Source of the DNA: Lawsonibacter asaccharolyticus
GTDB taxonomy: Bacteria; Bacillota; Clostridia; Oscillospirales; Oscillospiraceae
Length of the DNA stretch: 64,000 nt
NCBI GenBank assembly: GCA_003112755.1
Contig: BFBT01000001.1
Span: 2,108,001-2,172,000 of the forward strand
Direction: 5' to 3'
Shown: piece by piece, positions 1 to 64,000 of the stretch
Layout of the letters: every line of letters begins with the position of its first letter
Position numbering within the stretch: the first letter of the stretch is position 1
Translations under genes and position numbers: made by a program
The notes under the pieces: generated by a model
What the model was told of the DNA's origin: nothing
The model's database searches: none
What the model saw: the letters and a program-made list of their open reading frames with translations, nothing else

Positions 1-447
1 CTCCGTCCGGAGGATCTGGACCAGGTGATGCAGATCTGGCTGGACGCCAACCTGGAAGCCCACTGCTTTCTTCCTGAGAGCTATTGGTGTGACCATATGG
101 AGGAGGTGCGGGCGGCGCTGCCCGCCGCCCAGGTGTTCGTCTATCAGGACTGGGAGGGGCTCCAGGGCTTTGCGGGACTGACCGGCGACTATCTGGCGGG
201 GCTCTTCGTCCGGCGTGCCGCCCGGTCCAGGGGGATCGGGCGGGCGCTGCTGGAGCGGGCCAAGGAGGGGCGGGAGAGCCTGACACTCCACGTGTACCGG
301 GAGAACAGCCCGGCGGTCCGCTTTTACCAGCGGGAGGGCTTTGCCATCCGGGCCGCGGAGCGGGAGGAGAACACCGGCCGGGAAGAGTACCATATGGAGT
401 GGCACAGGGGAGGACAGCACCTTCCACCGCGGCGCGGGGAGCCTTGA
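1..447 (+). CDS. GNAT-family N-acetyltransferase, 5' end outside window
   Basis: This gene is probably truncated by the left edge: the frame is open from base 1 and reads LRPEDLDQVMQIWLDA, the usual start of a GNAT domain minus a few residues. The family transfers an acetyl group from acetyl-CoA to an amine. The acetyl-CoA loop is visible as RSRGIGRALL, followed by the typical beta-5/alpha-4 segment (HVYRENSPAVRFYQREGF) and the end YHMEW. The last 14 residues after HMEW look like added tail. The substrate cannot be told from sequence. It stands upstream of, and in the same direction as, a GntR regulator that has its own promoter, so a shared function is not implied. Confidence 0.85.
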   Translation, partial: LRPEDLDQVMQIWLDANLEAHCFLPESYWCDHMEEVRAALPAAQVFVYQDWEGLQGFAGLTGDYLAGLFVRRAARSRGIGRALLERAKEGRESLTLHVYRENSPAVRFYQREGFAIRAAEREENTGREEYHMEWHRGGQHLPPRRGEP

Positions 448-491
448 TCCGCTAAGACCCCGCTGCCCCGGGAGCAGGTACGTAGCTCCGC

Positions 492-521
492 TTGACACCG
501 GGCGTCCGGGGATGGTAAGAT
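492..521 (+). promoter_or_regulatory. Sigma-70-type promoter of the GntR gene
   Basis: TTGACA (492-497), an 18-bp spacer and TAAGAT (516-521). Because the -10 box lies at 516-521, translation cannot begin at the upstream ATG at 520; this supports the start at 556. Confidence 0.7.
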
Positions 522-555
522 GGGGAAAAGCTGGCATGGGACGGGAGGAGAGCTT

Positions 556-1236
556 ATGGCAGAGGAGCTGTTTGGCGGACAGGATGTGGGGGCCACGCCC
601 TCTTATAAAGAACAGGCATACCGCCTGATCAAGGAGGCGATCCTCTTCAACCGGTTTCGGGTAGGGGCCATCTACTCCCAGGACGACATCTGCAAGGAGC
701 TGGGCATCAGCCGAACCCCGGTGCGGGAGGCTCTGCTGGAGCTCCAGAAGGACGGCTATGTCTCCTTCTCCCGGGGCAAGGGGGTGCAGGTGGTGCCGGT
801 GTCTGACCGGGACGCCCGGGACATCCTGGAGACCCGGATGTATATCGAGTGCATCAACGCGAAGCTGGCGGCGAACCGTGCTGCCCAGCGGGACCTTCAG
901 GCCATGCGGGAGAGCCTGGACCGCCTCCGGGACCAGCTCTCCACCAGGGATGGGCAGCACCTGTACCGCCTGGACCACATCTTCCACCGGGCAGTGGCGG
1001 CGGCCACTCAGAACCGCCTGCTCTACCGGGAGTGCGAGCTGCTCCTGGACCACTATCTCCGGTTTGAGGTCAAGTCGGTGTATAACAACTCCATCGACGC
1101 CAAGATCGTCTTTGATGAGCATGTGGCCATCTGCGATGCCATCGCGGAAGGGAGCGCCGAGCGGGCAGAGCAGGCCATGGCCCGACACCTGACCAACTCC
1201 TACCGCCGCACCGTCAGCCGTTTCTGGGCGGAATAG
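556..1236 (+). CDS. GntR-family transcriptional regulator with FCD effector domain
   Basis: A 226-residue regulator. An N-terminal winged helix (about residues 12-75, with the family motif GISRTPVREALLEL and the wing GYVSFSRGKGVQV) is followed by an all-helical FCD ligand domain (about 85-220). The FCD domain shows conserved acidic/His positions in the DHIFHRAV and DEHVAICDAI segments, typical of metal- and carboxylate-binding FadR-subfamily members. The start at 556 is chosen because GGAGGAG stands 5-11 bases upstream and the alternative ATG lies in the promoter. It precedes a symporter-gamma-glutamyltransferase operon and is its likely regulator (inference); a palindrome at 1449-1460 is a candidate site. 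Confidence 0.92.
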   Translation: MAEELFGGQDVGATPSYKEQAYRLIKEAILFNRFRVGAIYSQDDICKELGISRTPVREALLELQKDGYVSFSRGKGVQVVPVSDRDARDILETRMYIECINAKLAANRAAQRDLQAMRESLDRLRDQLSTRDGQHLYRLDHIFHRAVAAATQNRLLYRECELLLDHYLRFEVKSVYNNSIDAKIVFDEHVAICDAIAEGSAERAEQAMARHLTNSYRRTVSRFWAE

Positions 1237-1251
1237 TGGAAGAAAACATGG

Positions 1252-1283
1252 ACGGCCGTGTCCCGGGAGGATGCGGCCGTTTG
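1252..1283 (+). terminator. Weak hairpin after the GntR gene
   Basis: ACGGCCG (1252-1258) pairs with CGGCCGT (1274-1280) and is followed by only three T. Probably a weak terminator. Confidence 0.4.
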
Positions 1284-1346
1284 ACTTGTCTGAATATGTA
1301 AATATATCCCATATAAAATGTTTTCAACCAGAGCTCGAAAAAGTTC

Positions 1347-1375
1347 TTGACATTGCCCCTAAAATATCTTATGAT
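1347..1375 (+). promoter_or_regulatory. Strong sigma-70-type promoter of symporter-ggt operon
   Basis: TTGACA (1347-1352), a 17-bp spacer and TATGAT (1370-1375). Transcription should start near 1382, giving a leader of about 230 bases before the symporter start codon. Confidence 0.75.
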
Positions 1376-1397
1376 AAGGCCATAAAACAAGTGTATT

Positions 1398-1439
1398 GGA
1401 GAGCGAACAGAATAGCGGTTCTGCGCGCTCTCCTTTTTT
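1398..1439 (+). terminator. Intrinsic terminator in the leader (possible attenuator)
   Basis: GGAGAGCG pairs with CGCTCTCC, the inner CAGAA with TTCTG, and six T follow at 1434-1439. It stands only about 16 bases after the predicted transcription start and well before the symporter gene, so it would end transcripts early unless bypassed. Confidence 0.65.
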
Positions 1440-1448
1440 AGAGCTCAA

Positions 1449-1460
1449 GTAATATATTAC
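1449..1460. promoter_or_regulatory. 12-bp perfect palindrome, candidate operator
   Basis: GTAATATATTAC, with a partial copy (GTAATAT) near 1484-1490. It lies in the leader between the attenuator hairpin and the symporter gene. Which protein binds is unknown; the GntR protein is the obvious candidate. Confidence 0.35.
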
Positions 1461-1609
1461 ATATTTAATAAAATAGGAAAAATGTAATATGTTGCAAAGG
1501 GAGGGCACAGGCAGGTTTGAGCAGCTGCGGTGGGCGGTATCTGTTCCGCATCCGGAGGCGGGGCGGCACCGGCATCCGCTGCAAATAAACAAAAGGGAGA
1601 GAGAACCGT

Positions 1610-2995
1610 ATGTTAATCGCAACATGGATCGTGACCTTTGTCATTATCGTGGGGATCGGTGTCTGGTCCGGCACCAAGATCAAAAGTGCCAACCAGTGGT
1701 CGGGCGGTGACAAGACCATGGGCCCCCTGACTCTGGGCTGTGTCTTTGCCGCCTGGCAGATTGGCGGCATGGCCGTGGTAGGGGCGGCTCAGAACGGCTA
1801 CACCCTGGGCATCTCCGGGGCCTGGTACTCCATCGCCGGCTCCTTCTACTTCATCGCGCTGGCCCTGTTCGCCAAGCTGATCCGCAACAACATGCCCGGC
1901 GACTCGGTGCCCATCTATCTGCAAAAGCGCTTCGACACCAAGACCAGCCGCCTGTACTCCTACGCCTGGATCGTCTACGGCTTCCTGTACATCCCCTATC
2001 AGCTCAAGACCGTGGCTTCCATCATCCAGATCGCCATCCCCGGTCTGAACATCACGCTGGCCATGCTCATCGGCCTGACCATCGCCGTGATCTACACCAG
2101 CTTCTCCGGCATGCGGGGCATGTCCGCTGTGGGGCGCATCGTATGCTTCGGCATCTACATCCTGCTCATTGCCTTCGTGCTCATGACGCTGCCCAAGTTC
2201 GGCGGCTTCACCGTGATGCTCTCTGAACTTCCCGCAGAGTACTCCTCCATGGGCAATATGCCCACCCAGCGCATCATCGCCTGGATCCTGGGCGGCTGCC
2301 TGTCCACCGCAGTGATGCAGTCCGTGCTCCAGCCCCTGCTGGCCGCAAAGAGCGCTTCCGCCGCCCGCACCGGCTCTATCCTGGGCTATGTGCTGGCTGC
2401 CCCCATCTGCCTGCTCACCGCCACCTGCGGCATCTTTGCCAAGGCGTCCGGTGCGGACCTGGGCGACGGTGCCACCGCATTTGCCTACTCCATCAAGACC
2501 TTCAGCAATCCGGCTTTCGCTGGGATCATTTTTGCCTTTGCCACCATGATCATCGCGGCTACCATGGCCACCATGATGCTGGCCACAGGCACCATCATTA
2601 CCAATGTCTATAAAAACGACATCAATCCCAACGTGGACGACGCCAAGCTGCTGAAGCTGTCCAAGATCATCACTTTCGTCTTTGCCTACCTGACTCTGAT
2701 CCCTGCGGTCATCATGCCCAGCGCCGCCCTCACCAACCTGTTCCTCACCCTGCAGCACGTGGCCGCCGCCCCGGTGAGCTTCGCCATCCTGGTGGGCCTG
2801 ACCTGGAAGCGCTGCACCCGGCAGGGGGCCTTCTGGGCCATGGCCAGCGGCATGGTGGTAGGTGTGGCCTGGATGCTGCTGGGCCTGACCGACACACTGG
2901 AGGCGGTCTACCCCACAGTGCTGGTCAGCTATACAGTGGGTGTTGTGGTATCTCTGGCGACCAGTAAAAAGACGCATGGTTTGGCGAAGGAATAA
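1610..2995 (+). CDS. Sodium:solute symporter (SSS family)
   Basis: A 461-residue integral membrane protein with about 12 hydrophobic helices, of the SSS/SLC5 type: an N-terminal core with polar breaks (FAAWQIGGMAVVGAAQNGY), helix YAWIVYGFLYIPYQLK and the segment TSFSGMRGMSAVGR near the middle. SSS proteins use the Na+ gradient to import sugars, amino acids, vitamins or anions; the substrate here is not predictable. The start is preceded by AAAGGGAGAGAG. The stop codon TAA overlaps the following ggt ATG by one base, so both are one transcript, and a gamma-glutamyl compound or amino acid is a reasonable guess for the substrate. Confidence 0.9.
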   Translation: MLIATWIVTFVIIVGIGVWSGTKIKSANQWSGGDKTMGPLTLGCVFAAWQIGGMAVVGAAQNGYTLGISGAWYSIAGSFYFIALALFAKLIRNNMPGDSVPIYLQKRFDTKTSRLYSYAWIVYGFLYIPYQLKTVASIIQIAIPGLNITLAMLIGLTIAVIYTSFSGMRGMSAVGRIVCFGIYILLIAFVLMTLPKFGGFTVMLSELPAEYSSMGNMPTQRIIAWILGGCLSTAVMQSVLQPLLAAKSASAARTGSILGYVLAAPICLLTATCGIFAKASGADLGDGATAFAYSIKTFSNPAFAGIIFAFATMIIAATMATMMLATGTIITNVYKNDINPNVDDAKLLKLSKIITFVFAYLTLIPAVIMPSAALTNLFLTLQHVAAAPVSFAILVGLTWKRCTRQGAFWAMASGMVVGVAWMLLGLTDTLEAVYPTVLVSYTVGVVVSLATSKKTHGLAKE

Positions 2996-4782
2996 TGGAA
3001 TCCGAACAAGACTCGATGAAAACACTGTCCGGCGCGGCCGGGAAGGGAAGCGGATCAAGTATGAGTGAAGCAAAGAAGCAGCAGTACATGTGGCCCTCGC
3101 GGTGGAGCAAGCCCTCCGCCCACGGGGACTGCGGAGCGGTCAGCTGCAACAATATCTATGCCACCCGGGCGGGGCTGGAGATGCTGCGGGCCGGAGGGAA
3201 TGCCTTTGACGCCGCTGTGGCGGTCTCTCTGACCCTCTCTGTGGTGGAGCCCCACCACTCCGGCATCGGGGGCGGCTGTTTCAGCCTGCTGTACTCCCAG
3301 CGGGATCAGAAGGTCTTGGCGCTGGACGCCCGGGGCGTGGCTCCCGCCAAGGCGGGGGAGGACCTGTTCCTCAAGGATGGAGAGGTCCAGGACGAGTGGA
3401 AGGACCTGGGGGGCCAGTCGGTAGCCATTCCGGGGCTGCTGAGAGCCATGGAAACCCTGCTGCGGGAGTACGGCACTTTGACGCTGGCGCAGGCGGCAGC
3501 TCCCGCCATCCGCTGTGCCCGGGAGGGCTTCGGCACCAGTTATACCGGAGAGCTCACCATGGAGGACGACTCGGTCCGGCGGAAGCTGGATCTTTCACCC
3601 CAGTTCCGGCGGCTGTATCTGAAGCCGGACGGGAGCCGCTACCGCTTCGGTGAGAAGCAGGTGAACTCTGAGCTGGCCGGCCTGCTGGAGCTGGTGGCGG
3701 CGGAGGGGGCGGACGCTTTTTACACCGGGCCGGTGGCCCGGAAAATGGTGGAGCAGATCAACCAGCGGGGCGGGTGCTTTACCCTGGAGGACCTGAGCCG
3801 ATATCAGCCCAAGTACCGTACCCCGGTGAAGACCACCTACCGGGGGCTGGAGGTGGCGGCCTTCGCGCCGCCCAGCGGCGGATGCGCCGTGGTGGAGATG
3901 CTGAACATTCTGGAGCACAGCGATCTGGCCGCCATGGGACACAACACCGCCGCCTCCATCCATGCCATCGCGGAGGCCATGAAGCTGGGCTTTGCGGACC
4001 GAAGCGTGGCTCTGGGCGATCCCGACTTCGTCCAGGTGGACGTGGAGCGGCTGACCAGCAAGGCCCACGCGGCGGAGCGGTATGCCCTCTCATCACCGGA
4101 GACGGCGGGGGAATACGCTCCGGCGGAGGGGATCGAGGCCAAGGAGTACCCAGGAAACACCTCTCACTTTGCAGTGATGGACCGCTTTGGGAACGCGGTC
4201 TCCCAGACCCAGACTGTACGGGACTGGTTCGGCTGCGGGATCGTGGTGGACGGCTGCGGCTTTGTGCTCAACAACGCCATGTCCGACTTCAGCGCCAAGC
4301 CGGGCGCACTCACCAGCCAGGGACTGACCTATGGGAGCGCCAACAGCATCCAGGGGGGGAAGACGCCTCTGTCCTCCATGGCCCCCAGCATGGTGTTCAA
4401 GGACGGACGGCCCTATCTGGCCATCGGCGCGGCGGGCGGTCCCCGGATCATCACCGGAACCCTCCAGGGGATCGTCAACGCGGTGGACTTTGGGATGCTG
4501 CCGGAGCAGCTGGTCCGCCAGCCCTACCTCAACTGCCTGACCCGGGAACAGGGGCTGGAGCTGGAGTTCGGGATCTCAGAGGACACCATCCGGCTTCTGG
4601 AACAGAAGGGGCACCGGCCGGTGCGGGTCCCGGTGGACCAGGCCATGAGCACCATGCTCAACAGCGTCATGTATGTGGACGGGGAGTACCACGCTGCCGG
4701 CACCCAGCGGGTGGACGGCTGCGGCGGAGCCCTTCTCTCTGACGGGCATATGGTGCTGGACGGGATCAGTCAGGAGGATTGA
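2995..4782 (+). CDS. ggt: Gamma-glutamyltransferase (peptidase T3)
   Basis: A 595-residue Ntn-hydrolase that cleaves or transfers the gamma-glutamyl group of glutathione and related compounds. Visible family motifs are GGNAFDAAVA in the large-subunit part, LDARGVAPAKA with the substrate-binding Arg, and the autocleavage site NTSHF, where Thr389 is the predicted nucleophile of the small subunit. LNNAMSDFS, SSMAPS and GGPRIIT follow. There is no signal peptide, so the protein is predicted to be cytosolic, unlike the secreted enterobacterial or Bacillus enzymes; this fits uptake of intact gamma-glutamyl substrates by the coupled symporter. The start at 2995 overlaps the symporter stop but has a poorly spaced ribosome site; ATG at 3061, preceded by GGGAAGGGAAG, may be the true start, and the first 22 residues look non-conserved. 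Confidence 0.93.
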   Translation: MESEQDSMKTLSGAAGKGSGSSMSEAKKQQYMWPSRWSKPSAHGDCGAVSCNNIYATRAGLEMLRAGGNAFDAAVAVSLTLSVVEPHHSGIGGGCFSLLYSQRDQKVLALDARGVAPAKAGEDLFLKDGEVQDEWKDLGGQSVAIPGLLRAMETLLREYGTLTLAQAAAPAIRCAREGFGTSYTGELTMEDDSVRRKLDLSPQFRRLYLKPDGSRYRFGEKQVNSELAGLLELVAAEGADAFYTGPVARKMVEQINQRGGCFTLEDLSRYQPKYRTPVKTTYRGLEVAAFAPPSGGCAVVEMLNILEHSDLAAMGHNTAASIHAIAEAMKLGFADRSVALGDPDFVQVDVERLTSKAHAAERYALSSPETAGEYAPAEGIEAKEYPGNTSHFAVMDRFGNAVSQTQTVRDWFGCGIVVDGCGFVLNNAMSDFSAKPGALTSQGLTYGSANSIQGGKTPLSSMAPSMVFKDGRPYLAIGAAGGPRIITGTLQGIVNAVDFGMLPEQLVRQPYLNCLTREQGLELEFGISEDTIRLLEQKGHRPVRVPVDQAMSTMLNSVMYVDGEYHAAGTQRVDGCGGALLSDGHMVLDGISQED

Positions 4783-4816
4783 GCGGCCTGCCTGAAGCAT
4801 CAAAAAGCGAAAAGAG

Positions 4817-4852
4817 AAAAATGGTCAGCAGAATTTCTGCTGACCATTTTTT
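4817..4852 (+). terminator. Strong terminator after ggt
   Basis: AAATGGTCAGCAGA pairs perfectly with TCTGCTGACCATTT and is followed by T residues; A residues flank the other side, so it can also serve the convergent C45 gene. Confidence 0.85.
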
Positions 4853-4916
4853 GATATTGGGAACCAATAAAGAGAAGGGACGGTGCGTACCGGGGCCAGA
4901 ACCTGGCACAGGGGAC

Positions 4917-6014
4917 TCACTGTGCAGAGGGCTCTCCGATCTGGACATGGGGCAGGGCCAGACAGGGATTTTGCAGCGTAGTCCACACCTCGCGGTCCTC
5001 TACCACGCAGAGGGTGGTGGAAACGGTGGTGGCGGGGACGCCCTCGTGGGGATGACGGCAGATACAGTTCGGCTCGTTGGTGTGGTCTGACATGATGCGG
5101 TAGAGATCCTGGAACCGGAGGGAGCCGTAGCGCTCTTCCACCATCTGGGCAATGCGGTCATAGCGCTTGTGAGTGGAGGGGTAGTTTTCCTCCGGGGGAT
5201 TGAAATGGCTGAGCTGGTCACTGACCACGTGGTTGGTGCGGAAGAGGACCCCCCTGCCCTCATCCTTTTCCACATAGATCTCGTCGGAGGTCATCTCGAT
5301 GACATAGGCCTCTGTGGGGTCGGCGGCAATGACGTTCAGGCCGTTCATACGGGGGGCGGTGCGGCAGAACTCCACCGCTTGGGCGGCGGTCCTGCAGGAG
5401 GAGAGGAGGACCCGCACATTGAGGAAGATATCGGCCTCCTCCACCCGGTCGATGCGGGTGGGGTCCTTCTCTGTCCAGAAGCCGGTGGTGGTCACAGCCA
5501 GACCATGGCTGTTGATGCCTACAGCGGGATAGGTGAGGATACCGGCCCCGCCCACCTCGATGATCTCCTGGCCGTCGGGGTAGATGTGGCGGACCAGAGC
5601 CTGCTCCATGGGCATGCCCATGTCCCGGTTCTTGATGATGTAGGTGCATCCGTCAGCGGCAGCCTGTCCCCGGACACAGAGCATGCTGCATTCCTGCGTG
5701 ATGTGACGGAAGGACTCACAGAGGAAATAGGCGGGGATGTTCAGCAGCAGGATGTCGTCAAGGGGCAGACCGCTGCCTTGGGCGATGCCCTGGAGCTCCT
5801 CGTACATCTCAGGCCGCTGCTCCTGGAAGAAACGGAGGTTTTGGTTCACAAAGGCCTGATAGGCCTGGAGGTCCACCTTCTCCTGCTCCAGCTTCCGGTG
5901 GACGGAAGCCAGGTTGCGGCGGATGGCATCAGAGAGCTCCTGCCCCTGCTGGACGCCCTGCTCGAAGGGCGTGCCGCTCACTTGGCAATAGGCGTGCTGA
6001 TATTGGGAATTCAT
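4917..6014 (-). CDS. C45-family acyltransferase/hydrolase (acyl-CoA:6-aminopenicillanate acyltransferase-like)
   Basis: A 365-residue Ntn-hydrolase of the penicillin acyltransferase/C45 family. The self-cleavage site is ADGCTYIIKNRDMG, with Gly122-Cys123; Cys123 would become the N-terminal nucleophile. The domain continues with VGINSHGLAVTTTG, PTEAYVIEMT and RTNHVV, all usual for the family. In bacteria these enzymes act on amide bonds of small molecules, often acylated amino acids or peptides; the substrate is unknown here. The start at 6014 has AAGGAGG 9 bases upstream. It is the last gene of the peptide ABC transporter operon, just after the second ATPase, which suggests that it processes an imported peptide-like compound in the cytosol. 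Confidence 0.88.
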   Translation of the reverse strand: MNSQYQHAYCQVSGTPFEQGVQQGQELSDAIRRNLASVHRKLEQEKVDLQAYQAFVNQNLRFFQEQRPEMYEELQGIAQGSGLPLDDILLLNIPAYFLCESFRHITQECSMLCVRGQAAADGCTYIIKNRDMGMPMEQALVRHIYPDGQEIIEVGGAGILTYPAVGINSHGLAVTTTGFWTEKDPTRIDRVEEADIFLNVRVLLSSCRTAAQAVEFCRTAPRMNGLNVIAADPTEAYVIEMTSDEIYVEKDEGRGVLFRTNHVVSDQLSHFNPPEENYPSTHKRYDRIAQMVEERYGSLRFQDLYRIMSDHTNEPNCICRHPHEGVPATTVSTTLCVVEDREVWTTLQNPCLALPHVQIGEPSAQ

Positions 6015-6028
6015 ACAGAAATACCTCC

Positions 6029-7018
6029 TTAAGACTGAGACTGTCCGCACAGCAGGCAGCTGCAGATATGTCCGTTCTGCGTGATGTCCCTGGCTTCCGG
6101 GACGGCAGAGGCACACTCTGCCATGGCGGCAAAGCATCTGGGGTGGAAGGGGCAGCCGCTGGGGACGGCGATGGGGCTGGGCAGGTCACCCTGAAGGATG
6201 ATGCGTTCCGGCTGCCGTGTGGGGTCTGGCAGGGGGACGGCGGAGAGGAGAGCCTGGGTATAGGGGTGGGTGGGGTGGGCAAAGAGCTCCTGCTTCTCCG
6301 CATATTCCACCACTTTGCCCAGGTACATGACCGCCACATGGGTGGAGATGTGCTGTACCACACGTAGATCATGGGAGACGAAGACCAGCGCGATGCCCAG
6401 CTTTTGCTGCAGGTGCATGAGCAGGTTGATGATCTGGGCCTGGATCGACACATCCAGGGCGGAGACGCACTCGTCACAGACGATCAGCTTGGGACTGACG
6501 GACAGGGCGCGGGCAATACAAAGCCGCTGGCGCTGGCCGCCGGAAAACTCATGGGGGAATTTCCGCATGCTGTCCTGGGACAGTCCCACCAGATCCAGCA
6601 GCTCCTCCGCGCGCTTCATGGCGGCCTCCCGGCTGCCCAGCTTGTGGATCAGAAAAGGCTCAGCGAGGATATCGGAGACCCGCTGGCGGGGATTGAGGGA
6701 GGCATAGGGATCTTGAAAGATGATCTGGATATCCCGGCGCATCCGGCGCAGGCTCTCCTTGTCGGCACTGGTCAGATCCTGACCCTGAAAAAGGACCGTG
6801 CCCTCGGTGGGCTCGATGAGCCGCATCATGGTGCGGGCCAGGGTAGATTTCCCGCAGCCGGACTCCCCGACGATGCCCAGGGTCTCCCCCTCCCGAATGA
6901 CCAGGGAGACGTCGTCTACGGCTTTGACGTACTGGGCGGCCTTGGAGAAGACCCCTTTGCGTACCGGAAACCATTTTTTCAGGTGGTCGGCCTGGAGCAG
7001 GATCGGGCGTTCAGACAT
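6029..7018 (-). CDS. Oligopeptide/dipeptide ABC transporter ATP-binding protein (OppF/DppF type)
   Basis: A 329-residue ABC ATPase. Walker A GESGCGKST (51-59), signature FSGGQRQRL, Walker B LIVCDE, and the C-terminal oligopeptide-ABC extension with the cysteine motif GCPFHPRC, which in several Opp/Dpp ATPases holds an iron-sulfur cluster. After Walker B the usual DEP reads DEC (DECVSALDVS), a small departure from the family. The start at 7018 overlaps the end of the preceding ATPase gene by 8 bases, indicating translational coupling. It pairs with that ATPase to power peptide import. Confidence 0.95.
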   Translation of the reverse strand: MSERPILLQADHLKKWFPVRKGVFSKAAQYVKAVDDVSLVIREGETLGIVGESGCGKSTLARTMMRLIEPTEGTVLFQGQDLTSADKESLRRMRRDIQIIFQDPYASLNPRQRVSDILAEPFLIHKLGSREAAMKRAEELLDLVGLSQDSMRKFPHEFSGGQRQRLCIARALSVSPKLIVCDECVSALDVSIQAQIINLLMHLQQKLGIALVFVSHDLRVVQHISTHVAVMYLGKVVEYAEKQELFAHPTHPYTQALLSAVPLPDPTRQPERIILQGDLPSPIAVPSGCPFHPRCFAAMAECASAVPEARDITQNGHICSCLLCGQSQS

Positions 7019-8015
7019 GATCGCTCCCCCCTTCCTCGTCCCACTGGGGCGTATATTTCCAGCACTGGACGGTGTGTTCCCCATCCAGGGTCAGGAGGGG
7101 AGGCTGTTTCTGGGTGCAGATCTTCCGGCAGCAGGCACAGCGGTTGTGAAAGGCACAGCCCTCCGGCATGTGATAGATACTGGGGACCGACCCTTCGATG
7201 GTGGCCAGGTCCCCCTGGCTGTCATCCATGTGCGGGATGGAGCGGAGCAGTCCCTCCGTATAGGGGTGAAGAGGGTGCTGGAAGATGGTGCGCACATCAG
7301 CTTTTTCCACGATGTGGCCGCAGTACATCACTGCCACAGTATCCACCATAGAGGCCACGACGCCCAGGTCGTGGGTGATAAGAATGATGGAGGTGCCCAG
7401 CTTTTCGTTTATGGACCGGAGCAGGTCCAGGATCTGGGCCTGGATAGTTACATCCAGGGCGGTGGTGGGCTCATCCGCGATGAGCAGCTCCGGGTCGCAC
7501 AGAAGAGCGATGGCGATCATGACGCGCTGGCGCATGCCGCCGGACAGCTCAAAGGGATATTGCTTCAGTCGGGTCTCCGGGCTGGGGATGCCCACGGTGC
7601 GCAGCATCTCGATAGACATCTCGTTGGCCTGGGCTTGGGAGACCTTCTTGTGGAGGCGGACCACCTCTCCAAGCTGGTCTCCAATGGGAAACAGGGGGTC
7701 CAGGCTGACCATGGGCTCCTGAAAGATCATGGAGATCTGGTTGCCCCGGACCCTGCACATCTGGCGCTCGGTCTTGGTGAGCAGCTCTTCCCCGTTGAGG
7801 CGGATGCTCCCGGTGATCTGAGCGGGCGGGGTGGGCAGCAGGCGTATGATGCTCTTGGAAGTGACACTTTTGCCCGAGCCGGACTCCCCCACCAGACCCA
7901 GTTTCTCCCCTTTTTTCAAGGAGAAGCTGACGTGGTTCACCGCAGCGGCGGAGCCGTATTTGGTCTTGAATCTGACGCTGAGATCTTGTACGCAAAGCAT
8001 AGGTTCATTCTGCAT
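7011..8015 (-). CDS. Oligopeptide/dipeptide ABC transporter ATP-binding protein (OppD/DppD type)
   Basis: A 334-residue ABC ATPase with Walker A GESGSGKSV (43-51), signature LSGGMRQRV, Walker B LLIADEPTTALD and a C-terminal cysteine-rich oligopeptide-transporter extension (EGCAFHNRCACCRKIC). The start is preceded by GGGGGGAG. It is the first of the two ATPases in the operon and follows the permease genes with a 15-base gap. Confidence 0.95.
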   Translation of the reverse strand: MQNEPMLCVQDLSVRFKTKYGSAAAVNHVSFSLKKGEKLGLVGESGSGKSVTSKSIIRLLPTPPAQITGSIRLNGEELLTKTERQMCRVRGNQISMIFQEPMVSLDPLFPIGDQLGEVVRLHKKVSQAQANEMSIEMLRTVGIPSPETRLKQYPFELSGGMRQRVMIAIALLCDPELLIADEPTTALDVTIQAQILDLLRSINEKLGTSIILITHDLGVVASMVDTVAVMYCGHIVEKADVRTIFQHPLHPYTEGLLRSIPHMDDSQGDLATIEGSVPSIYHMPEGCAFHNRCACCRKICTQKQPPLLTLDGEHTVQCWKYTPQWDEEGGSDHV

Positions 8016-8030
8016 AACTGAGCTCCCCCC

Positions 8031-8891
8031 TTATACATCCAGTTTGGGATCTAGGTAATCCCGCAGCCAGTCGCCCAGCAGATTGACGCCCAGCACGGTC
8101 AGCGTGATGCACAGACCGGGGAAGATACACTGCCAGGGGTCGGTGAGAATGTTGTCACGGGCTTCGCTGAGCATCCGCCCCCAGGTGGGGATGGTGATAG
8201 GGACACCGTAGCCCAGGAAGCTGAGGGAGGCCTCGATCAGTACGATCTTGGCCATCTCCAGGGTGGCGATAACGATGACAGGGCTGATGATATTGGGCAG
8301 GATATGTTTGAAAATGATGCGGGCATCGGTGCCGCCGGCAGCGCGTATGGCCTCAATATACTCCATCTCCTTGATGCCCAGAATCTCGCCGCGGACCAGG
8401 CGGGCGTATCGCACCCAACTGGTGATGCCGGCGATCAAAATGACATTGCCCAGGCTGGAGCCCAGCACTGCCGCGATAAACAGGGCCAGCAGCGTGAAGG
8501 GGAAGCAGAGCTGGATGTCCACCAGGCGCATGATGACCGCGTCCACCCATTTGCCGTAGTAGCCGGCCAGGCTGCCCAGGACCACGCCCACGATGCCGCC
8601 TACCACGGTGCCGGCCAGAGCTACGATCAGGGTGACGCGGGCGCCGTACAGCAGACGGGAGAGAATGTCGCGGCCCAGCTGGTCAGTGCCCAGCAGATGG
8701 CCGGCCACAGGGTCAGCGCCCCAGATGGGGTCCTTCAGCTTGATCATGACGTCCTGAGCCAGCGGGTCATAAGGCGCCAGGAGCGGGGCAAAGATGGCAC
8801 AGATGATGATGAGAAGCACCAGGATCAGCCCAAACATGCCGGTCTTGCTGTTCTTCAGGCTGGACCAGGCGCTTTTAAATCCTTTTTTCAC
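8031..8891 (-). CDS. Peptide ABC transporter permease (DppC type)
   Basis: A 286-residue permease with an N-terminal membrane anchor (about 17-38), the OppC_N-type segment PYDPLAQDVM, and five or so further helices. The coupling-loop motif is seen near EYIEAIRAAGGTDARIIFKH (the EAA loop that contacts the ATPases). It forms the transmembrane pore with the DppB-type protein encoded just upstream. Confidence 0.94.
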   Translation of the reverse strand: MKKGFKSAWSSLKNSKTGMFGLILVLLIIICAIFAPLLAPYDPLAQDVMIKLKDPIWGADPVAGHLLGTDQLGRDILSRLLYGARVTLIVALAGTVVGGIVGVVLGSLAGYYGKWVDAVIMRLVDIQLCFPFTLLALFIAAVLGSSLGNVILIAGITSWVRYARLVRGEILGIKEMEYIEAIRAAGGTDARIIFKHILPNIISPVIVIATLEMAKIVLIEASLSFLGYGVPITIPTWGRMLSEARDNILTDPWQCIFPGLCITLTVLGVNLLGDWLRDYLDPKLDV

Positions 8892-8904
8892 TGATCCTAC
8901 CTCC

Positions 8905-9825
8905 TCATTGCAGCCGGACGCGGGGATTGATCACGCAATACAGCACGTCCACGATGAAGTTGATCACCACGAAGATCACCGCCATCAGAAAGACGATGCA
9001 CTCCACCACCGCAAAGTCGCTGGTGGTGATGCTCTGGATGACCAGACGTCCCACGCCCGGCCAGGCGAAGACCTGCTCGGTGATGACCGAGCCGCCCAGC
9101 AGAGAGGCGAACTGCATGCCCAGGATGGTGATGATGGAGCTCATCGCGTTTTTCAGGGCATGCTTGCCGATGATCTTGCTTTTGGGAAGACCCTTGGCCT
9201 TTGCCACATCGATATACTCCTTGCCCAGCACCTCGATGAGGTTGCTGCGCAGGAGCCGGCAGATGGTGGCCGCTGAAAAGACCCCCAGCGTGAAGGCGGG
9301 CAGGATCAGGGAACGCAGGCCATCCTCTGCGCCGCCAGTGGGCATCCAGCCCAGCTTCACAGCAAAGAGCATGATGAGCATGATGCCCAGCCAGAAGGCG
9401 GGCATGCATTGGCCCAGCAGGGCCAGCACCCGGATTACGGCATCGGAGACGCTGTTGCGCTTCACAGCCGCCACAATGCCTGCCGGGATGCCCAGTACCA
9501 CGGAGATGAGCAGGGCCGCACAGGCCAGCGTCAGGGTGGCAGGCGCCCGCTCCAGCACCACGGACATGGCCGGTTCATTGTAGTAGTAGGAGGTGCCGAA
9601 ATCCCCCACCAGCGCCCCCTTCAGAAAGCGGACATATTGGACGGGCAGGGGGTCATTGAAGCCCATCTCTTCACTGAGGATCTCCATTTCCTCTTTGGAG
9701 GTGGTGGGGGAGACCATCAGCTCCACCGGGTTCCCGGTGAGGTGCAGGATAAAAAATACGACTACGGTAATGCCCAAGATCGCGATGATGGACTGCCCGA
9801 GCCGCTTGAGTAAGTATTTCCCCAT
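8905..9825 (-). CDS. Peptide ABC transporter permease (DppB type)
   Basis: A 306-residue permease. It has a first membrane helix at about 8-30, the conserved loop VQYVRFLKGALVGDFGTSYY before the core, and the EAA loop EYIDVAKAKGLPKSKIIGKH, ending with a helix and the tail INPRVRL. ATG at 9825 is preferred because GAAAGG stands 9 bases upstream, whereas the TTG nine bases further up abuts the ribosome site. A stable hairpin separates it from the binding-protein gene. Confidence 0.94.
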   Translation of the reverse strand: MGKYLLKRLGQSIIAILGITVVVFFILHLTGNPVELMVSPTTSKEEMEILSEEMGFNDPLPVQYVRFLKGALVGDFGTSYYYNEPAMSVVLERAPATLTLACAALLISVVLGIPAGIVAAVKRNSVSDAVIRVLALLGQCMPAFWLGIMLIMLFAVKLGWMPTGGAEDGLRSLILPAFTLGVFSAATICRLLRSNLIEVLGKEYIDVAKAKGLPKSKIIGKHALKNAMSSIITILGMQFASLLGGSVITEQVFAWPGVGRLVIQSITTSDFAVVECIVFLMAVIFVVINFIVDVLYCVINPRVRLQ

Positions 9826-9858
9826 GCTTTTCAACCTTTCATAGCGAGCCAGGATAGT

Positions 9859-9906
9859 GAGAAACGGCGCACCCGTTCCAGATCACGGGTGCGCCGCCTG
9901 TTTCTC
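9859..9906 (-). terminator. Intercistronic hairpin between binding protein and permease genes
   Basis: GAGAAAC/GTTTCTC and the inner GGCGCACCCG/CGGGTGCGCC form a long stem. Its place after the binding-protein gene inside the operon suggests partial termination or 3'-end protection, which raises binding protein over permease. Confidence 0.6.
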
Positions 9907-9959
9907 TGCCATTGAAATACCGCACCAGCTGCGGATATTCAGTTAAGGGAGCAAATCGC

Positions 9960-11513
9960 TCAGCCGGCCACGGAGACGCCGTCCATGAGGACGACTTCGT
10001 CGGTGCGGGCAGTCCAATTCTGGACCTTCTTGGAGTTGTAGGCATACAGGGTGTCCTGCTGATACAGCCACAGGGCGGGGGCCTCGTCCACCATCATCTG
10101 CTGCATCTGGCTGTAAAGCGCCACGCGCTTCTCAGCGTCCATCTCAGAGGCGGCCTGGGAGGCCAGATCCATAAACTCGGGGGAGACCCAGGTGCAGTAC
10201 CGGGCACCCTCAGTAAAGCCAATGGAGGCGATCAGGTTGATATCGCAGTAGGGGCCGCCCAGACCCTGGAGGAACAGGGGGGCCACAGTGCCCGCGCCGA
10301 TCTCGTCCCGCTGCGTGGCGGAGTCCTCCTGCTTGATGGTGACGTTGATGCCGATCTGAGCCAGCTGGGAGGCGATGGCCTGGACCACGTCGGTGCTGTT
10401 GAGCAGGCCGGGAGAGACGGAGCACTCGATGTCAAAGCCGTCGGCATAGCCGGCGTCGGCCATCAGCTGCTTGGCCTTCTCCACATCGTAGGTGTAGCCC
10501 TGCACATTGGGATCATAGCCCTCGTACTCGGGGGTGGAGATGGAGGCGACCTTGACGGCGTAGCCGTCCAGCACGCCGGCGATCAGCGCGTCCCGGTCCA
10601 CCGCATAGTTGATGGCCTGACGCACCCGCACATCGTCCAGGGGGGTGGGGCCGCCTACCAGGTTGAACTGCAGCCAGACCACACGGGTGGAGGGCTGGCC
10701 CACCACAGAGATGCCGTCAAGGCTCTCCAGATACTCGGCCTGGGTGGTGGGGATATTGCAGATGATGTCCACCTCGCCGGCCTGAAGAGCGGCTACCCGG
10801 TCGGCGGCCTCGGGGATGACCCGGAAGACCAGCTGATCGATCTGGGGCACCTCGCCATAGTAGTCGGGATTCTTCTCCAGCACCACCTTCTGGTCCTTCT
10901 CCCAGGAGACGAACTTGAAGGGGCCGGAGCCGATGGGGGCGGCGGCAAAGCCCTCGTCTCCCACTTCCTCCACATAGGCACTGGGGACGATCTTGATATA
11001 GTTCAAGCGCAGGGGGAGAGAGGGGAAAGCGTAGTCAGTGATGATGTTGAACTCGAAGTCGCCCAGTACCTCCACCTGCATGAAGGAGAAATCGCCGGAC
11101 AGAGCGTAGTGCTTCTCCGAGTCACGCAGGCTGTTGATGGTGTAGGCCACATCGTCAGCAGTCATCTGGGTGCCATTGGTAAAGTACACGTCCTGCCGCA
11201 GAGTGAAGTGCCAGGTAGTGTCATCCACCTGCTCATAGCTCTCAGCAGCGTCGCACACGATCTGCCCCTGGGGGTCCGTCTTGACCAGGGTGCTGTAAAG
11301 GGAGGCCAGAATGCTGGCGGTGATGGTGGAGTTGCCGTTTCTGGGGTCCAGGCCGGTGATGTCGCTGGTGCTGGCCCACGTCACCGTCTTAACAGTTTCC
11401 CCGCTGCTTTGCGCGGGCTGGCTGGTGCTGTTGGAGCCGGTTTCAGTGCCGCAGCCGCTGAACAGCCCCATGCAGAGCGCCAGTGCAAGGGCAAGAGAGA
11501 GTGCTTTTTTCAT
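9960..11513 (-). CDS. Peptide-binding lipoprotein (solute-binding family 5)
   Basis: A 517-residue extracytoplasmic binding protein. The signal peptide ends in a lipobox, GLFSGC, so the mature protein is lipid-anchored at the Cys near residue 21. Family 5 features include LDPRNGNS, YEQVDDTTWHFTLRQDVYF and the hinge segment VRQAINYAVDRDALI. It delivers di- or oligopeptides (or related cations such as nickel or haem in some relatives) to the permease. The start is preceded by AAGGAGG. It is the first transporter gene after the RpiR regulator, which lies 78 bases upstream on the same strand. Confidence 0.94.
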   Translation of the reverse strand: MKKALSLALALALCMGLFSGCGTETGSNSTSQPAQSSGETVKTVTWASTSDITGLDPRNGNSTITASILASLYSTLVKTDPQGQIVCDAAESYEQVDDTTWHFTLRQDVYFTNGTQMTADDVAYTINSLRDSEKHYALSGDFSFMQVEVLGDFEFNIITDYAFPSLPLRLNYIKIVPSAYVEEVGDEGFAAAPIGSGPFKFVSWEKDQKVVLEKNPDYYGEVPQIDQLVFRVIPEAADRVAALQAGEVDIICNIPTTQAEYLESLDGISVVGQPSTRVVWLQFNLVGGPTPLDDVRVRQAINYAVDRDALIAGVLDGYAVKVASISTPEYEGYDPNVQGYTYDVEKAKQLMADAGYADGFDIECSVSPGLLNSTDVVQAIASQLAQIGINVTIKQEDSATQRDEIGAGTVAPLFLQGLGGPYCDINLIASIGFTEGARYCTWVSPEFMDLASQAASEMDAEKRVALYSQMQQMMVDEAPALWLYQQDTLYAYNSKKVQNWTARTDEVVLMDGVSVAG

Positions 11514-11591
11514 GTTGGCGTTCCTCCTTTTTTAGTGGGGTAAGCATATTCAGACCACCCTCGGTGCGAGGGGAGATCCCATAAGAGAAGA

Positions 11592-12452
11592 TCAGCGCTT
11601 GTTCCGCTCGAAGTAAGGGTTCAAAAGATCCAGGCGCTTGGTGGCGGTCTCGTCCATCTGGTCTGCGACCAGAGAGACAAGAAGCTCCAGAAGAAAAGTG
11701 GCGGATACATTGGAGTTGAAAAAGCTGACGCTGTATATGTCCGCCAACAGCAGCACATCAGTAAAATCGGAGAAGGGAGTGGAGGGCTTATCAGTGAGCA
11801 GGATGATTTTCGCCCCGCGGCTGTGGGCAAGATCAATCCAGCGCCGGACTTCCTCACCGTAGGGATTGAAATTGATGACGAACAGGCAGTCCTCTGGGGA
11901 GATGTCCAGCAGCTGTTCAAAGGTGACGCTCCCTGTGGCCGATACGACACCGGGGACAACCATGCGCATCAAAAAGCTGAATTTCTCAGCAATAGGTGCG
12001 GTGGGCCGGCGCCCGGCAATATATTTGATGCGGCAGGAGCAAAGCAGATCCGCCGCCGCATGGATGGATTCTTCGGAGTTTTTTTCCAAAACGCTCTGTA
12101 GGTTCTTGTAGGTAAGGGTGGAAAACTGTGCTACGATATTCTCCTTGGCATCCAGGCTCTGATGGGTATGAAGACGCTCAATGGGAGGGAAGAAGCCACG
12201 CTGTGCATAATCCGCTTTCTGAGAGACAAAGGATTGTATCTCCTTCTGAAGGTCCAGAAAGGAGCGGTAGCCCAGCACTTTGCTGGTACGGGAGACCGTG
12301 GCGTCGCTGACGCCCAAGATGCGGGCCAGTTCACTGGTGGACACATAGCATACGGAGAGAAAATTGTTCAGGATGTATTCCGCCACCAAGGCTTCCTTTG
12401 CGGTAAGAGGAGTGGACTTGATCCGCTGGGAAAAGGCGGCGGGAAGCTCCAT
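11592..12452 (-). CDS. RpiR/MurR-family transcriptional regulator (HTH + SIS)
   Basis: A 286-residue regulator. The N-terminal HTH_6 domain (about 1-77) has its recognition helix at VSDATVSRTSKVLGY. The C-terminal sugar-isomerase (SIS) fold (about 125-260) includes FVINFNPYGEEVRRWIDLAHSRGAKIILLTD, where the phosphosugar-binding loop lies. In the SIS part the usual Ser-rich loop is poorly kept (IAGRRPTAPIAEKF). Regulators of this type respond to phosphosugars or, next to peptide transporters, to peptide-derived or amino-sugar ligands. It leads the peptide transporter operon and probably controls it through the palindrome at 12535-12558. Confidence 0.9.
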   Translation of the reverse strand: MELPAAFSQRIKSTPLTAKEALVAEYILNNFLSVCYVSTSELARILGVSDATVSRTSKVLGYRSFLDLQKEIQSFVSQKADYAQRGFFPPIERLHTHQSLDAKENIVAQFSTLTYKNLQSVLEKNSEESIHAAADLLCSCRIKYIAGRRPTAPIAEKFSFLMRMVVPGVVSATGSVTFEQLLDISPEDCLFVINFNPYGEEVRRWIDLAHSRGAKIILLTDKPSTPFSDFTDVLLLADIYSVSFFNSNVSATFLLELLVSLVADQMDETATKRLDLLNPYFERNKR

Positions 12453-12494
12453 GTCGAAATACCATCCTTTTTTGCAGTTTCTTTGGTTAGACCT

Positions 12495-12522
12495 ATGATA
12501 ACATGAAATGTTGAAAAGTCAA
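12495..12522 (-). promoter_or_regulatory. Promoter of rpiR-peptide transporter operon
   Basis: On the minus strand TTGACT (12522-12517), a 16-bp spacer and TATCAT (12500-12495). The palindrome at 12535-12558 lies just upstream of the -35 box. Confidence 0.55.
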
Positions 12523-12534
12523 TACTTCAAATCG

Positions 12535-12558
12535 AAAATATCGAATACTCGATATTTT
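12535..12558. promoter_or_regulatory. Perfect inverted repeat, candidate RpiR operator
   Basis: AAAATATCGA, 4 bases (ATAC), TCGATATTTT. A perfect 10-bp dyad directly upstream of the rpiR promoter; the position upstream of -35 would suit an activator or a looping repressor. Confidence 0.6.
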
Positions 12559-12584
12559 GACGATTGAGTAAACGGAGGGAACAT

Positions 12585-12659
12585 ATGAACAAGGAAAGAG
12601 ATGAAGGGGGTGGACAGCACAACAGGCAAGAGAATAGAGAAGGGTGCCGCAGAAATTGA
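12585..12659 (+). CDS. Possible 24-residue peptide (doubtful)
   Basis: An ATG with a well-placed GGAGGG starts a 24-codon frame rich in charged residues (MNKERDEGGG start). It lies divergent to rpiR next to the operator-like palindrome. No known family; it may be chance in purine-rich sequence. Confidence 0.2.
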   Translation: MNKERDEGGGQHNRQENREGCRRN

Positions 12660-12841
12660 ATGTTTTGACCAAAAATAAACCCGGAAGAAAGGCAAAAAAA
12701 GAAAAGAGAGGGAAAAGGTTATGCGTTCTTACATGAAAGGAAAAAAGTACAGAGAAAACAAAGGAGAAAGTGCAATAATGGAGAAAATGAAAAAATATAT
12801 TAAATTTGCAAGGGGAAAAATATTTTTTTCATTTTATGAAG
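12660..12841 (+). other. AT- and purine-rich intergenic stretch with a 55-codon frame
   Basis: The plus strand is almost all A and G for about 200 bases, unlike the GC-rich surroundings. From ATG 12721, preceded by GAGGG at good spacing, a 55-codon frame runs to a stop at 12888 (MRSYMKGKKY start, Lys-rich). It reads through the terminator hairpin of the convergent CLC gene, which argues against it being real. Nothing else was recognised. Confidence 0.3.
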
Positions 12842-12883
12842 AAAAAACGGAGACGTCCCGGAAATTCTGCCGGGATGTCTCCG
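12842..12883 (-). terminator. Terminator of the CLC channel gene
   Basis: CGGAGAC(A/G)TCCCGG stem (12848-12861 with 12870-12883) followed on the minus strand by six T (12847-12842). Confidence 0.8.
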
Positions 12884-13032
12884 CTTGATAAAATAAGAGC
12901 TTGAATAGGACTGTTTTACAGTTCCGTCACATGGAGGTCGCTGAAGAAACTGCGGCCCATAGACAGAGCACCCAGGCCCACCATTCCGCTGCTGAGCGTG
13001 GAGCAGAAGAACGGCGCCGTGGACAGGGGGAA

Positions 13033-14292
13033 CTACTCCGCCTTTCGGTCCACCCAGGTGGCCTTGAATTTGGAGTAGATGATCTTCTGCTCGCTGTAAA
13101 GGCCGTAGTACCCGGAGAGCATGTAGGAGATGGCACAGCACAGGGCGTAAAGAGGCAGGCCCCGGCTGGTAAATAGTTCATAGGCCAGGAGGATGGAGGT
13201 GATGGGGCAGTTGGTAGCGCCGCAGAATACCGCCGTCATCCCAAGCGCCCCGCCGAAGGACTGGGACAGGCCCAGCAGCGGTCCGACCACCGTGCCAAAG
13301 GCGGCACCAGTGAAGAGCACTGGCACGATCTCGCCGCCGCGGAAGCCGGCCCCCAGAGTGAGGGCGGTAAAGACCAGCTTGAGCAGGAACGCCTCCGAGA
13401 TGGTCTCGCCCGCCAGCATCCGGCGGATGACAGCATCCCCAGCGCCGTTGTAGGTCTGTTCCCCCACCAGCAGGGTCAGCAGCAGCACCAGGGCGCCGCC
13501 AACAGCCGCCCGGACCAGGGGATTGGGGAAGTATTTGGCATAGAGCTTGGGGGCCGCATGCATCACTTTGCAGAACAGGATGGAGAGCAGAGCGCACAGC
13601 ACCCCCATCACGCACACCTGGGCCATGGACCAGGGACCCAGGACAGCCACATTTCCGATGAGATAGCCTGTTCCTATATGAAGGCCGAAGAAGCGGGCCA
13701 GCTGGACCGAGACCAAAGAGGAGACGACACAGGGGACGATGGCGGCGTAGTACATCACTCCCACGCTCACCACCTCCATGGCGAAGATGGCGGCGGTGAT
13801 GGGGGTGCCGAACAGCCCGGAGAAGGCGGCGGACATGCCGCACATGACCATGATCCTGCGGTCCTTCTCATCCAGGTGGATCTTTCTGCCCACCCAGGCC
13901 CCGATGGAGCCCCCCAGCTGGAGGGCGGCCCCCTCCCGGCCAGCCGACCCGCCTACCAGGTGGGTCAGGATGGTGGACAGGAAGATGAGGGGGGCGGTGC
14001 GCAGACGGATGGGCTCGGCCTCCCGGACCGCCGTCAGCACCAGATTGGTGCCCCGGTCCCGCTCCATCCCGCTCCAGCGGTAGAGCAGGACGATGACCAC
14101 GCCTCCCAGGGGAAGGAAAAGAATGACCCAGGGCTGGTGCGCCCGGAACTGAGCCGCCCAGTCGATTCCGTAATGAAACGCCACCGCAACAGCGCCCACG
14201 ATGAGCCCGATGTTGCAGGCGTACAGGACCCATTTGAGAAAGGTCAGCGCCTCGTCGATGTGGCCCCGTATCCGGGGGGAAAATGCGGGCAT
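13033..14292 (-). CDS. CLC-family chloride channel/antiporter
   Basis: A 419-residue membrane protein with about 10-12 hydrophobic segments. The three selectivity-filter motifs of the CLC family can be seen: VGGSAGREGAALQLG (GREGx, with the gating Glu; the usual Pro is Ala), and GAGFRGGEIVPVLFTGAAFG (GxFxP-type). It exchanges Cl- (or fluoride in some branches) for protons. It lacks a cytosolic CBS or TrkA domain. The frame stays coding-like after the TAG stop: 38 more sense codons run in the same frame to TAA at 12916-12918 (see findings). Confidence 0.92.
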   Translation of the reverse strand: MPAFSPRIRGHIDEALTFLKWVLYACNIGLIVGAVAVAFHYGIDWAAQFRAHQPWVILFLPLGGVVIVLLYRWSGMERDRGTNLVLTAVREAEPIRLRTAPLIFLSTILTHLVGGSAGREGAALQLGGSIGAWVGRKIHLDEKDRRIMVMCGMSAAFSGLFGTPITAAIFAMEVVSVGVMYYAAIVPCVVSSLVSVQLARFFGLHIGTGYLIGNVAVLGPWSMAQVCVMGVLCALLSILFCKVMHAAPKLYAKYFPNPLVRAAVGGALVLLLTLLVGEQTYNGAGDAVIRRMLAGETISEAFLLKLVFTALTLGAGFRGGEIVPVLFTGAAFGTVVGPLLGLSQSFGGALGMTAVFCGATNCPITSILLAYELFTSRGLPLYALCCAISYMLSGYYGLYSEQKIIYSKFKATWVDRKAE

Positions 14293-14462
14293 GGGATCGG
14301 CCTCCCCTCAGACCGGCCCTGGGGGCCGGCTCTGATCATTCTGCCTCTATCATACCATAAGATAGCGGGATTGCCACCCTTTTTTCATGATTCTGACTTT
14401 CGCTCTCTGTTCCGGGAGACCAAGACAGAGAGGGACAGCCACCGGGCGCCGCCCCGGTTTCC

Positions 14463-14491
14463 TTGACTTTTGTTCCGGAAACCGCTATACT
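14463..14491 (+). promoter_or_regulatory. Promoter of the DUF2238-like gene
   Basis: TTGACT (14463-14468), 17-bp spacer, TATACT (14486-14491). Confidence 0.65.
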
Positions 14492-14524
14492 ATAACAATA
14501 TATAATATAAAAGGGGAGATATAG

Positions 14525-15388
14525 ATGCGACCAAAAGATCCCGGCAAAACTGCCCGGATGCGGCGTGAGCTGCGGGAAGAGCTGAAGGGGAAAAAAACGG
14601 TGGTCACCATCTACATCATTCTTCGAGTCCTGGTCATCCTGACCATGGTGGCCCAATTTCTCAACGGGAACTTTGAAAACGTGTTCCTGTGCATCCTGAC
14701 GCTGGTACTGTTCACCCTGCCCACCGTCATCGAGCGGCGGGTCCGCATCGATCTGCCCGACACGCTGGAGATCATCATCCTGCTCTTCATCTTCTCTGCG
14801 GAGATCCTGGGAGAGATCCAGGCTTACTATACCTATTTCCATGGCTGGGACACCATGCTCCATACGCTCAACGGCTTCCTCTGCGCGGCCATCGGCTTCT
14901 CACTGGTGGACCTGTTCAACCGCAACGAGCGGTTTTCCCTGTCCCTCTCCCCGGTGTTCATGGCCATCGTGGCCTTCTGCTTCTCCATGACCATCGGTGT
15001 TTTGTGGGAATTTTTTGAGTGTATCATGGACAGCTTTTTCCTGCTGGACATGCAGAAGGACACCATTGTCCACGACATTAGCACCGTCATGCTGGACCCC
15101 ACCGGCGGCAACAAGATCACCGCCATCCGGGGCATCACAGACGTGATCGTGGTGGCAGGCGGGAAGGAGATCCCTCTGGGGCTGGGCGGCTATCTGGACA
15201 TAGGTCTGCTGGATACCATGAAGGATCTGTTCGTCAATTTCATCGGCGCCTTTGTATTCTCCATCATTGGGTATTTTTATGTGAAAAACCGTGGCCGGGG
15301 CAGGTTTGCCCGCCGTTTCATCCCCAAGGTGCTGCCTGAAGAGCCGGTGCAGGCCGATGAAGAAGATTCCGGCCCGGACCACACATAA
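14525..15388 (+). CDS. Multipass membrane protein, DUF2238/YjdF-like
   Basis: A 287-residue protein with a basic N-terminus, four to seven hydrophobic helices and two motifs that recall the DUF2238 (YjdF) family: HGWDTMLHTLNGFL and GVLWEFFE. The C-terminal tail is cytosolic and charged. No biochemical role is established for the family. The start is preceded by AAGGGGAG. A DUF1540 peptide gene follows 51 bases downstream and may be cotranscribed. Confidence 0.6.
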   Translation: MRPKDPGKTARMRRELREELKGKKTVVTIYIILRVLVILTMVAQFLNGNFENVFLCILTLVLFTLPTVIERRVRIDLPDTLEIIILLFIFSAEILGEIQAYYTYFHGWDTMLHTLNGFLCAAIGFSLVDLFNRNERFSLSLSPVFMAIVAFCFSMTIGVLWEFFECIMDSFFLLDMQKDTIVHDISTVMLDPTGGNKITAIRGITDVIVVAGGKEIPLGLGGYLDIGLLDTMKDLFVNFIGAFVFSIIGYFYVKNRGRGRFARRFIPKVLPEEPVQADEEDSGPDHT

Positions 15389-15439
15389 AACTGCCGCGGC
15401 AGCTTATACTAGGACCGTCCACAAAAGGAGGTCTTTCAG

Positions 15440-15607
15440 ATGGATAACAAAAAGAGCTGCAATTCCAATATTCAGTGTACTGTCAACAGCTGCGCCTATC
15501 ACAATCCCCAGAACTACTGCTCCCTGAGCCAGATCAAGGTGGGCTGCACCGACGCCTCCCCCTGCAATTGTCGGGAGACCGAGTGTGCCTCCTTTGAGCT
15601 GAAATAA
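15440..15607 (+). CDS. DUF1540 cysteine-rich small protein
   Basis: A 55-residue protein with eight Cys in the DUF1540 pattern (NIQCTVNSCAYH, then CSLSQIKVGC, then CNC, then ECASF). The Cys spacing suggests metal binding. The family is common in spore-forming Clostridia; its function is unknown. AAAGGAGG stands 9 bases before the ATG, and a strong terminator follows. Confidence 0.85.
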   Translation: MDNKKSCNSNIQCTVNSCAYHNPQNYCSLSQIKVGCTDASPCNCRETECASFELK

Positions 15608-15614
15608 GGGAGAA

Positions 15615-15664
15615 GCAAAAGACCGGCCCCGGACATCTGATGATGTCCGGGGCCGGTCTTTTGC
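15615..15664. terminator. Bidirectional terminator between DUF1540 gene and rnfA
   Basis: A perfect 23-bp stem (GCAAAAGACCGGCCCCGG arm) with A on one side and T on the other serves both convergent transcripts. Confidence 0.9.
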
Positions 15665-15676
15665 TTGCCTTACGGA

Positions 15677-16261
15677 TCAGGACAGGTGCAGCCCGTAGAA
15701 GCCAACCAGGGCCAGGGCCATCAGGCCGGCAGTTACCATCTCGATGGCCGGGCCGCGGAAGGGCCGGGGGCAGCTGGTGAGGCTGATCTCCTCCCGCAGG
15801 CCGGCGTAGCTCATCAGGACCACCAGGACGCCCAGGCCGCCGCACAGGGCGAAGGTGAGGGCCTGGGACAGGGTGTAGCTGCGCTGGGCGGCCAGATAGG
15901 CCGCACCCAGCACCGCACAGTTGGTGGATACCGAGGCCAGGTCGGCGTCGATTCGATGGGAGAGCTCCGGCCAGAGACGGGCTGCCTTTCGCAGCAGGAA
16001 GACAGTGAGGAGGGCAATGAGGGAGAAGACCAGGGTGCGCAGATACACCCACCCAAAATGCCGGAGCACCAGAAAGTCCGCACACCAGGTAAAAAATACG
16101 GTGACCACCATGGCCAGGGTCAGGCTCAGGCCGGTGCGGCGGGCTGCTGTGGTGCTGTGGAAGGCCTCCACCTGGGTGCCGATGCCCAGGCAGTTGACCA
16201 GGATGAAATTTTCAGACAGCAGGGCGGCCAGTGCCACCCCTGCCAGTTGTACGGAATCCAT
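15677..16261 (-). CDS. rnfA: RnfA-like subunit of an Rnf-type ion-translocating complex
   Basis: A 194-residue, six-helix membrane protein. It matches RnfA rather than RnfE at STNCAVLG and PFRGPAIEMVTAGLMALALVGF. In Rnf/Nqr complexes the RnfA-RnfE (NqrE-NqrD) pair holds a [2Fe-2S] cluster between two Cys of each subunit. Here the Cys of TNCAVLG is kept, but the Cys of the first helix (normally GICPFLG) is replaced: Gly28 aligns there, and a Cys sits four residues earlier (NCLGIG, Cys24). It is the last gene of a three-gene operon after rnfC and rnfD-G; no rnfE or rnfB is present nearby. Confidence 0.85.
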   Translation of the reverse strand: MDSVQLAGVALAALLSENFILVNCLGIGTQVEAFHSTTAARRTGLSLTLAMVVTVFFTWCADFLVLRHFGWVYLRTLVFSLIALLTVFLLRKAARLWPELSHRIDADLASVSTNCAVLGAAYLAAQRSYTLSQALTFALCGGLGVLVVLMSYAGLREEISLTSCPRPFRGPAIEMVTAGLMALALVGFYGLHLS

Positions 16262-16284
16262 CCGATCCGCTCCTTTCTTTCCCG

Positions 16285-17928
16285 CTACACGTCGCTGTCC
16301 ACATATTGGACGGAGCCGTCGGTCTCCAGGTTGGCCACGATGGCCAGAGCCTGGTTGACCCCGGCCGTGATAGCTTCAGAGGTCGCGGTAGCCCCGGTTA
16401 CCACATCCACCGAGTTGGCACCAGAGGTCCGGATGGTGCCTGACATGCCCACATACTTTCGCAGCTGGGCATTCTCCATGGCCATGGTCCCCATCCCTGT
16501 GGACTCACTGTGGTCCGTCACCGCCACACCGGTGACCTGGCCGTTCAGGTCCACGCCCACCACCATGGTGATGGGGCCGCTGAAGCCATGGGTCTGGACC
16601 TCCACACAGTACCCCAGCAGCTCATTTTCCCGGTACCCTGCCGTGATGCTCAGGGCATTTGGGGCGCGGTAAGGGGTCTCAGTGCTGATCTCAGCCCCCG
16701 GCATCACCTGGGCCAGCAGGGCCTCCTCCGCCCGCAGCTCAGAGCGCTGGGTGTCCAGGCTGGTGAGCCAGTAGGTGGAGTAGATCCCCAGACCGGTGAC
16801 CATCACCACCGCCAGCAGGATGCCGGCGGCCTTGGCCTGGGGCCGGAGCTGGTCCAGATAGCGCTCGCCGGGCATGGTCCCCCAGGACAGGGAGGAGGGG
16901 CGGCCCGGATTGACAAATTTGATCTCAGACAGGCTCTCCCCTGCGGCGCGGAGCCCCTCCCGCACGGCGGTGAAGCGCTCCACCCCGAACCGGCGGGGCA
17001 TCCCCGCCCGGTCCATGAGCCACACCAGGCAGTTCATGGTCAGGATAGCCCAGCCCACCCCGTCGGGGTAGGAGCCATAGTACCGGAGCAGTACAGTGAG
17101 GAGGCCGCAGCCCACCCCGTATAGTACCTGTCCCCGGGGGGTGACAGGGGAGGTGGTGTAGTCGGTCGCCATAAAGAAAGCCCCAAGCACAAGCCCGCCG
17201 CTGCACAGCTGGGCCGTCATCCACTCCAGGGAGGTGCCATCCCGGGGGAAGAGGAAGGTGAGGACGGCCACGGTCCCCAGAAAGGCCGCCGGGATGCGTG
17301 GGGAGATGACCCTGCGCATGATCAGGTACAGGCCGCCCAGCAGCAGCATAAAGATAGATACCTCCCCGATGGATCCGCCGTGCTGGCCCAGCAGCATCTG
17401 CCCCATGTCCAGCTCGGGCAGTCTGCCGCTGTGCAGGGCGGCCATGGGGGTGGGGGAGGTGACGGCGTCCATCTCACCCCAAACGGGGAGATAGTCCAGC
17501 GCGTCCACCCAGGTGGTCATCAAGAAGGGGAAGGTGGACAGCAGCATCCGCCCAGCCAGAGCCGGGTTCATGAAGTTTTTGCCCAGCCCGCCGTAGAACT
17601 GTTTCACCACCACGATGGCAAAGACACCCCCCAGCAGGGGGACCCAGTAGGGGGAGGCCGCCGGCAGACACATGGCCAGCAGCAGGCCGGTGACACAGGC
17701 AGAGCAATCCCGCAGGGTGTTGGACTGGTGGGTCAGCCGCCGGTAGAGATACTCCGACAGGACGCAGGCGCCCACCGAGATCAGGGTGAGAGCCAGCACT
17801 CTGGGACCGAAGAGATAGACGGACATGCCCAGGGCGGGGATCAGGGCCACGATCACATCCAGCATGATGGAGGTAGTGCTGGTGGCCTGTGCCAGCTGAG
17901 GCGGGACAGAGGTGCGGAGATCAGCCAT
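16285..17928 (-). CDS. RnfD-RnfG fusion protein
   Basis: A 547-residue fusion. The first 330 residues are RnfD: about nine membrane helices and the segment DAVTSPTPM, where Thr160 takes the place of the covalent-FMN threonine of the family (usually SGAT). From about residue 375 a single membrane helix leads into a periplasmic-side FMN_bind domain of RnfG, with the flavinylation motif TGATATS (Thr516 predicted FMN site). In most Clostridia rnfD and rnfG are separate genes. RnfD and RnfG carry electrons from ferredoxin toward NAD+ while ions are pumped. The gene overlaps rnfC by 8 bases. Confidence 0.87.
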   Translation of the reverse strand: MADLRTSVPPQLAQATSTTSIMLDVIVALIPALGMSVYLFGPRVLALTLISVGACVLSEYLYRRLTHQSNTLRDCSACVTGLLLAMCLPAASPYWVPLLGGVFAIVVVKQFYGGLGKNFMNPALAGRMLLSTFPFLMTTWVDALDYLPVWGEMDAVTSPTPMAALHSGRLPELDMGQMLLGQHGGSIGEVSIFMLLLGGLYLIMRRVISPRIPAAFLGTVAVLTFLFPRDGTSLEWMTAQLCSGGLVLGAFFMATDYTTSPVTPRGQVLYGVGCGLLTVLLRYYGSYPDGVGWAILTMNCLVWLMDRAGMPRRFGVERFTAVREGLRAAGESLSEIKFVNPGRPSSLSWGTMPGERYLDQLRPQAKAAGILLAVVMVTGLGIYSTYWLTSLDTQRSELRAEEALLAQVMPGAEISTETPYRAPNALSITAGYRENELLGYCVEVQTHGFSGPITMVVGVDLNGQVTGVAVTDHSESTGMGTMAMENAQLRKYVGMSGTIRTSGANSVDVVTGATATSEAITAGVNQALAIVANLETDGSVQYVDSDV

Positions 17929-19258
17929 GGAGGTCCCCCCCTTTCTCCAGTTCCCGCACCTGACCAGCCGCCTGGCGCACCAGGTCGGCCAGAGGGATAT
18001 GGGCCGGACAGATATAGGTGCAGCATCCGCAGTCCATGCAGTCCTGCGGATGGAGGGAGCGCAGGCGCTCCGCCGCGTTTTCCTTCAGGGCCCGGACCAC
18101 AAAGATGGGGGAGAGGTGCATGGGGCAGACGGAGACGCATTGCCCACACCGAATACAGACGGTGGGAGCCTGTTCCCGGGGCTGCTCCCAGGGGGCCAGA
18201 CACAGAAGGCCGTTGGTGTTGGGCAGTACCGGGGCCTCCAGGCTCTTCTGGGTCACCCCTGTCATGGGGCCGCCCACCAGGATCAGGCCCGGCTCCTCCC
18301 GGAAGCCGCCGGCGGAGGAGACCAGCTCCTTCAGCGGCGTGCCCAGGGGGACCCACAGGTTGCGGGGCCGGGCTACCGCGCCCCCCGTCACCGTCACGGC
18401 CCGGTGGGTCAGGGGGAGGCCTTTGTTCAGTGCCTCGCCCACCGCAAAGGCTGCCGAGACGTTGAAGACCACACAGCGTACGTCCTCCGCCCGGCCTCCC
18501 GGCGGGACCTCCCGGCGGGTGACCGACTGGACGATCTGTTTCTCCGCCCCCATGGGGTAGCGGGTGCGGATGGTCTTCAGCTCCACCCGGCTCCGCTTGC
18601 GGCTGATGCGGCGCTCCAGCGCCTCCACGGCGGTGAGCATGTCGCTCTCCGCCGCCAGCACCACCCGGTCCACACCCAGCACCTTGGCAAGAGCGCGGGT
18701 CCCCTTCAGAATGGGCTCCCCCCGCTCCTGGAGCAGGCGCAGGTCGGCAGTGATATAGGGCTCACACTCAGCGGCGTTGACGATCAGGGTGTCCACCCGG
18801 CCCCGGGCCCGGAGGATCTTCACCTGGGCGGGGAGGGGATCACTGCCCATATCCACGATGCCGGCGGCTTCTATCCGGACCATCAGCTCCTCCTGGGACG
18901 CCTGGCTGAGCTTGATGCCCTCAGGCCGCTCTGGCCAGGGCGTATTGTCCCCATCGTTGGCGATGACGATGGCGGGGGCGCGGCCGCCCCAGGGGTGGGG
19001 CAGCTCCCGGATGGCCTCCACCCGTCCGGAGACGCTGGCGTGGAGCACCGCCCCGTCCTCGCCCTCCGGACGGGCGATAGGCTGTCCCGCATACACCCGT
19101 TCCCCAGCTTTGACCAGGGGGAGGGAGGAGGGACCTCCGTGAAAAGCCAGAGGCAGGGCCACCTGGGCCGGGGGGTGCTCCAGCAGCATCAGCGGCTTGC
19201 GCCGGGTATTTTCTTTTCGGGAAGCGGGGTGTATCCCGCCGAACATGGAACTGGCCAT
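17921..19258 (-). CDS. rnfC: RnfC, soluble NADH/ferredoxin-side subunit
   Basis: A 445-residue protein with the RnfC start FGGIHP, the NQRF-like region NAAECEPYITADLRLL, a GGPMTG loop and two ferredoxin-type 4Fe-4S motifs near the C-terminus (CIRCGQCVSVCP and CMDCGCCTYICP). RnfC binds NAD(H)/FMN and passes electrons to the membrane part. Its start at 19258 follows GGGAGGT. It is the promoter-proximal gene of the rnfC-rnfDG-rnfA operon; the promoter is at 19335-19363. Confidence 0.92.
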   Translation of the reverse strand: MASSMFGGIHPASRKENTRRKPLMLLEHPPAQVALPLAFHGGPSSLPLVKAGERVYAGQPIARPEGEDGAVLHASVSGRVEAIRELPHPWGGRAPAIVIANDGDNTPWPERPEGIKLSQASQEELMVRIEAAGIVDMGSDPLPAQVKILRARGRVDTLIVNAAECEPYITADLRLLQERGEPILKGTRALAKVLGVDRVVLAAESDMLTAVEALERRISRKRSRVELKTIRTRYPMGAEKQIVQSVTRREVPPGGRAEDVRCVVFNVSAAFAVGEALNKGLPLTHRAVTVTGGAVARPRNLWVPLGTPLKELVSSAGGFREEPGLILVGGPMTGVTQKSLEAPVLPNTNGLLCLAPWEQPREQAPTVCIRCGQCVSVCPMHLSPIFVVRALKENAAERLRSLHPQDCMDCGCCTYICPAHIPLADLVRQAAGQVRELEKGGDLHG

Positions 19259-19334
19259 GGATTACCTCCCTGCACAGGGGCGCGGCCCTCTGTGCCGATG
19301 GATGGGCGCCCGAGGGCGCGTACATAGTGACAAT

Positions 19335-19363
19335 ATCATACTCGTGTCCCGGGAAAATGTCCA
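19335..19363 (-). promoter_or_regulatory. Promoter of the rnf operon
   Basis: Minus strand TGGACA (19363-19358), 17-bp spacer, TATGAT (19340-19335). Confidence 0.6.
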
Positions 19364-19428
19364 GTAGATCCGGGAAAATTCACATTTTGCTCAAAAAATG
19401 ACGAACCGTGCCCGCGGTTTTGTCGAAA

Positions 19429-19458
19429 GAGAGCGGCGCCCGGCCAGGCGCCGCTCTC
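19429..19458 (-). terminator. Hairpin after the DUF975 gene
   Basis: GAGAGCGGCGCC pairs perfectly with GGCGCCGCTCTC; the T-tract on the minus strand is short (TCTTTC), so termination may be partial. Confidence 0.55.
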
Positions 19459-19501
19459 ATATCCATTTATCGGCTGCGCTGTGCCCACATTCCGGCGGAC
19501 A

Positions 19502-20371
19502 TCAGCTCTGCGCCTCCGTCTCCGGGGCGGCCGGCCGTCCCTCCAGGATGGAGCGGTAAAACAGGGCCTCCGCCGCCGTGCGGTAGGGGGTCAGCCACAG
19601 GGTGAGGGGCAGATTGATCAGGAGGGCCAGACCAGCGGCCGGGATGAGACTGGACAGGACGGAGTAGAACTGCGCGACCGAGTTGACCTGGGCCAGGATA
19701 CCGGGGAGGAAGGGCAGATAGGCCAGCAGGGTGAGCAGGACGCCCAGCAGTTCCCAGCCCAGGAAGGAAACATACAGCTTGAACAGCTCCCACTTGCGCC
19801 CCCGCATCATCTCCACGCTGCGGCGGACCGCAGCCCCCGCGCCGTCGTCCGGGTAGTCGGCCAGCAGGTAGGGGGCCATGGCATAGCGGAGCATGATGGC
19901 AAAGACTGCCGCATAGATTCCTGCCATCACCAGCAGTTGCAGAAACAGGGAATCAAGGACAAAAAAAGCCAGGATGGTGGTCACAAAGATCAGAAGCAGG
20001 GACCACAGGAAGGTGAACAGCAGGATCAGCAGGTTCATGGCAATGACCCGCCCTGCGATGCCGAAACCCTCCAGCAGCGTCCCATACCCCGCCTGCTGGC
20101 TGCGGGTGACGCGGAGGGCCCACAGGCGATAGCCAAAGTCCATCACCCACAGATAGAGGGTCAGCAGGATGGAGATAAACAAGCTGAGCCATCCCACAGT
20201 TCCGCCCCAAAGCAGGTCCGCAGGCTGGAAGGTGGGGGCGAGCCAGCCTACCACAGTGCTCAATCCTTCGGTCAGCAGCAGATACACCAGGGTAACCAGC
20301 CAGAACACGGGGGCCGCCGCACGGATGGCCTGCTTGGCCTGCGCCTTCAGGCCTTTTCGGTCGATCTTCAT
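19502..20371 (-). CDS. DUF975-family membrane protein
   Basis: A 289-residue protein with six hydrophobic segments. It shows the DUF975 hallmark RRSVEMMRGRKWELFKLYVSFLGW, split here as the amphipathic helix RRSVEMMRGRKWELFKL plus the following helix. The function is unknown; members are common in Clostridia and lactic acid bacteria. It follows the beta-CASP nuclease gene by 30 bases and is likely cotranscribed. Confidence 0.85.
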   Translation of the reverse strand: MKIDRKGLKAQAKQAIRAAAPVFWLVTLVYLLLTEGLSTVVGWLAPTFQPADLLWGGTVGWLSLFISILLTLYLWVMDFGYRLWALRVTRSQQAGYGTLLEGFGIAGRVIAMNLLILLFTFLWSLLLIFVTTILAFFVLDSLFLQLLVMAGIYAAVFAIMLRYAMAPYLLADYPDDGAGAAVRRSVEMMRGRKWELFKLYVSFLGWELLGVLLTLLAYLPFLPGILAQVNSVAQFYSVLSSLIPAAGLALLINLPLTLWLTPYRTAAEALFYRSILEGRPAAPETEAQS

Positions 20372-20401
20372 ATACGCTCCTCTCTCCTGCCCGGGGGCAG
20401 A

Positions 20402-22000
20402 TCAAGCATCCCATTTCTCCATGATGGCCTTCAGCTGGTCGGCCAGCCGTCCCAGGTCCTTGTTGGCCCGGCCGCGGCTGCGGCCCACCATATCCTGGAG
20501 CTGTTTGGTCACGTCCACCAGGCGGACATAGGCCGCCGAAGGGGCGGAGGCGCCGCCAGTGGTCCGCTTGCCCTCCAGCACCACGCCCTTGGCCAGCATC
20601 CGGTCCGCAGCCAGGTCGTAGACCTCCTGGTACAGAGGTGCGTGGGCGGGGATGCCCCGCTGGTTCAGGTCCTCAGCAAACAGCTCGGTGACCGGCGCGT
20701 CTCCGTGGACCACAAAGACCTGCCGGGGCGCCGGCGCGATGTGGCCCACCCACTCCAGCAGGTGATCCCGGTCCGCGTGGGAGCTGAGCCCCTTGAAGTT
20801 GACGATACGGGCCCGGACGGCGATTTCCTCGCCGAACAGCTTCACCGTCTTGGCGCCCTCCAGCAGGCGGCGGCCCAGGGACCCCTCCGCCTGATAGCCC
20901 ACGAAGACCACCGCGCACTCCGGCCGCCACAGGTTATGCTTCAGGTGGTGACGGATGCGGCCGGCGTCGCACATGCCGGAGGCGGAGATGATGATCTTGG
21001 GGGACGGGTCCATATTCAGTGCCTTGGACTCCTCCGTGGACTGGGTCAGGGTCAGGCCGGGGAAGGTGAACAGGTCGTCCCCCCCCTGGAGCACCGCAAT
21101 GGCCTCCTCGTCCAGATAGCCGTGGAGGTCGCCGGAGTACACCCGGGTGGCCTCCGCAGCCAGCGGGCTGTCCACGCACACGGTGAAGTTGGGGGCGCTC
21201 TTCACCAGCCCACGGTCCTTGATCTCCCGGAGGAAGTAGAGCAGCTCCTGGGTGCGGCCCACCGCGAAGGAGGGGATCACGATGTTCCCACCCTTGGCGA
21301 ACACCTCGTCGATGAGCTGGGCCAGAGACTCGGTGTAGCTCTCCGGCGGCTCATGGTTCCGGTCGCCATAGGTGGACTCCATGACCACATAGTCCGCATC
21401 CTCCACAAAGGAAGGGTCGCGGATAATGGGCTGGTCGATGTTGCCCAGGTCGCCGGAGAAGACGATCTTCCGCTCCACATCCCCCTCGGTGAGCCACAGC
21501 TCCACCTCAGAGGAGCCCAGCAGGTGGCCCGCATCGGTGAAGCGGACCCGGACTCCCTCGCACAGATCCAGCACCTGGCCGTACTCCACGGGATAGAGCT
21601 GCTGGAGGGCGGCCTCCGCGTCAGCCACAGTGTAGAGAGGCTCCACTGCGTCACGGCCGGCCCGCTTGCCCTTCTGGTTCTGCCACTGGGCGTCGCTCTC
21701 CTGGATATGGGCCGAGTCCCGCAGCATGATGGACAGGAGCTGGGCGGTGAGACGGGTGGTGATGATCTGCCCCTGGAACCCCTCCTTGACCAGCAGTGGC
21801 AGCCGGCCGGAGTGGTCGATGTGGGCGTGGGTGACCAGGCAGTAATCGATCTGGCCGGGGGCGAAGTCCAGGGCGTTGTCGTCGTGCTCGTCCCGGCCCT
21901 GCTGCAAGCCGCAGTCGATGAGGATCTTCCTGCCGTTGACTTCCAGACAGTGGCAGCTCCCCGTGACAGCGTGGGCCGCGCCGAAGAAACTCAGCTTCAT
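20402..22000 (-). CDS. Beta-CASP metallo-beta-lactamase-fold ribonuclease-like protein
   Basis: A 532-residue protein. The N-terminal metallo-beta-lactamase part has HAHIDHSG (HxHxDH zinc motif), DAGHLLGSSEVEL and GDLGN. The beta-CASP insert (about 250-370) includes SFAVGRTQELL and ISASGMCDAGRIRHHL, and the C-terminal RMMBL part includes LSSHADRDHLLEW. Such proteins are usually RNA endo/exonucleases of the CPSF73/TTHA0252 type. The start at 22000 is preceded by AAGGAGGA. Confidence 0.9.
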   Translation of the reverse strand: MKLSFFGAAHAVTGSCHCLEVNGRKILIDCGLQQGRDEHDDNALDFAPGQIDYCLVTHAHIDHSGRLPLLVKEGFQGQIITTRLTAQLLSIMLRDSAHIQESDAQWQNQKGKRAGRDAVEPLYTVADAEAALQQLYPVEYGQVLDLCEGVRVRFTDAGHLLGSSEVELWLTEGDVERKIVFSGDLGNIDQPIIRDPSFVEDADYVVMESTYGDRNHEPPESYTESLAQLIDEVFAKGGNIVIPSFAVGRTQELLYFLREIKDRGLVKSAPNFTVCVDSPLAAEATRVYSGDLHGYLDEEAIAVLQGGDDLFTFPGLTLTQSTEESKALNMDPSPKIIISASGMCDAGRIRHHLKHNLWRPECAVVFVGYQAEGSLGRRLLEGAKTVKLFGEEIAVRARIVNFKGLSSHADRDHLLEWVGHIAPAPRQVFVVHGDAPVTELFAEDLNQRGIPAHAPLYQEVYDLAADRMLAKGVVLEGKRTTGGASAPSAAYVRLVDVTKQLQDMVGRSRGRANKDLGRLADQLKAIMEKWDA

Positions 22001-22087
22001 ACCAGTGTCCTCCTTTTTATATGCCGATTTTTCAGTTTTATTGTACACCTTTTTTGTCGAAAGTTCCAGTACAATCTCTCGCCGCCC

Positions 22088-22861
22088 TCAAATCAGGCCG
22101 AAATGGGCCAGCGCCTGGACCACGCCGTCCTCGTCTGCTGTTCCGGTGACCCAGTCCACCTGCCGCTTCATCTCCTCGTGGGCGCTCCCCATGGCCACCC
22201 CGATGCCCGCGTGGAGCAGCATGGACAGGTCGTTTTCCCCGTCTCCGAAAGCCATAGCGTCCTCCACCGGGATGCGGAAGTAGTCCAGAAGCGCGTCCAT
22301 CCCCCGGTCCTTGCCCCCGCTGGGCGGGATTACGTCCAGGAAATTGGGGTGCCACCGGGTGGTCTTCAGGTGAGGGGCCCGGTCCAGCAGCAGATGCTCC
22401 CGCTCCTGGGTCAGGAAGGTCACCGCCTGATAGACCTCCCGGCCCCGGGCGTAGTCCGCAGGGCGCTGGAGGGGCATAGGGATGGACAGATCCCGGATGA
22501 ACTGCCGGGTCATCTCGTTGATGCAGTTGATATAGATCTCCTCTCCCTCCAGGAAGATGCAGGAGAAGGCGTCGGTCCGGGCGGCGGCCACCAGCTCCTC
22601 CACCGCCTCAGGGGGCATGGGAGTGCTCCGCAGCACCTGTCCCTGGGCCGTGCAGTACTGGCCGCTGAGGGTCACATAGCCGTCGAAGTCAAAGACCTGT
22701 CGCACCGGATCCAGCATGGCGAGGTGCCGCCCAGTGGACAGGAACAGCTTGATCCCCCGCTCCCGCAGGGCCTGGAGGGCCTGGCGGACGGCTGGGGAGA
22801 TCTGATGGGTCTTGAAGCTGACCAGCGTGCCGTCTACATCGAAAAAGATCGCCTTTGTCAT
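22088..22861 (-). CDS. HAD-superfamily Cof-type phosphatase
   Basis: A 257-residue hydrolase. Motif I is FFDVDGTL (Asp8 nucleophile, Asp10 acid/base), motif II STGR, and motif III/IV FGDGENDLSML; a type-C2 cap lies between. Cof-type enzymes dephosphorylate sugar phosphates, nucleotides or cofactors such as FMN/PLP; the substrate cannot be assigned. GAAAGGA precedes the start. A terminator separates it from the CBS gene upstream. Confidence 0.9.
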   Translation of the reverse strand: MTKAIFFDVDGTLVSFKTHQISPAVRQALQALRERGIKLFLSTGRHLAMLDPVRQVFDFDGYVTLSGQYCTAQGQVLRSTPMPPEAVEELVAAARTDAFSCIFLEGEEIYINCINEMTRQFIRDLSIPMPLQRPADYARGREVYQAVTFLTQEREHLLLDRAPHLKTTRWHPNFLDVIPPSGGKDRGMDALLDYFRIPVEDAMAFGDGENDLSMLLHAGIGVAMGSAHEEMKRQVDWVTGTADEDGVVQALAHFGLI

Positions 22862-22901
22862 GGGTGAAGTTCCTTTCTCTCTGATCTGCCCGCCCGGGGC
22901 G

Positions 22902-22942
22902 GAAAAAACAGGACCGCCGCAGGCAAGGCCGCGGCAGTCCTG
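22902..22942 (-). terminator. Terminator of the CBS-domain gene
   Basis: CAGGACCGCCGC (22909-22920) pairs, with one mismatch, with GCGGCAGTCCTG (22931-22942); six T follow on the minus strand. Confidence 0.75.
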
Positions 22943-22952
22943 AAGCGCGTCT

Positions 22953-23852
22953 CTATTCGCAGGCGGCAGCAGCGGGCGCCTGCTTTTCCACCAGGGCCCA
23001 CTCCACCCGGCGGTCGCACAGCTCCTCCACCCGGATGCGCAGGCCCAGGGCCTCCACCACGGGGCGGCTCCCGTCCTCCGGGATGACCGCCAGCTGGGCA
23101 AAGACCAGCCCGCCCAGGGTGTCATAGTCCCGGTCCTCGTCCTCGGGCAGCTGGAAGTCCATGGCCTCGGCCAGCTCCTCCAGGTCAGCGGAGCCGGAGA
23201 CCCGCCACAGGTTCTCCTCCAGCTGGATGATCTCCTGCTCGGCCTGGGGGTCAAACTCGTCATAGATGTTGCCCACCAGCTCCTCCAGCAGGTCCTCCAG
23301 GGTCACCAGTCCGCTGGTCCCGCCATACTCATCCACCACCACGGCCATGTGGATCTTTTTGCTCTGCATGTCACGGAAGAGCACGTCAGCCCGCACCGTC
23401 TCCGGCACGAAGTAGGCCGGGCGCAGCAACGCCCGCAGCTCCTGGGGACGTTCCACATGGAAGTTGAGCAGATACTGGCGGGTGGAGAGGATGCCCACGA
23501 TGTCGTCTACGTTTCCCTGATAGACCGGGAAGCGGGACAGACCGGACTCCCGAATGGCGGAGAGAATGGTCTCCTCATCGTCATCCAGGGAGAGGGTCAC
23601 CATATCGGTGCGGTGGATCATCACATCCTCCGCTGTGGTGTTGTTGAACTCGAAGACGTTCTCGATCAGTTCCTTCTCGTTGCGCTCGATGGCGCCGGAC
23701 TCCTCGCCCTCCTCCACCATGGCCATGATCTCGTCCTCCGAGACCTCCTCCCCCCTGCGAAGCAGCCTCAGCAGAGGGCGGTAGAACAGCAGGATCAGGT
23801 TGCCGGCCAGGCTGACAAAAAACAGGATGGGCCATATATGGTCCGATGACAC
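22953..23852 (-). CDS. CBS-pair/CorC_HlyC-domain protein (hemolysin-like, DUF21-less)
   Basis: A 299-residue protein. One N-terminal membrane helix (about 7-28) is followed by an acidic stretch typical of the family, then a CBS pair (about 75-195, with [26 protein letters not shown] shared by CorC/TlyC proteins) and a C-terminal CorC_HlyC domain (about 210-295). The usual four-helix DUF21 (CNNM) transport domain is absent, so it may anchor or regulate rather than transport. Relatives act in magnesium homeostasis. Confidence 0.85.
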
Positions 23853-23964
23853 GGAAATTCCTCCTTAATACCCGGGGAATAAAATATAAACTATCATACC
23901 ACGATTTGCCCCGCCCCGCAAGGGGACAAAACAGAGGTCTTGCCTGTCTTTGGACACTTTTCCG

Positions 23965-23993
23965 TTGAAAAATCGGCTTGTGCCCGATATAAT
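23965..23993 (+). promoter_or_regulatory. Promoter of glyoxalase-acyltransferase operon
   Basis: TTGAAA (23965-23970), 17-bp spacer, TATAAT (23988-23993). It excludes the upstream ATG at 23940 as a start. Confidence 0.75.
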
Positions 23994-24032
23994 GATAAAA
24001 AGACACCGGTCGTCCCGACCGGAAAGGAGCGA

Positions 24033-24407
24033 ATGAACATGATCAAATTCAACCACTTCAATTTCAACGTCCTGGATCTGGACAAGAGCCTGGCCTTCTA
24101 CAAGGAGGCACTGGGCCTGGAGCCGGTGCGGGAGAAGGAGGCCTCCGACGGCTCGTTCAAATTGGTCTACCTGGGGGACGGCCTGACGGAGTTCCAGCTG
24201 GAGCTGACCTGGCTGAAGGACCGGGACAAGCCCTACGACCTGGGAGAGTGCGAGTTCCACCTGGCTTTCGTCACCGACCAGTACGACGACTTTTATGCTA
24301 AGCACAAGGAGATGGGCTGCGTCTGCTTTGAAAACCCGGGCATGGGCATCTACTTCATTGCCGACCCGGACGGCTATTGGATCGAGATCGTGCCGGAGAA
24401 GAAATAA
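24033..24407 (+). CDS. Glyoxalase I-like (VOC superfamily) protein
   Basis: A 124-residue two-module VOC protein. It carries the four expected metal positions of glyoxalase I: His8 (FNHFNFNV), Glu in FQLEL, His in FHLAF and Glu in GYWIEIVPEK. This pattern suits lactoylglutathione lyase, although Clostridia usually use other thiols, so the real substrate is open. GGAAAGGAG precedes the start; the stop is directly followed by the acyltransferase ATG. Confidence 0.85.
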   Translation: MNMIKFNHFNFNVLDLDKSLAFYKEALGLEPVREKEASDGSFKLVYLGDGLTEFQLELTWLKDRDKPYDLGECEFHLAFVTDQYDDFYAKHKEMGCVCFENPGMGIYFIADPDGYWIEIVPEKK

Positions 24408-25451
24408 ATGGCCCGGGGAGAGCGAAACGCCGGCTGGTCTGGCTTTTTCCTGACCTTCACCGTCTTTGCCGCCATCCTGCTGCTCCTGGCCCGAGAGGGC
24501 CAGGGGGAGGCGGTCTCCGCCGGGGCGCGGCAGGTGCTCGTCATCTACGAGGGACTCACCTGCTGGGCGGTGCCGGCCCTGTTCATGTCCTGGGGGATGG
24601 CTGCCCTGGAGGAGGGAAAGCCATCCCTCACCGGGGCGCTGGCGGGGCTGGTCCTGCCGGCCTTCTGCCTGCTGCTCTTCTGGGGTGCGGCGTACGCCCT
24701 GGCGGCCCACCTGCTGGGCGGCGGGGCGGTGAGCTGGTCCGGCATCCTGGGTGCCCTGCGGTCCGCCGCCCTGGGGGATGTCTATTTCCACCTGCGGGTC
24801 CTCTACCCGCTGCTCGGCCTGTATCTGGTACACCCGGTGCTGCGCCGGTTCACCGCCGCGGCCAGCCGGGGGGAGGTGCTGTATTTTCTCCTCCTGTGCT
24901 TCCTCTTTGCCAGCCTGCTGCCGGCCTGGACGGCCTTCCACCCGGAGGGGGTGGTGGGTGCCCTGCTGGAGAGGCTCCAGGTCCATCTGGTGCTGGGGTA
25001 TGCGGGCTATTATGTGGCGGGGTGGTATCTGCGCCACTATACCATCGGGCGGGTGCCGGAGTTTCTGCTCTACCTGCTGGGAATCCTGGGGCTGGTCCTG
25101 ACTCTGGGTGGCGACGCGCTGCTGGGCGGCGGGCGGGAGCTGTGGTACAGCGACACCGCCCCCGGGGTGGCCCTGACGGCGGCGGCGCTGTGCGCTCTGT
25201 TCCGCTATGTGCTGGGGATCAGTGAGGAGCGGTCCCGCCGCCGGGCGGTCCATGCCCTGGGCAGCTATGTCTTCGGCGCCTATCTGATCCACCAGCTGTG
25301 GATGCTGCTTTTCCGGTGGCTGGGGCTGACGGTCACCGCCTTGGAGCCGGTGTTCTTTGTTCCCCTGCTGGCCCTGGTGCTGCTGGCCCTGTCCCTGCCC
25401 ATGGCCTGGCTCCTGCGGCTGATCCCAGGGGCCGGAAAATGGCTGACCTGA
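24408..25451 (+). CDS. Acyltransferase-3-family membrane protein
   Basis: A 347-residue protein with about ten hydrophobic helices and an order of segments like integral-membrane acyltransferase 3 (OafA/YrhL family): SWGMAALEEG early, YFHLRVLYPLLGLYLVHP mid, GSYVFGAYLIHQ late. The usual N-terminal catalytic His/Arg motif is not obvious, so activity is uncertain. The ATG abuts the glyoxalase stop codon, indicating coupled translation. Confidence 0.75.
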   Translation: MARGERNAGWSGFFLTFTVFAAILLLLAREGQGEAVSAGARQVLVIYEGLTCWAVPALFMSWGMAALEEGKPSLTGALAGLVLPAFCLLLFWGAAYALAAHLLGGGAVSWSGILGALRSAALGDVYFHLRVLYPLLGLYLVHPVLRRFTAAASRGEVLYFLLLCFLFASLLPAWTAFHPEGVVGALLERLQVHLVLGYAGYYVAGWYLRHYTIGRVPEFLLYLLGILGLVLTLGGDALLGGGRELWYSDTAPGVALTAAALCALFRYVLGISEERSRRRAVHALGSYVFGAYLIHQLWMLLFRWLGLTVTALEPVFFVPLLALVLLALSLPMAWLLRLIPGAGKWLT

Positions 25452-25457
25452 GACGAC

Positions 25458-25494
25458 AAAAGGGGGCCGGCGCATGGCGCGCCGGCCCCCTTTT
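25458..25494. terminator. Bidirectional terminator between acyltransferase and TIR genes
   Basis: AAAAGGGGGCCGGCGC pairs with GCGCCGGCCCCCTTTT around a 5-base loop. Confidence 0.85.
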
Positions 25495-25526
25495 CAAATG
25501 GAGTGGTTCTAAATTTTTCAAGTCAC

Positions 25527-26330
25527 TCAGCTGGGCCGGAGAGCGGAGGCGATCTGCTGGGCGACCTGATAAATGGTCCGTTCTTCCCGCATGAGACACT
25601 TGATGTCCTGGAGAAAGAGCGGCAGGCGGGAGATCTGGATGCCCCGGTCCAGAACGGAGATGACCCGGACGTCCTCTTCGATCAGCTTCTTGATGAAGGC
25701 CCGCATCTCAAATTTACACCAGCGGGAATCCAGAAAGTGCTCTGTGATCCAGAAGAGCACGATGCTGGACTGCTGGATGCCCTCCTGGACCTTGTCGGTG
25801 ATGGAATCGCCAAGGGCAATGCTGTATTTGTCGAACCAGACGGGCAGATCCATCCCATTGAGCAGCGGGATGATCTCTTCGATCTCCGGCTTATCCAGAG
25901 AGGAGTGGCTGAGAAAGACCATCTGTTCCCGTCCAAAGGGAGTCATACGGTAGCCTTTCTCCTCCAGGACCCGGATCTCCGGGAAGAAAAAGAGGTGCCC
26001 CATAATGGTGGGAACACTGTCCTCATCCAGCAGAGAGGCAGAGTTGAAGCGCCGGTCCGCCATGGCCCGCATGATATTCAGCGCGGTCAGGTCCTTCCGC
26101 TGCCGCAGTCCAGCGTCCTCCAGAAGACGGAACATCCGGTCCAGATGCTCCTCCTTGGGGCGGTCGTAGCTCACTGCGATGAAAAATTCCAGATTGTAAG
26201 GATTGTTGTTGACGAACAGGGAGAGCATCTGGAGCGAGGAGGCGTCCTGTTCCCGCAGCAGCTGCTGGAACACCGGGATCAGGTGGGAACGGCGGCCGTA
26301 CTCCCCCTCCCAGATATAGTCACGGTCCAT
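25527..26330 (-). CDS. TIR-domain protein with novel N-terminal domain
   Basis: A 267-residue protein. Residues about 135-255 form a TIR domain: MVFLSHSSLDK (beta-A/box 1), VWFDKYSIALGDSI (BB-loop region) and VLFWITEHFLDSRWCKFEM, where Glu208 is at the catalytic position of NAD-cleaving TIR domains. Residues 1-130 match no family I know; they are helical, with a short stretch (GYRMTPFG) like the wing of a winged helix. Bacterial TIR proteins are often NAD+ hydrolases or cyclic-ADPR makers in anti-phage defence. The gene starts 3 bases after the dfrA stop, and its AGGAGG lies inside the last dfrA codons, so it is translated from the thyA-dfrA mRNA. Confidence 0.85.
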   Translation of the reverse strand: MDRDYIWEGEYGRRSHLIPVFQQLLREQDASSLQMLSLFVNNNPYNLEFFIAVSYDRPKEEHLDRMFRLLEDAGLRQRKDLTALNIMRAMADRRFNSASLLDEDSVPTIMGHLFFFPEIRVLEEKGYRMTPFGREQMVFLSHSSLDKPEIEEIIPLLNGMDLPVWFDKYSIALGDSITDKVQEGIQQSSIVLFWITEHFLDSRWCKFEMRAFIKKLIEEDVRVISVLDRGIQISRLPLFLQDIKCLMREERTIYQVAQQIASALRPS

Positions 26331-26333
26331 GGG

Positions 26334-26819
26334 TCATGCCTCCTGCCTGCGCCGGTAGGTCACATACCGGAAGCGTACTCCGTTCTCCTCCAGGAGTTCT
26401 GACTCCTCCACCGACTCCCAGCGAGGGTCGGCATCCAGGTCCGGGAAGTACCGGTCTGCGGGGTACTGGGCCAGGATCTTAGTGACATAGGCGGTGCCGC
26501 ACCGGTCCAAAAGGGCGCGGTAGACGGACTCCCCGCCGATGACAAAGGCATCCGCCGGAGCGGCGGCGAGGAGGGCGTCCAGGGAGGGATAGACCTCACC
26601 GCCCTCCGGGGCGAAGTCCGGCGTGGTGGACAGGATCAGGTTGCGCCGTCCCTTCAGGGGGCGTCCGCCGGGAAAGGTAGAGAGGGTCCTGCGGCCCAGA
26701 ATGACCGCGTGGCCCAGGGTCAGGGCCTTGAAGCGCTTCAGGTCCTGGGAGAGATAGAGAAGCTGCTCTCCGTCCTTCCCGATGGCCCAGTTCTGGTCCA
26801 CTGCTACAATGAGATCCAT
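26334..26819 (-). CDS. folA: Dihydrofolate reductase
   Basis: A 161-residue enzyme that reduces dihydrofolate with NADPH. Visible are VAVDQNWAIGKDG (Met20-loop region), the catalytic Asp26 in YLSQDLKRFKALT, LGRRTLSTFPGGRPL and VIGGESVYRALL. It follows thyA by 15 bases: ThyA produces dihydrofolate and this enzyme recycles it. The downstream TIR gene is coupled to its 3' end. Confidence 0.95.
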   Translation of the reverse strand: MDLIVAVDQNWAIGKDGEQLLYLSQDLKRFKALTLGHAVILGRRTLSTFPGGRPLKGRRNLILSTTPDFAPEGGEVYPSLDALLAAAPADAFVIGGESVYRALLDRCGTAYVTKILAQYPADRYFPDLDADPRWESVEESELLEENGVRFRYVTYRRRQEA

Positions 26820-26834
26820 ACTGTGCGCCTCCTC

Positions 26835-27665
26835 TTAGACCGCCACCGGGATCGTTCCCGGCACAGGGTGGGCCTGATACCCCTCCAGGCGCACGCTGTC
26901 CGGGGTGAAGGCGTAGAAATCGGTGACAGCGGGGTCCAGGGAGAATCGGGGGGCGTCATAGGGCTGGCGAGTGATGATCTCCCGCACCGTGTCCACGTGG
27001 CGGTCGTAGATATGGGCGTCGGTGATGACGTGGACCAGTTCGCCGGCCTCCAGCCCGGAGACCTGGGCGACCATGTGGAGCAGAACGGCGTACTGCATCA
27101 CGTTCCAGCCGTTGGCGGTGAGCATGTCCTGGCTGCGCTGGTTCAAAATGCCGTTCAGGGTGTTCCCGCTGACGTTGAAGGTCATGGAATAGGCACAGGG
27201 GTAGAGGGCCATCTCGCTCAGGTCGTGGTGGTTGTAGAGGCTGGTGAGGATGCGGCGGGAGCCGGGGTCGTGCTTCAGGTCCCACAGCACCTTGTCTACC
27301 TGGTCCATGTCCCCCTGGGGGTAGTGGTGTTTCACCCCCAGCTGGTAGCCGTAGGCCTTGCCGATGGAGCCGGACTCGTCCGCCCAGGCGTCCCAGATGC
27401 GGCTGTTCAGGTCGTGGACGTTGTTGGACTTCTTCTGCCAGATCCACAGAAGCTCGTCCACCGCGGACTTCAAAAACTGCCTGCGGACGGTGAGAATGGG
27501 GAATTCTCTGCGCAGGTCATACCGGTTGACCACCCCAAAGAGCTTAATGGTATGGGCGGGAGTCCCGTCCTCCCAGCGGGGACGGACCTCCCGGTCGGTG
27601 TCCCACACTCCCCGGGAAAGAATGTCCTGACAGTTTTGAATAAAGACCTGATCGGCGTAGCTCAT
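26835..27665 (-). CDS. thyA: Thymidylate synthase
   Basis: A 276-residue enzyme that methylates dUMP to dTMP using methylene-tetrahydrofolate. The nucleophile is Cys157 in LYPCAYSMTF (LPPCH in the classical enzyme). The folate/dUMP segments RSQDMLTANGWNVMQYA and HVITDAHIYDRHVD are conserved. AGGAGG precedes the start. It heads the thyA-dfrA-TIR operon from the promoter at 27696-27724. Confidence 0.96.
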   Translation of the reverse strand: MSYADQVFIQNCQDILSRGVWDTDREVRPRWEDGTPAHTIKLFGVVNRYDLRREFPILTVRRQFLKSAVDELLWIWQKKSNNVHDLNSRIWDAWADESGSIGKAYGYQLGVKHHYPQGDMDQVDKVLWDLKHDPGSRRILTSLYNHHDLSEMALYPCAYSMTFNVSGNTLNGILNQRSQDMLTANGWNVMQYAVLLHMVAQVSGLEAGELVHVITDAHIYDRHVDTVREIITRQPYDAPRFSLDPAVTDFYAFTPDSVRLEGYQAHPVPGTIPVAV

Positions 27666-27695
27666 GGCGGCCCCTCCTGATATTGGTTTGAAGGT

Positions 27696-27724
27696 ATCAT
27701 ATCAGAAGCGGGGGGAAAAAGCAA
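27696..27724 (-). promoter_or_regulatory. Promoter of thyA-dfrA-TIR operon
   Basis: Minus strand TTGCTT (27724-27719), 17-bp spacer, TATGAT (27701-27696). Confidence 0.6.
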
Positions 27725-27760
27725 TAAGGCGGGGACGCGGCATCCTGCCGCGTCCCCGCC
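27716..27760 (-). terminator. Terminator of spoIIID (3' side)
   Basis: A perfect 14-bp stem GGCGGGGACGCGGC/GCCGCGTCCCCGCC (27728-27760) followed on the minus strand by TTATTGCTTTTT. It lies just beyond the stop of the spoIIID 3' part and is probably the native terminator. Confidence 0.8.
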
Positions 27761-27808
27761 GCCTGTTCCGGAAGCCGGACGCCAGGAGGAAAGCGCCCCT
27801 CCCCCGGC

Positions 27809-27946
27809 TCAGGCTCCTTTGTATTTCCGTCGGGTGGCGATGCCGCCCCGGATATGCCGTTCCGCTTTGTTCTCCTCCAGCACGCCCTTGACCTGGAGAT
27901 AGAGAGGCTGGTTGAAGGCGGGAAGGCGCTCGGACAGGTCCTTATG
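27809..27946 (-). pseudogene. spoIIID: spoIIID, 3' part (interrupted by the mobile element)
   Basis: The minus strand reads H-K-D-L-S-E-R-L-P and on through ENKAERHIRGGIATRRKYKGA, which is the C-terminal half of SpoIIID (Bacillus subtilis: VHKDLTERLPEIN ... RHLRGGEATKLKYK). It has no start codon of its own and overlaps the recombinase stop codon. The partner half is at 41347-41461. Joined at CATA, the halves give an 82-codon gene; residues 38-82 come from here. SpoIIID is the mother-cell DNA-binding regulator that follows sigma-E and turns on sigK-dependent events. Confidence 0.93.
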
Positions 27947-27973
27947 TTTCGTCGTTACGAATTAGAACCGTTT
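27941..27973 (-). other. Left attachment junction with end repeat
   Basis: The minus strand reads GAAACATAAGGAC: recombinase codons, the CATA core (27946-27943), then host spoIIID sequence. The repeat TTAGAACCGTTT (plus strand 27962-27973) has its inverted partner AAACCGTTCTAA at 41322-41333. The recombinase stop codon TAA uses the last core bases plus one host base. Confidence 0.85.
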
Positions 27974-29477
27974 CGTCCAAGCCCAAATCACCGAACAGGC
28001 GCAGATAGATGTCCACATTCCCATCCTTGTCCACTTCGATCTTCTGGATGATCCGCTTGAGCTGGGCATTGGTCATCTGATGCACATCGGCAATGTCCTC
28101 GATCTCCTTGAAAGTCTGCTGCAGGACGCTTTCCAACTGCTCGCCCTTTGTCAGGTGGTAGGACACCATTTTCAGCTCGTTTTCCAGCCGTTCGATCTCT
28201 TTCCGCATCCCACCGATCCTGTCATTCAGCTCCTCACGGCTGATCAGATCATCAGCATACATATCCATGTATTTCTGGCGGGTCTTTTGCAGCTTGGCAA
28301 GTTGGGCGTTCAGTTCCTTTTCATAGTTCAGGTTTTCATCCTTTGCCTTATAGACCCGCTGGAATTCCCCCACCACATAGCGGATGACATTTTTCTTTGT
28401 TTTCAGTAGCCCGGCGAAATATTCCTGCAAAACCTCGATCAGTTCCTCCTCGTCTACTGTCACGGCGTTGGGGCAGTTGTCCGCCCCTTTGCCGTTGTGG
28501 CCAGAGCAGACCCAGCGCACATAAGTGTTCTTGTAGGTGCGCACCACCCGTCGGAAGGACCAGCCACACTCCTTGCACTTGATAAGAGTAGAGAACAAGT
28601 ATTTGTTGCTCTGTCGCTGTTTGTCTACCTTAAAGGCTCGTCCACGGGACTTCATGATCTGCTGGGCCTGCTCAAAGGTTTCCATGTCAATAATCTGGAG
28701 ATCCGGCCGCTCTACCACCATCCATTCTGATGCATCTTTATCCGCCCGCTGGCCGGTGAGAAAATCAGTCACTTCCTGTTTGCCGTTGATAATTTTTCCG
28801 GTATAAAGCTCATTGGTAAGAATGCGGCACACACCGTTCTGGCTCCACTGACAGTTGCGCTTTGTCCGCAGCCCCCGCTCATTGAGGAAAATGGATATCT
28901 TTGCCGCACCGTAGCCGTCTTTGATATACCACTCATAAATCTGGCGAACAACGGCGGCCTCCTCCTGGTTGATGGTCAGGTTGAAGTAGTCGCCGATGGT
29001 CTTGTCATAGCCATAGACAATGTTGGGGACTCTCCCCTTCTCAGCATTCATTTTCTTGCCAAATTTCACCCGCTTGGAGGTGTTGGCGCTCTCCTCCTGG
29101 GCCAGGGCCCCGAAGATCGTCAGCACAAATTCGCTGTTGCCCATGCTGGTCATGTTGGCGGTCAAAAACTGGGTTTCGATTCCCAACGCTTTCAGCTTGC
29201 GGACATTTTGCAAAAGGTCAACTGTATTCCGGGCAAAGCGTGAGATGTCCTTGACCACCACCATATCAAACAGGCCATGCTCCGCGTCTGACATCATCCG
29301 CAAAAACTCTTTTCGGTTTTTGATTTTTGTCCCGGAAATACCCTCGTCAGCATACAGCCGCACCAGGTTGTCCCCTGTGCGTTTGGTATATTCAGAAAAG
29401 AATTCCTTCTGTGCCTCCAAGCTATTAAGCTGATCTTCCTTGTCCGTGGATACCCGGCAGTAAGCGGCAATATTCAT
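27942..29477 (-). CDS. Large serine recombinase (site-specific integrase/excisionase)
   Basis: A 511-residue recombinase. Catalytic resolvase domain about 1-150 with Ser10 in AAYCRVSTDKEDQ and VVKDISRFARN; recombinase domain about 165-290; zinc ribbon CKECGWSF ... CSGHNGKGADNC; C-terminal coiled coil about 370-450. Such enzymes cut at a 2-bp core and integrate or excise DNA without homology. The gene ends exactly in the attachment core, so its stop codon is formed by host DNA; on the excised circle the frame would run 14 codons further (YGYNNLERFIWTIV, stop at 41304). It has its own promoter at 29520-29548 and GGAGAGG before the start. Confidence 0.95.
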   Translation of the reverse strand: MNIAAYCRVSTDKEDQLNSLEAQKEFFSEYTKRTGDNLVRLYADEGISGTKIKNRKEFLRMMSDAEHGLFDMVVVKDISRFARNTVDLLQNVRKLKALGIETQFLTANMTSMGNSEFVLTIFGALAQEESANTSKRVKFGKKMNAEKGRVPNIVYGYDKTIGDYFNLTINQEEAAVVRQIYEWYIKDGYGAAKISIFLNERGLRTKRNCQWSQNGVCRILTNELYTGKIINGKQEVTDFLTGQRADKDASEWMVVERPDLQIIDMETFEQAQQIMKSRGRAFKVDKQRQSNKYLFSTLIKCKECGWSFRRVVRTYKNTYVRWVCSGHNGKGADNCPNAVTVDEEELIEVLQEYFAGLLKTKKNVIRYVVGEFQRVYKAKDENLNYEKELNAQLAKLQKTRQKYMDMYADDLISREELNDRIGGMRKEIERLENELKMVSYHLTKGEQLESVLQQTFKEIEDIADVHQMTNAQLKRIIQKIEVDKDGNVDIYLRLFGDLGLDETVLIRNDET

Positions 29478-29519
29478 AGCAACCTCTCCGTTATTTTCAT
29501 ACCGTTCCGTTACATCGTT

Positions 29520-29548
29520 ATTCTACTATATGTTGTTTTAAATTGCAA
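29520..29548 (-). promoter_or_regulatory. Promoter of the recombinase gene
   Basis: Minus strand TTGCAA (29548-29543), 17-bp spacer, TAGAAT (29525-29520). A housekeeping-type promoter, with no sigma-E or sigma-K look. Confidence 0.6.
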
Positions 29549-29583
29549 CAACAAAAAGGGCACCCTTTTCACGCAGGATGCCC
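29548..29583 (-). terminator. Terminator after the 85-residue gene
   Basis: Minus strand GGGCATCC pairs with GGGTGCCC (29583-29558), followed by TTTTTGTTGTTG. The left stem arm includes the last codons of the gene. Confidence 0.65.
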
Positions 29584-29826
29584 CTCATCAATTTCTTCCT
29601 TCATATCTTTCAGCCCATCTGTGGCTGCCTGTATAGCGGACTGCACCTTTTCCTGATTTGCTTCCAACAGGATTTTCAAGATGTAGTCGGCGGTGGCTGC
29701 CGCTGGATTCGGGTTATGGAACTGATAATTTAATTTTCGTTTCTTCACAGCGGAGTCTCCACCTCCTTCCCGCTTGCACTGGTCTATCATTATGAAGGCC
29801 AGATCGAGAATAGTACTTTCCGCCAA
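29569..29826 (-). CDS. Small conserved mobile-element protein (unknown function)
   Basis: An 85-residue protein read from TTG (no ATG except an internal one); the frame is closed by TGA eight codons upstream. It has a helical, charged composition with a middle segment KLNYQFHNPNPAAATADYILKIL. I recall similar short proteins beside recombinases in clostridial elements but know no function; a directionality factor for the recombinase is one possibility. The exact start is uncertain. It lies between the relaxase and recombinase genes. Confidence 0.55.
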   Translation of the reverse strand: MAESTILDLAFIMIDQCKREGGGDSAVKKRKLNYQFHNPNPAAATADYILKILLEANQEKVQSAIQAATDGLKDMKEEIDEGHPA

Positions 29827-29859
29827 AATGTCTTTGGGGGCATCGTACGATCATAGCTG

Positions 29860-29976
29860 TCAGCTCATACTCTGCTGCCAGGTCGGTTCTCCTTCGTGAT
29901 CGTCCTCTTTGTGACCGAGGGCAATTTTCTTTTTCCGCTCCTGACGGAGCGTTTTCCGGTCGGTGTGCTGGTGCAT
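29860..29976 (-). CDS. Small basic mobile-element peptide (unknown)
   Basis: A 38-residue, strongly charged peptide (MHQHTDRKTLRQERKKK start, ending EPTWQQSMS) beginning 14 bases after the relaxase stop. The coding-like composition and position directly after the relaxase suggest a real gene; no function is known to me. Confidence 0.5.
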   Translation of the reverse strand: MHQHTDRKTLRQERKKKIALGHKEDDHEGEPTWQQSMS

Positions 29977-29990
29977 GGTGGTGGCATCCC

Positions 29991-31169
29991 TTACGGGATC
30001 AGAATCTTGACCGCGTTCCAGAGAGCGGCCAAGCCGGACCAGACCGTTTGCAAGACCACCATACCCACCATAGTCCCCAGCAAAATCAGGGCCAGCCATA
30101 CCATGACCGACATCGCGGTTCCCAGACTGGGAGGAGAGATAGAGAATTCTTTCTTCTTCCCAGCCTGTCGCAGCAGCGCCTGTATCCCCGCCACATCCCG
30201 CGCCAGGGCCTCCATCTGGGACTGAGTGAGGCATGGCTCCCTCCGGCTGGAAACCTCCCGCAGAAGGGCTGTGTGGGCCGCTGTGTGCTGCTCCAGCTCG
30301 TCCAGCCGATGGAGCCCTGCCACTCCTCTTTGCTGGGACAGGCTTGGGTTGGTATCGGCTGCGGAGCGTTCCTCCGCTTCAATTCCTCCATGGGCAATCG
30401 CTGCCCGGATTCTGAACTCATGTTCCATAACCTCCTTTGTGTACTTCTCCTCGTGGAGCCGGTCGTCCCGACACTTCATTCCCGTGGGCGTGGTGTAGGT
30501 GATACTCTTCCGGCTGTCCGTCCACCGCACCTGATACCCCTCGCTCTCCATCAGGGAGATAAATTCCTCCTTGCTGGCAGCGTACCGCATACACTGGTCG
30601 ATGGTGTTCATGAGACGGAATTTCCAGCTCTCGCCCTTGGCGGCGGAGCGGTACTCTCTGGTGCTCATCCGCTTTTGCTTGACCTGCTTCTGCGGTGGCG
30701 GAAGGATCTCCAGACCGTGGGCAACGCAGATTTCATCGTTGGCTATCCGGTGGGCCTGCAGGTCGGCGGCACTTTGATGGAGTTTCTTGCCGCTCTGGAA
30801 GCTCACACTGTTCACCACCAGGTGATTGTGGAGATGCTCTGTGTCCATATGGGTGGCCACTAACACCTCGAAGTTTGGAAACTGACGCTGGGCCAGTTCC
30901 AGCCCAATAGCGTGAACTTCCAGTGGGGACAGGTCATCCTGCTTGTCAAAGGACTGCACGAAATGATAGTACTGTCTGCCATCTGTCTTATGGAACCGCT
31001 CCTTGGTGAGCTGCATTTCGGAGCAGACACTTTGGGCGGTGCAGTTCCAGCCGGAGACAAGTCGACGATCTTCCCATGTGGTTTTCTCCTCCTGCTGGAC
31101 ATAGCGCAGAACACCGCCCAGAGCACCTCTGCCACCGCCACGATTTTTGATTGCGGTGAAGGTTGCCAT
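29991..31169 (-). CDS. Relaxase/mobilization nuclease (MobA/VirD2-type)
   Basis: A 392-residue relaxase. The N-terminal nuclease domain has the histidine triad THMDTEHLHNHLVVN (residues 107-116 hold the metal-binding HxDxxHxHNH). A candidate catalytic Tyr lies near the start (YVQQEE or RQYYHF). A coiled-coil middle (about 270-340) and one C-terminal membrane helix (about 355-380) follow. It nicks DNA at oriT and leads the strand into a recipient through another element's secretion system. It begins one base after the mobC stop. Confidence 0.92.
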   Translation of the reverse strand: MATFTAIKNRGGGRGALGGVLRYVQQEEKTTWEDRRLVSGWNCTAQSVCSEMQLTKERFHKTDGRQYYHFVQSFDKQDDLSPLEVHAIGLELAQRQFPNFEVLVATHMDTEHLHNHLVVNSVSFQSGKKLHQSAADLQAHRIANDEICVAHGLEILPPPQKQVKQKRMSTREYRSAAKGESWKFRLMNTIDQCMRYAASKEEFISLMESEGYQVRWTDSRKSITYTTPTGMKCRDDRLHEEKYTKEVMEHEFRIRAAIAHGGIEAEERSAADTNPSLSQQRGVAGLHRLDELEQHTAAHTALLREVSSRREPCLTQSQMEALARDVAGIQALLRQAGKKKEFSISPPSLGTAMSVMVWLALILLGTMVGMVVLQTVWSGLAALWNAVKILIP

Positions 31170-31170
31170 C

Positions 31171-31485
31171 TCAAGTCACCTCCCGCAGCAGCTCCCGGAG
31201 CTGTTCATAAATTTTTCCGTAGTTTTCTGCCAGTGCGTCACCCTTCAGAACTGTTACCCTCCCCATGTTGGCCAGGGTTGTGAGCTGATTCAGGTTTCGC
31301 CCCTGTGCTTTCAGTTCAGACAGCACCTGTTCCAGCCCTTCCACCCGCACGATCTCTTTTGCCAATCCGCTGTAACACAGGTAGTCGGTGACCGTCAGGC
31401 CAGCGGCTTTGGCACGCTCCTGGATGGTCTCCTTGGTACGAGGTGTCACCCGCAGGGTAATGATTTCCGACTTTTTTATCCTCAC
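31171..31485 (-). CDS. mobC: MobC-like relaxosome accessory protein
   Basis: A 104-residue protein. It has a ribbon-helix-helix-like N-terminus (KKSEIITLRVTPRTKETIQERAKAAGL, quoted here as the strand IITLRVTPRT and helix KETIQERAKA) and the MobC core ELKAQGRNLNQLTTLANMG. It helps the relaxase open the origin of transfer. It is coupled to the relaxase gene. Confidence 0.88.
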   Translation of the reverse strand: MRIKKSEIITLRVTPRTKETIQERAKAAGLTVTDYLCYSGLAKEIVRVEGLEQVLSELKAQGRNLNQLTTLANMGRVTVLKGDALAENYGKIYEQLRELLREVT

Positions 31486-31830
31486 AATTTGTACCTCCTT
31501 TCGTCCTTCGTCTCAGCCAAACGAAAGCCCAGCACAGCACCCGCAAGGGGTACGCCGCATCCGTAAGGCAGCAGAGCTGCCAACGGCTGCGCAGCGGGTT
31601 TCGTTTGGAGAGGAGACGCAGTGTAGCGAGTGAACCCTGCCGTTGGCGGCGGGGTGAACGATATGAAACTTGCGTCGACGACGGGGTACGGGGCAGCGCC
31701 CCGAAACTGTGCATGGCGTATAGCCGGGCGCGATGCTTGCCCTCCCCAAAGGGAGGAATTTGCGCCGACGGGGCCTCCCTCCTCAGGGCCTTCATTGGCA
31801 GAAAGGGAAGACTGCAAGGATGCAAAGCCT
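31486..31830. other. 345-bp non-coding region with stacked inverted repeats; candidate oriT
   Basis: CCAAACGAAAGCCC (31517-31530) is inverted as GGGTTTCGTTTGG (31596-31608), enclosing GGCAGC-AGA-GCTGCC (31567-31581). GGGGCAGCGCCCC lies at about 31690-31702, and CCTCCC/GGGAGG repeats lie at 31741-31782. Placed directly upstream of mobC-relaxase, it is where the transfer origin is normally found. No nic sequence was recognised with confidence. Confidence 0.45.
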
Positions 31831-32811
31831 TTAGCTTGTTACATCCTTACACCCTTGCTCCGGCAGACGCCAGTACCACTGATTGCCTTGCTTTTCTGAT
31901 ATGACCCCCAGATTTTTCTTGGCGATCATCAGCGTCCGTTCCGATACATCCAAATCTTTTGCTCGATTCAGAACGGCCTCAGCAGACATGGGAGTTATGA
32001 GCATCCGCCTTAATGCGTCCTCCATCTGAGTAGTTTTGGTATGAAGCTTTCCGCCTCCACCCAGCACATCATCAACAGAGAGATCGCACGCACCTTTCCA
32101 AAGAAAGCCATGTTCTTCATCCAGTTGAAACGCAATGGACTTTCCTTCCGGGGCCAGGCTGTTTTTATCTTGGGCTACGATCCGGATGGAGGGATCTTCT
32201 TTCAGCCGGCCCACCACCAGTACACTTCTGGCTGCTGCCCGGAAGTCGATGGAGCCAAGTCCACGATAGCCGGCTTTTAATCCCTGGGCTTTGTTCATGT
32301 GTCCGATGAGAATTACTCCACAGCCTGTGCGTTCCGCCATTCCTGCCACCCGTTTCAGAATGGGACGCACTTCGTTGGCCCGGTGCATGTCCACATCGTT
32401 TCCCAAATACGCTTGGATCGGATCCAGTACAATGAGCTGTGCGCCAGTCTGATGAACCGCCTGTTCCAATCGCTCGTCACTGAGAGTCAGTTCCTGCTGG
32501 CTCTCATCAATCACCAGCACCCGGGAACAATCCGCTCCGGCAGCCTCCAGCCTGGGCTTAATGGTATCCGCCAGCCCATCTTCCGCTGTCTGGTAGATTA
32601 CATTGATCGGTTCCAGCGCCTGTTCAGTCTCCGGCAAGGCCTCGCCACAGGTCAGTGCCGCAATAACCGCCAACACAAAAGTAGTTTTACCTTCGCCGGG
32701 GTCTCCCTGAACGATCGTCAATTTCCCTCGGGGGAGATACGGGTACCAGAGCCACTTCACCTCCTCTGCCTGAATCTCTTCCATAGAGAACAGTTTCAAA
32801 TCATGTTTCAT
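31831..32811 (-). CDS. RepA-like AAA ATPase/replicative helicase of the mobile element
   Basis: A 326-residue RecA-fold ATPase (AAA_25) with Walker A GDPGEGKT (36-43), Walker B AQLIVLDPIQAYLG and the sensor segment VILIGHMNKAQG. The C-terminal 80 residues look like a winged helix (MSAEAVLNRAKDLDVSERTL). Proteins of this type are hexameric RepA helicases or primase-linked ATPases of plasmids and integrative elements; they could copy the excised circle. It stands upstream of the oriT-like region. Confidence 0.85.
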   Translation of the reverse strand: MKHDLKLFSMEEIQAEEVKWLWYPYLPRGKLTIVQGDPGEGKTTFVLAVIAALTCGEALPETEQALEPINVIYQTAEDGLADTIKPRLEAAGADCSRVLVIDESQQELTLSDERLEQAVHQTGAQLIVLDPIQAYLGNDVDMHRANEVRPILKRVAGMAERTGCGVILIGHMNKAQGLKAGYRGLGSIDFRAAARSVLVVGRLKEDPSIRIVAQDKNSLAPEGKSIAFQLDEEHGFLWKGACDLSVDDVLGGGGKLHTKTTQMEDALRRMLITPMSAEAVLNRAKDLDVSERTLMIAKKNLGVISEKQGNQWYWRLPEQGCKDVTS

Positions 32812-32887
32812 TCTGCGTTCACCGCCTCAATCAAATTCGATATTATTTTTTGTATCTTTATTATCTAATTTTATGGTAGCATACTTC

Positions 32888-32916
32888 TTGACTTTTGAAA
32901 ATAGGTAATGTATAGT
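32888..32916 (+). promoter_or_regulatory. Promoter of the DUF6076 gene
   Basis: TTGACT (32888-32893), 17-bp spacer, TATAGT (32911-32916). It covers the upstream ATG at 32908 and so favours the start at 32971. Confidence 0.6.
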
Positions 32917-32970
32917 TTTAATACATACACTATATTGCTTCAATTAGATTCTCTACCGGAGGGAACTGCC

Positions 32971-34047
32971 ATGGCTGTCCTGGGGAAAGACATATTTGAT
33001 CTTTATCGCCCCCACACCCACACCAAAATTCAGTTTGGGGATAAGGGCTACTGGGTGGAGTGGGATACTGACTGTCTGCCTTACGGATCAATCCTCACAG
33101 AGATCCTCAACTGCAGTATCACTGATTACTGCGCCAAGCTGTCTGCTGTGGAACAGTCCGTTGCCGCCCGTGACCCGGAGCAGTTATCGGAGCGGCTGGA
33201 GGCGCTGGTGCGTGCCTTTATGAAGCTGCCGCTCTATCGGCTGTATATCCTGGAGCCGGGCGCTATTGAGCCGGCTTTGGTTTGGAAATCGATTGAAGCA
33301 GGACGGCATTCAGATCTGATTGCTGAAACGCTAAAAGACCCGGACGCATTTCTGTTGAAATACATCCGGGCCAGAGACGACATTTTATATATTCAAGAGC
33401 GCTACGGCTGGTTTCTGGAGTCCCTGTTTGAGGGCCAGCCATTTGAAAAGAAAAAAGGCCAGAAGAAGATTCCTCTGGCCCAGCAGCTGACAGATCATTT
33501 TTTGGAAGCTCTGGTCAGCGGCGTTAGCTTAGGGGAGGATAACCAGATCGATGCTCCTCAGGTGAACATTCAGTACGCCGTACTGGAGCCGGAAGGTTGC
33601 CAACCGGAACTGGTGGAAAAGATGTACTTTGACCGTCTGTTGGACTTCGTCTATGTGGAACTGATGCGCGGGATGCAGAAGGGCTTTGTCCCTAAACGCT
33701 GCGCCAATTGCGGCCGGTGGTTTCTCCAGTATCCAGGAGCTACCTATGCTTACTGTGATGGACCGGCCCCCGGTCAGGAAGATAAAACCTGCCGGGAGAT
33801 CGGCGCGACGGCCAGTTTTCAGGAGAAGGTGCGCAACAACGAGATCTGGAAGCTGCACCAACGGGCCTATAAGAAGTACTTTGCCCGCACACGCAAGGGT
33901 ACCATGAGCAAGCCGGAGTTCGAGAAATGGGCCCGGGACGCGGAGCGATTGAGAGATCGGGCGCTGAAGAGCTATGAAATATCACGGACACTTGAGGAGA
34001 AAAACCGGATTCTGGACAAATTGAAAGCGGATCTAAATTGTGTGTGA
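32971..34047 (+). CDS. DUF6076-type mobile-element protein with C-terminal zinc-finger
   Basis: A 358-residue protein. The C-terminal part holds a CGNR-like treble-clef pattern (RCANCGRWFLQ, then YCDGPA and TCREIG), followed by a helical segment EKVRNNEIWKLHQRAYKK. This layout is usual for DUF6076 proteins of clostridial mobile elements; no role is established, and RNA or DNA binding is a guess. GGAGGG lies 8 bases before the ATG at 32971. It is transcribed away from repA. Confidence 0.7.
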   Translation: MAVLGKDIFDLYRPHTHTKIQFGDKGYWVEWDTDCLPYGSILTEILNCSITDYCAKLSAVEQSVAARDPEQLSERLEALVRAFMKLPLYRLYILEPGAIEPALVWKSIEAGRHSDLIAETLKDPDAFLLKYIRARDDILYIQERYGWFLESLFEGQPFEKKKGQKKIPLAQQLTDHFLEALVSGVSLGEDNQIDAPQVNIQYAVLEPEGCQPELVEKMYFDRLLDFVYVELMRGMQKGFVPKRCANCGRWFLQYPGATYAYCDGPAPGQEDKTCREIGATASFQEKVRNNEIWKLHQRAYKKYFARTRKGTMSKPEFEKWARDAERLRDRALKSYEISRTLEEKNRILDKLKADLNCV

Positions 34048-34115
34048 ATAAGAGCTTTTTCAAAGCAAAATAAAAATAGTTTTATCGGAAAGTATAATGA
34101 AAAGGTTCTTGTATA

Positions 34116-34144
34116 TTGCACATATTTAGGTCTCGGAATATAAT
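34116..34144 (+). promoter_or_regulatory. Promoter of the LysR-type regulator gene
   Basis: TTGCAC (34116-34121), 17-bp spacer, TATAAT (34139-34144). Confidence 0.6.
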
Positions 34145-34252
34145 ATCTGTTAGAATTCTATGATGTAATTACGAAGAATACAGTAATGATAGATGGGCAT
34201 TTTAATATATATATTATTTGCAGCAAGGCTGCATGACTACGGAGGATCGTAT

Positions 34253-35146
34253 ATGAATTTGCAGCAGTTACGGTATTTTCATAAAATAGCAGCCCTAAAG
34301 AATTATACCAAGGCCTCCGAAGAATTATTTGTGGCACAATCTAGCCTTAGTCACTCCATGGCGAAATTGGAGCATGAATTGGGGGTACCTCTTTTTATTA
34401 AACAGGGGCGTAACATTGTGGTCACCTCTTACGGTGAGAATTTTGACAAACATGTTGCCATTATTTTGAGAGAACTGGAACTTGCCAAAAACGAAATTCA
34501 ACAAGCATCTAATAAATCTCAAGGAACTGTTAGACTCACTGTCTCTCACACCTTGCACCACCATTTTCTTCCCAGCCTAATGAAGCAGTATAAAAGCATT
34601 CCCGAGTTTGAAAAAGTGCAATTTCAAGTCAGTGATCTAGAGTCCACAGCAAGCGGAATCGCACAGATGGCAGCTAGGGAAGTTGATCTGGGGTTTGGGG
34701 CAAAAGTTGAACAAGCAGGGTGTTGCTACTTTGAAGTTATGAGTGAGGAACTGGTGGCAGTGGTTCCAATTAATCATCCTTTTGCTCAAAAAGAGAATAT
34801 TACAATGCAGGAATTGCGCCAAGAACCGCTGATCACATACAACCATAAGTGCGGTACCCGTTACGACTTAGAACACTTTTTTCATAAATATGGAGTATCC
34901 CCTCAGCAAATTTTTGAGGCACAAAATGAAAAAATGATTGCAAGTATGGTTTCGGCAGGAATTGGAGTTGGAATAATACCTCCGATTCAAGAGATTGGGA
35001 TGTATCAGGTTGCGGTAGTACCGCTGGAAAATCATAATATGAAGCGGTCGCTGTACATGTTCTGGCTGGAAGAAAACTTTCGTCCTCCTGTTGTAGAATC
35101 ATTCCGCAAGTTTGTGATCCGTACTATTCAAAACAAAAATATTTAA
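34253..35146 (+). CDS. LysR-family transcriptional regulator
   Basis: A 297-residue LysR regulator: winged helix at 1-60 (MNLQQLRYFHKIAALKNYTK, recognition helix SSLSHSMAKLEHELGVPLF) and a type-2 periplasmic-binding-like effector domain (about 90-290). GGAGGATC precedes the ATG. It is the first cargo gene; base composition changes to AT-rich here. It is separated by its own terminator from the six-gene catabolic operon that it probably controls from the 219-bp gap at 35147-35365. Confidence 0.92.
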   Translation: MNLQQLRYFHKIAALKNYTKASEELFVAQSSLSHSMAKLEHELGVPLFIKQGRNIVVTSYGENFDKHVAIILRELELAKNEIQQASNKSQGTVRLTVSHTLHHHFLPSLMKQYKSIPEFEKVQFQVSDLESTASGIAQMAAREVDLGFGAKVEQAGCCYFEVMSEELVAVVPINHPFAQKENITMQELRQEPLITYNHKCGTRYDLEHFFHKYGVSPQQIFEAQNEKMIASMVSAGIGVGIIPPIQEIGMYQVAVVPLENHNMKRSLYMFWLEENFRPPVVESFRKFVIRTIQNKNI

Positions 35147-35157
35147 TACCGTCTATG

Positions 35158-35203
35158 AAACCCCGGAATGTTTGCCTCTAAGGTATGCATTCCGGGGTTT
35201 TAT
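35158..35203 (+). terminator. Terminator of the LysR gene
   Basis: AAACCCCGGAATG (35158-35170) pairs with CATTCCGGGGTTT (35188-35200), followed by T. Confidence 0.8.
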
Positions 35204-35365
35204 GCACAAAAATCTCCAGTCCTTCAGGTATGTATTTTGAGCATATTAGCATGTCAAAATGGCAGTTTTTTTTTGCGCTCTAATCATTTAATATAAAATT
35301 GTAATGAAACAAGAGACAGTATTTAGTCAAAATTAAAAATAAAAGTCTGAGGAGGTAGATGAAGG

Positions 35366-36121
35366 ATGATACATTCCCGTTATTCGGATAAGGTCGTCTT
35401 GATTACAGGCGGCGGAGGTATGGGAAGAGCGGCAGCACTCAGGATTTTAGACGAATCAGGAAAAGTTGTTTTAACGGACTGTTCGCCGACAGTTTTAAAA
35501 AATCTGGAGCAAGAATTTGATGCAATGGGCTATTCTGATCGAATCTTATTCCTTCAGTCGGATGTACGGCAGTACACGGATTGCTGTGCGGTTGTACGGC
35601 ATGGAATCGAAGTCTTTAAAAAAATAGATGTCTTAGTAACAACTGCGGGTATTTTAAGGCACCATCCCATTGACGAGTTAACAGAGGACGATTGGAAAGA
35701 TGTCATAGACATCAACTTAACTGGTACATATCATTCCGTAAAATCTCTGATTGGTCATATGAAAGAGCGTCGATATGGAAGAATCGTTTTGATCTCGTCG
35801 ATCGGAGGAAGAACCGGTCGTCCAGGTGTAGGCGTTAATTATGCCGCAGCAAAGGGCGGCATTGTTGGCATGACACAGCTTCTGGGCTTTGAACTGGGGC
35901 CTTGGAACATAACGGTGAACTGTGTAGCCCCAGGTCCGATCGGCGGAGGAATGTTTGCCTCTCTTCCGGCAGAGAACCGGGAAAAACTTTTGCAGGGAAT
36001 TCGCTTGGGGCGTATTGGAACATTCGAAGATGTGGCGTCTGCAATTGCATATCTAGGGAGTGATGATGCTTCCTGGACAACAGGTGAAGTTTTGGATGTA
36101 AACGGCGGTCTCCAGTATTAA
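35366..36121 (+). CDS. Short-chain dehydrogenase/reductase
   Basis: A 251-residue classical SDR. Nucleotide-binding TGGGGMGRAAA, TTAG in place of NNAG, catalytic Ser in LISSIGG, YAAAK (Tyr/Lys pair) and the C-terminal DVNGGLQY. Oxidises or reduces a hydroxyl/keto group with NAD(P). GAGGAGG lies 10 bases upstream. First gene of the cargo operon SDR-isomerase-TRAP-dehydrogenase; with a second dehydrogenase at the end it probably works on a sugar acid or polyol taken up by the TRAP system. Confidence 0.92.
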   Translation: MIHSRYSDKVVLITGGGGMGRAAALRILDESGKVVLTDCSPTVLKNLEQEFDAMGYSDRILFLQSDVRQYTDCCAVVRHGIEVFKKIDVLVTTAGILRHHPIDELTEDDWKDVIDINLTGTYHSVKSLIGHMKERRYGRIVLISSIGGRTGRPGVGVNYAAAKGGIVGMTQLLGFELGPWNITVNCVAPGPIGGGMFASLPAENREKLLQGIRLGRIGTFEDVASAIAYLGSDDASWTTGEVLDVNGGLQY

Positions 36122-36141
36122 TTAGCATAGGAGGAATTATT

Positions 36142-36945
36142 TTGAGCCATAAATATTCTCTTGTACATTTAACCTGTATTTCATGTCCTCCGCCTGAGTT
36201 CATTCGGACGGCGGCAGCAGCTGGTTATGATTATGTTAGTCTCAGAACGATACCCATGGGGCTGCCCAATGAAGTTCCACATCTGCTCACAGACCGTGTA
36301 CTCTTGAAAGAAACAAGGGCGGCCAGTTTAGAAACCGGTGTGAAAATTAATGATACCGAAAATGCCAGAATTTTTGACGGAGTAAATGTACAGGAGTATG
36401 CGCCACATCTAGCTGCCGCTGCAGAACTTGGGATTAAACATATTTTATGTAATGTTTGGACAGCAAACCGCTCTTTTTATACAAAGAAATTTGCCGAACT
36501 GTGCCAGTTAGCCGCACAATTTGACCAAGATATTAATTTAGAATTTGTCACATGGGCTGGTATTACGAATTTAGAGCAAGCTGCCCAGTTGCTGAGAGAT
36601 GTTGATCTACCGAATGTTGGCATTGTAGTGGATGCACTACATTTCCATCGCTCCAGAGTTAAGCTGGAAGAATTAGAATCATTACCCAAAGAGTGGTTCC
36701 GCTTCATGCATCTGTGTGATGCCGTTCAGGAGATTCCAACTGATCTAGATGTCTTGGTACATGATGGTCGGGAGGAACGTCTCTATCCGGGAGAGGGAGC
36801 GATTGATCTCAAGGGAATTTTGTCCAAGCTTCCAGAAAATATTGTTCGGGGAATTGAGATACCGCACAGTGTTCGCACAGCAGAAATCGGATTTGAGGCG
36901 CATGCACGCCGAGCCCTGGAGTACGCAAAAAAATACTTGGAATAG
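36142..36945 (+). CDS. Sugar phosphate isomerase/epimerase-type TIM barrel protein
   Basis: A 267-residue xylose-isomerase-like TIM barrel (AP_endonuc_2 fold). Metal-ligand candidates are Glu in NLEFVTW, Asp-His in GIVVDALHFHRS, the His-Asp pair in FMHLCDA and the final Glu in RGIEIPHS. Relatives include inosose isomerase/dehydratase, hydroxypyruvate isomerase and 2-keto-sugar epimerases. TTG is the start, with TAGGAGG upstream; no ATG fits. It lies 20 bases after the SDR gene. Confidence 0.85.
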   Translation: MSHKYSLVHLTCISCPPPEFIRTAAAAGYDYVSLRTIPMGLPNEVPHLLTDRVLLKETRAASLETGVKINDTENARIFDGVNVQEYAPHLAAAAELGIKHILCNVWTANRSFYTKKFAELCQLAAQFDQDINLEFVTWAGITNLEQAAQLLRDVDLPNVGIVVDALHFHRSRVKLEELESLPKEWFRFMHLCDAVQEIPTDLDVLVHDGREERLYPGEGAIDLKGILSKLPENIVRGIEIPHSVRTAEIGFEAHARRALEYAKKYLE

Positions 36946-36966
36946 AGTAAAGAACGGAGGTGGACC

Positions 36967-37458
36967 ATGAAAATTATAAAATGGCTCGATAAGAATTTGG
37001 AAGTTGCTCTCATGATCATTTCTCTGTTAGTCATCGTTTTTGTTATGGGGGCTCAAGTCGTTGCCAGGAAATGCCTCGGTATGTCAATTGAATGGTCGGA
37101 GGAGCTGGGACGGTATTTATTTGTTTGGATGGGCTTTTTAAGCATTAGCTATACCATACATGCTAAGAGCATTATTAGATTAGAGATTTTTAACGCAATT
37201 TTGCGTCCGGCTATTTTGAAGGTTATAGATATCGCCGTACAGATTTTTATGCTGGTCATATTCGTATATTTAACATATCAGTCCCTCTCGATTTTAAGTA
37301 CCACCGCTCAGCGTTGGTCCAGCATTAACCTTTCCATGAATTATGTCTATGCGGCAATTCCGGTCGGATTCGCACTGACTTCTCTGCGCTTGGTGGAAAA
37401 CATTCTGCAAGCACTGTTAGCGTGTGTGAAAAAAACAACGGAAAAGGACGGTGAATAA
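36967..37458 (+). CDS. dctQ: TRAP transporter small membrane subunit (DctQ)
   Basis: A 163-residue, four-helix protein. The conserved segment IEWSEELGRYLFVWMGFLS identifies DctQ. It forms the membrane complex with the large subunit whose gene begins one base after its stop. TRAP systems import organic acids, sugar acids or related anions with Na+. Confidence 0.92.
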   Translation: MKIIKWLDKNLEVALMIISLLVIVFVMGAQVVARKCLGMSIEWSEELGRYLFVWMGFLSISYTIHAKSIIRLEIFNAILRPAILKVIDIAVQIFMLVIFVYLTYQSLSILSTTAQRWSSINLSMNYVYAAIPVGFALTSLRLVENILQALLACVKKTTEKDGE

Positions 37459-37459
37459 A

Positions 37460-38746
37460 ATGTTAGGAATAATTTTTGGCGCAATGGTTGTCATGCTGAT
37501 CCTGACCGTTCCCATTGGCGTTATGCTGCTGGTTGTATCGTTGATTCCCAGCCTGATTTCTCCGGGATTTTCTGCCTCAATTCCTTTTGTTTTGAGAAAT
37601 GTAGTGGGAGGATTAAACAGCACTCCATTACTTGCAATCCCGCTGTTTATCTTGGGTGGTATCATCATGGCACAGAGCGGCATTGCAGAAAAATTGTTTG
37701 ATGTTTTCGCATACTTGATCGGAAATAAAACAGGAGGCATGCCTTGCGCCTCTATTATTACCTGCTTATTTTATGGTGCTATTTCCGGTTCGGCTCCAGC
37801 CACCACTGCTGCTGTAGGTACGATGACCATTCCCATTTTGGATGACCTGGGATATGATCATACTTTTAGTGCCAGTACTGTAGCAGTTGCAGGTGGCCTG
37901 GGGGTCATCATTCCTCCGTCGGTTCCGTTTATTGTTTATAGTATGGCCAGCGGAGCCTCCGTAGGAGATATGTTCCTGGCAGGAATCATTCCCGGATTTC
38001 TCATTGCGGCATGTCTAATGATCTATGCTATCTTCTACTGCAAAACCAAAGGGGAAAACAAGCAGCTGATTCATCAGCGCGTTTCCGAACTTAGAGCTAA
38101 GGGATTTTGGGGAGTATTGAAAAGCAGTTTTTGGGCGCTGTTGTCTCCCATTATCATCTTGGGCGGGATTTACGGTGGTATCGTTACCCCTACCGAGGCA
38201 GCCCTAATCGGAACCTTTTATGCTACCGCAGTCGGTCTTTTTGTTTATCGGACCTTAAAACTGAAAGACCTGCTTCCTTTGTGCGCGGAAGCTGTGAAAA
38301 CTACAGCTCCGATGCTTCTGGTATTGGGCACGGCTGCTGCTTTTTCCAGAATTCTTTCTTTGCTACAGGCTTCGGATGTGGTACTTTCCCTTGCGGGCGG
38401 ACTGGTCCATAATAAGTTCTTACTGTTGCTGGTACTGAATATCTTCCTGCTGTTTATGGGGATGATCATTGATACTTCGCCCAATATTTTGATTTTTACG
38501 CCGGTCATGCTGCCTCTTGTCAGCGCGGTGGGAGTCGATCCTGTTCATTTCGGAATTATCATGGTGGTAAATTTGGCCATTGGGTTTGTCACACCTCCGG
38601 TGGGTGTGAACTTGTATGTAGCGCAATCGCTCTCCGGCGTTCCTGTGGCCAGTTTGGCGAAAAAAGCTCTGCCTTACATGGTAATGTTTTTTATCGCATT
38701 GATGCTGATTACATATATCCCAGCGATCAGCACGATTTTACTGTAA
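37460..38746 (+). CDS. dctM: TRAP transporter large membrane subunit (DctM)
   Basis: A 428-residue transporter with about 12 helices. DctM signatures: SGSAPATTAAVGTMTIP, GGLGVIIPPSVPFIVYS, GGIVTPTEAALIG and GFVTPPVGVNLYVA. ATG at 37460 is preferred over the GTG at 37451, which overlaps the dctQ end. It performs the Na+-coupled translocation step. Confidence 0.95.
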   Translation: MLGIIFGAMVVMLILTVPIGVMLLVVSLIPSLISPGFSASIPFVLRNVVGGLNSTPLLAIPLFILGGIIMAQSGIAEKLFDVFAYLIGNKTGGMPCASIITCLFYGAISGSAPATTAAVGTMTIPILDDLGYDHTFSASTVAVAGGLGVIIPPSVPFIVYSMASGASVGDMFLAGIIPGFLIAACLMIYAIFYCKTKGENKQLIHQRVSELRAKGFWGVLKSSFWALLSPIIILGGIYGGIVTPTEAALIGTFYATAVGLFVYRTLKLKDLLPLCAEAVKTTAPMLLVLGTAAAFSRILSLLQASDVVLSLAGGLVHNKFLLLLVLNIFLLFMGMIIDTSPNILIFTPVMLPLVSAVGVDPVHFGIIMVVNLAIGFVTPPVGVNLYVAQSLSGVPVASLAKKALPYMVMFFIALMLITYIPAISTILL

Positions 38747-38811
38747 CAAGTAGCCTTCAAGAGCGTGTTAAGCTCGAAAAAACTAATATTAATTTTGAAG
38801 GAGGATCAACT

Positions 38812-39867
38812 ATGAAAAAGAAATGGATCTGTGGATTGCTTGCAGCGGCAATGATACTTTCTCTCACTGCGTGCAGCGGGGGGACGACTTCCAATGCTGG
38901 TAGCAATGCCGACGCATCGGGCTCCGAATTACCTGAAATGACTTTTTCCATTGGGCACACAGGAACTGAAGACTCCTGGAACCACGCCATGTGCCTGCGC
39001 ATCAAAGAAAAACTGGAAGAGTACAGTGGCGGGAAGATTACAGTAAACATTTTTCCTAATGGACAGATGGGCAGCGACTCTGAGATGATTCTAAGCGTCA
39101 TTCAGGGTGATATGACGATGCAGTGTACAAATACTGCCTCTGTAACCAATACAGTTGCCGACTGCGGCGTTGCCGATCTTCCATTCCTCTTTGACAATGT
39201 GGAGGATATCAGAACCGCCCTTTCAGACGAAACCTTCGATTCCCTGCTGAAAGAAAAGTTTGTGGAGCAGAATCTGGAACTGCTGGTAGTGGCAGATCAG
39301 GGCTTCCGCTGCATCACTACCAACAGAGAAATTAAAAGCCCGGAGGATTTGGCCGGTATGCAGATGCGCGTACAGGACAATCCCAACCATATTGAATTCT
39401 GGACAGATGCCACTTTGGCTCCCACACCCCTGGCATTTTCTGAGCTGTATCTGTCCCTCCAGCAAGGATTGCTGGAAGCACAGGAGAATCCTTATCGTAC
39501 AACAGTGGCCTCCAAATTCTATGAGGTTCAGAAGTATGTGACAAATTCCAACCATGTTCCCCAGTGCAATGTGATTTTCATTGGAAAATCCACATTTGAT
39601 GCTTTGCCTGCGGAATATCAGGAAATGATCATGCGGGTTTCTGAGGAATTGCTGCCTTATTCCCAGCAAGTTGCGGATGAGTCCAACGCAGATGATCTGC
39701 AATTCCTTCAGGAGCAGGGAATGACTTTTATTGACTTCGATCAGATTGATGGCATGCGTGAGTTCTTGAGGGATGCTACTCTGGATAAGGCGATTGAGCG
39801 TATGAAAGAGAGCATTGACCCTGAATTGTTGGATGCGTACCTGAAAGCTGCCGGTTATTCATCTTAA
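38812..39867 (+). CDS. dctP: TRAP transporter substrate-binding lipoprotein (DctP)
   Basis: A 351-residue extracytoplasmic binding protein with a lipoprotein signal (LTAC, Cys at about 21). DctP features: FPNGQMGSDSEMI, the carboxylate-binding Arg in DLAGMQMRVQDNP, and YLSLQQGLLEAQENP. The kept Arg indicates a carboxylate ligand. AAGGAGGA precedes the start. Confidence 0.94.
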   Translation: MKKKWICGLLAAAMILSLTACSGGTTSNAGSNADASGSELPEMTFSIGHTGTEDSWNHAMCLRIKEKLEEYSGGKITVNIFPNGQMGSDSEMILSVIQGDMTMQCTNTASVTNTVADCGVADLPFLFDNVEDIRTALSDETFDSLLKEKFVEQNLELLVVADQGFRCITTNREIKSPEDLAGMQMRVQDNPNHIEFWTDATLAPTPLAFSELYLSLQQGLLEAQENPYRTTVASKFYEVQKYVTNSNHVPQCNVIFIGKSTFDALPAEYQEMIMRVSEELLPYSQQVADESNADDLQFLQEQGMTFIDFDQIDGMREFLRDATLDKAIERMKESIDPELLDAYLKAAGYSS

Positions 39868-39881
39868 ATGGAGGCTATGAT

Positions 39882-41066
39882 ATGTTTCAGAAAAAAACTG
39901 TAACCATTGGTACGATCGGTGCTGGCTATGCGGCAGGACTTCACGCAAGTGGATTTCAGCGTGTTTGTGGACTGGAAATCCGTCTGAAGACGATTTGTGA
40001 TGTTCGACTGGATGCCGCAGAGAAAGTCAAGGATTCGTTTGGATATGAACAGGCAATCTCCGACTATGAGGAAATGCTTTCAGATCCGGAAATTGATGTG
40101 ATCGATATCGTGACTCCTCCGTTTCTCCACTGTACAATGGCTATTCAAGCGCTCCAAGCAGGGAAGCATGTGATCTGCGAAAAGCCACTGACCGGATATT
40201 TCGGACAGAAAGGCGAACTGAATGTAGGTAAGAACACACCTAAATCTGTCATGTACCGGGAAGTCATGCGGGACATGGACAGTCTGAAAGCCGTGGTAGA
40301 GAGTAGCGGAAGAAAGTTTATGTATGCGGAAAACTTTGTCTATGCGCCGCCAGTGCAGCGTGCGGCCCAAATGCTTCGAGCAAAGAAGAGTAAGATTTTA
40401 TATATGCGCGGAGAATTGAGCCTTAATGGTAGCAGTTCTCCCTTGGCTGGAAAATGGAGCGGGACTGGCGGCGGAATCTTAATGCGAAACGGCTGCCATC
40501 CAATTGGCGGAATGCTTTGGCTAAAGCAGCAGGAGGCAAAAGCGCGGGGAGAAAATATCCGGGTGACCAGCGTTGTAGCGGATTGTGGTGTGACCACTGA
40601 CTGCCTGCTGCCAGAAGATAAGCGTCATCTTCTGGTAAAGCCTGAGGATGTGGAAGATTACAGTAATGTAACGATCACATTTTCTGATGGAACGAAAGCG
40701 TTGGCCATCGCTTCGGACACCGTATTGGGAGGCTCGCAAAATTATATCAATGTATACAGCAGTGACAGTGCTCTTGTATGTAATATTACTCCAACAAATA
40801 TGCTTGAGAGCTATTTTATGGATGACGATGGCTTGGAGGATATCGAAATTTCGCAGTTCATGAAGCATAAAACTGGGTGGAATAAAGCTTGGGTCAATGA
40901 TGAATTTGTCCGTGGTTATACTGGCGAACTGCAGAATTTTATGGACTCGATCGCATATGACATGATTCCGGATTCTGGATTCTCACTGGCGTACGATACA
41001 GCACGCATTGTATATGCAGCTTATCAATCGGCTGAGGAGGGAAAAAGAGTAAACCTAGATTGCTAA
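39882..41066 (+). CDS. Gfo/Idh/MocA-family oxidoreductase
   Basis: A 394-residue NAD(P)-dependent dehydrogenase. Rossmann motif GTIGAGYAAGLHASG, VTPPFLHCTMAIQAL, the catalytic CEKPLTG, and NGCHPIGGMLW with the His of the family. It oxidises a hydroxyl of a sugar, sugar acid or inositol. It is the last gene of the cargo operon and ends before the terminator at 41171. Confidence 0.92.
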   Translation: MFQKKTVTIGTIGAGYAAGLHASGFQRVCGLEIRLKTICDVRLDAAEKVKDSFGYEQAISDYEEMLSDPEIDVIDIVTPPFLHCTMAIQALQAGKHVICEKPLTGYFGQKGELNVGKNTPKSVMYREVMRDMDSLKAVVESSGRKFMYAENFVYAPPVQRAAQMLRAKKSKILYMRGELSLNGSSSPLAGKWSGTGGGILMRNGCHPIGGMLWLKQQEAKARGENIRVTSVVADCGVTTDCLLPEDKRHLLVKPEDVEDYSNVTITFSDGTKALAIASDTVLGGSQNYINVYSSDSALVCNITPTNMLESYFMDDDGLEDIEISQFMKHKTGWNKAWVNDEFVRGYTGELQNFMDSIAYDMIPDSGFSLAYDTARIVYAAYQSAEEGKRVNLDC

Positions 41067-41170
41067 CAAGAAATCTGGCGTTTGGCAGTTTTATTAAATA
41101 CTAGGTCTTCTTTTTATTCCAATATATACTCTTAAAGTTATACGAATATACGAAGTATAAAATTTTAATG

Positions 41171-41215
41171 AGCCTCCTGTGCGGCGCAAACGAAATGCAA
41201 CGCACAGGAGGCTCT
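41171..41215 (+). terminator. Terminator of the cargo operon
   Basis: GAGCCTCCTGTGCG pairs perfectly with CGCACAGGAGGCTC. From here to the element end at 41350 nothing codes except the 14-codon recombinase tail used on the circle. Confidence 0.8.
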
Positions 41216-41321
41216 CTAATTCATATGGCAGCTTTAAAATATATTCCCAATAGCCCCCTGGTTAGCGGGCGCTCTTACAATCTTATATCTATTTTTTAGT
41301 CAGTTAAACTATCGTCCAGAT

Positions 41322-41350
41322 AAACCGTTCTAAATTATTATATCCATATG
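41322..41350 (-). other. Right attachment junction with end repeat
   Basis: The minus strand reads GGTCCATATGGATATAAT: host spoIIID up to CATA (41350-41347), then element sequence. AAACCGTTCTAA (41322-41333, plus) is the inverse of the left repeat with one mismatch. The rejoined host site would read GGTCC-ATAA-GGACC, a dyad centred on TA, as expected for a serine-recombinase attB. Confidence 0.85.
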
Positions 41351-41461
41351 GACCGTGGACTTGCTGATCCCGAACTTCTGTGCCGCCGCGCGGACCGTGG
41401 TCCGGTTCTCTATGATGTAAAGGGCCAGCTGACAGGCCCGTTCCTCGATATTCCCTTTCAC
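41347..41461 (-). pseudogene. spoIIID: spoIIID, 5' part (interrupted by the mobile element)
   Basis: From GTG at 41461 (GGGGGAG 10 bases upstream; GTG is also the start in Bacillus subtilis) the frame reads KGNIEERACQLALYIIENRT and on to KFGISKSTVH, the N-terminal half of SpoIIID including the first helix and the turn of its HTH. The element cuts in the recognition helix. Without excision the frame runs into element DNA and stops at 41330 after five foreign residues, so no working protein is made. The 3' half is at 27809-27946. Confidence 0.93.
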
Positions 41462-41499
41462 ACAGCAACAACTCCCCCGGATTTTGCATCTGCTGTACA

Positions 41500-41528
41500 T
41501 GTATATGCGGGGGAGAGGATTTTATGAG
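41500..41528 (-). promoter_or_regulatory. Sigma-E-like promoter of spoIIID
   Basis: Minus strand CTCATAAA (41528-41521), 13-bp spacer, CATATACA (41507-41500), close to the mother-cell sigma-E pattern (GKCATATT / CATACAMT). Start of transcription near 41493, about 30 bases before the GTG. Confidence 0.5.
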
Positions 41529-41585
41529 GCCGGAAATGCCTCGACTGGAAGAATTTCCCGATGAAGGCCCAGTCGTGGAGAGGAT

Positions 41586-42764
41586 TCAGCCGTTGAGAAA
41601 GGTCTGAGCAAGGGAGACGTAGAGGGCGGCCCCTTTCCAGAGCACTGACTCGTCCACGTCGAACCGGGGACTATGGTGGGGGCGGTCCGTCCCCTTGGCG
41701 GGGTCGGAGGAACTGAGAAAGAGAAAAGCCCCGGGGACCTGCTCCAGATAGAAGGCGAAATCCTCACCTCCCATGTTGGGGGCTGGGATGCGGGTGACGA
41801 CGTGCTCCGGGCCCACGACTTCGGCGGCGGCCCCGGCGGCCAGCTCCGCCATAGCGGGATCGTTGAGGACAGGGGGAGCGCCCCAGGTGATGGTGCAGTC
41901 CGCACTGGCGCCGAATACGGCAGCCGCTGCCTGGGCCACCTCACCGATGCGCCGGGCGGCGTACTGCCGCAGACCGTCCTCCAGAGTGCGGATGGTCCCC
42001 TCCAGCACTACCTCGTCCGGGATGATGTTATACTGGTCGCCCCCCTGGATCCTGCCGATGGTCAGGACCAGGGAGCGAGCGGCGCTGATCTCCCGGGTGG
42101 TGATGGCCTGGAGGGACAGAACGATGTGGACGGCCGCATTGACGGGGTCTACCCCTTTTTCCGGGGTGGAGCCATGGCAGCCGCGCCCCCGGACCCGGAT
42201 GGTGAACTTGTCAAAGGCCGCCATGCAGCAGCCGGAGGGGGCAATCACGGTGCCGCTGGGGATGTCGGCCCCCAGCAGGGTGCCGATATGGAAGCCGAAG
42301 ATGGCGTCCACTCCGTCCAGCGCCCCCTGCTCCAGCATGACTTTGGCTCCCTCACACTGCTCCTCGGCCGGCTGGAAGAGGAGGCGGACGGTGCCCCGGA
42401 GCTCCTTCCTGTGTTTCTGCAGGACTTGGGCGGCCCCCATGAGCATGGCGGCGTGGGCATCATGCCCGCAGGCGTGCATCACGCCGGGGCGGCGGGAGGA
42501 AAAAGGAAGTCCGGTCTCCTCTTGGATGGGCAGGGCGTCCATGTCTGCCCGCAGGGCCACCGTTCGACCAGGCAGGCCGCCCTGGATGGAGGCAATCAGG
42601 CCGCTGTCCCGGGGAGAGCGGACGAAAGGGATACCCAGGCGGTCCAGATGGGCGGAGAGACAGGCGGCGGTCTCGGGCAGCTGTGCCCCCACCTCCGGGA
42701 TCTGGTGCAGCTCCCGGCGCAGGGCAGTGATCTCATCTTGCAGGGCTTGACAATCCTTCCACAT
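41586..42764 (-). CDS. M20-family amidohydrolase (hippurate/indole-acetyl-amino-acid hydrolase type)
   Basis: A 392-residue metallopeptidase. Motifs: ALRADMDALPIQEETG, HACGHDAHAAMLMGAA, FQPAEEQCEGAK (catalytic Glu) and MGGEDFAFYLEQVPG. It removes an acyl group from N-acyl amino acids or cuts dipeptides with a dinuclear metal site in the cytosol. It lies upstream of spoIIID on the same strand, though a separate sporulation promoter intervenes. Confidence 0.93.
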   Translation of the reverse strand: MWKDCQALQDEITALRRELHQIPEVGAQLPETAACLSAHLDRLGIPFVRSPRDSGLIASIQGGLPGRTVALRADMDALPIQEETGLPFSSRRPGVMHACGHDAHAAMLMGAAQVLQKHRKELRGTVRLLFQPAEEQCEGAKVMLEQGALDGVDAIFGFHIGTLLGADIPSGTVIAPSGCCMAAFDKFTIRVRGRGCHGSTPEKGVDPVNAAVHIVLSLQAITTREISAARSLVLTIGRIQGGDQYNIIPDEVVLEGTIRTLEDGLRQYAARRIGEVAQAAAAVFGASADCTITWGAPPVLNDPAMAELAAGAAAEVVGPEHVVTRIPAPNMGGEDFAFYLEQVPGAFLFLSSSDPAKGTDRPHHSPRFDVDESVLWKGAALYVSLAQTFLNG

Positions 42765-42925
42765 GTTAGACGGGCTCCTTCCAGGTGTGAAGATCTAAAA
42801 TTTCCGGCAGGACTGCCTGCCGGCACATGTCCCTATTATAAGCGGCGCCGGGCAGGACCGCAAGGGGGACGGTGCACAGGGAGATCAGCAGGAAAAAATT
42901 TCTCTTCTTCGAAGGTGGGATATGG

Positions 42926-42954
42926 TTGCAATGGGTCGAAAAATGCGGTATTAT
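42926..42954 (+). promoter_or_regulatory. Promoter of the SLH-GH25 gene
   Basis: TTGCAA (42926-42931), 17-bp spacer, TATTAT (42949-42954). Confidence 0.55.
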
Positions 42955-43002
42955 GTCAACATATCACGGGCCCGCGGCGCCGGGCAGGAAAGGATGATCC
43001 CA

Positions 43003-44460
43003 TTGCAGCAGAAGAGAAGAAACATGAGGGGACCGGCTCTGCTGGCGGCTCTGTCCATGGTGCTGACAGCGGTGCCCGCGGCCCTGGCGGTCGAGACAGC
43101 GGCCGGGACCCCGCCCGCAGTCACGGAGGCCCCCTATTCGGATGTGCCGGCGGAGGCGTGGTACGCCCCCTTCGCGGCGGACCTGAAACAGGACGGGGCG
43201 GTGAGCGGCTATGAGGACGGCACCTTCCGGCCGGACAACGCCGTTACGGTGGGGGAGGCCCTGGTGATGGTGCTGGCGGCGGCAGGCTTTGACCGCCGGG
43301 AGGCCACCGGGGAGCACTGGAGCAGCGGCAATGCGGACTTTGCCCTGGAGAAGGGCTTTGTCACCCGGGAGCAGGTGACCGATCTGGACAGTGCGGTAAG
43401 CCGGCTGACGGTGGCCCAGATGGCGGCCAAAGCCCTGAACTTGAGGCCCTCCCGGAACGAGACGCCCTTCGGAGACGTGGACGATGGCTATGTCACCGTG
43501 CTCTATGAAAAGATACAGCTCTCCGGGGAGCTGGAGGAGGATGGCACGCTGTCTTACCATCCGGAGGACAGCATCACCCGCTCCGAGCTGGTCGCCATCA
43601 TCTGGCGGATGAAGAACACCGATGTCCACGCGGGGCAGATCGCCTATGAGGGGTACAGCCAGACCTTCTACCTGGATGTGCTGGAGACAGTCCCCGCCTT
43701 CTCCTACATCCCCCAGCTGTTCCGCATGGAGGGAGACTACCTCACCTATGATGATGGGACGGTTCAGGGGCACCTTGGGGTGGATGTGTCCCAGTTCCAG
43801 GGGGAGATCGACTGGGAGCAGGCGGCCGATGCCGGTGTGGAGTTCGCTATCGTCCGGGTGGGCGGCCGGGGCTACACCGAGGGCAAGCTCTATGAGGATA
43901 CATACTTTGACCGGAACGTCCAGGGCGCGCTGGATGCCGGGCTGGCGGTGGGGGCCTACTTCTTCTCCCAGGCCATTACCGTGGAGGAGGCGCTGGAGGA
44001 GGCGCGGTTCGTCCTGGAGCGGGTCCGAGACTATGACTTGACCATGCCGGTGGTCTTTGACTGGGAGATGGTCAGCGACAGCAGCGCCCGCACCAACGCC
44101 ATCGACAGCGACACCATGAATGAGGTGGCACTGGCTTTCTGCGGCGCCATCCAGGAGGCGGGCTATGAGTCTATGATCTACTTCAACTCCTATCAGGGGT
44201 ATGTGAAGTACGACCTGAGCAAGCTGCTGGATCACAGCTTCTGGTTCGCCCAGTACCAGGCGCAGCCCAGTTTCTACTATGACTTCCAGATGTGGCAGTA
44301 CAGCTCCAAGGGGAGTGTGCCGGGTATCCAGGGCGAGGTGGACATGAACCTCTATTTCGGAGCCCTGGAGGGCGGAGAGCGCCCCAAACTGCCCAACGGC
44401 CAGGAGGCCCCGCTGGACCCGGGCATCAACCCGGAGACCGGCCGGCCCTACGGATATTGA
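43003..44460 (+). CDS. Secreted SLH-repeat GH25 muramidase
   Basis: A 485-residue exported protein. Signal peptide about 8-27 (ALLAALSMVLTAVPAALA), three SLH-like repeats (about 45-205; first one has AWYAPFAADLKQDGAVSGYE and GTFRPDNAVT), then a GH25 lysozyme domain (about 255-455) with HLGVDVSQFQGEIDW and the catalytic VVFDWEMVSD. SLH repeats attach it to cell-wall polymers; GH25 cuts the glycan strand of peptidoglycan. TTG at 43003 is preferred: AGGAAAGG stands 9 bases upstream, whereas the in-frame ATG at 42994 abuts that site; ATG 43024 is also possible. Confidence 0.9.
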   Translation: MQQKRRNMRGPALLAALSMVLTAVPAALAVETAAGTPPAVTEAPYSDVPAEAWYAPFAADLKQDGAVSGYEDGTFRPDNAVTVGEALVMVLAAAGFDRREATGEHWSSGNADFALEKGFVTREQVTDLDSAVSRLTVAQMAAKALNLRPSRNETPFGDVDDGYVTVLYEKIQLSGELEEDGTLSYHPEDSITRSELVAIIWRMKNTDVHAGQIAYEGYSQTFYLDVLETVPAFSYIPQLFRMEGDYLTYDDGTVQGHLGVDVSQFQGEIDWEQAADAGVEFAIVRVGGRGYTEGKLYEDTYFDRNVQGALDAGLAVGAYFFSQAITVEEALEEARFVLERVRDYDLTMPVVFDWEMVSDSSARTNAIDSDTMNEVALAFCGAIQEAGYESMIYFNSYQGYVKYDLSKLLDHSFWFAQYQAQPSFYYDFQMWQYSSKGSVPGIQGEVDMNLYFGALEGGERPKLPNGQEAPLDPGINPETGRPYGY

Positions 44461-44469
44461 GAGAAAGCG

Positions 44470-44510
44470 AGCGGTCCGCCCTACGGGGCGGACCGCTTGA
44501 CTGATTTTGT
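44470..44510 (+). terminator. Terminator between muramidase and birA genes
   Basis: AGCGGTCCGCCC pairs with GGGCGGACCGCT, followed by TGACTGATTTTGTT. Confidence 0.65.
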
Positions 44511-45502
44511 TACACATATCCGTACATCCCGCGGACGGACACCTCTCCCGCGGAGAGGGCCTCCCGGCGGCCGTCATCGTACTCCACCACCAGACGGAAC
44601 TCGTCGTCGATGGACAGAGCGGTGGCCTCGGTGCGGGAGGCGGGGGTGATGAGCTGTACCCGATTGCCCGGCGTGAGGCAGTCGGCCCGGTACCGGGCCA
44701 GATAGTCCGCCTTGCCCTGGGGAAAGGCGGAGTACATCCGGTCCAGAGCCCGGATGATCTGGACCGCCAGCTCGGAGCGGCGCACCGGGCGGCCCAGGAC
44801 ATTGAAGAGGGAGGCTGCGATGGGCCGCACGTCGGGGCTGAAGTCCTCGGGGCGCTGGTTGACATTCACGCCAATGCCGGTGACCAGATACTGGAGGGCG
44901 TTGATCTCGTTCTCCAGCCCCATCTCGGTGAGAATACCGCACAGCTTTTTCCCTTCCAGCACGATGTCGTTGGTCCACTTGATCCTGGGGCGGACGCCGC
45001 AGGCGGCCTGGATGCCATCGCATACAGCCACTGCCACCCAGGCGGTGAAGTCCACCACCTCTATGGGGGGGAGCTGGGGGCGGAGAAGGGCGGTCAGATA
45101 CAGCCCGCAGCCCCGGGGGGACTGGAAGGAGCGGCCCAGCCGGCCCCGGCCGCCGGTCTGCTCCTCCGCCAGCACCACCAGGCCCTCCGGCGCGCCCGCC
45201 ATAGCCTGGCGCTTGGCCTCCGTGTTGGTGGAGTCGATGGTGTCCAGACAGAGCAGGCGGCTCCCCACCAGACAGCCGGCCAGGTGGCCGGACAGCTCCC
45301 CCTCCCGCACCCGGTCGGGGGCGGACTCCAGGCGGTAGCCCCGGTTGGGGGCGGAGGTGATCTCATATCCCTCCTGGCGGAGAGCCTCGATGGCCTTCCA
45401 CACGGCGGCGCGGCTGACGCCCAGTGTACGGCTCATGGCCGCCCCGGACAGATATTCCCCCGGGTGCGCCAGCAGCAGGGACAGAACGGTTTCTCGGCTC
45501 AA
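44510..45502 (-). CDS. birA: BirA bifunctional biotin protein ligase/repressor
   Basis: A 330-residue protein with an N-terminal winged helix (LGVSRAAVWKAIEALRQEGY, 1-60), a ligase domain with GGRGRLGRSF (biotinyl-AMP loop), KWTNDIVLEGKKLCGIL and GIGVNVNQ, and a C-terminal SH3-like domain. It attaches biotin to carboxylase subunits, and the HTH indicates repression of biotin genes. Confidence 0.95.
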   Translation of the reverse strand: MSRETVLSLLLAHPGEYLSGAAMSRTLGVSRAAVWKAIEALRQEGYEITSAPNRGYRLESAPDRVREGELSGHLAGCLVGSRLLCLDTIDSTNTEAKRQAMAGAPEGLVVLAEEQTGGRGRLGRSFQSPRGCGLYLTALLRPQLPPIEVVDFTAWVAVAVCDGIQAACGVRPRIKWTNDIVLEGKKLCGILTEMGLENEINALQYLVTGIGVNVNQRPEDFSPDVRPIAASLFNVLGRPVRRSELAVQIIRALDRMYSAFPQGKADYLARYRADCLTPGNRVQLITPASRTEATALSIDDEFRLVVEYDDGRREALSAGEVSVRGMYGYV

Positions 45503-45592
45503 GGCAGGGCCCTCCTTTAAATCGGCAATCAGAACTTGTGGTCTTTATTATACCCGTGGGGGCTGGGTGGTGTCAACTGAGGCTGGCAGACA

Positions 45593-45622
45593 GGCATAAC
45601 CCCAGGTCCTGTCCCATATAAA
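45593..45622 (+). promoter_or_regulatory. Sigma-E-like promoter of yabP operon
   Basis: GGCATAAC (45593-45600), 14-bp spacer, CATATAAA (45615-45622). The yabP operon is sigma-E-dependent in Bacillus. Confidence 0.6.
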
Positions 45623-45649
45623 TGGGAAAAACGAGAAAGGGTGAACGCA

Positions 45650-45937
45650 ATGGCGTATGAAGAGAACATGCCCAGGATGGAGGGGGCACACCATGTCATT
45701 CTGGAGGGGCGGGAACAGCTGTCCGTCTCCGGCGTGGAGGAGGTGGAGAGCTTCGATGAAAACACCATCATCATGACCACAGTGAAGGGGACCCTGGTGG
45801 TCCGGGGGGAGGATCTGCACATCGAGAAGCTCTCTCTGGACGGGGGAGACCTGCGGGTGGAGGGCGTGGTCGATTCCCTATCCTATGAGGACGACAGCCG
45901 GGAGCGGGGCGGATTCTTCGCCCGTCTGCTGCGCTGA
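45650..45937 (+). CDS. yabP: Sporulation protein YabP
   Basis: A 95-residue YabP/YqfC-family protein: HHVILEGREQLSVSGVEEVESFDE and the mid-strand TTVKGTLVVRGEDLHIEKL are family features, and the C-terminus is basic/aromatic. Needed for spore coat or cortex formation in Bacillus. ATG at 45650 has AGAAAGG 9 bases upstream. First gene of yabP-yabQ-divIC-yabR. Confidence 0.93.
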   Translation: MAYEENMPRMEGAHHVILEGREQLSVSGVEEVESFDENTIIMTTVKGTLVVRGEDLHIEKLSLDGGDLRVEGVVDSLSYEDDSRERGGFFARLLR

Positions 45938-45938
45938 C

Positions 45939-46622
45939 ATGACCATTTCGGTGGCGCAGCAGGCCGCCGCCCTGGCCCAGGCGGCGGCGCTGGGGCTGGC
46001 GGTGGGGCTGCTGTATGACCTGTTCCGTGTCCTCCGGGTCCGGGTGGCCCTGCCCCTGCTGGGGGCGGTGCTGGATCTGTCCTTCTGGATCATTGTGACA
46101 GTGGCGCTGTTCGTCTGGTCTCAGCAGGCATGGCGGGGGGAGATCCGGCTGTACGGGATCTTCTTTCTCTTTGGGGGCGGGGTGCTCTATTTCTGGCTCA
46201 TCAGTACCTGGATGCTGAAAATCGGCTATTTTTTGGCAGATGCGGCGGCCCTGGTGTGGCGCATCCTTACCCTCCCCCTGGCGGCGGCGGGAAAATTGCA
46301 GAAAAAAACTAAAAAATTTGCAAAAAATAGCTTTCATTTTGCGCAGGAATGGTTTAGAATAAATCAGATAACTGAGGAGCTGGATGCCGCCGCCCGGAGA
46401 CGGGAGCGGCGGGAGACGGGAGGGAGTGCGCATGCGGTTCAAGCGAGCCGGTCTTTTGACCAAGGTCGTGGTGATGGTCCTGCTGATCTACATGGCCACG
46501 GCCCTGCTGGATCTCCATGGGCAGATCCAGACCATCCAGGTGGAGCGGGAGGAGCTGAATCAGCAGGTGGCCGCCCAGCAGCTGGAAAACCAGCAGCTGG
46601 CCAACGCCATCGAAAACAGTGA
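45939..46622 (+). CDS. yabQ: Sporulation membrane protein YabQ (with long out-of-frame overlap of divIC)
   Basis: The first about 150 residues are YabQ: helices at about 8-25 (with GLLYDLFRVLRV), 42-62 and 70-92, then a basic stretch (KKTKKFAKNSFHFAQEWF). YabQ is needed for the spore cortex in Bacillus. The frame does not stop before divIC but runs 191 bases into it in another frame, adding about 64 low-complexity Gly/Arg/Ala residues that look like shadow coding. A lost stop or a frameshift near 46300-46430 is likely. The start is one base after the yabP stop. Confidence 0.8.
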   Translation: MTISVAQQAAALAQAAALGLAVGLLYDLFRVLRVRVALPLLGAVLDLSFWIIVTVALFVWSQQAWRGEIRLYGIFFLFGGGVLYFWLISTWMLKIGYFLADAAALVWRILTLPLAAAGKLQKKTKKFAKNSFHFAQEWFRINQITEELDAAARRRERRETGGSAHAVQASRSFDQGRGDGPADLHGHGPAGSPWADPDHPGGAGGAESAGGRPAAGKPAAGQRHRKQ

Positions 46623-46707
46623 CGATCCTGACATGCTGGAGTCGGTCGCCCGGGACAAGGGCTATGTGAAGTCGGGGGAGACCCTCTACATCGACGTGGC
46701 CAACTGA
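46432..46707 (+). CDS. divIC: Septum formation initiator, FtsB/DivIC family
   Basis: A 91-residue bitopic protein: membrane helix about 10-28, coiled coil about 30-60 (EELNQQVAAQQLENQQL), then the conserved ESVARDKGYVKSGETLYID. Part of the divisome bridging FtsL and others. Its place after yabPQ is the same as in Bacillus subtilis. AGGGAG precedes the ATG; the 5' 191 bases overlap yabQ. Confidence 0.9.
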   Translation: MRFKRAGLLTKVVVMVLLIYMATALLDLHGQIQTIQVEREELNQQVAAQQLENQQLANAIENSDDPDMLESVARDKGYVKSGETLYIDVAN

Positions 46708-46762
46708 CCACCCAGGAAACGGCCTCAGGGGGAAATTTACAAGGAGGATATATCAGTCGCTT

Positions 46763-47206
46763 ATGGAGTTTGGTGTTGGGTCCATTGTGGATGGGAAGGT
46801 TACGGGAATCACAAAATTCGGTGCCTTTGTGGCCCTGCCGGAAGGGAGATCCGGCTTGGTCCACATCTCTGAGATCGCTTATTCCTATGTGAACGAGGTG
46901 TCGGATCACCTCAAGGAGGGGCAGGAAGTCAAAGTAAAAGTCATCGGCATCGATCAGAACAACCGGATCAATTTGTCCATCAAGAAGGTGACAGAGCCCC
47001 CTCCCCGCCCGGCCGGCGGCGGACAGGGCGGACGGCCCCGTTCCGGGGGAGGGCGGCCTGGCGGCTTCGCGCCCCGGCCTGCCGCGCCCAAGGAGCCCAC
47101 TGACTTTGAGGACCGGCTGAAGCAGTTTATGCAGTCCTCTGACAGTAAGCTGTCTGAGCTGCGCTACATAGAAAAAAAGGGAAACTCCCGCCGCTCCCGC
47201 CGGTGA
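46763..47206 (+). CDS. yabR: S1-domain RNA-binding protein YabR
   Basis: A 147-residue protein: S1 domain at 1-75 (GSIVDGKVTGITKFGAFVAL, GLVHISEIA, VKVIGIDQNNRINLSIK), then a Gly/Arg/Pro-rich linker and a short basic C-terminal helix. It binds RNA or ribosomes. Same operon place as Bacillus yabR. Confidence 0.93.
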   Translation: MEFGVGSIVDGKVTGITKFGAFVALPEGRSGLVHISEIAYSYVNEVSDHLKEGQEVKVKVIGIDQNNRINLSIKKVTEPPPRPAGGGQGGRPRSGGGRPGGFAPRPAAPKEPTDFEDRLKQFMQSSDSKLSELRYIEKKGNSRRSRR

Positions 47207-47215
47207 GAGGCACCG

Positions 47216-47247
47216 GGACCGCGCAGCTGCCTGCGCGGTCCTTTTTT
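47216..47247 (+). terminator. Terminator of the yabP operon
   Basis: GGACCGCGCAG pairs with CTGCGCGGTCC, followed by six T. Confidence 0.9.
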
Positions 47248-47409
47248 ATCCCGGCATACAAAAACGCCCCCGGATGGATCTCCATCCAAGGGCGTTCAGC
47301 AAATGCAGGAACAGATTCGCAGAGAAAACCAGTTTGGTTGAGCTGCCTGACAAATATACCATATAATTACAAATATGTCAACTAAAGAATTGCCGGAAAG
47401 GAGCAATAT

Positions 47410-48570
47410 ATGCTGATCATTCACGGAACGGTGCACACCATGGACGGACCGGCCATCGACAACGGGTTTGTAGCCATACGGGAGGGAAAGATCTGGAAGG
47501 TGGGACCGATGGAGGAGTGCCCCGCCGACTGGAAGGGGGAGACGCTGGATGCCCGGGGGGGGCACATCCTGCCTGGCTTCGTGGACGCTCACTGCCACCT
47601 GGGGATGTTCGGGGACGCCATGGGCTTTGAGGGGGACGACGGCAACGAGGCCACCGACCCCTGCACCCCCCACCTGCGGGCCATCGACGGAGTGAACCCT
47701 ATGGACCGCTGCTTCCGGGACGCGCGGCTGGCGGGAGTGACCACGGTCCTGACCGGTCCGGGCAGCGCCAATCCCATCAGCGGCCAGTTCGTAGCCATGA
47801 AGACCGCCGGCCGCTGGCTGGACGACATGGTCATCAAGGCCCCGGCGGCCATGAAGCTGGCGCTGGGAGAGAACCCCAAGCTCACCTACCACGAGCGGCA
47901 TGAGGGACCCATCACCCGGATGGCCACCGCTGCCGTCATCCGGGAGAATCTGGCCAAGGCAGTGGAGTACCGGGACAAGCTGGAGCGGGCGGCTGCCGAC
48001 CCAGACGAGGAGAAGCCGGAGTTTGACGCAAAGCTGGAGGCCCTGCTCCCTGTGGTCCGCCGAGAACTGCCTGTCCATATCCACGCCCACCGGGCGGACG
48101 ATATCGCCACCGGCATCCGCATCTGCAAGGAGTTCGGGCTGGAGTATGTCATCGTCCACGGTACGGAAGGCCACCTCATCGCCAACGAGCTGGCCCGGGA
48201 GGGGGCCCGGGTCATCACCGGCCCCTGCCTGGGGGACCGTTCCAAACCGGAGCTGGCTAACATGAGCCTGGAGACCCCGGTGCTGCTGGCGATGGCGGGG
48301 GTGAAGATCGCTATCTGCACCGACCACCCGGAGACCCCGGTCCAGTACCTGCCCCTGTGTGCCGCCATGGCAGTGAAGGGCGGCCTGCCGGCGGATGCGG
48401 CCCTGGCGGCCATCACCATCTGGGCGGCGGAGATCGGCGGAGTGGCTCACCGGGTGGGCTCCCTGACGCCGGGGAAGGACGGTGACGTGGTGGTGATGAG
48501 CGGCCATCCCCTCAACTGGCTCAGCCGGGTCTCCGCCGTGGTGGTGGACGGCCGGCGGGTGACGGAATGA
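47410..48570 (+). CDS. Amidohydrolase (imidazolonepropionase-related)
   Basis: A 386-residue metal-dependent hydrolase. Metal ligands are seen in FVDAHCHLG, VHIHAHRADD and ICTDHPETP; the start (IHGTVHTMDG) and end (GKDGDVVVMSGHP) are those of the amidohydrolase composite domain. Bacterial homologues of this size are often annotated as imidazolonepropionase-like or isoaspartyl/cyclic-amide hydrolases; the substrate is not assignable. It is a single gene with AAAGGAG before the start. Confidence 0.88.
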   Translation: MLIIHGTVHTMDGPAIDNGFVAIREGKIWKVGPMEECPADWKGETLDARGGHILPGFVDAHCHLGMFGDAMGFEGDDGNEATDPCTPHLRAIDGVNPMDRCFRDARLAGVTTVLTGPGSANPISGQFVAMKTAGRWLDDMVIKAPAAMKLALGENPKLTYHERHEGPITRMATAAVIRENLAKAVEYRDKLERAAADPDEEKPEFDAKLEALLPVVRRELPVHIHAHRADDIATGIRICKEFGLEYVIVHGTEGHLIANELAREGARVITGPCLGDRSKPELANMSLETPVLLAMAGVKIAICTDHPETPVQYLPLCAAMAVKGGLPADAALAAITIWAAEIGGVAHRVGSLTPGKDGDVVVMSGHPLNWLSRVSAVVVDGRRVTE

Positions 48571-48637
48571 TGTTCTGTTAGAAGAGGGAAACTCTTGAGA
48601 AAAATTCACAAAAAAGTCTAGAATTTTTTGACGCCTG

Positions 48638-48674
48638 TGGTATAATTGACTCATCGGAGGCCAGATCTCCGATG
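48638..48674 (+). promoter_or_regulatory. hpf promoter (extended -10) and leader hairpin
   Basis: TGG-TATAAT (48638-48646), an extended -10 with no good -35 box; the predicted leader begins with a perfect hairpin CATCGGAG/CTCCGATG (48652-48674). Confidence 0.5.
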
Positions 48675-48709
48675 AAGTTGGCCCTCCGGGGCGAAAGGAG
48701 CGGAATGTT

Positions 48710-49255
48710 ATGAAGTTTGTGTTTACGGACAAAAAGGTGAACCTGCCCGCCGTGATTCATCGGTACGCGGAGAAAAAGGTGGGGAAGCTGGACCGTTTCT
48801 TTAAAGAGGACGCCACCGCAGCTGTCACATTCAGCATCGAGAGGGACCGGAACAGAGTGGAGGTCACCATCCGGTCTGGCGGCACCATCTTCCGCGCGTC
48901 GGAGAGCACCTCCGACATGCACGCATCCATTGACGCCGCTGTGGCCACGCTGGAGCGCCAGATCCGCAAAAATAAGACCCGGCTGGAGAAGCGGCTGCGC
49001 CAGGGGGCTTTTGAGCGCAGCGTGGATGAGGAGATCTCCACTTTTGTGCCCGACGGGCCGGAGGAGGGGGAGTACAACCTGGTCCGCAGCAAGCGCTTTC
49101 CCATCAAGCCCATGACCCGGGACGAGGCCATCCTTCAGATGAATCTGCTGGGCCACAGCTTCTTCGCTTTCCGGGACGAGGATGCGGACGGTGCTTTCGC
49201 GGTGGTCTACTGCCGCAATGACGGAGATTACGGCCTGATCGAAGACGAGGCCTGA
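48710..49255 (+). CDS. hpf: Ribosome hibernation promoting factor, long form
   Basis: A 181-residue long HPF. N-terminal S30AE domain (1-95; RYAEKKVGKLDRFF and ASIDAAVATLERQIRKNK), a linker, and the C-terminal dimerisation domain (KRFPIKPMTRDEAILQMNLLGHSFFAF). It joins ribosomes into inactive 100S dimers in slow growth. GAAAGGAG precedes the ATG. Confidence 0.96.
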   Translation: MKFVFTDKKVNLPAVIHRYAEKKVGKLDRFFKEDATAAVTFSIERDRNRVEVTIRSGGTIFRASESTSDMHASIDAAVATLERQIRKNKTRLEKRLRQGAFERSVDEEISTFVPDGPEEGEYNLVRSKRFPIKPMTRDEAILQMNLLGHSFFAFRDEDADGAFAVVYCRNDGDYGLIEDEA

Positions 49256-49277
49256 CCCAGCTTGAATAGAGCGGAAA

Positions 49278-49307
49278 GGGCCGGACGGACAGAAGTCCGC
49301 CCGGCCC
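49278..49307 (+). terminator. Terminator of hpf
   Basis: GGGCCGGACGGAC pairs (one mismatch) with GTCCGCCCGGCCC, followed by TTCTT. Confidence 0.7.
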
Positions 49308-49365
49308 TTCTTCCGTGATCCAAAACGGGAGGGGAGTTTCCCTCCGGACAGAATGGAGTGGCTTT

Positions 49366-50316
49366 ATGAATCCCAAAGCGCTGATCGATCTGCACTGTGA
49401 CACGCTGACAGACTGCCGGCCCACCCCTGCGGGGAATCCGGACACGCTGGACGACCCGGAGCGGGTGCTGTCCCTGTCCGCCATGCCGGAGGATGTGCAC
49501 TGGGCTCAGTTTTATGCGGTCTTTATTCCCGATGAGTATCGGGGACAGGCGGCCATCGACTATTTTGAGCAGAACCGGGAGAACTTTTTTCGCCAGATGA
49601 AGAAGTTTTCTCAGCGGGCAGCCCCCTGCCGCACCTATGCGGACATGAAGCGGGCATGGGCCGGAAATCAGACAGCGGCCTTTCTCACCATCGAGAACGG
49701 ATCGGCGCTGGCCGGAGACCTGAGCCGCGTCCAGGTGCTGGCAGACCAGGGGGTGCGGGCGGTGACGCTGGTGTGGAACGGCGAGAATGAGATCGGCTCG
49801 GGCCACACCACGGACCACGGGCTGTCCGCCTTCGGAAAAGCGGTGATCCCAGAGCTGGAGCGATGCGGCATCCTGGTGGACGTGTCTCACCTCAACGACC
49901 CGGGCTTCTATGATCTGCTGGAGGTGGCCCAAAAGCCCTTTCTGGCCACCCATTCCAACGCCAGGGCGGTGTGCGGCCACAGACGCAACCTCACAGACGA
50001 GATGATTCGGGAGATGGTGGACCGGGACTGTCTGATCGGCCTGAACTACTTTGTGAAATTCCTGCGGGACGAGGGCAGGGTGGAGAGCTTGGATGACCTG
50101 TACCGCCATGTGTCCCACTTCCTGGAGCTGGGGGCGGCCAAAAACCTGGCCCTGGGCTCCGACTTTGACGGGGCCGACTTGCCGGACTACCTGAACAGCC
50201 CGGCCAAGGCGGCGGGGATCTATGAGTATCTGCTGTCCCGGGGTATCGGCCAGGAACTGGCCGACGGGATCATGTTCGGCAACGCCAGCCGCTTTTTCCA
50301 GACCCATTTGACGTAA
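49366..50316 (+). CDS. Membrane dipeptidase family (peptidase M19)
   Basis: A 316-residue zinc dipeptidase: IDLHCDTLTD (first ligands), FLTIENGSAL (bridging Glu), LVDVSHLNDPG, FLATHSNARAVCGHRRNL and GSDFDGAD. It splits dipeptides, including D-configured ones. No signal peptide is present, so it is cytosolic. Start ATG at 49366 with GGAG 8 bases upstream. Confidence 0.94.
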   Translation: MNPKALIDLHCDTLTDCRPTPAGNPDTLDDPERVLSLSAMPEDVHWAQFYAVFIPDEYRGQAAIDYFEQNRENFFRQMKKFSQRAAPCRTYADMKRAWAGNQTAAFLTIENGSALAGDLSRVQVLADQGVRAVTLVWNGENEIGSGHTTDHGLSAFGKAVIPELERCGILVDVSHLNDPGFYDLLEVAQKPFLATHSNARAVCGHRRNLTDEMIREMVDRDCLIGLNYFVKFLRDEGRVESLDDLYRHVSHFLELGAAKNLALGSDFDGADLPDYLNSPAKAAGIYEYLLSRGIGQELADGIMFGNASRFFQTHLT

Positions 50317-50322
50317 CAAGAC

Positions 50323-50346
50323 GCCCCCTCCCTCCACGGAGGGGGC
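50323..50346 (+). terminator. Terminator of the M19 gene
   Basis: GCCCCCTCC pairs with GGAGGGGGC; T-rich tail GGACTTCTTCT. Confidence 0.6.
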
Positions 50347-50399
50347 GGACTTCTTCTGTAGGGCGTGAGTGCCGACACGCTAGAGAAAGGAGCGAAGTG

Positions 50400-50867
50400 A
50401 TGGAAGGGCTGGATGATCTGGAATTTTTGTCAGAGTACCGGGAGGACAACCGTATCGAGGCCAAGCGGGCCCAGGGCGGCCTGCCCCACAGCCTCTGGGA
50501 GACCTACTCCGCTTTCGCTAACACCCTGGGCGGGGTGATCCTGCTGGGGGTGGCGGAGGCGAAGGACGGCTCCCTGTATTCGGTGCCACTCCTGGACCCG
50601 GAGGAGCTGGTGGAGGAGTTCTGGTCCATCGTGCAGGACCCCAAGCTGGTCAGCGCCAACGTGCTCCGGACGGAAGACGTGCGGCTGATGCGGAGCGGGC
50701 GGAACACGGTGGTGGCCATCTTTGTGCCCAGGGCAGATTTCCGCCAGCGGCCGGTGTATCTGGGCTCCGACCCCTATCGGGGCACCTACTACCGCTGTGG
50801 GGAAGGGGACCGCCGCAGCCCCCGGCACGAGGTGGAGGCCATGCTCCAAGACCGGGGAAACGACTGA
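50400..50867 (+). CDS. AlbA_2 (Schlafen-type) DNA-binding-domain protein
   Basis: A 155-residue protein made of one AlbA_2 domain: EDNRIEAKRAQGGLPHSLWETYSAFANTLGGVILLGV holds the core (EAKRA and SAFANTLGG), and the end SDPYRGTYYRCGEGDRR is usual. The larger relatives add a C-terminal winged helix (ATP-dependent helicase-like HATPase regulators); here that part is absent. Possible transcription regulator or nucleic-acid-acting enzyme. ATG 50400 with AAAGGAG 7 bases upstream. Confidence 0.85.
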   Translation: MEGLDDLEFLSEYREDNRIEAKRAQGGLPHSLWETYSAFANTLGGVILLGVAEAKDGSLYSVPLLDPEELVEEFWSIVQDPKLVSANVLRTEDVRLMRSGRNTVVAIFVPRADFRQRPVYLGSDPYRGTYYRCGEGDRRSPRHEVEAMLQDRGND

Positions 50868-50880
50868 GCGTAGGGAGAAT

Positions 50881-50915
50881 AGCGAGGACGCAGGGGGGAG
50901 CCCTGCGTCCTCGCT
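50881..50915. terminator. Hairpin between AlbA_2 and spoVT genes
   Basis: AGCGAGGACGCAGGG pairs perfectly with CCCTGCGTCCTCGCT; weak T-tracts on both sides. Confidence 0.65.
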
Positions 50916-50930
50916 GTATCCGGGAGCTGA

Positions 50931-51473
50931 TCAGCTCTCCATGTGTTTTCCCAGGAAGGCGGCCGCCGCCTGGGCCAGCTTGTAGTCGATCTCGTCGGGA
51001 GACTGGCTCTCCCCGTCCTCCGCAAAGATGACGCAGCCCAGCACATCGCCCTCGGACAGGATGGGGGCGGCAGTGCCCACATGGAACGCGGTCCCGTCGG
51101 CGCAGAGGGGAATGGTCTCGGCTCCCGGCTTGTGCTGATAGATCTGACGGCCCTCCATCAGCCGCTCCAGCTCAGGGGAGATCTGCTTGTCTTGGATCTC
51201 ACGCCTGGGGGCGCCGGTGACGGCCACGCAGTTGTCCCGATCGGTGATGACTGCGATCTTGCCGGCGGTGCGGCCGATGGTCTCACACAGCTGGCCGGCG
51301 AACTCGGACACGCCCCCCATGAGGGAATACTTTTTGAAGATGACCCCGCCGTCCCGGTCCGTGTAGATTTCCAGCGGGTCACCTTCCCGAATACGCATCG
51401 TGCGGCGGATCTCCTTGGGGATGACCACCCGGCCCAAGTCATCGATGCGCCGTACGATTCCAGTGGCTTTCAT
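50931..51473 (-). CDS. spoVT: Stage V sporulation regulator SpoVT
   Basis: A 180-residue protein: AbrB-type swapped-hairpin DNA-binding domain at 1-50 (GIVRRIDDLGRVVIPKEIRR) and a GAF-like domain from about 55. SpoVT tunes sigma-G genes in the forespore. AGGAGG precedes the start; a sigma-G-like promoter is at 51515-51543. Confidence 0.95.
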   Translation of the reverse strand: MKATGIVRRIDDLGRVVIPKEIRRTMRIREGDPLEIYTDRDGGVIFKKYSLMGGVSEFAGQLCETIGRTAGKIAVITDRDNCVAVTGAPRREIQDKQISPELERLMEGRQIYQHKPGAETIPLCADGTAFHVGTAAPILSEGDVLGCVIFAEDGESQSPDEIDYKLAQAAAAFLGKHMES

Positions 51474-51514
51474 ATATCAAATTCCTCCTGCGGTTGCATT
51501 TTGTAGACAGAGAG

Positions 51515-51543
51515 TAGTATCCGCAAAATCTGGTTGCCTATGC
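51515..51543 (-). promoter_or_regulatory. Candidate forespore (sigma-G/F-like) promoter of spoVT
   Basis: Minus strand GCATA (51543-51539), 17-bp spacer, GATACTA (51521-51515), one base away from the forespore -10 pattern CATNHTA. Confidence 0.4.
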
Positions 51544-51676
51544 AAAAATTTGCGGAAGGACTTTGCGGGCAGAGTCGTAAGATCCGGCGCGAGAGCGCCT
51601 TGCGGCAGGAGGCTTTTTTGCTTTGATATGAGAGACACCCGAAGGGCCTCCGCCTTGACGGAGGCTCTCCATGGAG

Positions 51677-51711
51677 AAAAAAGTGCTGCCGTCCCCCTGG
51701 GACGGCAGCAC
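51677..51711 (-). terminator. Terminator of the AEC permease gene
   Basis: GTGCTGCCGTCCC pairs with GGGACGGCAGCAC (51683-51711); six T on the minus strand. A second smaller GCCTCCG/CGGAGGC hairpin stands at about 51648-51667. Confidence 0.8.
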
Positions 51712-51724
51712 GGGAACAGCAGGA

Positions 51725-52666
51725 TCACAGGAGGAACATGGCCACTAGGGGCAGGGTTATCATGCAGAACAGACTGGTGAGGAACACGATCTTGGCGGCA
51801 AGGCCCCGGTTGCCGTTGTAGGTCTCCGCCAGAATGGTGGTGACCGAGGGGGCGGGCATGGCCACCGTGATGAGGACGATGGAGGCGATCAGCGGGTTAG
51901 ACAGGGGGAGCAGGCACATCACCGCCCAGGTGAGCAGGGGGACAACGATGAGCCGCATACCGGTGGCGGTGTAGGCGTCCTTGTCCCGGAACAGCTCGGC
52001 CCCCTTGCCGGAGGCCAGAGCCATGCCAGTGACGAACATGGACAGGGGTGTGGTCACATTGGACAGATGGGTGACGGGGGTCATCAGGGCCTCCGGCAGG
52101 GGGATCTGCCCCACATAGAAGATGAGGCTGAGGATAAGGGCGATGTTGATGTTGCTCAGCAGGGTGCGGACCAAATTGACAGGCTGGGCGTCGGTGCCGC
52201 AGTCAGCGCACACCATCCGCACACCCAGGGTATAGACCAGCAGGTTGAAGGGTACGCCGAACATGACGGCCAGGGCCAGGCCCTCCTCGCCAAACAGGGC
52301 CAGGGCCACGGGGAAGCCCATAAAGCCGTTGTTGCAGAAGGTGGCACCGAAGGACCAGATGCCCCGCCGGCCCGCCGGTACCTTCAGCACCTTGGAGATG
52401 CCCCAGGACAGGGCGGCGTACAGGGGGAAGAGGACCAGTCCGATGACGATGATGATGACCCCGTCCACCAGGAAGGCGGAGTCAAACTCCCGGGTGGCCA
52501 GGGAGGAGAAGATGGTGCAGGGCAGGGTGACCTTCAGCAAAAGGCTGGACATGGGGGCGGAGGCGGCAGGGGGGACGATCTTTGTCTTTACGGAGACCCA
52601 TCCCACGCCCATGAGAAGAAACAGGCCGATCAAGCTGGAAAATACCATTCCGATGTCTAGCTGCAT
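51725..52666 (-). CDS. AEC (auxin efflux carrier) family permease
   Basis: A 313-residue, ten-helix permease. AEC features: LLLKVTLPCTIFSSLA, FGATFCNNGFMGFPVALALFG (polar substrate-site helix) and VAMPAPSVTTILAETYNGN. In Firmicutes these carry malate, other organic acids or amino-acid-like anions; the substrate is unknown. Single gene. Confidence 0.92.
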   Translation of the reverse strand: MQLDIGMVFSSLIGLFLLMGVGWVSVKTKIVPPAASAPMSSLLLKVTLPCTIFSSLATREFDSAFLVDGVIIIVIGLVLFPLYAALSWGISKVLKVPAGRRGIWSFGATFCNNGFMGFPVALALFGEEGLALAVMFGVPFNLLVYTLGVRMVCADCGTDAQPVNLVRTLLSNINIALILSLIFYVGQIPLPEALMTPVTHLSNVTTPLSMFVTGMALASGKGAELFRDKDAYTATGMRLIVVPLLTWAVMCLLPLSNPLIASIVLITVAMPAPSVTTILAETYNGNRGLAAKIVFLTSLFCMITLPLVAMFLL

Positions 52667-52808
52667 AGGAACCCCTCCCGGGCCGGCCGATGGCCGGCGT
52701 TCTTTCTGTAAGCCTAGTTTATCAGAGAAGGGGAGGGCTGTCCAGAGATACCGGGGCCGGGAGCGTGAAGATTTTTCCTGGATCTATGAAAAACAGACAT
52801 GCCAGTAC

Positions 52809-54578
52809 TCAGTGGGTCCTGAAATCCACCGCGATGCGGCTGACCAGGCCGTCTTCAAAGAAAAAGAGAATGGCCGGCTTGAGGCGCCCCTCCTGGGAGC
52901 TGTACCAGACGCCCGGAAACTCCTGGCCGTTGAAGGGGGGATCCTGGAGCGTGGGGTAGGCGTTCTCCACCTCCGCGCGGGTGGAGCCCACTCGGATGCC
53001 CCGGGCGGTGTAAAAGGCCGGGTCAGTGGTCTCCAGATACCAGACTGAACGGCGGTCATACTCCGGCTGGCAGTAGGTGACGGAGGTAAAGCCCTCCCAG
53101 CTCAGCTGCTCGAGCTGGAGGCTGTCGCTGGAGTCGCTGCCCCGCCAGCTCTTCAGGACGGTGTGGACGGGACGGTCGTCCTCCCCGTAAAAGGAGATCT
53201 CGCTGGACCAGAGGCCGGCGGGCATGGGGAAGCCGTCCCGCCAGAGAGCGGCGTACACGTCAGACAGCACGCCCTCCCAGGAATCCGTCAGGGCGGCGGT
53301 GAGGAGATGGCCGCCCGGCACCGACATGACGGTGCGCACCCCAAGAAAGTTTTTCGACTGGTCCAGATCAAAAAAGAGGTAGTCCTCCAAATCGTGCGGA
53401 TCGGTCAGACGGTCCCCGCTGCCGTACAGCAGATAGCGGATGCGGTAGATCCCGCACAGGGTCTCATAGGTGGGATAGAGGGCGGCGGGCTGAATGTCCT
53501 GGATCACCAGGTCGCCGGCCTGGGGGGAGAGCCCATCCCCCAGGAACCAGGCCCGACCTGAGACCGGCCGGAAGCGGCCTGAGGTGAAGTAGTCCAGCAC
53601 CATCTGCTCCGCCTCCTCCGTGAGCGCCGGGGGGCGGGGCGTGCCGGGGGAGACGGGGAGGGCAGGGGAGGTGAAGCCGCCCTCCGGCTTCTCGTCCGCG
53701 AAGTGCCATTGCCGCCACAGGGGCGGGTCCAGGTCCAGGCACTCCTCCGCCGGGACCAGAGGGGGCAGGCGGTGGAGGTCGTACGGATTATAGCGGGTGA
53801 AGGTCCCAGCGGACCAGATATAGAGGTGCTCCGCCCCGCTGACGGCGTCCGCCGCGCTGTCCTCCCGGTCGTCGGAGCGGGCGGTGAGGTAGAAGAGGGG
53901 CTGGCCGTCCCCACCCATGCGGAAGCCCTCCAGGTCCGGGTCCTGGATGCAGAGGTCGGCCCCGGGGACCTCCTGGGCCAGCTCCGGGTCGTACTGCTCC
54001 GCCAGGGCCAGATACAGCCCCTCCTCCGTCACCCCGGCCAGTGCCAGGGCGTCCTCCAGGGACACCTGCCGCCGCTCCTCCTTGTCGTACACCAGGGAGA
54101 GGACATGGCCCGTGTTCAGATCGCTGACAAAGTAGGTCTGAAAGAAGAGCAGGTTCAGATACCGGTCGGTCTCCGCGGGGTAGAGCAGGCAACAGTTGTC
54201 ATACCCATCCGTACCGGATGGAAGGGGGCCCTCCAGGAGCGGGAGGTAGCTGTCCCGCAGGCCGGACAGGGCCCGGTTAATGGAGGTCAGCCCCTCGTCG
54301 GCTTTCTGGCCGTCCGGCAGGACCAGAGTGGGGATCTCCAGGTAGTTGCTGTTGGTGTCGTAGTGCTGGACCTCCATCACCACCAGGGGGTCGGCGGGCT
54401 GGCTCCGGCAGGAGACCAGCCAGCCGCAGGAGAGGATGAGCAGGGCGGCAAGAAAGAGGAGGGGGAGAGGCGGACGCTTTTTCTCACACTGAAACAGGTT
54501 ACGGATGCGAGCCTCCGCCTGCCGGGCGGAGCCGGAGAGGGGAGTGGAGAAGGGGGTGGAGGGTGGGGGCTGTTTCAT
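52809..54578 (-). CDS. BlaR1-sensor-derived membrane-anchored protein A
   Basis: A 589-residue paralogue, last of the operon. The N-terminus has the shared BlaR-type motif SGSARQAEARIRNLFQ, then KKRPPLPLL, one membrane helix (about 38-55) ending in LVSC, and a long extracellular part. In that part an Asp/Tyr-rich region (TEEGLYLALAEQYDPELA) and a C-terminal module (RGIRVGSTRAEVENAYP, ending in ILFFFEDGLVSRI) match only protein B of this array. The function is unknown; by descent it could sense a cell-wall or antibiotic cue. The Cys at the helix exit in all five paralogues may be lipidated, although about 50 residues before it is long for a signal peptide. Confidence 0.8.
   Translation of the reverse strand: MKQPPPSTPFSTPLSGSARQAEARIRNLFQCEKKRPPLPLLFLAALLILSCGWLVSCRSQPADPLVVMEVQHYDTNSNYLEIPTLVLPDGQKADEGLTSINRALSGLRDSYLPLLEGPLPSGTDGYDNCCLLYPAETDRYLNLLFFQTYFVSDLNTGHVLSLVYDKEERRQVSLEDALALAGVTEEGLYLALAEQYDPELAQEVPGADLCIQDPDLEGFRMGGDGQPLFYLTARSDDREDSAADAVSGAEHLYIWSAGTFTRYNPYDLHRLPPLVPAEECLDLDPPLWRQWHFADEKPEGGFTSPALPVSPGTPRPPALTEEAEQMVLDYFTSGRFRPVSGRAWFLGDGLSPQAGDLVIQDIQPAALYPTYETLCGIYRIRYLLYGSGDRLTDPHDLEDYLFFDLDQSKNFLGVRTVMSVPGGHLLTAALTDSWEGVLSDVYAALWRDGFPMPAGLWSSEISFYGEDDRPVHTVLKSWRGSDSSDSLQLEQLSWEGFTSVTYCQPEYDRRSVWYLETTDPAFYTARGIRVGSTRAEVENAYPTLQDPPFNGQEFPGVWYSSQEGRLKPAILFFFEDGLVSRIAVDFRTH
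54452..54560 (-). repeat. 5' array repeat, copy A
   Basis: The 5' coding repeat shared by the array genes; this copy keeps the motif-coding part (from about 54490) but has diverged over the membrane helix. Confidence 0.7.
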
Positions 54579-54610
54579 GGTCTCATCTCCTTTCGGTATG
54601 CGGAGGGGGC

Positions 54611-56560
54611 TCAGAGCAGCCGGGTCAAGACGATGCGGCTGACATGCTCCCCTTTAAAAAAGAACAGAAGAGCCAGCCCCTGATCGTTGTCCATGTCCTC
54701 ACAGTACCACATGCAGTCCATCTCATTCAGGGAGGGGTTCCTGGTGCTCTCGGACTTCAGAGCTGGATAGGAGGCCAGGACCTGCTGGCGGCTGTCTCCC
54801 ACCCGGATGCCTCGGAGGGTGTACACATCGGTCCGGGTGGTCTCCACTCCCCGGAGGGTCTCGGAGCCGTCGGAGGCCAGGTGGTAATAGTCGGCGGAAA
54901 AGCCGTCCCAGCTGTATCGGACCCACATGTCCCCCTCGTTCTGGACCAGCCCCTCACCAGGCAGCTCCTCCCGGACGCCGGCCTGGGAGAAAAACAGAGC
55001 TGTATCCTGGAGCCCGGGCCCAGCGGGGGTGGGCCATCCGTCCCGGAACAGGGCTATCTCCGGATCGTACAGATCCCGGAAGGGCTGGCGGGCGACCTCG
55101 TCCAGAGACATGGCGGCAGGATTGGAGATGGCCTCCCCCGCCACGGACAGAAAGACTCCGTCCCCGGCGCTTCGGCTGAGGACGAGGGTGAAGGGCGCCT
55201 CCTGAGGGACCCAGCTGCCGGCACGGAACTGCATGGCCTCCATGGTATAGACCGAGCCCACAGTGTTGTCCGCCAGGGCGGCGGAGCCGAGATAGTCCAC
55301 CAGAGTCAGGAGCAGATCCCCCTCCTGGGGAGGAGAAAGCTGGTCCCAGCCGGAAAAGAAGATCTGGTCCGCCCCCAGACGGGCAGACAGATACTGACGG
55401 ACCAGGGCATAAAATTCTCTGCTGTTCAGGCCGGAGGGTACGGTGTCCTCCTCCGGCAGAGCCTGCATGGCGGCCTCTACCTCCGAATAAGAGCCCATGG
55501 ACCAGCCCTGGACGACAGAGATGCATCCCTCTTCGGGGCTGTACCGGATGCGGGCGGCCAAGTAGAGGTCACTGTCTGCGTCCGCCCGGGCCAGCAGGTC
55601 GTAGGAGGCCTCCGCCATGTCGTTCCGCCCTGGATAGGACCCGTCCGTCGGGGCGAGGGAGAGGATCTGCCAGGAGGCGGAGGCATTGTGGGCGTTCCAG
55701 GGGTTGTGCCCGCTGCGGGTGAAATCCTCCAGCCACACCCGGGTCTGGTAATAGATGCCGATGTTCAGCTGGTCCTCAGGGGCCGTATAGAACTGCTCAT
55801 TGTGATCGGGGAGCCACTGGGGGCCGTCTCCGTCAATGACGGCGTAGTCCGTCCGGGCAAACACGTCCACGCCGCCTGGAGCAAGGAGCGCCAGAGCGTT
55901 CTCCCAGTAGGAGTCATAGGCCGCCCGGGCGGCGGAGCCCTCCTCCCGGACGTCTCCCTCCACCGGCCAGACCCAGGTGAACTGAGTGCCGTCGAAAGCG
56001 AGAAGACCGGATTCTCCCTGAGAGAGCCACTGGGAAAGGCTGTTGGCGGTGTACAGGAGATAGGAGGTCCCGTCCTGCTGGAAGGGAACGGCATGGGGCT
56101 GGCATCCCTGGCCCTGCACCAGAAAGACAGGGCCGACAGCCCCGTCGGACTCCTGCACCACGCCGATGGCCAGTATATAGTGGGAGGACCCGTCGGAGAG
56201 AGAGACAGCGGCCAAGGTGCACCCGTTTCCCGGGAGCGTGGCCAGGACCTGGCTGACTGGAGGAGAGGTGAGATCCAGGGCGGAGAGTCCCCGGTCCAGA
56301 ACGGCCTGTATCAGCCGGGCACTAGGGGCATCATGCTCCCCTGTCTGGACGCAGTCCCCTTCCAGCGGCGGAGCCTCCTGGCTCTGGCAGGCCACCAGCC
56401 CGCCGCAGGACAGGATGAGGAGCAGGACCAGGACCATCAGCCAGACTGGCGGTCGCCGCTTGGGGCCCTGGAACAGGTTGCGGATGCGCGCCTCCGCCTG
56501 CCGGGCGGAGCCGGAGAGGGGCGTGGAGAAGGGGGTGGAGGGACACTGGGATCTGGCCAT
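54611..56560 (-). CDS. BlaR1-sensor-derived membrane-anchored protein B
   Basis: A 649-residue paralogue. It begins with the shared motif SGSARQAEARIRNLFQ, GPKRRPPVW, a membrane helix (VLVLLLILSCGGLVAC), then about 600 extracellular residues. Mid-part segments such as SWQILSLAPTDGSYPG and LFAFDGTQFTWVWPVEGDV-like strands are shared in pattern with protein C (TWAWPAEGDILEEGSRA). The C-terminal RGIRVGDSRQQVLASYP module is shared with protein A. It is thus a mosaic between A and C. Gap to the next gene is 32 bases. Confidence 0.8.
   Translation of the reverse strand: MARSQCPSTPFSTPLSGSARQAEARIRNLFQGPKRRPPVWLMVLVLLLILSCGGLVACQSQEAPPLEGDCVQTGEHDAPSARLIQAVLDRGLSALDLTSPPVSQVLATLPGNGCTLAAVSLSDGSSHYILAIGVVQESDGAVGPVFLVQGQGCQPHAVPFQQDGTSYLLYTANSLSQWLSQGESGLLAFDGTQFTWVWPVEGDVREEGSAARAAYDSYWENALALLAPGGVDVFARTDYAVIDGDGPQWLPDHNEQFYTAPEDQLNIGIYYQTRVWLEDFTRSGHNPWNAHNASASWQILSLAPTDGSYPGRNDMAEASYDLLARADADSDLYLAARIRYSPEEGCISVVQGWSMGSYSEVEAAMQALPEEDTVPSGLNSREFYALVRQYLSARLGADQIFFSGWDQLSPPQEGDLLLTLVDYLGSAALADNTVGSVYTMEAMQFRAGSWVPQEAPFTLVLSRSAGDGVFLSVAGEAISNPAAMSLDEVARQPFRDLYDPEIALFRDGWPTPAGPGLQDTALFFSQAGVREELPGEGLVQNEGDMWVRYSWDGFSADYYHLASDGSETLRGVETTRTDVYTLRGIRVGDSRQQVLASYPALKSESTRNPSLNEMDCMWYCEDMDNDQGLALLFFFKGEHVSRIVLTRLL
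56384..56535 (-). repeat. 5' array repeat, copy B
   Basis: About 135-140 bp almost identical (two or three differences seen) to 58559-58705, covering the N-terminal motif and membrane helix codons. Confidence 0.85.
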
Positions 56561-56611
56561 AAAAGCACGTCCTTTCAGAAGAAATGGAGCGGGGAGAACG
56601 GCGCGGGGTGG

Positions 56612-58732
56612 TCAGGAGAAGGAGAAAAAGCCGTATCCCCACCGCAGATCACACAGGCCGTACCCAGAGAGAACAGCGCCCGCCTCAAACAGCCCGTAAT
56701 AGCCGCCGCGCCAAGAGCGGCAGCGCGGGGAAATATTCTCCGCAGGAGTGCCGGGGAGGTAGAGACAAAACTCGTTTCCACCATCCAGCCCATAGGGGGC
56801 GGCGGCCACATAGCGGATGCCGCCCTCCGTCCACTCCGTCCCCTCCGGGCGGCCGGTGGTCACCTCCAGGTCCGTGAGGGTGAGGGACCAGGTGCGGCTG
56901 TCTAGGGGGGTCAGCATGGAGAAGGCCCCCTGGAACTGGCACAGATAGGTGATATCCATATCGCGGTCGTGGAACTTCCCGGAGAAGGTGCCGTCAGGGA
57001 ACAGGGTCAGGTCGGTGCTCCAAGCCCCAGCCCCGCTGGAAAAGGTGAAATGGACGCCCTCCTCTGGGATGGGGAGCGTGCTCTCCTCCGGAGGAAGAGC
57101 CCCCCGGGATACCACGCCGGTGAGCAGGGGGACGCCGTACCTGGAGAAAGTGTACCGACGGCGGATGTCCGGATAGTTGGAGACATGCTCCGTCTCCACC
57201 ACGCCGCCTGTGTCCTCCAGCTCCAGGGGGGCAAAAAACAGGCCGGAGAACACCAGCAGCCCCATCGCCTCGTTCCAGAGGAAGTGGGCATAGTTCACGT
57301 TGTGGGGAAAACCGCAGTTGACCAGCAGGCCCAGGTCCGCGGAGCCGTCCCCGTTCAGGTCCCGCAGGTCGGGAGCGCCAGGGACCTTGTCCGCATCCAG
57401 GAGGCGGTACAGGCCTTCATAGAGGTGGAGCCCGTCCTCCAAGACGGAGCCGGCGGTGATGGACTGGAGCAGGACAGGGCCGTCCCACACCTTCACCTGA
57501 CGGATGAGCACCGTGCTCTCCATGCCGTCGATGGGAGACTCGTCAAACTCCAGGGTGAGAGTGCGGCCATCCGAGAGGGGGAGGGGGCAGCGGGGAGGTT
57601 CCCCGTCCAGCCCCAGCTCTTGTGGCGTGCCTATTGTCCACTCTACGGCCTGAGGTACTTCCCCGGTCCCGTGTCGGAGGCGCAGGCGGGCAGTGAGGCA
57701 CAACTCCGGGTCCGAGTCTGCCTGGGCTGTCAACAGATAGTCAGCTTCCTCGGAGGCGGCAGGGGAGGACAGCAGGTAGCGGCCATCGGCGGGGGTGAGG
57801 GCACGGATCTGCCAGGCGGCGGGGAGGCCCTCCGTCTGCCAGGGATTGCAGCCCTCCTGAGCGAGCCCCTCCAGCCAGACCCGGGCCTGCTCATACACCC
57901 CGTCGGGCAGGTCCAGCTCCGGGGAAGACCAGAAGGAGTCGGAGTGGTGATAGATCCAATGGGCGGGAGAGCCCCCGTAGGGGCTGGAGGCCGTTTCCCG
58001 GAAGAACAGCTCCACACCGGAGGGGGACAGCAGGGGCAGATAGGTCTGCCAGAATTCCTCATATTCCTGAGCGGCCCGGGAGCCCTCCTCCAGGATGTCC
58101 CCCTCCGCCGGCCACGCCCAGGTGAGCCGGCTGTCCTCCAGGCACACTACCCCGGCGGAGCCGGAGCGGCTGCCCTGATCCAGGGTGTTGAAGGTGTAGA
58201 GCAGGCGGAGCTGACCGCTGCCGTACTCCCGGAACGGGAAGATATGGGCGGCCCCCTCCGGTCCGGAGACCACATAGGCCGGGCCCCGTAGGGTGCTGGT
58301 CGCCTGTTCCACTGCCCCGATGACCAGCCAGGAGGCGGAGCCTTTCTGGAAGAGAGCGGCGGCCAGGGTGGTCCCGTCCTGGCTGTGGGCACAGAGAAGC
58401 TGGGGGATGGATTCTCCGTCCTCTGCCGTACCCATCTGGGGAGCGGCGGCCCCGTACAGGGCGTCTACCAGGAGGAGGTCCTCACTGGAGAGAGGCTGGG
58501 AGGTGGCGGAGGCAGAGAGGGCGCTGATCTCCGCCTTTTCCGGCGGAACCTTTTGGTCCTGGCAGGCCACCAGCCCGCCGCAGGACAGGATGAGGAGCAG
58601 GACCAGGACCATCAGCCAGGCTGGCGGTCGCCGCTTGGGGCCCTGGAACAGGTTGCGGATGCGCGCCTCCGCCTGCCGGGCGGAGCCGGAGAGCGGGGTG
58701 GAGAAAGGGGTGCGAGGGGAGGTTCGGTCCAT
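56612..58732 (-). CDS. BlaR1-sensor-derived membrane-anchored protein C
   Basis: A 706-residue paralogue, the longest. Shared start SGSARQAEARIRNLFQ, membrane helix ending LVAC, then a large extracellular part. It contains an FG-GAP-like calcium-loop pattern (RDLNGDGSADLGLLVNCG) near residue 480 and a C-terminal beta-rich module of about 150 residues with LDGGNEFCLYLPG. Start at 58732 has AAAGGAG 9 bases upstream; the gap to the preceding gene is 17 bases. Confidence 0.8.
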   Translation of the reverse strand: MDRTSPRTPFSTPLSGSARQAEARIRNLFQGPKRRPPAWLMVLVLLLILSCGGLVACQDQKVPPEKAEISALSASATSQPLSSEDLLLVDALYGAAAPQMGTAEDGESIPQLLCAHSQDGTTLAAALFQKGSASWLVIGAVEQATSTLRGPAYVVSGPEGAAHIFPFREYGSGQLRLLYTFNTLDQGSRSGSAGVVCLEDSRLTWAWPAEGDILEEGSRAAQEYEEFWQTYLPLLSPSGVELFFRETASSPYGGSPAHWIYHHSDSFWSSPELDLPDGVYEQARVWLEGLAQEGCNPWQTEGLPAAWQIRALTPADGRYLLSSPAASEEADYLLTAQADSDPELCLTARLRLRHGTGEVPQAVEWTIGTPQELGLDGEPPRCPLPLSDGRTLTLEFDESPIDGMESTVLIRQVKVWDGPVLLQSITAGSVLEDGLHLYEGLYRLLDADKVPGAPDLRDLNGDGSADLGLLVNCGFPHNVNYAHFLWNEAMGLLVFSGLFFAPLELEDTGGVVETEHVSNYPDIRRRYTFSRYGVPLLTGVVSRGALPPEESTLPIPEEGVHFTFSSGAGAWSTDLTLFPDGTFSGKFHDRDMDITYLCQFQGAFSMLTPLDSRTWSLTLTDLEVTTGRPEGTEWTEGGIRYVAAAPYGLDGGNEFCLYLPGTPAENISPRCRSWRGGYYGLFEAGAVLSGYGLCDLRWGYGFFSFS
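58559..58712 (-). repeat. 5' array repeat, copy C
   Basis: Nearly identical to copy B; identity ends where the extracellular domains begin. Confidence 0.85.
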
Positions 58733-58749
58733 GGCGGTATCTCCTTTTT

Positions 58750-59925
58750 CTAAGCGAGGGTCTGAAAGTGGGAATAGACCCACTGGCTGGGGAGGGGTAC
58801 CCCGCTGTAATCCGGGTTATGAAACTGGAACTCATACTGAGGATTGAAGGAGTAGAGATCCAGTCCTCCCTCCCTCGGGACGGCCTTGTAATCCTCGTCA
58901 TAGTAGTCCCAGCTGGCCAGCTCCTCCAGGGTGCTGCCGTCAAAGCGGTAGTGGGCGGCATTGCTGGGGCCCTCCCACCCGCTATGTGCGGAGGTATTGG
59001 CACACAGGATGTGGAGGGCGCCGTCCTCCGCCGTCCAGGAGGACCAGAGCCCGTTGTCGCCCCCCAAAAGGTGGACCTGGCCCCGCCACTGCTGTGGCTC
59101 CAGATCCCAGAGCCCAACCATCAGATTGCCCATTCCGGCGGAGTGAGTGCCCCCTTCCACCAGGGCCAGTCCCAGGACGCAGCCATCCCCCTCCCGGGAC
59201 AGGAGCAGCTGGGAGGACATGTACGGGGCGTCATAGGGGAAGTTATGATGTTCCCTCATGAGCAGATAGGCCAGATCTGGGACAGGCTGGGGGGTGAGGG
59301 TGAAAGCGCCGTCCTCCCAGGCGAGCAGATGCCAGCGGTCTGCCTGCCCGTCGGGGTCCTTCAGAAGCACCCGCAGGACCTGCATAGAGCCGTCAGGGAG
59401 ACGGGTCACCTGAGACTGGGTGGTGAACTGCCCCGGGGCCAGGGAGGCAGGGTCGTCCTCCGCCAGCCGTCCCTGTTCCGTCAGACGGCCGTTTTCCACC
59501 TCCAGAATGATGTACTGGGCCGCATCATGGTCAGAGTGGGAGAGGGCCGCCTGGAGCAGGAGGGCCTGGTGATCTTTGGTGCTCAGATAGGCAGACGTGA
59601 GGACCTGCCGGGAGAAGGCAAGATCCGGGTGGTCATAGGTCCAGGAGAGCTCTTCCCCGGTGCCCAGCCGCACCTCCACGGTGGTGGAGGCGTCCCCCCG
59701 GATGAAAACGGCGGCCCTGTCGTCGATGCTCCCCACGCCATCCAGATCCAGCCGATGGAGGGAGAAGACCAGGCGTGGGGCCTCTCCCTTGACTGGAGCA
59801 GAGGGCGTCTCCCCCCGACAGGACGCAAGCGCTCCGCAGGCGAGAAGGAGGGACAGGACCAGGGAAGCCGTCCGCCGGGCAGAGCCGGAACGGGAAGAGG
59901 GGAGCGGTTCAGGCAGAGCGCGCAT
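58750..59925 (-). CDS. Short, divergent member of the BlaR1-sensor-derived array
   Basis: A 391-residue paralogue with a reduced N-terminus (SSRSGSARRTASLVLSLLLACGALASC): it keeps the SGSAR piece and the helix-Cys exit but lacks RIRNLFQ. The signal is short enough for a normal lipoprotein, with LASC as lipobox. The extracellular part has an FG-GAP-like DLDGVGSIDD and resembles the middle of protein D (LGTGEELSWTYDHPDLAFS beside LGTGEVLTWELPSTGHPRL). Function unknown. Confidence 0.75.
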   Translation of the reverse strand: MRALPEPLPSSRSGSARRTASLVLSLLLACGALASCRGETPSAPVKGEAPRLVFSLHRLDLDGVGSIDDRAAVFIRGDASTTVEVRLGTGEELSWTYDHPDLAFSRQVLTSAYLSTKDHQALLLQAALSHSDHDAAQYIILEVENGRLTEQGRLAEDDPASLAPGQFTTQSQVTRLPDGSMQVLRVLLKDPDGQADRWHLLAWEDGAFTLTPQPVPDLAYLLMREHHNFPYDAPYMSSQLLLSREGDGCVLGLALVEGGTHSAGMGNLMVGLWDLEPQQWRGQVHLLGGDNGLWSSWTAEDGALHILCANTSAHSGWEGPSNAAHYRFDGSTLEELASWDYYDEDYKAVPREGGLDLYSFNPQYEFQFHNPDYSGVPLPSQWVYSHFQTLA

Positions 59926-59969
59926 GGCAGATACCTCTTTTCTAATTTTTTAATGTCGAAGGCGGGGCC

Positions 59970-61712
59970 TCAGAAAAGACCATCCGACTGGGAGGGGACC
60001 AGGACCAGTTCGCCCCGGCTGTTGTAGGCGAGGGCGTGGTAGACGGGTTCAGGCCCATCGGTCCACCAGCCCTCCACCAGCTGCCCGGTCTCGGGCAGGA
60101 CCTCCAGCCGGCCCCCCAGGGTGGTCAGATAGCGGAAGGAGCCAGAGGCTTCGTCCCAGACGAACCAGCAGTGGGCCTCGTTGTGGGTGGTGTCACAGAG
60201 AACTCCAAAGTCCTCACTGCCGTCAAAATCGATGTCCCGTACATCCACATAGTCCAGCAGGGGGGAGAAGGCCACGAACCCCTGAAAGGCGGCCCGGCTG
60301 TCGGGGGTGAAGGAGTCTGGGGTGATGGTCTGGAGAAGAGTGCCGCCGTCCAGGACCTGGATCTGGTCATAGCGGAGCTGAGATGAGTCGTCCGGCGCGG
60401 GGATGGGGCAGCGGAGCGCCAGGGTCAGCGTGCGGCCCGGTCCAACGGTGACGGTCTCAGTGTCCGTCAGATAGCCGTCTCGGGTCAAGTCCCACCCCGC
60501 CTGTGTCCAGGACAGGGTGGCCCACTCCGGCTGGTGCCATTTGTCGTACAGGATGGGTACCCGCAGGACCTGAAGGCCGTCCGGCCTGGTATGGAGGTAG
60601 GCGGACCAGATCACCGGGCAGTCCGGGGCGAGGTCGTCTGCGTTGTCCTCCCAGGTGCCCAGCCGGACCTGCTCTGTCAGCGCCCCCTCCTCCACGGCCA
60701 GCACGAAACAGCTGGCTGCGCCGTAATTGGAGTAGCGGTCCTCAAGGACCAGGACGACGGACTGCCGCCCCGAGGGGGTAAAGGAGGCGGGCAGCAGCCT
60801 GGGATGGCCGGTGGAGGGGAGTTCCCAAGTCAGCACCTCTCCGGTGCCCAGGGCGGCCTCCACCACAGTGAGGGGACCGGAGGCGCTGTCGTCATCATAG
60901 GAGAAGACCGTGACAGAATCGTCTGTTCCTCCTGTCCCGTCCAGGTCCAGTCCCTCCCGGAACACCGCATAGGTCCCAAATGGAAGAGTATCACTGAGAG
61001 GGATAAGATCTTCTCCCTGCTGGCCGGAGGAGGCCAGCAGGATATTCCCGCCGCAGGCGGCCTCCAGCAGCTGAGACAGGGGGAGGGTGAGGAGGATCTG
61101 GGACGGGTCGGCGGCGGAGCGGATGGAGACCATCTCGTCCTGAGGGTGGAAGGTCAAGGCGACCAGCTCCCAGGGGGTGCCCTCCAGGCCCAGCAGCTCA
61201 GCCGCCGCCTGGCGCAGATTCTGGGAGCGGACGGAGCCGTCCGGCCACCTCCGCCAGACCAACAGCCAGCCGCCGTCGGGGTCATGGGCCAGCAGATCCG
61301 GGTGGCCGTCCCCGTCCAGATCCAGGTGGTACATCAGGCCGGAGGTGTCCGCCAAGGAGAAAGAGGTCCCGTCGGGCAGACGGATCTGGTATTCGTACCA
61401 GTCTGAAAGGTCCTCCCGCACCGTGTGGATGGCGGTGCCGGAGAAGCCCAGAAGATCGGAGAAGGGGACCGACTCCTTGCCCGGGGTGGTAAGGGAGAAT
61501 ACGGGGGCGCCCTCCTCCGGGGGCGGGGAGGCTGCGGTCCGGCAGGTGACCAGTCCGCCGCAGGAGAAAATGAGGAGCAGGGTCAGGGCCATCAGCCAGA
61601 CCGGCGGCCGCCGTTTGGGGCCCTGGAACAGGTTGCGGATACGCGCCTCCGCCTGCCGGGCGGAGCCGGAGAGGGGGGTAGAGAGGGGCGTGTAAGGACA
61701 TGGGCGGGTCAA
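59970..61712 (-). CDS. BlaR1-sensor-derived membrane-anchored protein D
   Basis: A 580-residue paralogue directly after the M56 gene. TTG start at 61712 with GGAGGAGG 7 bases upstream; it overlaps the M56 stop codon, so the two are coupled. Shared SGSARQAEARIRNLFQ, GPKRRPPVW and helix ending LVTC. The extracellular part has FG-GAP-like loops (HLDLDGDGHPDLLAHDPDGG and DIDFDGSEDFGVL). In undivided BlaR1-like proteins of Clostridia this motif-helix-sensor piece is the C-terminal part of the M56 protein itself; here it is a separate chain. Confidence 0.82.
   Translation of the reverse strand: MTRPCPYTPLSTPLSGSARQAEARIRNLFQGPKRRPPVWLMALTLLLIFSCGGLVTCRTAASPPPEEGAPVFSLTTPGKESVPFSDLLGFSGTAIHTVREDLSDWYEYQIRLPDGTSFSLADTSGLMYHLDLDGDGHPDLLAHDPDGGWLLVWRRWPDGSVRSQNLRQAAAELLGLEGTPWELVALTFHPQDEMVSIRSAADPSQILLTLPLSQLLEAACGGNILLASSGQQGEDLIPLSDTLPFGTYAVFREGLDLDGTGGTDDSVTVFSYDDDSASGPLTVVEAALGTGEVLTWELPSTGHPRLLPASFTPSGRQSVVLVLEDRYSNYGAASCFVLAVEEGALTEQVRLGTWEDNADDLAPDCPVIWSAYLHTRPDGLQVLRVPILYDKWHQPEWATLSWTQAGWDLTRDGYLTDTETVTVGPGRTLTLALRCPIPAPDDSSQLRYDQIQVLDGGTLLQTITPDSFTPDSRAAFQGFVAFSPLLDYVDVRDIDFDGSEDFGVLCDTTHNEAHCWFVWDEASGSFRYLTTLGGRLEVLPETGQLVEGWWTDGPEPVYHALAYNSRGELVLVPSQSDGLF
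61540..61692 (-). repeat. 5' array repeat, copy D
   Basis: Same segment as copies B and C, with about one base in ten changed. Confidence 0.75.
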
Positions 61713-62620
61713 GACTGGTCCTCCTCCTTTCTGTTTTGGACGGCGCTGACGGCCTGAAGGATGGAACGGCCGTAGGCAGAACGCTGGTCCCCGGGCAGCG
61801 CGTGCAGGGTGCTGTCGTCACAGGCCAGCTCTGTGTCCTGCTCCACCGCCCGGGCCATGAGCCACATCAGCGGATTGAACCAGTGCAGGGCCTTTACCCA
61901 GAGCACCAGGGCCTTCAGGGGGATGTCTCGGCGGCGGAAGTGGGTCAGCTCGTGGCGCAGGGCGCACTCCAGAGGGGCGCTCTGGGGGAGGGGCTCCGGT
62001 AGAAGGATCACAGGGCGGAGCAGACCGGCCAGCATGGGGGCGGGCAGAGAGGGGCAGAGGACCAGCCTGGGCAGACGGCGCAGGCCCATCTGGTCCCCCA
62101 GCGCCCGGTACCGCGCCAGCAGGGGAGTCTCCTCAGCCTCCCGGCCCCAGCGGCGGAGCCAGCGGCAGAACCTGAGGTGACAGCCCACATTCCACAGGAG
62201 GACCCCCGCCGCGCCCAGCAGCCACAGGATCAGGAGGAGCTGGGCGAGGGAGAGGGAAAATCCTCCTGATTCCGCCGGGGCCTCCGGCTGGACGGCATTC
62301 TGGACCGGCTCAGACCGGGAGGGCGCGGCCTGGGACTGGGCTGGGCGGCTGGAGGCCGCCGGGGGCTGGGAGACAGGCGGCGAATAGGTGAAGACCACCG
62401 GGTTGGAGGGGACGGTCAGCTGGACTGGTGCCTCGGCCGGCCCCATATGGGGGAGCAGGGGGAAGGGGACAGCCAGCCGCAGGGAGAGGAGCAGCCAGGC
62501 AGTACAGCGCCACCGGGCGGCGTAGCGGCCCCGGGTGAGACGGGCAGCCAGCAGCAGGAGCAGGACCACTGCCCCGCCGCCCAGGGAGAGGGCGGCCAGA
62601 TCAAGGAGAAATCGGTTCAT
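61709..62620 (-). CDS. BlaR1/MecR1-type M56 metallopeptidase, truncated (no sensor domain)
   Basis: A 303-residue protein with membrane helices at about 8-27, 39-57 and 124-146, and the M56 zinc site HELTH (223-227) plus ELACDD (Glu264). In BlaR1-type receptors this protease domain, freed by signal from the C-terminal sensor, inactivates the repressor. Here the chain stops (RKEEDQS) before the fourth helix and sensor. A Pro/Gln/Ala-rich insert (60-118) replaces the normal first extracellular loop. The start overlaps the BlaI stop as ATGA. Confidence 0.9.
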   Translation of the reverse strand: MNRFLLDLAALSLGGGAVVLLLLLAARLTRGRYAARWRCTAWLLLSLRLAVPFPLLPHMGPAEAPVQLTVPSNPVVFTYSPPVSQPPAASSRPAQSQAAPSRSEPVQNAVQPEAPAESGGFSLSLAQLLLILWLLGAAGVLLWNVGCHLRFCRWLRRWGREAEETPLLARYRALGDQMGLRRLPRLVLCPSLPAPMLAGLLRPVILLPEPLPQSAPLECALRHELTHFRRRDIPLKALVLWVKALHWFNPLMWLMARAVEQDTELACDDSTLHALPGDQRSAYGRSILQAVSAVQNRKEEDQS

Positions 62621-62988
62621 TTGGCGCCCCTTTCCAGCTCATCCAGCAGGGCCCTGAGCTCGTCCACCTCGCCGGGGGCCAGCCCGTCCCGGGCCAGGGC
62701 AGCCACGAAGTTTCGGGGGGAACTGCCGTACAGGCGGGAGAGGACGGAGCGGCTGTCAAAGGAGAGGTAGTCCTCTCGGCTGACCAGAGGGGTGTACCGG
62801 TTGCTCCTGCCCAGGCGGCGGGCGGATAGAAACCCTTTGTCCGCCAGCCGGGTGAGATAGGTGTTGATGGTGTTGGCGGCCCAGCCGTGGGGGGCCAGAG
62901 CGCGCTCCAGGGCGGCGCGGGGGGGGTCGGGGCCGGAGTCCCAAAGGGCCTTCATGACCTCCAGCTCAGTGTCGGGGAGTCGTTTCAC
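62617..62988 (-). CDS. BlaI/MecI-family repressor
   Basis: A 123-residue winged-helix repressor: TELEVMKALWDSG, WAANTINTYLTRLADKGFL (recognition helix) and YTPLVSREDY are family features; the C-terminal half is the dimerisation and protease-target region. First gene of the seven-gene operon; it should bind the dyads at 63006-63046 and repress itself and the operon. Confidence 0.94.
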   Translation of the reverse strand: MKRLPDTELEVMKALWDSGPDPPRAALERALAPHGWAANTINTYLTRLADKGFLSARRLGRSNRYTPLVSREDYLSFDSRSVLSRLYGSSPRNFVAALARDGLAPGEVDELRALLDELERGAK

Positions 62989-63005
62989 AGCTATCGCTCC
63001 AATCT

Positions 63006-63058
63006 ACTACTTTTGTAGTTTGTAATAATATACTACATTTGAAGTAAATAAAGGTCAA
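63006..63058 (-). promoter_or_regulatory. Promoter and two BlaI-type operators of the array operon
   Basis: Minus strand TTGACC (63058-63053), 17-bp spacer, TAGTAT (63035-63030). Operator 1, TACTACATTTGAAGTA (63031-63046), sits in the spacer and -10 box; operator 2, ACTAC-TTTT-GTAGT (63006-63019), lies just downstream. Both resemble the BlaI/MecI dyad TACTACATATGTAGTA. Confidence 0.8.
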
Positions 63059-63177
63059 GTTACAGTGTGGTTACAGAGCGGCCGGGGCAGGGCTCTGGCA
63101 GAACAAAGCAGGCCGCCTGCCAAAAGGCAGACGGCCTGAAAATAGGGAAAAGCGGTGCCGCGGAGGGGAGCGGGGCA

Positions 63178-63840
63178 CTAAAGCAGGATCTGTCCGTTGA
63201 TCTCCAGCCGGAATTTGAGGTCCAGGGTCTCGGCAGCTTTCCGGCTGAGGAGCATCCGCTGGAGAAAGATCTCAAAATAGTCCATGACGGCGCACACCTC
63301 CGTGTTGATGGAGAGGGAGAGAGTCACGGTCCGTCCCGGCAGGTCCAGCAGCACCTCGGAGCGCTCCACGGAGTAGTTCACCCGGTCGTGGATGTCAAAG
63401 GTGGACATGTCCTTGTTCCGCACCCGGCTGCGGCGCACATCGGTCTTGTCGGCCAGGATCAGGGCGGCGGCGATGGCGTTCACCGGGTAGGCGGTGGAGT
63501 CGTCGTGGTGGCCGATGGCAGTGATGACGGCGGCCACGTCGGGGGGCTCCATCCCCATCTTGTCCAGGATGCGGAAGGCCATGGTGGCCCCGCTGAGGGC
63601 GTGGTCGTGGCGGTTGACCACGTTGCCGATGTCGTGCATGTAGGCGGCGATCCTGGCCAGCTCCACCTCTTTCGGGGTGTAGCCCAGCTGGGTCAGGATG
63701 CGGGCGGCCACCTCGGCGCACTTGGTCACGTGGGCGAAGGAGTGCTCCGTAAAGCCCAGCGCCGTGAGCGAGGCGTCCGCCTGGGTGATGTAGGTGCGGA
63801 TCTCCGGAGAACTCCTCACCATCTCAAAGGTAACATTCAT
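63178..63840 (-). CDS. HD-domain phosphohydrolase
   Basis: A 220-residue protein with an HD domain: FAHVTKCAEVAARIL, YMHDIGNV (HD pair) and RHDHALSGA give the metal ligands, followed by AIGHHDDS. The C-terminal 80 residues form a separate beta-rich region. Members hydrolyse nucleotides or phosphate esters. AAAGGAG precedes the start at 63840, which overlaps the stop of the upstream gene (ATGA). Confidence 0.88.
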   Translation of the reverse strand: MNVTFEMVRSSPEIRTYITQADASLTALGFTEHSFAHVTKCAEVAARILTQLGYTPKEVELARIAAYMHDIGNVVNRHDHALSGATMAFRILDKMGMEPPDVAAVITAIGHHDDSTAYPVNAIAAALILADKTDVRRSRVRNKDMSTFDIHDRVNYSVERSEVLLDLPGRTVTLSLSINTEVCAVMDYFEIFLQRMLLSRKAAETLDLKFRLEINGQILL

Positions 63841-64000
63841 AGGGTGCTCCTTTCTTCTCCGCCGTCCCACAGGCAACGGGACAGGTCCACCCTGCCATCG
63901 GGCAGGAAGGGGACGCCCTCTCCTTCCAGCAGCAGGCGCTGGATGCCCGTTCCGCCGAACACGTCCGCGGGGCTGAGGCCCCCATCCCGGTACAGGACTC
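63837..64000 (-). CDS. Unidentified gene, C-terminal end only
   Basis: The last 53 residues of a protein whose start lies beyond the right edge (VLYRDGGLSPADVFGGTGIQ, ending DGGEERSTL). The coding-like composition and the ATGA overlap with the HD gene support a real, coupled gene. Not recognised. Confidence 0.6.
   Translation of the reverse strand, partial: VLYRDGGLSPADVFGGTGIQRLLLEGEGVPFLPDGRVDLSRCLWDGGEERSTL

Follow-up and report, generated by a model that had tools for sequence, protein, structure and literature searches.

A mobile element that splits spoIIID in Lawsonibacter asaccharolyticus is likely excised by its own recombinase in the sporulating mother cell

Among described elements that interrupt sporulation genes, the skin element of Clostridioides difficile splits sigK, a mother-cell regulator gene. 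As presented in PMC5025042, its large serine recombinase is expressed constitutively, from sigma-A, its small directionality factor is expressed from a sigma-E promoter, and excision is predicted to be limited to the mother cell. In Bacillus subtilis, skin and SP-beta are of phage origin, SP-beta being an active phage inside the sporulation gene spsM, and the mother-cell gene is described as rebuilt by a serine recombinase with a factor (PMC4191935, PMC6957869). The gin element of Bacillus cereus ATCC10987, as described, is a non-phage genomic island of 28.6 kb in gerE, a very small mother-cell transcription-factor gene; its overlap lies inside the coding region, and it carries three recombinases and combines a serine recombinase with a small factor (PMC5595907). 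An insertion in the Clostridium botulinum sporulation gene yabG, yin, has a recombinase and a predicted directionality factor (PMC10747680). The element that we report here resembles these but splits spoIIID, which has a mother-cell role (PMC517825) and acts earlier than sigK, whereas gerE is late and yabG is a late sigma-K gene; gin and yin are each described from one strain, while the present element belongs to a family found in many species. No spoIIID-splitting element was found in the open papers that we searched.

The window, a stretch of 64,000 nt from L. asaccharolyticus (GCA_003112755.1, contig BFBT01000001.1, positions 2,108,001-2,172,000, forward strand), contains an 82-codon spoIIID interrupted by 13,404 bp, core to core, at the CA of a His codon (…STV-H/K-D…). 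The 5′ part (41347..41461, minus strand; residues 1-38, GTG start at 41461) translates to VKGNIEERACQLALYIIENRTTVRAAAQKFGISKSTVH and matches PF12116 positions 2-40, and the 3′ part (27809..27946, minus strand; residues 38-82, HKDLSERLPAF...RRKYKGA) matches positions 34-80. Fused at their common CATA, the two pieces give a single unbroken 82-aa SpoIIID, confirming the split described in a sequence-only reading of this DNA. Intact relatives aligned to the joined gene at up to 83% across the junction, the top match being gap-free. That reading had taken CATA as the overlap, which holds at this locus, but only CA is common to every locus (one relative has CAC). The large serine recombinase that it placed at one junction is indeed there (27942..29477, minus strand; 511 aa; Pfam Resolvase, Recombinase and Zn_ribbon_recom; PHROG 95 integrase), and the stop codon of this predicted integrase/excisionase is the TAA of CATAAGG. 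The GC content is 48% in the element versus 62-64% in the flanks.

A second intact spoIIID, by which the sequence-only reading could have fallen, was not detected: a PF12116 search across all 7 contigs of the genome (4.28 Mb) matched the two pieces only, both above the family cut-off and both on one 3.5-Mb contig. The expectation that related genomes hold the uninterrupted gene was borne out, with full-length spoIIID, and hence an empty site, in 32 of 36 congeners; one (G017) has the 3′ part only, and three gave no match. From a scan of GTDB species we kept the best 80 relatives of the recombinase. In 76 of these the recombinase adjoins the spoIIID 3′ part at the same junction, and three are located outside spoIIID. 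Within the order set, 17 of 394 genomes have this junction with a related recombinase. The recombinase adjoins the 3′ part in 16 of the 23 recombinase-bearing genomes, and in G106 spoIIID is split with the recombinase next to the 5′ part. Seven other genomes of this set gave half-length spoIIID matches: two (G115 and G254) carry an element arm at the 5′ part, two (G205 and G243) are split, one looks frameshifted (G238), one is at a contig end (G362), and G053 is the seventh. The same type of spoIIID split is present in scores of other gut species; Flavonifractor sp. An82, Extibacter muris and Blautia massiliensis are among the carriers. An assembly artefact or a single-strain pseudogene, for which nothing speaks beyond the single window, is thus vanishingly improbable. 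Recurrence of this split, with a homologous recombinase, across many independently assembled genomes excludes both chance and an error of assembly, and we rejected the artefact.

Across the family, the recombinase is paired with a gene for a protein of 50-60 aa, here called KL (29569..29748, minus strand; 59 aa, KKRKLNYQFHNPN...). KL is present in 14 of the 17 split genomes of the order set versus 3 of 377 others, and among 60 relatives it occurs in exactly the five whose recombinase adjoins spoIIID. It was not found in the split genomes G380, G198 and G106, nor in the 5.9 and 3.6 kb lying upstream at L175 and L176, respectively. Nothing in Pfam or NCBIfam matched it, even with E values as high as 10 allowed. 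None of 98 KL homologues is informatively named, with PF14471 on two. The predicted fold is a two-helix model (mean pLDDT 81.6), for which no fold match was found in the PDB. KL is a candidate recombination directionality factor and a candidate new family of such factors.

The attL site (41309..41356, minus strand) comprises the spoIIID side, the CA overlap and an element arm (…TAGAACGGTTT…), and attR (27937..27978, minus strand) an element arm (…AACGGTTCTAATT…), the CA overlap and the spoIIID side. The arms are conserved across loci as inverted repeats flanking CA. With a split mother-cell gene whose halves join in frame, and a large serine recombinase and att sites at its ends, the element shares these features with the skin-like elements. 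It is also an integrative mobilisable element, combining its integrase with a MobA/VirD2-like relaxase (29991..31169, minus strand; PF03432) and a NikA-like mobilisation protein (31171..31485, minus strand; PF21983) without a full transfer apparatus; no conjugation gene was found among the ORFs searched. Further genes encode an AAA_25 ATPase, which we take to be RepA-like (31831..32811, minus strand; PF13481), a DUF6076 protein (32908..34047, plus strand; PF19553) and metabolic cargo (34193..41066, plus strand), namely a LysR regulator, a short-chain dehydrogenase, a xylose-isomerase-like protein, the TRAP transporter proteins DctQ, DctM and DctP, and an oxidoreductase. Tn4451-type integrative mobilisable elements likewise carry a large serine recombinase, relaxase, mobilisation protein and cargo but, unlike the window element, have to our knowledge no fixed sporulation-gene target. 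No phage structural gene was detected among 13 element ORFs searched against Pfam and NCBIfam, and we do not class the element as a prophage; the C. difficile skin differs in being described as prophage-like (PMC5025042). Neither the mobility of the element (relaxase, mobilisation protein, between-species transfer) nor the candidate directionality gene had featured in the earlier reading.

These contents would suit an ordinary integrative mobilisable element or phage that has its attachment site in spoIIID and simply inactivates the gene, leaving a host that sporulates poorly or not at all, with excision serving transfer only. Recent between-species transfers (L137/L141 and L183/L184) and free phage relatives point the same way. 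The predicted attP is present in the free phages; an attP pattern scan of IMG/VR returned three contigs only, none of them new. The family ranges from ~4-kb elements through mobilisable elements such as this one to phages seen in free form. In the ~4-kb elements, however, no mobilisation gene was recognised, yet recombinase and KL are retained. Fifteen elements are whole in the GTDB loci, and in the eight smallest of them (3.8-6 kb) the recombinase, KL and the arms are all still present. The reading frame is open in each of the 75 spoIIID 3′ parts that are fully readable and in each of the 15 5′ parts seen in GTDB loci, although recent transfer means that open half-genes in part reflect young insertions. 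In three pairs that were apparently vertically inherited, the 3′ part has accumulated 1 non-synonymous versus 14 synonymous changes; pairs involving L150, L155 and L197, whose 3′ parts entered the dN/dS comparison shifted by one codon, gave meaningless values and were left out. Strong purifying selection acts on the recombinase (median dN/dS 0.033). Sporulation genes are also retained in the split genomes tested, with SASP in 17 of 18 (no match in G125) and SpoIVA in 18 of 18, although SpoIVA discriminates poorly, since three genomes that lack any spoIIID match have it as well. A literature search on the sporulation phenotype of carriers gave nothing decisive, and neither such a phenotype nor an excision junction from sporulating cells was found for any of them.

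Promoter-like motifs bear on the same question. A putative sigma-E-like promoter, read by eye, precedes spoIIID (CCTCATAAAA...CATATACATG; 41498..41529, minus strand), and similar boxes lie upstream of the intact spoIIID of relatives. KL has a predicted sigma-E-like promoter, TACTATT-N14-CATA (29786..29816, minus strand), and the recombinase a predicted sigma-A-like promoter, TTGCAA-N17-TAGAAT (29520..29548, minus strand). Sigma-E-like boxes occur before KL in 47 of 69 loci, before the recombinase in 4 of 79 and in 294 of 13,856 random windows, while for sigma-A-like boxes the figures are 1 of 69 for KL and 40 of 79 for the recombinase; as the loci are related, these counts are not fully independent. 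The simple pattern is missing from 22 of the 69 KL upstream regions. A sigma-A-like recombinase promoter fits an ordinary element, but a sigma-E-like promoter ahead of KL, besides the recombinase the one gene retained in nearly all cases, speaks against it. In addition, sigK of this genome is split too, next to another serine recombinase, as its sequence shows, and partial matches indicate the same in G395, G118 and G225; partial matches were used for these because the SigK model cut-off was reached in only 2 of 36 genomes. Weighing all this, we regard an ordinary inactivating element as improbable.

The skin-like, excisable element proposed by the sequence-only reading is instead supported by the spoIIID-bound recombinase clade, the open half-genes, the conserved att arms, the small elements with recombinase and KL, the sigma-E-like KL promoter and the split sigK. 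Also in its favour are the lack of another spoIIID copy, the attP of free phage relatives and a layout like that of C. difficile skin, in which the recombinase is under sigma-A and the directionality factor under sigma-E (PMC5025042). We consider it likely that this 13.4-kb site-specific mobile element is excised by its own recombinase in the sporulating mother cell, rebuilding spoIIID, while spores keep the split. The recombinase, expressed from its sigma-A-type promoter, would alone favour integration. Activation of sigma-E in the mother cell would then drive transcription of spoIIID and, from the similar promoter within the element, of KL, which would bind the recombinase as directionality factor and switch it to excision. 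The element would leave as a circle, and in the mother cell alone the SpoIIID helix-turn-helix would be restored, at His-Lys, so that SpoIIID could act on its regulon. During the first round, production of KL would have to proceed without SpoIIID. We set aside activation of KL by SpoIIID itself for this round, as spoIIID is then split. This differs from C. difficile, where CD1234 is described as requiring SpoIIID (PMC5025042). In B. subtilis the recombinase SpoIVCA is itself described as controlled by sigma-E and SpoIIID (PMC4191935, PMC6957869), whereas the present recombinase seems to be expressed from sigma-A.

Some serine recombinases need no such switch. TnpX of Tn4451, for instance, excises with no directionality factor. 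Excision could thus run constitutively at a low level: the recombinase alone would flip the element in and out in all cells, a sub-population with whole spoIIID would sporulate, and KL would have a different role. The sigma-A-like boxes before the recombinase fit such bet-hedging, but the link between KL and the split, and a KL promoter motif of sigma-E rather than sigma-A type, speak against it. Most known serine integrases are, moreover, described as requiring a factor to excise (PMC3783163). We therefore hold bet-hedging to be very improbable.

For mother-cell excision with KL as the factor, split sigK in the same genome suggests that excision may be a two-step cascade. We give about even chances to the idea that, in mother cells of many gut Clostridia, sigma-E-driven KL first brings about excision of the spoIIID element, and that the SpoIIID so restored goes on, together with sigma-E, to trigger removal of the sigK element. 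If so, a serial DNA-excision timer would stand at the head of the mother-cell programme, spread between species by a mobile family comprising phage, mobilisable element and domesticated ~4-kb unit. As SpoIIID acts near the head of the mother-cell cascade, much that lies downstream would be gated by a programmed excision at this point. The family is found widely among gut commensals, in which sporulation bears on host-to-host transmission, and a spoIIID that is merely split may be annotated as absent or a pseudogene and its host labelled asporogenous. Since small, mobilisable and phage forms use one site, the long-standing question of parasite or regulator becomes testable for such elements. 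The family also provides a panel of serine integrases whose att sites are defined.

Ahead of the recombinase start lies a direct repeat, TAACgGAr (29483..29513, minus strand), which resembles an att half-site and may be an operator; TAACnGAr occurs in 57 of 79 recombinase upstream regions. A GGACAAAG-like stretch was noticed past the KL -10 box and plays no part in our argument. The recombinase is distantly like TnpX over the catalytic part (PDB 2mhc, E 8.4e-9). Plasmid records gave a single recombinase match (33%) and phage records two (55% and 32%), the former of which looks chromosomal, as it is a 6.4-kb record in which a spoIIID 3′ part follows.

In Lawsonibacter asaccharolyticus, spoIIID is interrupted by a 13,404-bp insert with a GC content of 48%, compared with 62-64% in its neighbourhood. 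The 5′ part (41461-41347, minus strand) encodes residues 1-38 and the 3′ part (27946-27809, minus strand) the remainder of the protein. Joined at their common CATA, the two parts give an 82-residue SpoIIID with an unbroken HTH, bearing out the sequence-only reading that the gene is split into pieces that join in frame. Two checks raised by that reading agree with it. A PF12116 search of the whole 4.28-Mb genome found no match beyond the two pieces, and thus no second intact spoIIID, while the gene is whole in 32 of 36 congeners. Another congener, G017, has the 3′ part alone, adjoining a relative of the element recombinase, and a PF12116-type spoIIID match was absent from the other three. SpoIVA matched in all 36 tested genomes, three of which have no spoIIID match, and a SASP match was present in 17/18 split genomes and absent in one (G125). 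We found no element in spoIIID in the open-access literature searched, a scope that does not establish priority. Published accounts describe intervening elements in related cases (skin, spsM, gin, and yin). A C. pasteurianum phage with a spoIIID gene (PMC5027557) is a separate matter.

Counting from the spoIIID 3′ part, the minus strand of the element encodes a 511-aa large serine recombinase (27942-29477) with a stop codon that arises at the junction, a protein of 59 aa that we name KL (29569-29748), a MobA/VirD2-like relaxase, a NikA-like mobilisation protein, and an AAA_25 ATPase. The plus strand encodes a DUF6076 protein and cargo: a LysR regulator, a short-chain dehydrogenase, a xylose-isomerase-like protein, the TRAP transporter proteins DctQ, DctM, and DctP, and an oxidoreductase. 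With these genes, the insert has the composition of an integrative mobilisable element carrying metabolic cargo. The cargo (34193-41066) combines TRAP-type uptake with sugar-acid-like catabolism as a complete set. A direct repeat before the recombinase start (29483-29513, minus strand) resembles the att half-site AGAACGGTTT, which suggests that the recombinase may repress its own expression; the repeat is also similar to the C. difficile SpoIIID box KRTAACARK.

Close relatives of the recombinase are found mostly at spoIIID. Among 60 related genomes, those adjoining the spoIIID 3′ part were 96% (G052), 85% (G017), 73% (G044), and 68% (G049) identical, while the next best, at 49% (G026), is located away from spoIIID, which is whole in that genome. 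Across 394 genomes of the order, window genome included, 23 hold a recombinase at E<=1e-100. It adjoins the 3′ part in 16 of these, at identities down to 43%; five have a whole spoIIID, and G084 has no spoIIID match. In G106 (L205, G106:C10:1-14000), the split in spoIIID falls at the same codon, the recombinase (43% identity) lies beside the 5′ rather than the 3′ part, and KL was not found at this locus.

A GTDB scan with one genome per species gave 379 recombinase relatives, of which we kept and examined the best 80 (79-97% identity). In 75 of these best 80, the 3′ part lies at most ~160 nt downstream of the recombinase. In L167 it is cut by the contig end, and the L158 sequence stops at the core, the CA overlap at a His codon. 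The remaining recombinases (L120, L130, and L147) are at other locations, possibly secondary attachment sites; that of L130 sits in an apparent transposase-type frame. Carriers include Blautia massiliensis, B. glucerasea, B. schinkii, Extibacter muris, Schaedlerella arabinosiphila, Agathobaculum butyriciproducens, Flavonifractor sp. An82, Pseudoflavonifractor phocaeensis, and Angelakisella massiliensis. The reading frame is open in all 75 3′ parts (44 codons read) and in all 15 5′ parts present (36 codons read). Elements range from 3.8-4.1 kb (L179, L162, and L194) to ~35 kb (G175 and G346). The eight smallest of the 15 GTDB-locus elements seen whole all retain the recombinase, KL, and the att arms, and no mobilisation gene was recognised by eye among their other ORFs. 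In L186, the 3′ part occurs twice downstream of a single recombinase, in copies 2.6 kb apart.

KL, a candidate recombination directionality factor, is the one gene common to most elements (67/83 by ORF clustering). Motif searches found it in 68/80 GTDB loci and 4/4 further elements, and a profile search added L152 and L168. Eight of the ten GTDB loci without it have <1.7 kb of upstream DNA; in L175 and L176, neither search found KL despite >1.7 kb. Among the 60 relatives, the genomes with KL are exactly the five whose recombinase adjoins spoIIID. In the order set, KL occurs in 14/17 split genomes (all but G380, G198, and G106) versus 3/377 others (Fisher P 2e-20), the others including seven more with half-length spoIIID matches. 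Two of these seven, G115 and G254, contain an element arm, but KL was not found in them. The three KL genomes outside the split set are all from one genus. A KL-like piece directly precedes whole spoIIID in G294 (L235), where both form one 173-aa frame, and in G309 (L237), possibly as the remnant of a lost element. The KL genes of L135, L144, L145, L156, and L173 have no ATG, GTG, or TTG at the expected place and may start with ATA or ATC.

The junctions define two att arms, ACCGTTCTAATT-n4-ACnACCATA and TAyGGTnGTnAnnAAATAGAACGGT, which flank the CA overlap and are inverted repeats of one another. Four IMG/VR contigs of 50-119 kb carry the recombinase (72-73% identity), KL, and both arms already joined. 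Thus, the predicted joined ends (attP) occur in nature; the att sequence is identical in three of the four. On L214, three of five tested proteins have hits to families of phage tail proteins, DNA polymerases, and endolysins, and on L217 one of two matches endolysins. Since recombinase, KL, and attP occur on contigs with such proteins, phages appear to use the att system of the spoIIID elements. In L128, L160, and L165, the usual Lys codon after the core is replaced by Met (CAT/CAC-ATG), resembling the element-side sequence, a possible imprint of past strand exchange.

When 69 KL upstream regions were aligned solely on one CATA, a second box, kmcTATTTT, emerged at a fixed distance before it, with its TA 17-18 bases before CATA (1.62 bits each), followed by an unconserved spacer and TTTTCATAG..TGG. 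The sigma-E consensus is KMATATT-N14-CATACANT; the KL boxes agree at 6/7 −35 positions, with equal spacing. TATT-N11-16-CATA occurs before KL in 47/69 regions, before the recombinase in 4/79, and in 294/13,856 control windows; KMnTATT-N14-CATA occurs in 32/72 before KL versus 40/27,703 controls; and sigma-A-like boxes occur in 1/69 before KL and 40/79 before the recombinase, all for related loci whose counts are not fully independent. The recombinase would thus be expressed from a sigma-A-type and KL from a sigma-E-type promoter. This predicted layout is the same as in C. difficile skin, although the spoIIID element is distinct from skin and interrupts a regulator that acts earlier. In C. difficile, sigma-E and sigma-K promoters have a common −10 box, and it is the −35 box that distinguishes them (ATA and AC, respectively; PMC3789822). 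As the KL −35 box also contains AC, recognition of the predicted promoter by sigma-K is possible. By eye, similar boxes (CTCATAtc...GCATAGgATgG) precede the whole spoIIID of relatives, so KL and spoIIID look co-regulated.

The median recombinase dN/dS over pairs is 0.033. In three pairs (L135/L136, L160/L165, and L163/L172), host flanks and partly aligned elements have diverged similarly, and the insertion is presumably shared by descent. Their spoIIID 3′ parts differ by 1 non-synonymous and 14 synonymous changes, small numbers that are consistent with spoIIID being functional while split. In L137/L141 (element 98%, host 76% identity) and L183/L184 (99% and 74%), the identities indicate recent transfer.

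The window genome sigK is also split, near its 3′ end (G000:C1, about 473080-482327; L199, L242). Its 5′ part stops at ...GISRSYV, and VSRIEKRALEKLEQAMRE lies ~8.6 kb away, by eye directly behind a 546-aa serine recombinase, with CTATGTAT shared. Both genes are likewise split in G395:C4, G118:C34, and G225:C21 (L200-L202), with a serine recombinase seen by eye within each sigK gap. The directionality factor of the C. difficile sigK element requires SpoIIID (PMC5025042), which suggests that in doubly split genomes spoIIID would be restored first and sigK second. In other genomes, sigK halves are broken at two further positions. SASP matches likewise come as two fragments, one covering residues 1-28/31 and the other starting at residue 20/21. 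The fragments are separated by 36 kb in G051:C7 (L203, L204) and lie on different contigs in both G010 and G021; SASP is a forespore gene, where a split would be surprising.
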